A DNA stretch of 21,951 nucleotides. It comes from a virus. Positions 1-21,951 of this stretch are shown one piece after another (within the stretch, counting starts at the first letter, position 1; every line of letters starts with the position of its first letter). The stretch is taken from positions 1 to 21,951 of the IMG/VR virus record IMGVR_UViG_3300030419_006295. The stretch is one strand, 5' to 3'. The notes beneath the pieces are model-generated. The model worked only from the letters and a program-made list of their open reading frames with translations, was not told the DNA's origin and did no database searches. Both the position numbers and the translations under genes were made by a program.

Positions 1-531
1 AGGGCAAATGATATTAGTCAAAATGGCAGTTTTATCGCTTCTCCGCAGGTAGGAGCGCACGAAACTAGTTTACACGGTACTCACCACGCCTATGATGCTT
101 CCCGTGTCTTAGACACGCTCTATACAAATGTGAAGATGTATTCTAGTGCTATGAAGATCAACACACAATATATGCATACCATTCGTTTTAATATTACCAT
201 TGAAAATCATTATGATAAGCATGAGGTATTACAACTTTTCAAAGAAAATCCTTTTGTTACATTAACTCATAAAAATTTAGCTAATAAAGTGTTTTCATTC
301 GGAAGAGATCACGGATATTACGGAAGAATATTTAATCAAACTGTATTATCTGTTCCCACTCTTAATGTTACAAAAATTGGCGGTACTACAAAAGTAACGG
401 GATTTTGCTTTACCCCACAAGATGGTAATTCTCTATTAAGCAGTATTGCTGCCACACTCTACGGATTGTATGGAGAAGAATACACACAAAAGATGAAAAT
501 GTTTAAGGAGTACTTGTTTAATGAAATCTGA
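1..531 (+). CDS. C-terminal part of a type II GAPDH-like protein (5' end outside window)
   Basis: The reading frame is open from base 1, so this gene enters from the left; at least 176 residues are visible before the stop at 529-531. The GTG at 130 lies inside the protein and is not taken as its start. The pattern resembles the C-terminal catalytic domain of archaeal-type (type II) glyceraldehyde-3-phosphate dehydrogenase: an AHET...HHAYDAS stretch, a YMHTIRFNITI strand followed by KHEVLQLFKENP, a SFGRDHG segment, and TPQDGNSLLSSIAA, where that family has its Q-rich strand and ENIDAIR helix. This was recalled by eye, not aligned. The N-terminal NAD-binding domain and catalytic cysteine would lie outside the window. 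A phage protein of another family with the same fold is possible. The next gene overlaps its end by 11 bases. Confidence 0.45.
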   Translation, partial: RANDISQNGSFIASPQVGAHETSLHGTHHAYDASRVLDTLYTNVKMYSSAMKINTQYMHTIRFNITIENHYDKHEVLQLFKENPFVTLTHKNLANKVFSFGRDHGYYGRIFNQTVLSVPTLNVTKIGGTTKVTGFCFTPQDGNSLLSSIAATLYGLYGEEYTQKMKMFKEYLFNEI

Positions 532-847
532 GGAATATTCTTATATAACTAATTCTAGAGATATAACAATTAAGGTTAAAAGATTTCCCAACACTATGAA
601 GGGAGTATCGGTTTCTGCTTATTATGGCAATAATATGGCGCTAGTTGCTCCTTTTAAATCTTACAATTTAACCGAAGAAAAATCTAGACAATTTGTAAAC
701 GAGTTTTGTGATATGGTAAATACTTTTACAGACAAAGATATACAAGAGCATTCTGAAGCAGATAAGGTTATGTTTGCTCTTAATATAAAAAGAAATTTAT
801 TAGAAGTGAAAGATAAAATAGGAAGAACTGTATGGAGGAAAAAATGA
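521..847 (+). CDS. hypothetical protein, 108 aa
   Basis: No family recognised. The product is soluble, with a charged C-terminal half (many Lys, Glu and Asp) and no signal peptide or membrane segment. The start at 521 is supported by AAGGAG at 505-510 and overlaps the end of the upstream GAPDH-like gene by 11 bases. The stop overlaps the ATG of the downstream lipoprotein gene in an ATGA arrangement (844-847), so the three genes probably share one transcript and are translationally coupled. The codon pattern and tight packing support a real gene; its role is unknown. Confidence 0.75.
   Translation: MKSEEYSYITNSRDITIKVKRFPNTMKGVSVSAYYGNNMALVAPFKSYNLTEEKSRQFVNEFCDMVNTFTDKDIQEHSEADKVMFALNIKRNLLEVKDKIGRTVWRKK
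834..838 (+). promoter_or_regulatory. ribosome binding site deciding the 844 start
   Basis: GGAGG lies five bases before the ATG at 844. It overlaps the alternative upstream ATG at 832, which therefore cannot use it. Starting at 844 also gives a clean lipoprotein signal peptide. Confidence 0.8.
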
Positions 848-1158
848 GATTATTACCTTTGATAATGCTGATTATAGTGTCTTGTTCTTTTGAAGAAGAG
901 GTTAAGGATGCATCAAATCAGTGCGAGACAAAAGTTAGAAAAGTATTTGAAGAATTTGAGGAAAAGTTTGGATATATTTGCTTGACGGAACAAGAAGTTA
1001 TGGATTTGATGAATGAAAATAATTCTGAGAATAAAGATGCGGGTGAAAAGGAAGTAGCAGCAAAATATTTAGTACTTCCCTACACCCAAGCAAAAAATAA
1101 ATTTTATGGGATATACGATCCCGTTACTAATCTATGCACCTACTCTAAAGCACACTAA
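844..1158 (+). CDS. small predicted lipoprotein, 104 aa
   Basis: The N-terminus has one Arg and a hydrophobic core (LLPLIMLII) ending in the lipobox I11-V12-S13-C14, so Cys14 should be lipidated by the host and the protein anchored in the envelope. Ser at +2 would favour the outer membrane under the usual enterobacterial rule. The mature part is acidic, helix-rich and about 90 residues, with Cys at three further positions (28, 48 and 100 approximately). It is shorter on Pro than typical o-spanins, so an Rz1 role is not supported. Its last 14 bases overlap the end of the convergent protease gene, another predicted lipoprotein. Possible roles include envelope modification or superinfection exclusion, but nothing in the sequence decides this. 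Confidence 0.75.
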   Translation: MRLLPLIMLIIVSCSFEEEVKDASNQCETKVRKVFEEFEEKFGYICLTEQEVMDLMNENNSENKDAGEKEVAAKYLVLPYTQAKNKFYGIYDPVTNLCTYSKAH

Positions 1159-1870
1159 ATTTATTTATATTCTCCCTAAGAAACTTTTTAAGACCCTTGT
1201 ATGATGGTCCAATTGTTATAGTTCGAAATTGCGTTTGAACTGCCGTAAGCATTCCTATTACTTCAAAGTTAGAATTTAAAATCATAGAACCTGATGAACC
1301 TCCAGCAGCAGGTAAACTATAGATGGCACGACCTTTTGGACCTAAACCATTATATCTACCTTCCAATATCGGGACCATTTGCGCATTAAATATTCCTAAC
1401 GGTGCAGCAATATTATATACTTTATCTCCTGGTCTTGGCGCTCTGTTTGCCACTTTTAGTGCTGGTTTATACAGGTTTTTCACATAAAGAACACACATAT
1501 CACCTTTTAGTTGCGTTTTTAATAATTTTCCTTCATAACTTTTTCCATCAATATCAGTTATAGAATATTCCATCTCTGCTCTCGGATCTTCTGCTATGCA
1601 TACATGTGCAGCGGTAGCAATAATGCTTCCGGTCGCAGTATTAGATACAACGAAGCCTGAACCAGAGAAAACAGAAGTTTTTGGTTTTGAAACACAAACT
1701 CCCATAAGACAAGAACCACCAAATGTTTCTTTAACTAATAAAAAAACAAATGAGTCTCTCGGCAATTTATCTTCTATACTTTCAGGCAGACTAGTCCCAT
1801 GGTGTTGTGGTATATTGGCACATGCTAACAACAGTGCTAATCCCACAAAAAATAGTTTTTGGTTTTGCAT
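1145..1870 (-). CDS. lipoprotein with trypsin-like serine protease domain, 241 aa
   Basis: This is a secreted, lipid-anchored chymotrypsin-fold protease. The signal peptide has Lys5, a hydrophobic core and the lipobox L14-L15-A16-C17. The catalytic triad can be read: His89 in ATAAHVC, Asp124 in GDMCVLYV and Ser193 in GGSSGS (the G-x-S-G pattern). The GSGFVV strand at 70-74 is typical of the HtrA/Trypsin_2 group. No PDZ domain follows, and the length suits one protease domain. An AAGGAGGTC ribosome binding site sits just before the ATG. It is the only clear gene on the minus strand, divergent from phoH and convergent with the small lipoprotein gene. A TATAAATA motif upstream suggests late expression. 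The substrate is unknown; a host envelope or virion protein is likely from its location. Confidence 0.88.
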   Translation of the reverse strand: MQNQKLFFVGLALLLACANIPQHHGTSLPESIEDKLPRDSFVFLLVKETFGGSCLMGVCVSKPKTSVFSGSGFVVSNTATGSIIATAAHVCIAEDPRAEMEYSITDIDGKSYEGKLLKTQLKGDMCVLYVKNLYKPALKVANRAPRPGDKVYNIAAPLGIFNAQMVPILEGRYNGLGPKGRAIYSLPAAGGSSGSMILNSNFEVIGMLTAVQTQFRTITIGPSYKGLKKFLRENINKFSVL

Positions 1871-1874
1871 ATTT

Positions 1875-1883
1875 GACCTCCTT
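1875..1883 (-). promoter_or_regulatory. strong ribosome binding site of the lipoprotein protease
   Basis: On the minus strand this reads AAGGAGGTC, an almost full match to the 16S rRNA tail, four bases before the ATG at 1870. It is among the strongest in the window and implies high translation. Confidence 0.85.
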
Positions 1884-1958
1884 TTTGCATTGACCTCTAT
1901 TAATAACTATATTTAATTCAAAACAACCGTTCTTTTTACTTTAAAAAAATGAAGAAAC

Positions 1959-1966
1959 TATTTATA
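1959..1966 (-). promoter_or_regulatory. T4-type late promoter motif for the lipoprotein protease
   Basis: The + strand reads TATTTATA, that is TATAAATA on the minus strand, the exact T4 late-promoter -10 element recognised by gp55-type sigma. It lies in the 106-base divergent gap before phoH and points at the protease gene, leaving a leader of roughly 80 bases before its ATG. A gp55-like sigma is encoded at 18938-19627. The same octamer also occurs by chance inside coding regions, so the weight comes from position and orientation. Confidence 0.5.
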
Positions 1967-1976
1967 TTGAATACTG

Positions 1977-3284
1977 ATGGCAAAGAAAACTTACATACTG
2001 GACACTAGTGTCTATCTTACCGACGCAGACGCATTAACATCTTTTCAAAATAATGATATTGTTATTCCTTTCAAAGTATTAGAAGAAGTTGATAATCACA
2101 AAAAACGACAAGACAGTGTAGGGGCAAACGCTCGCCAACTCATTAGAAGTTTAGATGCTTTAAGAGAAAAGGGATCATTACATAATGGAATAAGAATAGG
2201 TAAAGGAAAAGGTATTGTAACAGTTGAAAATCCTGAAATGCCACACAGTGATTTAGACATGTCAATCCCAGACAATGAAATAATTGCAGTTGCAATAGAA
2301 AAAAAAGAAAAAACACCTAGACGGAAAGTTATTCTCGTGTCTCGCGATATTAATATGCGTGTTAAGTGTGATGCTCTAGGGATATTAACCGAAGATTATG
2401 TTGTAGGGCAAGTTGTTAAAAATACCCAACACCTTTATACAGGATTTAAAAAACATTTAGTAGATGATCAAATAATTGATCAGTTCTATAATGGTGAGGA
2501 TATATTTCTTGATAAAGAAGATATACGATTGTATCCTAATCACTTTTTAATGCTCGTCTCAAGTTCAAACGATAAAAAAACAGCATTAGCAAGATTTTAT
2601 GCTTATTCTAAACCTCTAAAAAGAATTAACGGAGAGTTTAAGAAGGGTATATGGGGAGTTAAACCCAGAAATAAAGAACAAAATTTTTCATTAGATCTTT
2701 TAATGGATCCAGAAGTACAGGTAGTTACGCTAATAGGTAAAGCAGGTAGTGGTAAAACATTATTAGCAATTGCTGCTGGTTTAGCGCAAGTTGTAGATAG
2801 TGACGGATATAAAAGGTTAATTGTATCTCGACCGATTCAACCACTAGGAAAAGATATCGGATATTTACCAGGAACTATGGAAGAAAAAATGACACCTTGG
2901 TTAGCACCTATACAGGATAACCTACGATATCTAATGGGAAATGACAAAGAAACCTTAAGAATGTATGTTTCACAAGGTACAATAGAAATTGAAGCTTTAA
3001 CTTATATAAGAGGGCGCTCAATTGCTAATGCTTTTATTATTATTGATGAAGCACAGAACTTGACTGCCCACGAGTTAAAGACTATAATTACAAGAGTTGG
3101 TGAAAACACCAAAGTAGTTTTAACAGGAGATATTGACCAAATAGACAACGTATACGTTGACGAAACATCAAATGGACTTGCATATGCAGTTGAAAAATTT
3201 AAAACATTTGATTTATCTGGTCATATTACCCTCGTGAAAGGTGAGAGATCAAAAGTTGCAACCCTCGCAGCAAAAATTCTTTAA
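1977..3284 (+). CDS. phoH: PIN-domain / PhoH-like ATPase fusion protein
   Basis: This 435-residue protein combines an N-terminal PIN nuclease domain with a C-terminal PhoH ATPase domain, the PhoH2/YlaK layout. The PIN part starts ILDTSVYL with Asp8, has the acidic EEVDNHK helix near residues 37-43, and a later IPDNEIIAVA and SRDINMR pair contributes the remaining acidic residues. The ATPase has Walker A GKAGSGKT at 254-261 and Walker B IIIDEAQN with Asp357-Glu358. Known family members unwind and cut RNA in an ATP-dependent way; phoH genes are very common in marine phages, where their role is unsettled. The ATG at 1977 has only a weak ribosome binding site. It is divergent from the protease gene and followed at once by a small hairpin and promoter. 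Confidence 0.93.
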   Translation: MAKKTYILDTSVYLTDADALTSFQNNDIVIPFKVLEEVDNHKKRQDSVGANARQLIRSLDALREKGSLHNGIRIGKGKGIVTVENPEMPHSDLDMSIPDNEIIAVAIEKKEKTPRRKVILVSRDINMRVKCDALGILTEDYVVGQVVKNTQHLYTGFKKHLVDDQIIDQFYNGEDIFLDKEDIRLYPNHFLMLVSSSNDKKTALARFYAYSKPLKRINGEFKKGIWGVKPRNKEQNFSLDLLMDPEVQVVTLIGKAGSGKTLLAIAAGLAQVVDSDGYKRLIVSRPIQPLGKDIGYLPGTMEEKMTPWLAPIQDNLRYLMGNDKETLRMYVSQGTIEIEALTYIRGRSIANAFIIIDEAQNLTAHELKTIITRVGENTKVVLTGDIDQIDNVYVDETSNGLAYAVEKFKTFDLSGHITLVKGERSKVATLAAKIL

Positions 3285-3308
3285 TTGCTTGACAGAGCAA
3301 AATTTTTT
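3285..3308 (+). terminator. weak intrinsic terminator after phoH
   Basis: Directly after the phoH stop, TTGCT (3285-3289) pairs with AGCAA (3296-3300) around a six-base loop, followed by a T6 run at 3303-3308. The stem is only five pairs with two G-C pairs, so termination would be weak. It shares bases with the -35 element of the promoter described next. Confidence 0.35.
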
Positions 3309-3317
3309 ATATATAAT
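3289..3317 (+). promoter_or_regulatory. consensus sigma70 promoter
   Basis: A perfect TTGACA at 3289-3294 is followed after exactly 17 bases by a perfect TATAAT at 3312-3317. This suits host sigma70 RNA polymerase and therefore early transcription of the metalloprotease-nuclease-glycosyltransferase operon. The expected transcript start, about 3323-3325, is only a few bases before the ATG at 3329, so the first gene would be almost leaderless from this promoter. Confidence 0.75.
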
Positions 3318-3328
3318 TGGAGTTAATT

Positions 3329-3589
3329 ATGAGTGAAATAGATATGAATCCGGATATTTTGAAGCCAGTTGAAAAAACAAACGCAATGAAACAATGGCTA
3401 GTAGATTATGTTGGCGAGAAATGTAATCCGGAAGATGATATAGTAAACGTAGAAATGATTATTAAAGTTATGGCTAAGGAATTCCCTGAATTTTTAATGC
3501 CCCTAGCAGAAGAAAATTTTATACGTGGATATAGACAGGCTTTAGAAGATGTTGATAAATTTAATAGGGAGGGAGAGAGTAACAAGTGA
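3329..3589 (+). CDS. hypothetical acidic protein, 86 aa
   Basis: No family recognised. The protein is acidic and probably helical, with a central NVEMIIKVMAKEFPEF segment and no signal peptide. The ATG at 3329 is chosen because GGAG at 3319-3322 lies at a workable distance; a TTG at 3317 in the same frame lies inside the promoter -10 element and is unlikely. If transcription starts from the adjacent sigma70 promoter, the GGAG would not be on the mRNA and initiation would be near-leaderless, or would use the in-frame ATG at 3344. The stop overlaps the GTG of the next gene by four bases (GTGA). Confidence 0.65.
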   Translation: MSEIDMNPDILKPVEKTNAMKQWLVDYVGEKCNPEDDIVNVEMIIKVMAKEFPEFLMPLAEENFIRGYRQALEDVDKFNREGESNK

Positions 3590-4278
3590 TCGGTTATATT
3601 AAGCAGAGAGTGAGAGAATCAAAAAATAATAGCAGAGAAAGACATATATACGGGAATAAATTAATTTATTTAAAAGATCAATTACCGTATGGATTTGATC
3701 TTGAATATGTTATAGATACTGTTGAAAGTTTAATTCCCGCTCGTCTGGTTAATAATGTTGATGTAATATACGTTGGTAAATTTCCTGAGTTTGAGAATGG
3801 TGATACGCCTTTTAATGCTAAATATAAAGATGGCGCATTATATATTACCAACGATCAAGATAATGAAAATGATATGATTGATGATATTGTGCACGAAATT
3901 GCCCACGCAGTAGAAGAACAATTTGGAGAAGAAATCTACGGAGATGGCGCTCTTAGAGACGAATTTGAGGGTAAAAGAAGAAGATTGTACCATATTCTTG
4001 ATCAAGAAGGGTATGAACCTGATAGTAAAAAGTTCGCAGATCCAGATTATAACAAATATTTAGATCATTATCTCTATAACGTCGTTGGGTACCCAACATT
4101 AACTTCTCTTTCGATGGGTTTATTCTATTCTCCTTATGCAACTACCTCTTTGCGAGAATATTTTGCAAATGGCTTTGAGAATTATTTTTTACGAGATAGT
4201 AATTATTTAAGGAAAATAAGTCCGTTATTATACAGTAAATTAAATAATATTATTGAAGGAGAAAAAAATGGATATTAA
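3586..4278 (+). CDS. putative HExxH zinc metallopeptidase, 230 aa
   Basis: The clear signature is DDIVHEIAHAVEEQ, with His103-Glu104 and His107 forming an HExxH zinc-binding and catalytic site. About 85 residues later, LREYFANGFENYF offers Glu191 or Glu198 as the third ligand, the arrangement of gluzincin-type peptidases such as the anthrax lethal factor-like group. There is no signal peptide or membrane segment, so it should act in the cytoplasm or be packaged. The N-terminal 40 residues are basic. The start is GTG at 3586, overlapping the previous stop; the end overlaps the next gene by 11 bases. Its substrate is unknown: processing of a virion protein or attack on a host protein would both fit. 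The metallopeptidase call is firm; the subfamily is not. Confidence 0.75.
   Translation: MIGYIKQRVRESKNNSRERHIYGNKLIYLKDQLPYGFDLEYVIDTVESLIPARLVNNVDVIYVGKFPEFENGDTPFNAKYKDGALYITNDQDNENDMIDDIVHEIAHAVEEQFGEEIYGDGALRDEFEGKRRRLYHILDQEGYEPDSKKFADPDYNKYLDHYLYNVVGYPTLTSLSMGLFYSPYATTSLREYFANGFENYFLRDSNYLRKISPLLYSKLNNIIEGEKNGY
4256..4261 (+). promoter_or_regulatory. ribosome binding site deciding the 4268 start
   Basis: AAGGAG lies six bases before ATG 4268 and inside the 3' end of the metallopeptidase gene. The alternative in-frame TTG at 4253 is upstream of it and is rejected. Confidence 0.75.
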
Positions 4279-4594
4279 ATTTAAAGGAAAAGATTGTGTA
4301 GTAGTAACACAAAAGATGCATAGTCCAAAACATAGGCCACCCGTAGCAGAAAGAAAATTTATTTACAAATCACAGATTATGAATGAATTTTTGGAAAAAA
4401 ATCCAAAATATGAAATTTTAAGTTGTGTTGGCCCTGATTTTATTTGTAATTTTAGAGGGGAAGACAGTGCCAAAGGAGAATGGTCCCTAGAAATTAAGGA
4501 AAAGAGCGTAGCTCCTAAATCTAAGGTTAAAAAAACCACAACTCCCAAACTTAAAAAACCTACAGCAACTAAAGCCAAAAAAGAAGGTGTTTAG
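4268..4594 (+). CDS. hypothetical protein with basic Lys/Pro/Thr-rich tail, 108 aa
   Basis: Residues 1-80 look like a small folded domain with alternating hydrophobic strands and Cys at about positions 10, 53 and 60. From about residue 82 the protein changes to a disordered, strongly basic tail of repeated Lys, Thr, Pro and Ala, resembling the tails of histone H1 or other nucleic-acid-binding proteins. No family recognised. It overlaps the metallopeptidase gene by 11 bases and its TAG shares a base with the GTG of the nuclease gene (TAGTG). The tail and the nuclease neighbour suggest nucleic-acid binding, but this is inference. Confidence 0.65.
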   Translation: MDIKFKGKDCVVVTQKMHSPKHRPPVAERKFIYKSQIMNEFLEKNPKYEILSCVGPDFICNFRGEDSAKGEWSLEIKEKSVAPKSKVKKTTTPKLKKPTATKAKKEGV

Positions 4595-5370
4595 TGCCTC
4601 ACATATCTTTTTCTGAATTAAAAATATGGAATGAATGCTCTTGGAAGCATAAACTTGTTTATCTAGAAAAGATTAAAGGTTTTGAAGGCAATGAATACAC
4701 TGCCTTTGGAACTGCAATCCATTCTACGTGTGAGCAATTAGTCGAGCATAATATCTCAAACGCTGAAGATTATTTTCAGGAACAATTTTTAAAAGAATTA
4801 AAAACACTCCCAGAAGCGCACGAGTTCAATAAATCTTTAGTTCAGGATATGAGAAGACAGGGTAAAACATTGACTAAATATGTCCTACCTGCGTTAAAAG
4901 ATTACTTTGGAAGTTATTCTCTAGTTTCCGTTGAAGAAAAACTTTTTGAACCTATTCAGGATTATGAAGAATACAACTTTAAAGGTTATGTAGACCTTGT
5001 ACTTAAAACCCCAGATGATAAATATCACGTTATCGATTGGAAAACTTGTTCTTGGGGATGGGACAACAGAAGAAAGAGTGACAAAATGGTTAATTATCAA
5101 TTAACTTTATATAAATATTTTTTTGGTTTAAAACATAAAATAGAATCTGATAAGATAGAGACACATTTTGCTCTTCTCAAAAGAACTGCGAAAAATAATA
5201 ATATAGAGATATTCCGAGTGACAAGCGGTAATAAAAAAACTCAAAACGCACTTAAATTATTAAACAAGGCACTCTATAATATAAAAAAGAAACATTATGT
5301 TAAGAATCGCTTGACTTGCCACGGTAAATTTGGCACTTGCGAGTTTTATAATACAAAATACTGTACGTGA
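4594..5370 (+). CDS. PD-(D/E)XK nuclease, Cas4/AddB-like with probable Fe-S cluster
   Basis: The domain order matches RecB/Cas4-type exonucleases. Cys15 in the opening KIWNECSWKHK segment is followed by the GTAIH motif (His43), then GYVDLVL (Asp134) and VIDWKT (Asp148, Lys150), which form the nuclease active site, and a QLTLYKYF helix typical of the QxxxY motif. Three Cys near the end (242, 249, 257) with Cys15 make the four ligands of a 4Fe-4S cluster, although their spacing (C-x6-C-x7-C) is wider than the common pattern. The length of 258 residues suits a stand-alone Cas4-like enzyme. No cas genes or CRISPR array are nearby, so a role in phage recombination, replication or host DNA processing is more likely than adaptation. 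Confidence 0.88.
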   Translation: MPHISFSELKIWNECSWKHKLVYLEKIKGFEGNEYTAFGTAIHSTCEQLVEHNISNAEDYFQEQFLKELKTLPEAHEFNKSLVQDMRRQGKTLTKYVLPALKDYFGSYSLVSVEEKLFEPIQDYEEYNFKGYVDLVLKTPDDKYHVIDWKTCSWGWDNRRKSDKMVNYQLTLYKYFFGLKHKIESDKIETHFALLKRTAKNNNIEIFRVTSGNKKTQNALKLLNKALYNIKKKHYVKNRLTCHGKFGTCEFYNTKYCT

Positions 5371-5372
5371 GG
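5369..5372 (+). promoter_or_regulatory. ribosome binding site deciding the 5378 start
   Basis: GAGG lies five bases before GTG 5378 and just at the nuclease stop. An in-frame TTG at 5330 would add 16 residues unlike a GT4 N-terminus and has no ribosome binding site. Confidence 0.65.
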
Positions 5373-5377
5373 TAATA

Positions 5378-6643
5378 GTGGATAAAAAAATAAAGATCTT
5401 AACGATCAGCGATATGCCTTTTTCTCCATCCGGAGTAGGGTCACAAACAAAATATATAATTGAAGGAATGTTAAAAACTGGTAAATATCAATTTATTAGT
5501 TTAGGTGGGGCAATGAAACATCCCAAATACGACCCTCTTAGAACAAACGAATGGGGAGATGATTGGGTTATTTTCCCTGTTGACGGATACGGTTCACAGG
5601 AAATTGTCCGATCAGTTATAAGAACTCATAAGCCAGACATTCTTTGGTTTATGACGGACCCACGATTTTGGGGATGGTTATGGGAAATCGAAAATGAAAT
5701 TAGACCTTTAATACCAATGGTTTATTACCACGTTTGGGATAATTATCCTTACCCAGATTTTAATAAACAATATTATGATTCCAATGATTTTATAGCTACA
5801 ATATCAAAAGTAACGGACGATATTGTAAAGACGGTCTCACCAGACGTTGAATCTCTTTATGTTCCTCACGCGGTAGATACAGATATTTTTGTAAAAAGAG
5901 ACAAGCAAGAGGTAGAGGAGTTTGCTAAAAATTCTTTCGGGGATAAATACGATCCAGACAAATTTGTTTTCTTTTGGAACAATAGAAATGCTAGACGAAA
6001 ACAAAGCGGATCTTTAATTTTTTGGTTTAATGATTTTCTAGAAAAGGTGGGTAGAGACAAAGCATGCCTTATTATGCACACTGACCCTAAAGATGCTCAC
6101 GGGCAAGATTTAGAAGCTATACTAAAAAAATTAAATTTAACTGACGGTGAAGTTCTGTTTTCTCGTGAGAAAATTAGTGCTCCTATTTTATCTATGATGT
6201 ATAATATGGCTGATTGCACAATTAGTGTTTCTGATGCTGAAGGTTTTGGACTCGCAACCCTAGAATCATTGGCTTGTGAAACTCCAATTGTAGTCACAAT
6301 GACAGGAGGGTTACAAGAACAAGTCACAGATGGCGAAGAGTGGTTTGGTTTTGGAATAGAACCAGCGTCTAAAGCCATCATCGGATCTCAGCCGATCCCC
6401 TATATTTACGAGGATAGGGTTAGTGGAGAAGATGTAGTAGATGCAATGAAAAAAATATTTAATATGTCAGAAGAAGAGCGAGAAAAATTAGGAGAAAAAG
6501 GGCGTTCTCACGTAATGAAAAATTATAATTTTGAAAATTTTTATAAACAGTGGGACGAAGTTTTTACTAAAATTTATGAAGAAAGAGGATCGTGGGAAAA
6601 TAGAAAAGGATATAAGAAATGGCATCTTCAGGAGGTCAAATGA
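5378..6643 (+). CDS. GT4-family glycosyltransferase, 421 aa
   Basis: This is a GT-B fold, retaining-type glycosyltransferase using a nucleotide sugar. The N-terminal Rossmann domain opens KIKILTISDMPFSPSGVGSQ, with the usual glycine-rich turn near residue 20. The second domain has PHAVDTDIF (163-171), RNARRKQ (203-209) supplying the basic residues that contact the diphosphate, and AEGFGLATLESLACETPIV (from 287), the EX7E-type motif of GT4. The length is normal for the family. There is no membrane segment, so it should work in the cytoplasm or at the inner membrane face. It opens the run of glycosyltransferase genes and its stop overlaps the next ATG by four bases. Donor and acceptor cannot be read from the sequence. 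Confidence 0.93.
   Translation: MDKKIKILTISDMPFSPSGVGSQTKYIIEGMLKTGKYQFISLGGAMKHPKYDPLRTNEWGDDWVIFPVDGYGSQEIVRSVIRTHKPDILWFMTDPRFWGWLWEIENEIRPLIPMVYYHVWDNYPYPDFNKQYYDSNDFIATISKVTDDIVKTVSPDVESLYVPHAVDTDIFVKRDKQEVEEFAKNSFGDKYDPDKFVFFWNNRNARRKQSGSLIFWFNDFLEKVGRDKACLIMHTDPKDAHGQDLEAILKKLNLTDGEVLFSREKISAPILSMMYNMADCTISVSDAEGFGLATLESLACETPIVVTMTGGLQEQVTDGEEWFGFGIEPASKAIIGSQPIPYIYEDRVSGEDVVDAMKKIFNMSEEEREKLGEKGRSHVMKNYNFENFYKQWDEVFTKIYEERGSWENRKGYKKWHLQEVK
6630..6636 (+). promoter_or_regulatory. ribosome binding site deciding the 6640 start
   Basis: AGGAGGT ends three bases before ATG 6640, which overlaps the preceding TGA. The in-frame ATG at 6619 lies upstream of this site and is rejected. Confidence 0.8.
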
Positions 6644-7167
6644 GAAAGAAAGTATTAGTTAGAGGACCAGCATTAACAAGATCAGGCTACGGAGAGCACA
6701 CAAGGTTTGTTTTAAGATCTTTAAGGGCTTATGAGGAAGAATTTGATATATATTTAGTTACCACAAAATGGGGTCAAACTGGTTGGATTTGGGAAGATAG
6801 CGAAGAAAGAAAATGGATGGATGAGCTTATATCAAAGACTATTTTACATAAAGATGGTTATGATATAAGCTTACAAGTAACAATCCCTGTTGAATGGGAG
6901 AAGTTAGCTCCCGTGAACATAGGTATCACGGCAGGAATTGAGACCACAAAAGTGGCACCCGTATGGCTTGAAAAATCAAATGCGATGGATAGAATCATAA
7001 CAATATCTGAATTCGCTAAATCTGGGTTTACTAACACCAAATATGAAGGTTTTAATAAATTCACAAATGCTCCAATGCATCTTTCTTGTGAAACTCCAAT
7101 AGAAGTAGTGCATTATCCTACCAAGGATTTTGAAGATGTGCCTGTAGATCTAGATGTGTCTATTTAA
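6640..7167 (+). CDS. N-terminal half of a GT4 glycosyltransferase, frame broken at about 7160
   Basis: The 175 residues form the acceptor-side Rossmann domain of a GT4 enzyme: VRGPALTRSGYGEHTRFVL at the start, GITAGIETTKVAP, and DRIITISEFAKSGF near residues 125-138. The frame ends at a TAA just where the linker into the second GT-B domain should begin. The missing half continues at once in the +1 frame (7154-8629). Removing one base near 7160, or a +1 shift at the AUU-UAA codons, joins them into a 662-residue protein reading smoothly DVS-(I/F)NFLTVAQWGPRKN. It could be a true frameshift mutation, a sequencing or assembly error, programmed recoding, or two separately translated halves of an enzyme. 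Confidence 0.8.
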   Translation: MRKKVLVRGPALTRSGYGEHTRFVLRSLRAYEEEFDIYLVTTKWGQTGWIWEDSEERKWMDELISKTILHKDGYDISLQVTIPVEWEKLAPVNIGITAGIETTKVAPVWLEKSNAMDRIITISEFAKSGFTNTKYEGFNKFTNAPMHLSCETPIEVVHYPTKDFEDVPVDLDVSI

Positions 7168-8629
7168 TTTTTTGACTGTTGCGCAATGGGGTCCAAGAAA
7201 GAATATGGACAACACTGTTTGTTGGTTCGTTGAAGAATTTATAGATAATCCAGACGTTGGTTTGGTTGTGAAGACATTTAAAAGAGGTGGATCTAATATG
7301 GATAGAGTGGCTACTCTATCCCATTTAGAAAAATTATTGGCTCGTTATGAAGATAGAAAATGTAAAGTGTATCTTCTTCACGGAGATTTAAGCGATGAGG
7401 AAATGAACTCACTTTATAAAAGTTCTAAAATTGATGCTTTAATTTGTCTTACACACGGTGAAGGTTTTGGTCTTCCATTATATGAAGCGGCTTATCAAGG
7501 TTTACCGATAATCGCTCCCAATTGGAGTGGTCATTTGGACTTTTTATATATGCCAGTAAAGAAAAAAAACAAAGCGAAGGAAAAATTACGCGCACGATTT
7601 GCAAAAGTTGATGTTGATATATCACCAGTTCCTGATCACGCTGTATGGGAAAATGTAATACAAAAAGATTCTATGTGGTGTTACCCCAAACAAGGTTCTT
7701 ATAAAATGAAGCTACGAGACGTGTATAAAAAATATGATATACATAAAAAGAATGCAAAAGAACTACAAGAATGGATATTAAACAAATTCACACCAGAAAA
7801 TCAATATAAATTGATGATAGAAGCTGTTTTGGGAGAAGAAGTAGTTCACGTTGATGCCAAAGATCTTCCGAAGGTTTCTATTATAACTTCTGTATATGAC
7901 GGGGATGAATTTATTAGACCTTTCTTAGAAGATATTACACGCCAAACTATATTTAAAGAAAAGTGTGAATTAATATTAATTAATGCAAACTCACCAGGGA
8001 ATGAAGAAGAGGTAATTAATGAATATTTAGAAAAATATCCTGATAATATAGTATATAAAAAGCTTGATGAAGATCCAGGTATATATGGAGTTTGGAATAT
8101 TGGTGTAGAATTATCTACGGGTGAATATCTTACAAACGCAAACCTAGATGATAGAAAAGCGCCCAATCAATTAGAAAAATTATCAAAAGCTCTATATTTG
8201 TATGAAGATATTGATCTAGTATATGCTGATATGTATATGACACAACAACCCAATGAAACGTTTATAAATAATTCTTCGGGTGGGGTTAAATATGATTTTG
8301 CCGATTTTTCTTTGGAAAATCTTTTGAGAGCAAATATGCCACATGCCTCTCCTATGTGGAGGAAATCTTTACACAAAGAGAATGGCCTCTTTAATCCAAA
8401 ATATAAGTCTGCTGGAGATTGGGATATGTGGCTCCGATCGGCACTAAACGGAAGTATATATAAAAAAATCAATGATGTGCTTGGTTTATATTATTTCAAT
8501 CCGAAGGGTATATCTACTAATGTAGAGAATGTTGGATGGAAACGCGAAGAAGAAAAGGAGATCTTTTTGAAATATAAAAAGATATATGATGAAATGCTCG
8601 AAAAGGAAAAAGCTGGAGTTGTACTCTAA
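7154..8629 (+). CDS. GT4 C-terminal domain fused to a GT2 glycosyltransferase
   Basis: Counting from the ATG at 7154, residues 4-230 are the nucleotide-sugar-binding half of a GT4 enzyme (TVAQWGPRKN at 8-17, THGEGFGLPLYEA at 100-112). From 238 a second, GT-A fold GT2 enzyme begins: KVSIITSVYDG, ILINANSPG, GVWNIGVELSTGEYLTNANLDDRK with the DXD-like NLDD at 330-333, and AGDWDMW at 420-426 where GT2 has its acidic base motif. The first domain lacks its N-terminal half, which lies in the previous frame. The ATG at 7154 has no strong ribosome binding site, so independent initiation is doubtful. Two active sites in one chain would let the protein add two sugars in sequence. The stop shares a base with the next ATG (TAATG). 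Confidence 0.85.
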   Translation: MCLFNFLTVAQWGPRKNMDNTVCWFVEEFIDNPDVGLVVKTFKRGGSNMDRVATLSHLEKLLARYEDRKCKVYLLHGDLSDEEMNSLYKSSKIDALICLTHGEGFGLPLYEAAYQGLPIIAPNWSGHLDFLYMPVKKKNKAKEKLRARFAKVDVDISPVPDHAVWENVIQKDSMWCYPKQGSYKMKLRDVYKKYDIHKKNAKELQEWILNKFTPENQYKLMIEAVLGEEVVHVDAKDLPKVSIITSVYDGDEFIRPFLEDITRQTIFKEKCELILINANSPGNEEEVINEYLEKYPDNIVYKKLDEDPGIYGVWNIGVELSTGEYLTNANLDDRKAPNQLEKLSKALYLYEDIDLVYADMYMTQQPNETFINNSSGGVKYDFADFSLENLLRANMPHASPMWRKSLHKENGLFNPKYKSAGDWDMWLRSALNGSIYKKINDVLGLYYFNPKGISTNVENVGWKREEEKEIFLKYKKIYDEMLEKEKAGVVL

Positions 8630-9435
8630 TGCTCCCTATAGCATCTGTTGTAACACAGAAAACAATTGGTGAATTTAAACTTTTAAAAGAGAGTATTGAA
8701 TCTTATCATGATTGTTTTTGGACACTATCTTGTGATAATGAGGCTTATGGAGTATTTTGTGATCACAAAAATATAGAGTGTTTAAGCCTGATAGAAACGG
8801 ATGATTGTGATCACAATATAAATGATGAGAAGAAAAAAGATAATTGGATGAAGGTGATGCTAACTAAATTTGATGCATCGGAGAAATCAATAAATGAATT
8901 TGGCCATGTGTTATTTTTAGACTCAGATATGATTTTTGTAAACCCCATAGAAAAAGAGATATTGGAATTGTTTGATAATAAGCACGTTGATGCGGCAATT
9001 TGTCAACATATGACAAACAATTGGGAAGTGGAAGCAAAGCACGGTCTTTATAATGGTGGTATGTTTCACCTTAAAAATATAGAATTTTTAGATATCTGGA
9101 GAAAATTATCACTAGATTACAAAAAACATAATTTTTATTTTGAACAACAGCCATTGGAATATGTACAGAGAAATTTTGTATCTCTTAATTTACCAATAAA
9201 TTATAATATTGGTTGGTGGCGCTTTAATACTCCCCAAACAATACAAAGACTAAAAAAATTGTATGTAAAAAATGATATAATTTATTTTGGTAACAGACCA
9301 GCTATTAATTTTCATGTGCATACTAGTCGAAAATTGGAGTATGAAAATTTTGGGCAGTTTTTGGTTGATAAAATCAAAGATCTCTGTTCCATCTCCAATA
9401 ATAAAAATTATAAAAATATTTTAGGAGTTATATAA
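8629..9435 (+). CDS. putative DXD glycosyltransferase (GT-A fold), 268 aa
   Basis: The pattern is that of nucleotide-diphospho-sugar transferases close to GT8 or the PF03407 type. The metal-binding DXD is LDSDMIFV (Asp98, Asp100), preceded by DNWMKVMLTKFDA, the helix before it in such enzymes. YNGGMFHLKN (141-150) is the substrate-binding NxGxF/H motif that follows. GWWRFN and FHVHTS near the C-terminus supply further conserved-looking aromatic and His residues. There is no signal or membrane segment. It is coupled to the gene before (TAATG) and directly abuts the one after. Two identical palindromes lie within it. Donor sugar unknown. Confidence 0.8.
   Translation: MLPIASVVTQKTIGEFKLLKESIESYHDCFWTLSCDNEAYGVFCDHKNIECLSLIETDDCDHNINDEKKKDNWMKVMLTKFDASEKSINEFGHVLFLDSDMIFVNPIEKEILELFDNKHVDAAICQHMTNNWEVEAKHGLYNGGMFHLKNIEFLDIWRKLSLDYKKHNFYFEQQPLEYVQRNFVSLNLPINYNIGWWRFNTPQTIQRLKKLYVKNDIIYFGNRPAINFHVHTSRKLEYENFGQFLVDKIKDLCSISNNKNYKNILGVI
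8755..8817. repeat. pair of identical TTGTGATCACAA palindromes
   Basis: A 16-base perfect palindrome TTTTGTGATCACAAAA (8755-8770) and a 14-base one ATTGTGATCACAAT (8804-8817) share a 12-base core, with centres 48 bases apart. Both lie in the DXD glycosyltransferase gene, where TGT GAT CAC encodes Cys-Asp-His. They may be a coding coincidence or a pair of dimer-binding sites. Confidence 0.5.
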
Positions 9436-10440
9436 ATGGATAAATGGGCGTTAGTAACCACCTACAAGGTCAACGATCCTCCCGAAGCTAATTTTAGATT
9501 TATGGAGACTTTTGTTAATTTCTATAGAAAAAAGTGGGGCGTGACCCAAGAAGTATTATTGGTAGGAGTACCGAGAGAATTATGTTCACTAGACTCCAAC
9601 ATACTGGACGACCTCCTTCGCAGATTTAAGGCTTTGAATGGGAATACAGAGTTTATTTTATCAACAGTTGATTATAATATAATATTGGAAAAGCAAGAGA
9701 CTATGGAAATGACCATGGGGAGAAGAAATTTAATTGATAATATTAAATATTTCAAAGGAAACAAAACGGATTTGTTGTTATATTCCACTAACAAACAAAC
9801 CACCAATCCCGAATGGAATATAATAAAAAACATACTTTTTCAGATAGCTAATTTAGAATTAGATTCTTCTTACAATAAGGTTATAAATATTGATAGTGAT
9901 GAATTTCTTGTATTGAGTGATGACCGTAAACCAAACGATATAGAAGAATTTCATTATATAGATTATGTATCCCCCAATTTAGGTGAAGAATTTAATATTG
10001 AAGAGGAAATGAAATGGTGTTTGCAGCCATGGTACTACCGACAAATATATCATCATCTTAATCCTAAACTAGACACAGTGATAAATGAGATATTTCACGG
10101 TTGGTGTAAAAAGTTTGCTTTTAATAGATCTGAAATGTGGAAGGCACCCAGCATACACACGGGCAAAACTACACTTTCTGAAGCGTGTAAAAATGTTACT
10201 AAAGAAAATTATAAAAATTTTAACATAGGCTATCATCTTCAATGTTTAGATTATAATCATTATTCAGTTGGTAAAACAAAAATGTTTGTAGAATCTCAAA
10301 CAGCCAACACGTTTAATGCTCTCGAAGAACAATTAGAGCACAACTATGTGAATTATTATGGAATGTCAAAAACATATAGGGAACATTTTAGTAATATTAC
10401 GGTAGTGGATAATTTGATAAAAGATTACTGGAGCAATTAA
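9436..10440 (+). CDS. putative glycosyltransferase (GT2_4/GT92-like), 334 aa
   Basis: The key feature is VINIDSDEFLVL (Asp153, Asp155, Glu156), the D-x-D-E-F motif of GT-A enzymes in the Glyco_tranf_2_4 and GT92-like groups. The opening WALVTTYKVNDPP resembles the first strand and the NExxxL-like region of those families but is divergent. FHGWCKKFAFNRSEMWKAPSIHTG near 215-240 and GYHLQCLDYNHY near 275 match the His-rich ends seen in such proteins. It begins directly after the previous stop, with AGGAG at 9423-9427. The family call rests mainly on the DSDEF motif and the position among glycosyltransferases. Confidence 0.65.
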   Translation: MDKWALVTTYKVNDPPEANFRFMETFVNFYRKKWGVTQEVLLVGVPRELCSLDSNILDDLLRRFKALNGNTEFILSTVDYNIILEKQETMEMTMGRRNLIDNIKYFKGNKTDLLLYSTNKQTTNPEWNIIKNILFQIANLELDSSYNKVINIDSDEFLVLSDDRKPNDIEEFHYIDYVSPNLGEEFNIEEEMKWCLQPWYYRQIYHHLNPKLDTVINEIFHGWCKKFAFNRSEMWKAPSIHTGKTTLSEACKNVTKENYKNFNIGYHLQCLDYNHYSVGKTKMFVESQTANTFNALEEQLEHNYVNYYGMSKTYREHFSNITVVDNLIKDYWSN

Positions 10441-10442
10441 AA

Positions 10443-11060
10443 ATGGAGTATTTAGGTACAGATTACGGTGGTTGGCTTGTAAACTTAAATCTTATCCCAG
10501 AAGGTTCGACCGTTATATCGGCTGGTGTAGGAGAGGATATAAGTTTTGATTTAGAGCTTATTAAGAAAAAAAGATGTAATATTGTTGGAATTGATCCCAC
10601 AAAAAAAAGTCATATTTTTATTGAATCTCAAAGAGGATTAAGTAATTTTTCTTTAATCAAACGAGCTTTGGATGCAAAATCAAATGATGTGGCTGTGATG
10701 TATCAAAACAACAACCCCCTACATGTATCCGAATCTATGCTGCCCACCCACAAGTCTGTAAATAATTTTCAAAGTTATTATGCCGAGACTATAGCACTTG
10801 ATGACTTATTCAAAAAATATGCTGATATATCTTTAATTAAGATGGATATAGAAGGTTCAGAATATAACGTTCTCGAATCTTTAAACAAAATTCCAGACAC
10901 AGTTAAACAACTTTGCATTGAATTTCATCATTTTTGTAGCGACTATACATTGGAAGATACAAAAAATATGATAGATAAATTGAGTTGTTTGGGTTTTACA
11001 AAGTGCCATCAAAATAAACCGAATTCATTTGCAGAAGTAACGCTAACGAGGTCACCATGA
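10443..11060 (+). CDS. FkbM-family SAM-dependent methyltransferase, 205 aa
   Basis: FkbM enzymes O-methylate sugars and other natural products with S-adenosylmethionine. The SAM-binding loop is SAGVGEDISFD (26-36), followed by the acidic GIDPTKK strand end (49-55). The family hallmark KMDIEGSEYNVLE lies at 133-145, and IEFHHF follows near 160. The protein is a single compact domain of normal length. It starts two bases after the preceding gene and its stop overlaps the next ATG (ATGA). Placed within the glycosyltransferase run, it most likely caps or decorates a sugar of the glycan. Confidence 0.9.
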   Translation: MEYLGTDYGGWLVNLNLIPEGSTVISAGVGEDISFDLELIKKKRCNIVGIDPTKKSHIFIESQRGLSNFSLIKRALDAKSNDVAVMYQNNNPLHVSESMLPTHKSVNNFQSYYAETIALDDLFKKYADISLIKMDIEGSEYNVLESLNKIPDTVKQLCIEFHHFCSDYTLEDTKNMIDKLSCLGFTKCHQNKPNSFAEVTLTRSP

Positions 11061-11896
11061 ATGTTTTTTTCTTTCATTCCGGATATCAGCCATATCTAGA
11101 ATTAACTATACGCCAAGCATCGCTTCAAAACAAGGTATTTTTGATAGGAGATTCTTCAAATATGTTTTTGGGAAATATCAAAAATGTCACACATGTGTTA
11201 TTAAATGACTACAAAGAGGATGTAGACCGATTTTTATCTAGCTATCACCATCTTCACACTGGTGGCCAAGCATTTGAGGAATGGTGTTTTAAAAGATGGA
11301 TTGCTGTAAGAAATGTAGCTAAGGAATTTAATTTAGATACGGTATTTTACAGCGATTCGGATAATTTGATTTATTCTAATTTAGATGAAGTTTATCAGGA
11401 TATTGAAAGGCCGTCTTTTGCTCTTTCCGTCCCGAAAGATCAGCCTCCATATAGACATGCCGCAACAGGCGAAGTATCATTTTGGAAATATGAGGTGTTA
11501 GATGAATTTTGTAGTTTTATGTTAAAAATGTATGAAGATACTTTTGAGTTTGGTAGGCTTTTGGAAAAGTGGAATTGGCATAAAACTAACAATTTGGCTG
11601 GTGGCATATGCGATATGACGGTGTTATGGCACTTTACTAATATTAAAAAACACACCATATTGACGGATGTTTTAAATAATAACACGACCTTTGATCATAG
11701 TATTAATAACTCTACGAACTATGAAAATAATGAATATCTAATGGAGAATGGATTAAAGAAGATAGATTTTATTGATGATATTCCATACGGATATAATTTA
11801 CTTTTAAATAAGAAGATTCGTTTTCACAATTTACAATTTCAAGGTAATACTAAACATTTAATTAAAGAATATGTTAGAAATAATACATATCGGTGA
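11057..11896 (+). CDS. putative DXD glycosyltransferase, 279 aa
   Basis: The frame has a GT-A type core with a DXD motif in VFYSDSDNLIYSNL (Asp100, Asp102), a preceding FEEWCFKRWIAVRNVAKEF helix, and WHKTNNLAGGICDMTVLW further on, resembling the GG(D/N) motif that follows DXD in GT8-like enzymes. It is not close enough to a named family to be more precise. GAGGT at 11048-11052 precedes the ATG, which overlaps the FkbM stop by four bases. Its end overlaps the exostosin-like gene by 26 bases, an unusually long overlap for this cluster. Cytoplasmic; donor and acceptor unknown. Confidence 0.7.
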   Translation: MNVFFFHSGYQPYLELTIRQASLQNKVFLIGDSSNMFLGNIKNVTHVLLNDYKEDVDRFLSSYHHLHTGGQAFEEWCFKRWIAVRNVAKEFNLDTVFYSDSDNLIYSNLDEVYQDIERPSFALSVPKDQPPYRHAATGEVSFWKYEVLDEFCSFMLKMYEDTFEFGRLLEKWNWHKTNNLAGGICDMTVLWHFTNIKKHTILTDVLNNNTTFDHSINNSTNYENNEYLMENGLKKIDFIDDIPYGYNLLLNKKIRFHNLQFQGNTKHLIKEYVRNNTYR

Positions 11897-12683
11897 TTTC
11901 AAATTAGTCGATGACCCTGTGAAAACAGAAGAGACAATTTATAATCAACTTTTAAAAAACAAAACAACCATAAATAGTAGTTATGCTTATGTGGCCTTTC
12001 CATTGGCTTACTCTATTAACACCCAAGGAGTTCAACAAACTCAGCTTGTGATTGATAATATCTGTAAGCAACATCAAGATAAAAAATTATTTTTTGTTTG
12101 TCAGCATATACTGGTTAATAAACTAAATTTTTATGGTAATTTGGTATTTACGCCGCATGCGACTATTTTAGATTCTTATATACCAATTCCTCATTATTCT
12201 TGCAATTATGATACAAATTATTCTAAGCCGTGGGATGAAAGGAAATATACTTATAGTTTTATGGGGTCTTTCATAACCCATCCGGTTCGACAGTGCTTAC
12301 ACACAACTTTAAAAGATCGCGATGATTGCTTTATAGTTGATACTGGCAATTGGCATTTTGAAGGCAGTCAACAGAAACAGCAAGAAAATAAGAAAAAATA
12401 CATTGAAATATTGGGCGACACCAAGTATAGCCTATGCCCACGCGGCACTGGTCCATCTACCATACGCATATGGGAATCCTTGGCAATGGGAGCGTGCCCA
12501 ATAATATTTAGTGACTTTTTAAAGATGCCATTGAAAAACGAAACTAAATCAAATTTATGGTTAAGAACACCAGAAAGATGTGTTGCTCTATTGGGTGGGA
12601 TCGATGTGTGGGATAATAAAGAATATTTTGAATTGTTTTCTAATGAAAACCTATATAAGTCGATAATGAAACAAATAATATAA
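11871..12683 (+). CDS. exostosin-like (GT47) glycosyltransferase, 270 aa
   Basis: The exostosin/GT47 signature is clear in the last third: KYSLCPRGTGPSTIRIWE (185-202) followed by SLAMGACPIIFSDFLKMP, which holds the nucleotide-sugar-binding loop of this family. The YSFMGSFITHPVR segment at 128-140 is the usual entry to that domain. The N-terminal half is divergent. At 270 residues it is short for GT47, suggesting a reduced phage or bacterial version, though the catalytic C-terminal domain is complete. The ATG at 11871 overlaps the upstream gene by 26 bases, and the ribosome binding site is weak, so reinitiation is likely. It closes the first glycosyltransferase run and is followed by the longest gene-poor stretch of the window. 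Confidence 0.88.
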   Translation: MLEIIHIGDFKLVDDPVKTEETIYNQLLKNKTTINSSYAYVAFPLAYSINTQGVQQTQLVIDNICKQHQDKKLFFVCQHILVNKLNFYGNLVFTPHATILDSYIPIPHYSCNYDTNYSKPWDERKYTYSFMGSFITHPVRQCLHTTLKDRDDCFIVDTGNWHFEGSQQKQQENKKKYIEILGDTKYSLCPRGTGPSTIRIWESLAMGACPIIFSDFLKMPLKNETKSNLWLRTPERCVALLGGIDVWDNKEYFELFSNENLYKSIMKQII

Positions 12684-12725
12684 AAAAAGTGTGGGCGCTA
12701 GGCTAATAAATCATAAAACAAGTGC

Positions 12726-12754
12726 TTAACATATGGATAAAAGTAAGGTATACT
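12726..12754 (+). promoter_or_regulatory. sigma70-like promoter before the sugar-nucleotide genes
   Basis: TTAACA (12726-12731) and TATACT (12749-12754) are separated by exactly 17 bases. One and one mismatch from the two consensus hexamers make this a plausible host-type promoter. It lies in the 231-base gap between the exostosin-like gene and the HAD gene; transcription would begin near 12761. No other terminator or tRNA-like structure was seen in this gap. Confidence 0.55.
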
Positions 12755-12783
12755 AATAATACAAATAGCGTATAGGACTAAAC

Positions 12784-12915
12784 ATTGGCGCTGATGGCAC
12801 TTTCGCAGAGGTCCACCCAAACCCAGAGGCAGCATTGAGTGATGCTGCGAATACTATGAATTTTAATATGTTTGAGAACATGGTAAAAACATTAGCAACA
12901 ATGGAGGATGATTAA
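12784..12915 (+). other. coding-looking 43-codon frame without a standard start codon
   Basis: From 12784 to the TAA at 12913-12915 one frame reads like natural protein: GADGTFAEVHPNPEAALSD, then a Met-rich stretch ending LATMEDD. There is a stop (TAG) seven codons upstream and no ATG, GTG or TTG until TTG 12835 and ATG 12856. AGGA (12774-12777) lies six bases before an ATT at 12784, and a sigma70-like promoter lies just upstream. It could be a small protein initiated at ATT (a rare but real start codon), a shorter protein from 12856, or the preserved 3' end of a gene lost when the glycosyltransferase block was inserted. Its stop shares a base with the HAD start, and its end holds that gene's GGAGG. 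Confidence 0.45.
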
Positions 12916-13235
12916 TGATTTATTACGTTGATATTGACGAAACAATTTGTGATTATGAAGGCGGCGATAAATACGCCGCAAGGGATTATAAGAACGCTAG
13001 GCCAATAAAAGAAAATATTCAGAAAATAAATGATTTATACGATGAAGGGCACACAGTGGTTTATTGGACAGCTAGAGGTAGTAGCACTGGAATTGATTGG
13101 TATGATCTTACTGGGCGTCAACTAAAAGAGTGGGGTGCCAAGCACCATGACTACAAGGTTGGAAAACCCTCTTATGATGTTTTTATATGTGACAAAGCAA
13201 TAAATTCTGAAGTTTTTTTTAAGGAAGAAAAATAA
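12915..13235 (+). CDS. small HAD-superfamily phosphatase, capsule-cluster type
   Basis: All HAD core motifs are visible: motif I VDIDET with Asp6 as nucleophile and Asp8, motif II WTARGS (51-56), Lys84 in VGKPSYDVF, and the acidic ICDKA (Asp93). At 106 residues there is no cap domain, as in the small BcbF-like HAD proteins of capsule clusters. GGAGG at 12903-12907 is well placed for ATG 12915. With HddA-like, GmhA-like and nucleotidyltransferase genes downstream, it could remove the 7-phosphate of heptose-1,7-bisphosphate in place of GmhB; this is an inference from order. It begins the second operon segment. Confidence 0.85.
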   Translation: MIYYVDIDETICDYEGGDKYAARDYKNARPIKENIQKINDLYDEGHTVVYWTARGSSTGIDWYDLTGRQLKEWGAKHHDYKVGKPSYDVFICDKAINSEVFFKEEK

Positions 13236-13236
13236 A

Positions 13237-13395
13237 ATGGTAAGATGTTTAGTGATAGGACATAGAGGAAATATAGCTAATGCTAATTTAGATCGTGAAA
13301 ATTCTCCGGAATATATTTACGAAGCATTAAATAATATGAATGAATCAATAAAAATATCTACATTACCCAGTTTTAGAAAAGTAAGTTTAAAATGA
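13237..13395 (+). pseudogene. truncated GDPD/phosphodiesterase-like gene, 52 codons
   Basis: The first 32 residues, beginning MVRCLVIGHRGN and with RENSPEYIYEAL, match the N-terminal pattern of small glycerophosphodiesterase-like proteins (HRGN, then ENxPEYIxEA) that occur with HAD and nucleotidyltransferase genes in capsule clusters. These are normally about 200 residues, with the catalytic Glu-x-Asp next. Here the match stops after EALN and 20 unrelated residues follow to the TGA at 13393-13395. AAGGAAG at 13221-13227 and the ATGA overlap with the next gene are preserved, so it may still be translated. An internal deletion joining its start to its own or another end is the simplest explanation. 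A genuine shortened peptide is less likely. Confidence 0.6.
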
Positions 13396-14339
13396 TTATT
13401 ACAAAATGTCCTGTTAGAGTTAGTCTTGCTGGCGGCGGCTCAGATTTAGAATCATATATAAATGAACATGGGAGGGGTTCTGTTATTAATTTCCCTATAA
13501 ATATTTATACTTATATTGCTCTTCATCGAGATATAATAGGATACAATACTTATTGCAATAAATATTTGATGAATTATTCAAAAAGAGAAGAAGCTAGCTC
13601 CATAGAGGATATAAAAAATGATGTGATAAGAGTCGCGTTTGAACATTTTAATATTAAGCCATGCCTAATATCGATGGTAGGAGACATATTTTCCAGCGGG
13701 TCAGGTTTGGCAGTTTCTTCTTCTTACATGATAGCTCTAATTAAAGCAGTTGAAGAATCTTTGGGTATTTCAACCTCCAATTATGAGATAGCTAAACTTG
13801 CAATGACCCTTGAAAGAAAATTTAATTTCCTCTTGGGTTATCAAGATACTTATGGGTGCGCTGTTGGCAGTCTCAAAAGGATGGATTTTAAAAAAGGGAA
13901 AGATCCCAAGATTTCTTATTTAGCGAGCGATTTATTAAACACGTTTGATATGCATTTAATGTTCACAGGGGTAAGTAGATCGTCTACAAAAATATTGAGT
14001 ACTATTGAAAATTTTGACTATTCTTTGTTAGAATTAACAGATAAGATGCAAGAATGTTTAGAGACTAACAACCGGGAGATGTTTATAAATACGATAAAAG
14101 AAGGATGGGCAGTGAAAAAAGGTTCTTCACCAGATATAATTTCCAATTATTCTGTTAAAAGTATGGATTTAAACTTAGAAAAAGACAAAGATGTTTTATG
14201 TCACCGTTTGTGCGGAGCCGGGAATGGAGGATTTTTTCTAATATTTACAGACCCACAATCGGAATTGACAAAAAAATATAAATTTTGTAAGAAAATTAAT
14301 ATCAATCACACCGGGGTTACAACAGTTTTAGGAAATTAA
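13392..14339 (+). CDS. hddA: HddA-like GHMP kinase (sugar phosphate kinase), 315 aa
   Basis: GHMP kinase motifs appear in order: motif I CPVRVSLAGGGSDL (6-19), the phosphate-binding loop SSGSGLAVSSSYM (101-113), FLLGYQDTYG (146-155) with the likely catalytic Asp152, and motif III RLCGAGNGGFF (272-282). This set is that of D-glycero-D-manno-heptose-7-phosphate kinase and related LmbP/FKGP-type enzymes, and the length is close to normal for HddA. The reaction would be ATP-dependent phosphorylation of the anomeric hydroxyl of a heptose 7-phosphate. It is followed two or three bases later by a GmhA-like gene, which supports the heptose reading. The ribosome binding site is weak, and its ATG overlaps the stop of the truncated gene, so coupling is likely. 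Confidence 0.88.
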   Translation: MIITKCPVRVSLAGGGSDLESYINEHGRGSVINFPINIYTYIALHRDIIGYNTYCNKYLMNYSKREEASSIEDIKNDVIRVAFEHFNIKPCLISMVGDIFSSGSGLAVSSSYMIALIKAVEESLGISTSNYEIAKLAMTLERKFNFLLGYQDTYGCAVGSLKRMDFKKGKDPKISYLASDLLNTFDMHLMFTGVSRSSTKILSTIENFDYSLLELTDKMQECLETNNREMFINTIKEGWAVKKGSSPDIISNYSVKSMDLNLEKDKDVLCHRLCGAGNGGFFLIFTDPQSELTKKYKFCKKININHTGVTTVLGN

Positions 14340-14342
14340 TTT

Positions 14343-14849
14343 ATGAACTTAGATAAACTCATTAACACTATAGCTTCCATTGATAGACAAAAATTAACGC
14401 AATTGGAGGAAATTTTAAAAAGATATGATAAGATAATTCTTATTGGCAATGGCGGCAGTAATGCAATTGCTTCTCATATAGCTGTAGATTATACTAAATT
14501 TTTAAAAAAGAGGGCAATGGCCTTTACAAACACCTCAATGGTAACTTGTTATATGAACGATAGTGGTGTTGAAAATGCATATAGTGAATATATTAAAAAT
14601 TTTGCAGATGAGGAAACACTAGTGGTATTAATTTCTTCTTCTGGGAACTCGGAAAATATATGTAATTCTGCTTTATTGTGCAAAAACAGCGGTATTTCAT
14701 ACATACTTTTAACGGGCTTTTCATATGAAAATAAAGTTCGTTCTTTATATTCTGAAAGTGCTTTATTAGATTTGTGGGTAGATTCCAATTCTTATGCAAT
14801 CGTAGAGTGCGTGCACATGGTTTGCTTGCATGCAATGGTGGATGTGTGA
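14343..14849 (+). CDS. gmhA: GmhA-like SIS-domain phosphoheptose isomerase, 168 aa
   Basis: A single SIS domain of 168 residues. The substrate-phosphate loops are IGNGGSNAIASH (34-45) and ISSSGNSENI (97-106), and the end IVECVHMVCLHAM keeps the Glu155 and His158 positions used for metal binding in GmhA. GmhA converts sedoheptulose 7-phosphate to D-glycero-D-manno-heptose 7-phosphate, the first step toward activated heptoses. The size is slightly shorter than bacterial GmhA (about 190), and the C-terminal tail is missing. Its stop overlaps the GTG of the next gene by four bases (GTGA). Other SIS isomerases are possible, but the neighbouring HddA-like kinase makes heptose most likely. Confidence 0.88.
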   Translation: MNLDKLINTIASIDRQKLTQLEEILKRYDKIILIGNGGSNAIASHIAVDYTKFLKKRAMAFTNTSMVTCYMNDSGVENAYSEYIKNFADEETLVVLISSSGNSENICNSALLCKNSGISYILLTGFSYENKVRSLYSESALLDLWVDSNSYAIVECVHMVCLHAMVDV

Positions 14850-15235
14850 AAAAAAGAGGATTAATAGCCGGGACTTTTGATTTAATTCATCCTGGTTATA
14901 TTAAAATGTTTCAGGATGCTAAATCTGTTTGTGATCACCTAATCATCGCCTTACAGGAGGATCCGTCATTGGAAAGATCTACTAAATATAGCCCATTGCA
15001 TACGTTGGAAGAAAGAAAAATTATCCTCAATGCTATTAAATATGTTGATGAAATATGTGTATACAAGACGGAGAAAGATCTAGAAAATCTTTTGAAGAGT
15101 ATTCAACCTGACTATAGAATTTTAGGGAGCGATTATAAGAACGATCCCTTTACAGGAGATGAATTAAACATTGAGGTTTATTACCACGAAAGAGATCATG
15201 ATTGGTCTTATTCGAGATTGAGGAGGAAATTATAA
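14846..15235 (+). CDS. cytidylyltransferase-like nucleotidyltransferase, 129 aa
   Basis: This is a small class I nucleotidyltransferase. GTFDLIHPGYIKMFQDAK (from residue 9) is the nucleotide-binding HxGH motif in an HPGY form, where the second His is replaced by Tyr. The C-terminal WSYSRLRRKL takes the place of the ISSTxxR motif. Such enzymes join a nucleoside monophosphate to a sugar or alcohol phosphate (TagD, the C-domain of RfaE/HldE). In this operon it probably activates heptose 1-phosphate, taking the step of HddC or HldE; which nucleotide it uses cannot be read. The GTG start overlaps the GmhA stop; the longer in-frame opening at 14774 is rejected because it lies inside the gmhA gene and lacks family similarity. 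Confidence 0.85.
   Translation: MKKRGLIAGTFDLIHPGYIKMFQDAKSVCDHLIIALQEDPSLERSTKYSPLHTLEERKIILNAIKYVDEICVYKTEKDLENLLKSIQPDYRILGSDYKNDPFTGDELNIEVYYHERDHDWSYSRLRRKL
15221..15226 (+). promoter_or_regulatory. ribosome binding site deciding the 15235 start
   Basis: AGGAGG lies eight bases before ATG 15235, which shares its A with the preceding TAA. An in-frame TTG farther upstream near 15202 is not needed: the Rossmann strand begins exactly at MRAIVTGGAGF. Confidence 0.8.
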
Positions 15236-16152
15236 TGAGAGCAATAGTAACAGGTGGTGCTGGTTTTATCGGTGGCCATATAGTAGACCAGTTAATAGAA
15301 ATGGGATATGAAGTGGAAGCAATCGATAACGAGTCGGCAATATCTACAGAAACTTTCTATAAAAACAAGGATGTGACTTATCACAAAGTAGATGTTGCCG
15401 ATGTGGATGCAATGACTGCGATATTTGAAAATCTACATAACAATGGAAAGAATATTGATTATGTTTTTCATCTAGCGGCAGAAACAAAGATTCAATTAGC
15501 CATTAAAGATCCACAAAAAGCATTTCAAACAAATGTTATGGGCACTTTAAATTTGCTGGAATTATCACGCAAACACGGTGTAAAGAGAATTATATTTTCC
15601 AGTACTTCTGCTGTATACGGAGGAAATGAAGCTCCCAACGTAGAAACACAAACCCCCGATTGTTTAAATCATTACGCATCAAGCAAACTGTGTGGTGAAG
15701 AAATTTGTGATCTTTATAGTTCTTTATATAACATGGAAATTGTGAAACTGCGCTATTTTAATGTATATGGTGAGAGGATGCCCTCTAGAGGCACCTACGC
15801 TCCTGTAGTAGCCATATTTTTTAAACAAAAACAGAACAACGAGCCTTTAAGTATTGTGGGAGACGGCAAACAGCGTCGAGATTTTGTATATGTTAAAGAT
15901 GTTGTCCGAGCAAATATTATGTGCGCTCTAACTAAAAATCCGGATATTTTAGGTCAGGAATTAAATGTGGGGAGTGGAAAAAATTATAATATTCTTGATA
16001 TTGCGCGAAAGGTCGGAGGAGAGGTCTATCATTTGCCCCCACGATATGGTGAGGCTGATACTACTTTGGCCAGTGTAGATAAAATTCAGAGTCTGATAGG
16101 ATGGGTGCCAAGTGTTGACTTGTTGGACTGGATTGGGGAAAACAATGGATAA
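15235..16152 (+). CDS. NAD-dependent sugar epimerase/dehydratase (extended SDR), 305 aa
   Basis: An extended short-chain dehydrogenase acting on nucleotide sugars. NAD binding is shown by TGGAGFIGGH (6-15) and HLAAETK (79-85); the catalytic set is FSSTSAVYG (121-129) and Y147-x3-K151 in HYASSKLCGE. RYFNVYGER and GDGKQRRDFVYVKDV near 209-223 are the substrate-binding strands of UDP-glucose 4-epimerase-like (GalE/WbpP) enzymes. The length is normal. It could epimerise a UDP-sugar or work on the NDP-heptose made by the preceding genes. It overlaps the dehydrogenase gene by eight bases. The family is certain, the substrate open. Confidence 0.92.
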   Translation: MRAIVTGGAGFIGGHIVDQLIEMGYEVEAIDNESAISTETFYKNKDVTYHKVDVADVDAMTAIFENLHNNGKNIDYVFHLAAETKIQLAIKDPQKAFQTNVMGTLNLLELSRKHGVKRIIFSSTSAVYGGNEAPNVETQTPDCLNHYASSKLCGEEICDLYSSLYNMEIVKLRYFNVYGERMPSRGTYAPVVAIFFKQKQNNEPLSIVGDGKQRRDFVYVKDVVRANIMCALTKNPDILGQELNVGSGKNYNILDIARKVGGEVYHLPPRYGEADTTLASVDKIQSLIGWVPSVDLLDWIGENNG

Positions 16153-16987
16153 AATCAATGTTGGAATTATAGGTCAGGGGTATGTAGGTTCTGCTCTCAA
16201 AGAAGGCTTTAAAAGTTTTTATCGGATCGAGACATATGATAAATACAGACATGATCTTTCTACGTGCAAGTCGTTAAAAGACTTAAGTCAAAAAGCAGAA
16301 ATTATTTTTGTTTGTGTTCCCACTCCGATGCAAAAAGATGGAAGATGTGATTTGTCCATTATCCATGAGGTTGTGTCGGCCATTGATACGTGTAAAAATA
16401 ACAATATTTTAGTAATTAAATCTACCATACCCCCCGGCACCACCAGTATGCTTAACAAAGAATATGGTCATATACAGGCTGTCTTTAATCCTGAATTTCT
16501 TACAGAGGCCAACTTTATTGATGATTTTAAAAATCAATCTAAAATTATAATTGGTGGTCCGAGACCAGCATCAACCAAGGTCAAAAATCTTTATAGAAAG
16601 GTATTTCCGGAAACACCACTAATAAAAACAGGTTCAGATACTGCAGAAATGGTTAAATATTTTACTAATTGTTTTTTAATGACCAAAGTAAGTTTTGCTA
16701 ACGAAATTAAACAAATATGTGAAAAAATTGGTGTAGATTATGATAAAGTAGTAGAATATGGTTTGTATGACAAACGTTTGGGGAGATCTCATTTTTCAGT
16801 CCCAGGTCCGGACGGAAAATCTGGCTTTGGTGGATCGTGCTTTCCTAAAGATATAAACGCTCTAATCAAGGTTGCGGAAAATTTAAATATTGAAGCGACG
16901 GTTTTAAAATCAGTTTGGAAAAAGAATCTTGAAGTGAGACCTGAAAAAGACTGGGAACGTTTAAAAGGAAGGGCAGTAAGTGAGTAG
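16145..16987 (+). CDS. short UDP-glucose/GDP-mannose dehydrogenase-like protein, 280 aa
   Basis: The enzyme family oxidises the C6 hydroxyl of a nucleotide sugar to a uronate with two NAD. The N-terminal NAD domain has GIIGQGYVGSAL (7-18) and VCVPTP; the central domain has FNPEFLTE (114-121) with Glu121, EMVKYF with Lys171, and the catalytic Cys232 in GFGGSCFPKD. The usual enzyme is about 390-450 residues with a third, C-terminal nucleotide-sugar-binding domain; this protein stops after the central domain, at RPEKDWERLKGRAVSE. The stop is followed at once by another gene with its own strong ribosome binding site, so this seems a settled short form, not a recent break. The ATG at 16145 lies inside the end of the SDR gene. 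Confidence 0.9.
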   Translation: MDKINVGIIGQGYVGSALKEGFKSFYRIETYDKYRHDLSTCKSLKDLSQKAEIIFVCVPTPMQKDGRCDLSIIHEVVSAIDTCKNNNILVIKSTIPPGTTSMLNKEYGHIQAVFNPEFLTEANFIDDFKNQSKIIIGGPRPASTKVKNLYRKVFPETPLIKTGSDTAEMVKYFTNCFLMTKVSFANEIKQICEKIGVDYDKVVEYGLYDKRLGRSHFSVPGPDGKSGFGGSCFPKDINALIKVAENLNIEATVLKSVWKKNLEVRPEKDWERLKGRAVSE

Positions 16988-16993
16988 GAGGGG
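16986..16993 (+). promoter_or_regulatory. ribosome binding site deciding the 16998 start
   Basis: AGGAGGGG lies just before the GTG at 16998. An in-frame GTG at 16980 lies upstream of this site and would place it inside the coding region, so 16998 is preferred. Confidence 0.75.
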
Positions 16994-16997
16994 ACTG

Positions 16998-17171
16998 GTG
17001 GCGGGAGATTTTGTAAAACATAAAAGAATAGGATTCTTACAATTTGGTCTCATAAAAGAAATTTTATTTACTGCGGAAAAGATCCCTTTATACAACGTTT
17101 TGTGGGTCGCCCGAAAAGAATTTGAGCGTACCACTTATCATTTAGCAGAGGAATTAGAATTAGCCTATTAA
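16998..17171 (+). CDS. small hypothetical protein, 57 aa
   Basis: Starting from GTG 16998 the protein opens MAGDFVKHKR and consists of alternating short hydrophobic strands (IGFLQFGLI, YNVLWVARKE), the pattern of a small beta-barrel such as an SH3-like domain. It ends in an acidic helix. I know no function. It sits between the short dehydrogenase and gmd with nine bases to gmd. A strong ribosome binding site supports expression. Confidence 0.65.
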   Translation: MAGDFVKHKRIGFLQFGLIKEILFTAEKIPLYNVLWVARKEFERTTYHLAEELELAY

Positions 17172-17180
17172 AATAATATT

Positions 17181-18167
17181 ATGAAAACAGCACTAATAAC
17201 AGGAATCACCGGACAAGATGGCTCTTACTTGGCAGATTTTCTTCTGAGTAGGGGTTATTATGTTGTGGGGCTTAAGAGAAGAACGTCTATGATACACACA
17301 AAAAGAATTGATTCTTTTTATAATCATCCCAATTTTAAGCTTCATTATCATAATTTGAATGATAGTGGTTGTTTCTGGAGAATGATTTTAAAATACAGAC
17401 CAGATGAAGTTTATAATTTAGCCGCACAGTCACACGTAAGAGTTTCTTTTGAAACCCCAGAAGAAACGGTCGAATCTATTGCAATGGGAACTTTAAGAAT
17501 GTTGGAGGCAATACGAACAATTGATCCCACTGGAAATCAAATAAAGTTTTATCAAGCGTCTTCTTCTGAGATGTTTGGTGACAACCCAAATTATCCTTTT
17601 AATGAGGATTCTAAAATGTCACCCGCGTCTCCTTATGCTTGCGCCAAACTATTTTCTCATAATTTGGTTAGGAATTATAGAGAAGCTTATGGTCAGTTTG
17701 CTTGCAGTGGGATTTTGTTTAATCACGAATCCCCAAGAAGAGGGGAAACTTTTGTAACGCGAAAGATAACTATGGCTGCAGCCAAAATAAAAATGGGGCT
17801 TCAAGATAAATTGTTTTTAGGAAACTTAAATGCTAAAAGAGATTGGGGCTTTGCTGGTGACTATGTGGAGGCCATGTGGCTAATGTTACAACAAGACGTT
17901 CCGGATGATTTTGTAATATCAACAGGTGAAACACATTCTGTGAAAGAGTTTTTAGATTGTGTATTTGAAATCGCGGATCTCAATGTTGATGAACATGTTG
18001 AAATTACGGAGAGATTGTTTAGACCGCACGAAGTGCCTTATTTGCTTGGCGATTTTTCTAAAGCAAAAAAAGTTTTAAAATGGGAACCAAAAATTAAATT
18101 CAAAGAACTAGCAGAGATGATGTATAATAGTGATATTGAAAAAATTAAAAAAGGAGAAATTAAATGA
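17181..18167 (+). CDS. gmd: GDP-mannose 4,6-dehydratase (Gmd), 328 aa
   Basis: Gmd converts GDP-D-mannose to GDP-4-keto-6-deoxymannose, the branch point to fucose, rhamnose and perosamine; relatives act on GDP-manno-heptose. The motifs are typical: [17 protein letters not shown] at the start, [16 protein letters not shown] (78-93), ASSSEMFG (126-133) with the catalytic Ser/Glu region, and SPYACAKL with Tyr152 and Lys156. [17 protein letters not shown] (181-197) and [14 protein letters not shown] complete the GDP-sugar site. The length is slightly short of the usual 345-375. No strong ribosome binding site precedes ATG 17181. No GDP-fucose synthase follows, so the keto sugar may be used by another reductase, the SDR upstream, or host enzymes. 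The heptose genes upstream make a GDP-heptose substrate possible. Confidence 0.95.
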
Positions 18168-18379
18168 AGAAAATGCGTTTATCAGATCAGGCAGTCGGTG
18201 CCGTTATGATGTCTTTACAAAAAAGTTTAATGGAACAAAGTGATATTGTTCCTGTCCTTAAGGGTTTTAAGATGACAGCTTCAAAAGAAGGTTTGGTTGT
18301 TTTAAATCCCCCTTTGGTTAAGTTTGGTGAGGAATTTGAAGATAAATTAAAAGAGACTACAGCTACTGAGGAAGAGTAG
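18164..18379 (+). CDS. small conserved phage-type protein, 71 aa
   Basis: No function known. The first 30 residues ([19 protein letters not shown]) form an amphipathic helix, followed by VPVLKGFKM and GLVVLNPP, a short two-strand segment, and an acidic tail. Proteins with the same plan are, from memory, common in marine T4-like phages beside small core genes. AAGGAG at 18151-18156 precedes the ATG, which overlaps the gmd stop by four bases; its TAG shares a base with the next GTG. It marks the return from the sugar genes to phage core genes. Confidence 0.7.
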
Positions 18380-18636
18380 TGCCAATTTACATATATAATT
18401 GTAAATCCTGCGGTGAGGACTTTAAAGTAAGCCACGGTATGACTGAGGAATATGAAGCCTGTGATATATGTGAGTCCTCCGAAATAAGTCGTATCCCCTC
18501 TGTTTTTTCAAACGTTTCTAAAAAAAATCAACAAAAAAAACAAGTTGGTGCACTAACTAGAGAACTTATTGAAGAATCTCATATAGAATTAAAAGAACAG
18601 AGAGACAAGTTGCGCTCTCAAAGGAAAGATGTGTGA
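18379..18636 (+). CDS. FmdB-family zinc-ribbon protein, 85 aa
   Basis: The N-terminus MPIYIYNCKSCGEDF is the hallmark of the FmdB/CxxC small regulatory proteins. Cys8, Cys11, Cys28 and Cys31 form a zinc ribbon. The C-terminal half (from about 48) is a charged helix, longer than in many relatives. In methylotrophs FmdB is a putative regulator; in phages the role is not known. GTG start in a TAGTG junction; the end overlaps the next gene by four bases (GTGTGA). It may bind nucleic acid or transcription machinery, fitting the late sigma gene two genes downstream, but this is inference. Confidence 0.85.
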   Translation: MPIYIYNCKSCGEDFKVSHGMTEEYEACDICESSEISRIPSVFSNVSKKNQQKKQVGALTRELIEESHIELKEQRDKLRSQRKDV

Positions 18637-18932
18637 TAGAAGCAGTATTAGTATTCTCTATTTTAATGAATTGTTTTTTAGTGTGGTATGTGATTCAACT
18701 ACTTAGGCGCTTTTTAGCGGTTTCTGATAATTTAGAAAACTTTTTTTCTTTAATAGAAGAATATATGGAGCACGTAAAGATAGTCCACGATTTAGAAAGA
18801 TTTTATGGAGATTCTACATTACAAAATTTAATGAATCACTCAAAAGCGATGGTCAATGCGGCCCACGACTTACGTCTTGTTTATGATGAAAATTATGAAT
18901 TTGATGAAGAAGAATATATGGACGAAGAATAA
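18633..18932 (+). CDS. single-pass membrane protein, 99 aa
   Basis: One hydrophobic segment at about residues 3-24 (AVLVFSILMNCFLVWYVIQLL) is followed by two Arg, so the long C-terminal part would lie in the cytoplasm by the positive-inside rule. The rest is amphipathic helix ending in a very acidic tail (EFDEEEYMDEE). No signal peptidase site is seen. GTG start overlapping the FmdB-like gene. Unknown function; a small membrane protein in this position could organise phage proteins at the inner membrane. The five-base gap to the sigma gene suggests the same transcript. Confidence 0.75.
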   Translation: MIEAVLVFSILMNCFLVWYVIQLLRRFLAVSDNLENFFSLIEEYMEHVKIVHDLERFYGDSTLQNLMNHSKAMVNAAHDLRLVYDENYEFDEEEYMDEE

Positions 18933-18937
18933 ATAAT

Positions 18938-19627
18938 ATGCCAAAAAAGAAAAATCATTATTTTACTAAAATACACGAAGAAGCAATTATACAATATTGT
19001 ATTTCTGATGATATGAGAGAGAAAAATCAATTATATAATACCCTTATAGGCCCAGCATTTAACGAGATGGTGGACAAAATTGTTTTTACTTATAAGTTCA
19101 CAAATCTTCCTAATGTTGAATATCTTAAAGAAGATTGTAAAAACTGGTTAATAACCATATTAGATAAATATGATCCCTATAGGGGTTCAAAAGCATTTTC
19201 TTATTTTAGTGTTATAACTAAGAACTGGTTTATTCATAAGGTCAAAAAGAACTCCCAACAATCAAAAAGAGAAATTATGATAGATAAAGTTCTGGTGAAT
19301 GAAATACAAGATAGTAGTGTAGTTAATCCTCTGGTGATACACAACACTTACGTTGAAGACGAAATCAAGAAAGAATTTTGGATTTCATTCAAAAAACATA
19401 TGCAAGCTTGGGAAAAACTCCCAGTTAGAGAGAACGAACACAGAGTTATTCAGGCGATTAAGATACTCTTTGAAGAATCAGAGAATATAGAAATTTTCAA
19501 CAAAAAAGCTATTTACTTATACATAAGAGAAATCACGGGTTTGAATACTAAGCAGGTTGTAAGCAGTCTCAATAGAATACGAGTCCGTTACAGGGAGTTC
19601 AAAACAAAATGGGACGAGGAAGAATAA
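18938..19627 (+). CDS. T4 gp55-like late transcription sigma factor, 229 aa
   Basis: The centre holds a sigma region 2-like block, CKNWLITILDKYDPYRGSKA then FSYFSVITKNWFIHKVKK (67-104), which binds the core polymerase and recognises the -10 element. This is the pattern of T4 gp55 and its relatives, divergent sigma factors that read TATAAATA late promoters. It is longer than T4 gp55 (about 185). The last 80 residues are helical and basic, ending in FKTKWDEEE. There is no region 4, as expected. The gene lies five bases after the membrane protein gene and overlaps the next by 19 bases. A TATAAATA motif before the lipoprotein protease is a possible target. Confidence 0.82.
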   Translation: MPKKKNHYFTKIHEEAIIQYCISDDMREKNQLYNTLIGPAFNEMVDKIVFTYKFTNLPNVEYLKEDCKNWLITILDKYDPYRGSKAFSYFSVITKNWFIHKVKKNSQQSKREIMIDKVLVNEIQDSSVVNPLVIHNTYVEDEIKKEFWISFKKHMQAWEKLPVRENEHRVIQAIKILFEESENIEIFNKKAIYLYIREITGLNTKQVVSSLNRIRVRYREFKTKWDEEE

Positions 19628-19914
19628 AGAGTGTTGATGATTATATCCAAGAGTCATTAACAAATATCCGCGACGACCGAGCCATAACATCTACTTTATT
19701 AACAGAATTAATGATTGAAATGAAAAAGGTCGGAGATCTTGATACTCACAAGGAACTCGGCTTAATAGCTTCTAAATATGTTGAAACTCTTCAACGATCC
19801 AATGAACAACTAGTAAAAATAACTAATATTTTAAGCAAAAAACAAGAAAGTTCTGTTGAACTAAATGACAACGATAAAGAGCAACTTTTTGATTTAATTC
19901 AAGGAGAAAAATAA
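19609..19914 (+). CDS. hypothetical protein downstream of the late sigma factor, 101 aa
   Basis: A mostly helical, charged protein (SLTNIRDDRAITSTLLTELM, then KELGLIASKYVETLQRSNEQL) with an acidic end, no signal and no membrane segment. It overlaps the sigma gene by 19 bases and ends three bases before the hydrolase gene start. Size and position would suit a T4 gp33-like late co-activator, but I see no motif that shows this; other options are a small structural or assembly protein. Unknown function. Confidence 0.65.
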   Translation: MGRGRIKSVDDYIQESLTNIRDDRAITSTLLTELMIEMKKVGDLDTHKELGLIASKYVETLQRSNEQLVKITNILSKKQESSVELNDNDKEQLFDLIQGEK

Positions 19915-19917
19915 TCT

Positions 19918-21951
19918 ATGTCTACCCAAGACAAAAAGCCGGGAAACTTTGAAGCAGGAAGTCCAGTTCCTATTTTAAATTTGCCAATTGGTCAACTCAA
20001 CGATGTTATATCAGATGATGTTGGCGCTCAATCAATTGACTTTAATAGCGAAACAGCAATGTCTGTTATGGCACGCTCAACTGTTAAGGCTTTCACTCCT
20101 AATAAATTAGCTAACAGTGGTATACTTTTTGGTGTTATGTTGAGGGAAGAAATACCACCAGCAACAGGAGAAAAAATCTTAAGTGGTTTGGATAAGGCTC
20201 TTGAAGTAGCTGGAAGTGCACCGTTGGAGCTTAAAAAATATCGTGTTATGATCCCCGAATATCACGTTGGTCGTCCGGTTCCCACTAATTTAACAACCCC
20301 TACTGATTTTGATAATAAAATAATTGATTTATATCCTATTTTTGAGGCTTACGACACTGCTGTGGGCCTTGAAACCGTCAAGCCGGGGGATTTGGTCAAG
20401 GTGATGTTTAACAACACTGGTACGCGCTCTAGAGGGTTCTATCTAGGTCCTGTGAAGACAGATAGAGCTAGTCTAGGAGCAGGGGGAAATCCAAGTGGTC
20501 AAAACATTGCAAATGGTTTTAACTGTGGCTCTGGTAATCAAACATCGGGTGCTCCCGGCGATGGAACCTTATCATCTCCCACAACGTTCCCTGCTTCCCC
20601 TACTGCGACCGGACCTTGGAGTGCACCCGTTATCACTGAAGGTCAGGGGCACGGTAAAATTGAATTAATTCAAGGCCCCAATGCACAAAAGTGGCTAGCG
20701 AAAGGATTAGAAAAATATCAACAAAAAGGCTCCTACCAAGGGCTTTTATATGTAGGTAGGCTAGCCTCTAACGGCGCAACTGATGATGTAAATATGAAAG
20801 AAGGCGCAGGAAGAGGAACTTGGATATATATGCCAGCCATTTGTAATCCAAACCAACCAATAGAACTTATATATTGGTTTCACGGCATCAGGGGTTTTAC
20901 AAGCAATGATTACGGTAATCGTTTAAAAAAAGCCTCAAAAAGCTGGGAGAAAGCAAAAAGAAATTTCATTTTAGTCCAGCACGAATGTCTATGGTCGAAA
21001 GAAAACGCCGCCAAAAAAACAGGAGTTCAAAGACAAAAAACAGATAGAGGTGCAAGAGGTTGGACAGACAGACAATGGAATAATTATGGCTATCAAAGAA
21101 CTTCCGAAAATGCGACCGGACTTTGGGGTCCACCTGCTGGAATTACCAAGCCAGCGAATTTCGTTGAGGGTAGATATCCTGATTATATAACACCAAAATG
21201 GCCAAATGCTATCCCTGCGGGTGGGAATTTTTATGAAATGCATAAAGAAACTATGCAAATACTTCAAAAAACATTTGGTGTGAAGGACACAAGCAAGGTT
21301 CAAGTCACAGTAATGGGGCATTCTGCGGGGGGAGCAGCTATCGGCGGCGCAGCAAGAATGGGGCAATTGGCCCAAGTTAGGCCCAACCGAATTGTTTTTT
21401 CAGATGCGATATATGCTGGTAGCACTACGAATGGCTTTGCTGACAGCGATATTTTTGATGTATTCCAATATTATGTCAAAGACAACCCTCAGTGCCTTTT
21501 AGAGTCCCACACAACAAACGATGGAAGTAAATCTCCATTAAAAAATTCTTATGCTTTTTTTGGGGCCTTGAAAAAAGCTGTGGACGAACTTCCTAATGGT
21601 GATTACACAAGCATTGCCAATAAAATGATTGAGAACGTTTGGAAAAATATGATTTATAAAGATCTAAAAGGTGATAAAAAGATTGAGGCTAGTATTCAAA
21701 CAAAAAAAGATTCTAAGAATAGAATACAAAGTAAGGTTTTATGGGATTATTATAGTATAGGAAAAAAAGTTATTAATAATAAAAGCGAAGCCTATGTTGT
21801 TCCACTCTCTAAATTTCCCAATCTGGCATTTAAGAGTTGGTTGATGCCAACCGTCCCGCCGAAGAAGAAACATTCAGCAGCAGCAGTTCCAATATTACAG
21901 TTTATACCTACAAATGTTTCACCTCCAATTACTACGGATGCCGCTACCCCG
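19918..21951 (+). CDS. virion spike-like protein: OB-fold plus alpha/beta-hydrolase domain (3' end outside window)
   Basis: The frame is open for 678 residues to the window edge. Residues 105-180 look like the gp5-type OB-fold of phage tail spikes: KYRVMIPEYHVGRPVP, IIDLYPIF, KPGDLVKVMF and GFYLGPV. Residues 182-237 are a Gly/Ser/Thr/Pro linker. From about 298 an alpha/beta-hydrolase follows: IELIYWFHGIRG (315-326) with the HG oxyanion turn, and VTVMGHSAGG (463-472) with nucleophile Ser469 in the G-x-S-x-G elbow. Asp496 in FSDAIY and His531 or His652 could complete the triad. AAGGAG at 19903-19908 supports the ATG. Such spikes usually carry lysozyme or peptidase domains; an esterase or lipase here could attack acyl groups of the outer membrane, LPS or capsule. 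The OB call is by eye; the hydrolase call is firm. Confidence 0.82.
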   Translation, partial: MSTQDKKPGNFEAGSPVPILNLPIGQLNDVISDDVGAQSIDFNSETAMSVMARSTVKAFTPNKLANSGILFGVMLREEIPPATGEKILSGLDKALEVAGSAPLELKKYRVMIPEYHVGRPVPTNLTTPTDFDNKIIDLYPIFEAYDTAVGLETVKPGDLVKVMFNNTGTRSRGFYLGPVKTDRASLGAGGNPSGQNIANGFNCGSGNQTSGAPGDGTLSSPTTFPASPTATGPWSAPVITEGQGHGKIELIQGPNAQKWLAKGLEKYQQKGSYQGLLYVGRLASNGATDDVNMKEGAGRGTWIYMPAICNPNQPIELIYWFHGIRGFTSNDYGNRLKKASKSWEKAKRNFILVQHECLWSKENAAKKTGVQRQKTDRGARGWTDRQWNNYGYQRTSENATGLWGPPAGITKPANFVEGRYPDYITPKWPNAIPAGGNFYEMHKETMQILQKTFGVKDTSKVQVTVMGHSAGGAAIGGAARMGQLAQVRPNRIVFSDAIYAGSTTNGFADSDIFDVFQYYVKDNPQCLLESHTTNDGSKSPLKNSYAFFGALKKAVDELPNGDYTSIANKMIENVWKNMIYKDLKGDKKIEASIQTKKDSKNRIQSKVLWDYYSIGKKVINNKSEAYVVPLSKFPNLAFKSWLMPTVPPKKKHSAAAVPILQFIPTNVSPPITTDAATP

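Follow-up and report, generated by a model that had tools for sequence, protein, structure and literature searches.

The last open reading frame of the window, as we call the viral contig of 21,951 bases that was analysed here over its whole length, begins with an ATG and is still open where the contig stops, so that 678 residues of its product are available. The first-pass annotation had placed the reading frame at 19918-21951 with its 3' end missing, and this holds. The known part of the protein comprises an N-terminal OB-like module, a disordered linker and an alpha/beta-hydrolase module, whose positions are collected in Table 1 together with the candidate catalytic residues and the two genes preceding the reading frame.

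Table 1. Features at the 3' end of the window (positions in the 21,951-base contig; aa, residues of the 678-aa protein)
Feature	Position	Strand	Remarks
Late sigma factor gene	18938..19627	+	synteny anchor; phrog_234, E 9e-6
Small conserved gene between sigma and spike	19609..19914	+	101 aa; ~100-aa gene there in most related loci
Putative central-spike ORF	19918..21951	+	678 aa; homologues at the equivalent position 1038-1517 aa
OB-like spike module	20095..20463	+	aa about 60-182; AF2 strands 69-178, HMM
Disordered linker	20464..20649	+	aa about 183-244; pLDDT <50; conserved C203, G214-D215
Predicted alpha/beta-hydrolase module	20650..21921	+	aa about 245-668; AF2 model, structural matches
Oxyanion-type H322-G323	20881..20886	+	HG in 5/5 complete members
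Nucleophile elbow GHSAGG, S469	21316..21333	+	AF2: S469 flanked by strand 461-468 and helix 471-480
Candidate catalytic acid D496, past the next strand	21403..21405	+	Asp in 5/5 Ser+/HG+ members
D535 (TTND), alternative catalytic acid	21520..21522	+	after strand 527-533; AF2 topology
H652, candidate catalytic histidine	21871..21873	+	11 residues past the last strand, 636-641 (AF2)

Further genes were noted in the remainder of the window. Positions 13392-18167 hold a nucleotide-sugar cassette with an HddA-like heptose kinase (E 3e-27), a GmhA-like isomerase, an HldE-type adenylyltransferase, an NAD-dependent epimerase, a nucleotide-sugar dehydrogenase and a GDP-mannose 4,6-dehydratase. The latter two score 209.3 and 452.3 bits, above their respective NCBIfam cut-offs of 189.8 and 415 bits; the heptose-type assignments stay below theirs. 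By eye, a run of glycosyltransferase-like open reading frames can be recognized between 5330 and 12683 (e.g., 5330-6643 and 7154-8629), within which an FkbM-family methyltransferase is encoded at 10443-11060. The only long convincing gene on the minus strand (1145-1870) codes for a serine protease, HtrA/Do-like, whose start resembles that of a lipoprotein.

Used directly as query, the window protein retrieved no relative from 50,697 isolate phage records nor, by sequence, from viral contigs, PHROGs or the PDB, and its sole Pfam match is Esterase (PF00756) with an E value of 0.046 and 13.9 bits vs a cut-off of 22. Relatives were reached solely via the neighbouring late sigma gene, which is located two genes upstream of the spike and has 598 relatives in viral contigs. 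Of these, 80 loci were retained, all of uncultured phage. The gene in the spike slot of the sigma-anchored loci codes for 197-1517 aa, and its homology to the window reading frame extends, in the closest set, across nearly the full length with 28-31% identity. A scan of the GTDB genomes for an active-type hydrolase module found none, and in the open-licence literature, represented mostly by titles and abstracts, no paper on a spike with such a module was found.

The gene order in these relatives indicates what kind of slot the reading frame occupies. Behind the sigma gene, most related loci have a gene for about 100 aa and, ~300 bases further, one of very variable length. Downstream of this spike gene the relatives have a gene for ~330 aa, a giant gene, gp25 and a gp6-like wedge gene; in the locus L175, which stems from the contig of the homologue L099, the series reads spike, 319 aa, 2410 aa, gp25 and a gp6-like wedge protein of 610 aa. 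A gp25 gene was found in 10/10 contigs of relatives searched and PHROG matches to gp6-like proteins lie downstream of the spike where checked. Baseplate_J was not found in 10 relatives. Furthermore, an equivalent order with annotated baseplate genes is seen in Flavobacterium phage immuto, the sigma protein of which has 32% identity. As the window ends inside the gene, we infer from the relatives that the slot is that of the baseplate central spike, and the spike-type position beside tail genes that had been expected from the letters of the window is indeed found in them.

The gene after the spike codes for ~300-500 aa in the relatives. It is located at 4270-5229 in L175 and shares with its homologues the strongly conserved core KADxxRIIxREGIKI as well as an HxH that is nearly invariant. 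No library, PDB profile search included, gave a useful match; with its conserved HxH the gene is possibly a candidate for the needle. The 2410-aa gene between this needle candidate and gp25 (L175:5243-12475) is without a PHROG or Pfam match.

The AF2 model of the window protein has a mean pLDDT of 69, with most of the hydrolase core at 75-96. In its N-terminal part five strands are predicted between residues 69 and 178 in an OB-like order (strands 69-78 and 107-111, helix 130-136, strands 141-144, 159-165, and 172-178), the helix preceding the third strand. Among the syntenic spikes, 33 are matched by an HMM of residues 18-185; 10 of these served in training it. Using Foldseek against viral models (BFVD), a VgrG-like protein and gp5 of Tenacibaculum phage PTm1 were obtained with probabilities of 0.98-0.99, but with E values of 0.035-0.074. 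Likewise, hhalign with nine T4-type gp5 OB domains yields a matching register, which pairs KVRIPELH with RVRVxGxH and puts the strand of GDLV opposite that of GxxV, but not a significant score (E 0.11-0.13). Phage_base_V matches 1/33 of the module members, at E 0.046, and the profile of the module found nothing useful in the PDB. The N-terminal module thus likely adopts an OB fold. The OB fold proposed in the first-pass annotation is consistent with this strand order, although its bounds have to be moved from 95-185 to about 65-180. The linker that follows had been taken for low-complexity sequence. Its disorder is reproduced by the model (pLDDT <50 over 181-242), but it is more than low complexity because C203 and G214-D215 do not vary among 11 homologues.

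The larger part of the protein is modelled as an alpha/beta-hydrolase of the CE1/esterase-D fold. Over a model range of about 253-668 the best structural matches are CE1 feruloyl/acetyl-xylan esterases, with 6mou (Z 13.3) and 1gkk (Z 13.2) as feruloyl esterases, S-formylglutathione hydrolases and esterase D. The homologue L099, modelled as a control, again gave 6mou as top match (Z 14.3). Hydrolase profiles yielded no more than matches to a feruloyl esterase at E 0.07-0.44. The FHG turn with H322-G323 and the GHSAGG motif at 467-472 are present as claimed, and in the model S469 is placed at a nucleophile elbow. Together with the CE1 matches at Z 13 this bears out the earlier assignment as a serine alpha/beta-hydrolase. 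Two insertions are predicted, one at about 372-432 with low confidence and a helical one at 538-622. A standalone homologue of the hydrolase with 299 aa and a signal-peptide-like start is encoded in a 284-kb contig (L121:4944-5843) and scores 27.7 bits against Pfam Esterase, above the cut-off of 22.

Other spikes of the lineage carry other enzymes at this place. When the sequence behind the OB module of 53 further spikes was compared with Pfam, we found VanY (9), Amidase_2 (6) and GDSL/SGNH (3), and one each, among others, of M23, Amidase_3, SLT, GH46, M74 and CHAP. The region after the OB module is a swappable enzyme cassette. With SGNH a second esterase fold, unrelated to the alpha/beta-hydrolase, is found in the spike slot: L022 has an SGNH domain with GDSQ, GGND and DGIH directly after the OB module, and weaker SGNH-type relatives occur at the spike slot of L034, L064 and L059. 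The spikes of close relatives of the window continue with a second, degenerate hydrolase-like copy and then with an M74-like domain with the motifs SHREGIDxD and HFHVR (E 1e-4 to 0.03, which does not reach the curated cut-off), and in L010 the spike ends in an Amidase_2 domain. By analogy the missing 3' end of the window gene probably holds a murein endopeptidase-like or amidase domain. The esterase had been viewed as taking the place of the usual wall hydrolases. An esterase fold is indeed predicted in the spike, but since a murein peptidase or amidase probably resides in the missing end, it would add to the wall hydrolases and not replace them.

The presence of the fold does not by itself imply catalysis. 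We compared the 38 hydrolase modules with a readable active site, the counts being not phylogenetically independent. The serine, the HG and the aspartate after the next strand are found together in 5/38 modules (the window, L097, L099, L120, and L121), whereas 31/38 have neither serine nor HG; the two mixed modules are L043 with the serine only (without HG or Asp) and L107 with HG only. At the oxyanion position all members other than the complete ones have, nearly without exception, HD or HN. As read from the aligned residues, the catalytic positions are retained or lost jointly. Most relatives of the esterase module appear to be non-catalytic while the window copy seems intact. As nearly all relatives are devoid of the nucleophile, catalysis has to be argued for this copy and cannot be assumed for the whole family.

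The first-pass annotation had named neither the acid nor the histidine of the putative active site. As catalytic acid we propose D496 and/or D535; D535 is not conserved in the other members, and its position corresponds to that of the catalytic acid in CE1/esterase D. The four other serine-containing members have a histidine after the last strand within HGWCGxN, HFWCGxN or HGRIGNN, and sequence alignment alone placed no catalytic histidine in the window. In the control model H369 of L099 is found 9 residues past the last strand, comparable to H652 in the window model. Moreover, the PDB chains shared by both structural alignments end at residue ~666 of the window model and at residue ~383 of L099, and because these end points are offset by ~283, H369 of L099 corresponds to residue 652 of the window. 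The model topology and the end points suggest that H652 is at the expected place of the catalytic histidine, in a region with a pLDDT of about 62-66. The alternative that the window has no catalytic histidine was dropped since the AF2 topology puts H652 after the last strand. H531, which is invariant in the close clade, was rejected as catalytic histidine as it is part of strand 527-533 and precedes the place usual for the acid.

We suggest, with a probability of about 0.6, that the gene codes for a central spike with a serine esterase which probably acts on glycan O-acyl groups and is coupled to wall hydrolysis. The protein would be the baseplate central spike of an uncultured myovirus-type phage, gp5-like by its position and its OB-like module, and tail contraction would drive it through the outer membrane. 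The esterase module, with S469, H652, D496 or D535 and the oxyanion H322-G323, would then strip ester-linked acyl groups from a cell-envelope glycan, candidates being O-acetylated peptidoglycan, LPS or capsule. The wall would be opened by the missing C-terminal domain, which in close relatives is a murein endopeptidase or amidase. Across most of the lineage the esterase would have decayed to a non-catalytic domain, the copy in the window being seemingly intact.

The strongest rival to this reading, doubtful but to be taken seriously, is that the window copy has lost its activity as well, the fold being a glycan-binding or structural spacer domain of the spike, its probable role in most relatives, and GHSAGG a relic. 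The serine is lost in 11/11 sister-clade homologues of the window and, except in L043, in a second group of 21 members. The module was kept long after the loss of the serine, which implies a non-catalytic role, and the assignment of H652 is uncertain. According to the tree, the window diverges below the 11 serine-less close homologues (90/79 support) and is the only member of its own clade with serine, HG and aspartate, whereas the four other serine-containing members group, weakly, with L107 (80/73); the distribution of the serine on this tree needs three changes. Yet the branch leading to the window is long (1.57 changes per site), and drift without catalysis would hardly have preserved serine, HG and D496 together on it. 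In addition, the window has a histidine at the expected place.

If the copy is an active esterase, its substrate could also be a lipid. The first-pass annotation had left open whether membrane or glycan would be deacylated, and an outer-membrane lipase or phospholipase acting on lipid A or phospholipids, similar to the VgrG-borne lipase effectors, would fit the spike position; the alpha/beta-hydrolase fold includes lipases, and the two insertions could act as a lid. However, the best structural matches are carbohydrate and small-substrate esterases and not Tle lipases (neither Tle nor LysB structures are among the matches listed), and the companion modules act on murein. Thus we consider a lipase unlikely. 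From the CE1-like fold and the murein-hydrolase company we favour an O-acyl glycan over lipid as the putative substrate. That the gene codes for a free lysis enzyme which sits in the tail gene cluster by chance is very improbable: endolysins, too, carry murein-hydrolase domains, but the OB-like module is conserved and its place among the baseplate genes is fixed across the lineage.

Lysozyme, peptidase and similar modules are known from central spikes and tail hubs. The proposed spike esterase resembles gp5 of T4, the baseplate hub subunit and tail lysozyme, in its gene position at the baseplate with a gp6-type wedge downstream and in carrying an envelope-degrading enzyme behind its N-terminal OB-like module. 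It differs from gp5 in having an esterase fold instead of a lysozyme, in that the sequence similarity is not significant, and in that the known part of the protein has no recognizable C-terminal beta-helix. The tail tip of the Anabaena myophage A-1(L) also has more than one envelope-hydrolysing domain; there, lysozyme-like, endoglucanase and peptidase domains sit on the hub gp15, apart from the OB spike gp25 (PMC10966104). VgrG spikes of type VI secretion with fused or associated enzymes, for example, VgrG2b (PMC6899460), are likewise spikes with enzyme cargo, but the window has a phage baseplate context, a predicted CE1-type fold and no visible effector-immunity arrangement. With the CE1/esterase D/S-formylglutathione hydrolase enzymes (PF00756) the window module shares the fold (Z 12-13), the topology of the nucleophile elbow and the HG oxyanion turn. 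In contrast to them it is fused to a phage spike, has large insertions and stays below the Pfam cut-off, and most of its relatives appear non-catalytic.

More tentatively, the spike may be an exchange site for envelope enzymes in a deep uncultured lineage, which would have recruited two unrelated serine-esterase folds, the alpha/beta-hydrolase and SGNH. Glycan de-esterification would then be a regular step of penetration, and the alpha/beta version would repeatedly have lost catalysis and been kept as a non-catalytic domain. O-acetylation shields peptidoglycan from lysozyme-type enzymes. If our reading is true, deacylation of envelope glycans, for instance of O-acetylated peptidoglycan, would be a further activity of some phages. 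In the lineage, intact and decayed versions of a single enzyme would occupy one and the same slot and form a natural series by which the need for catalysis during penetration may be tested.
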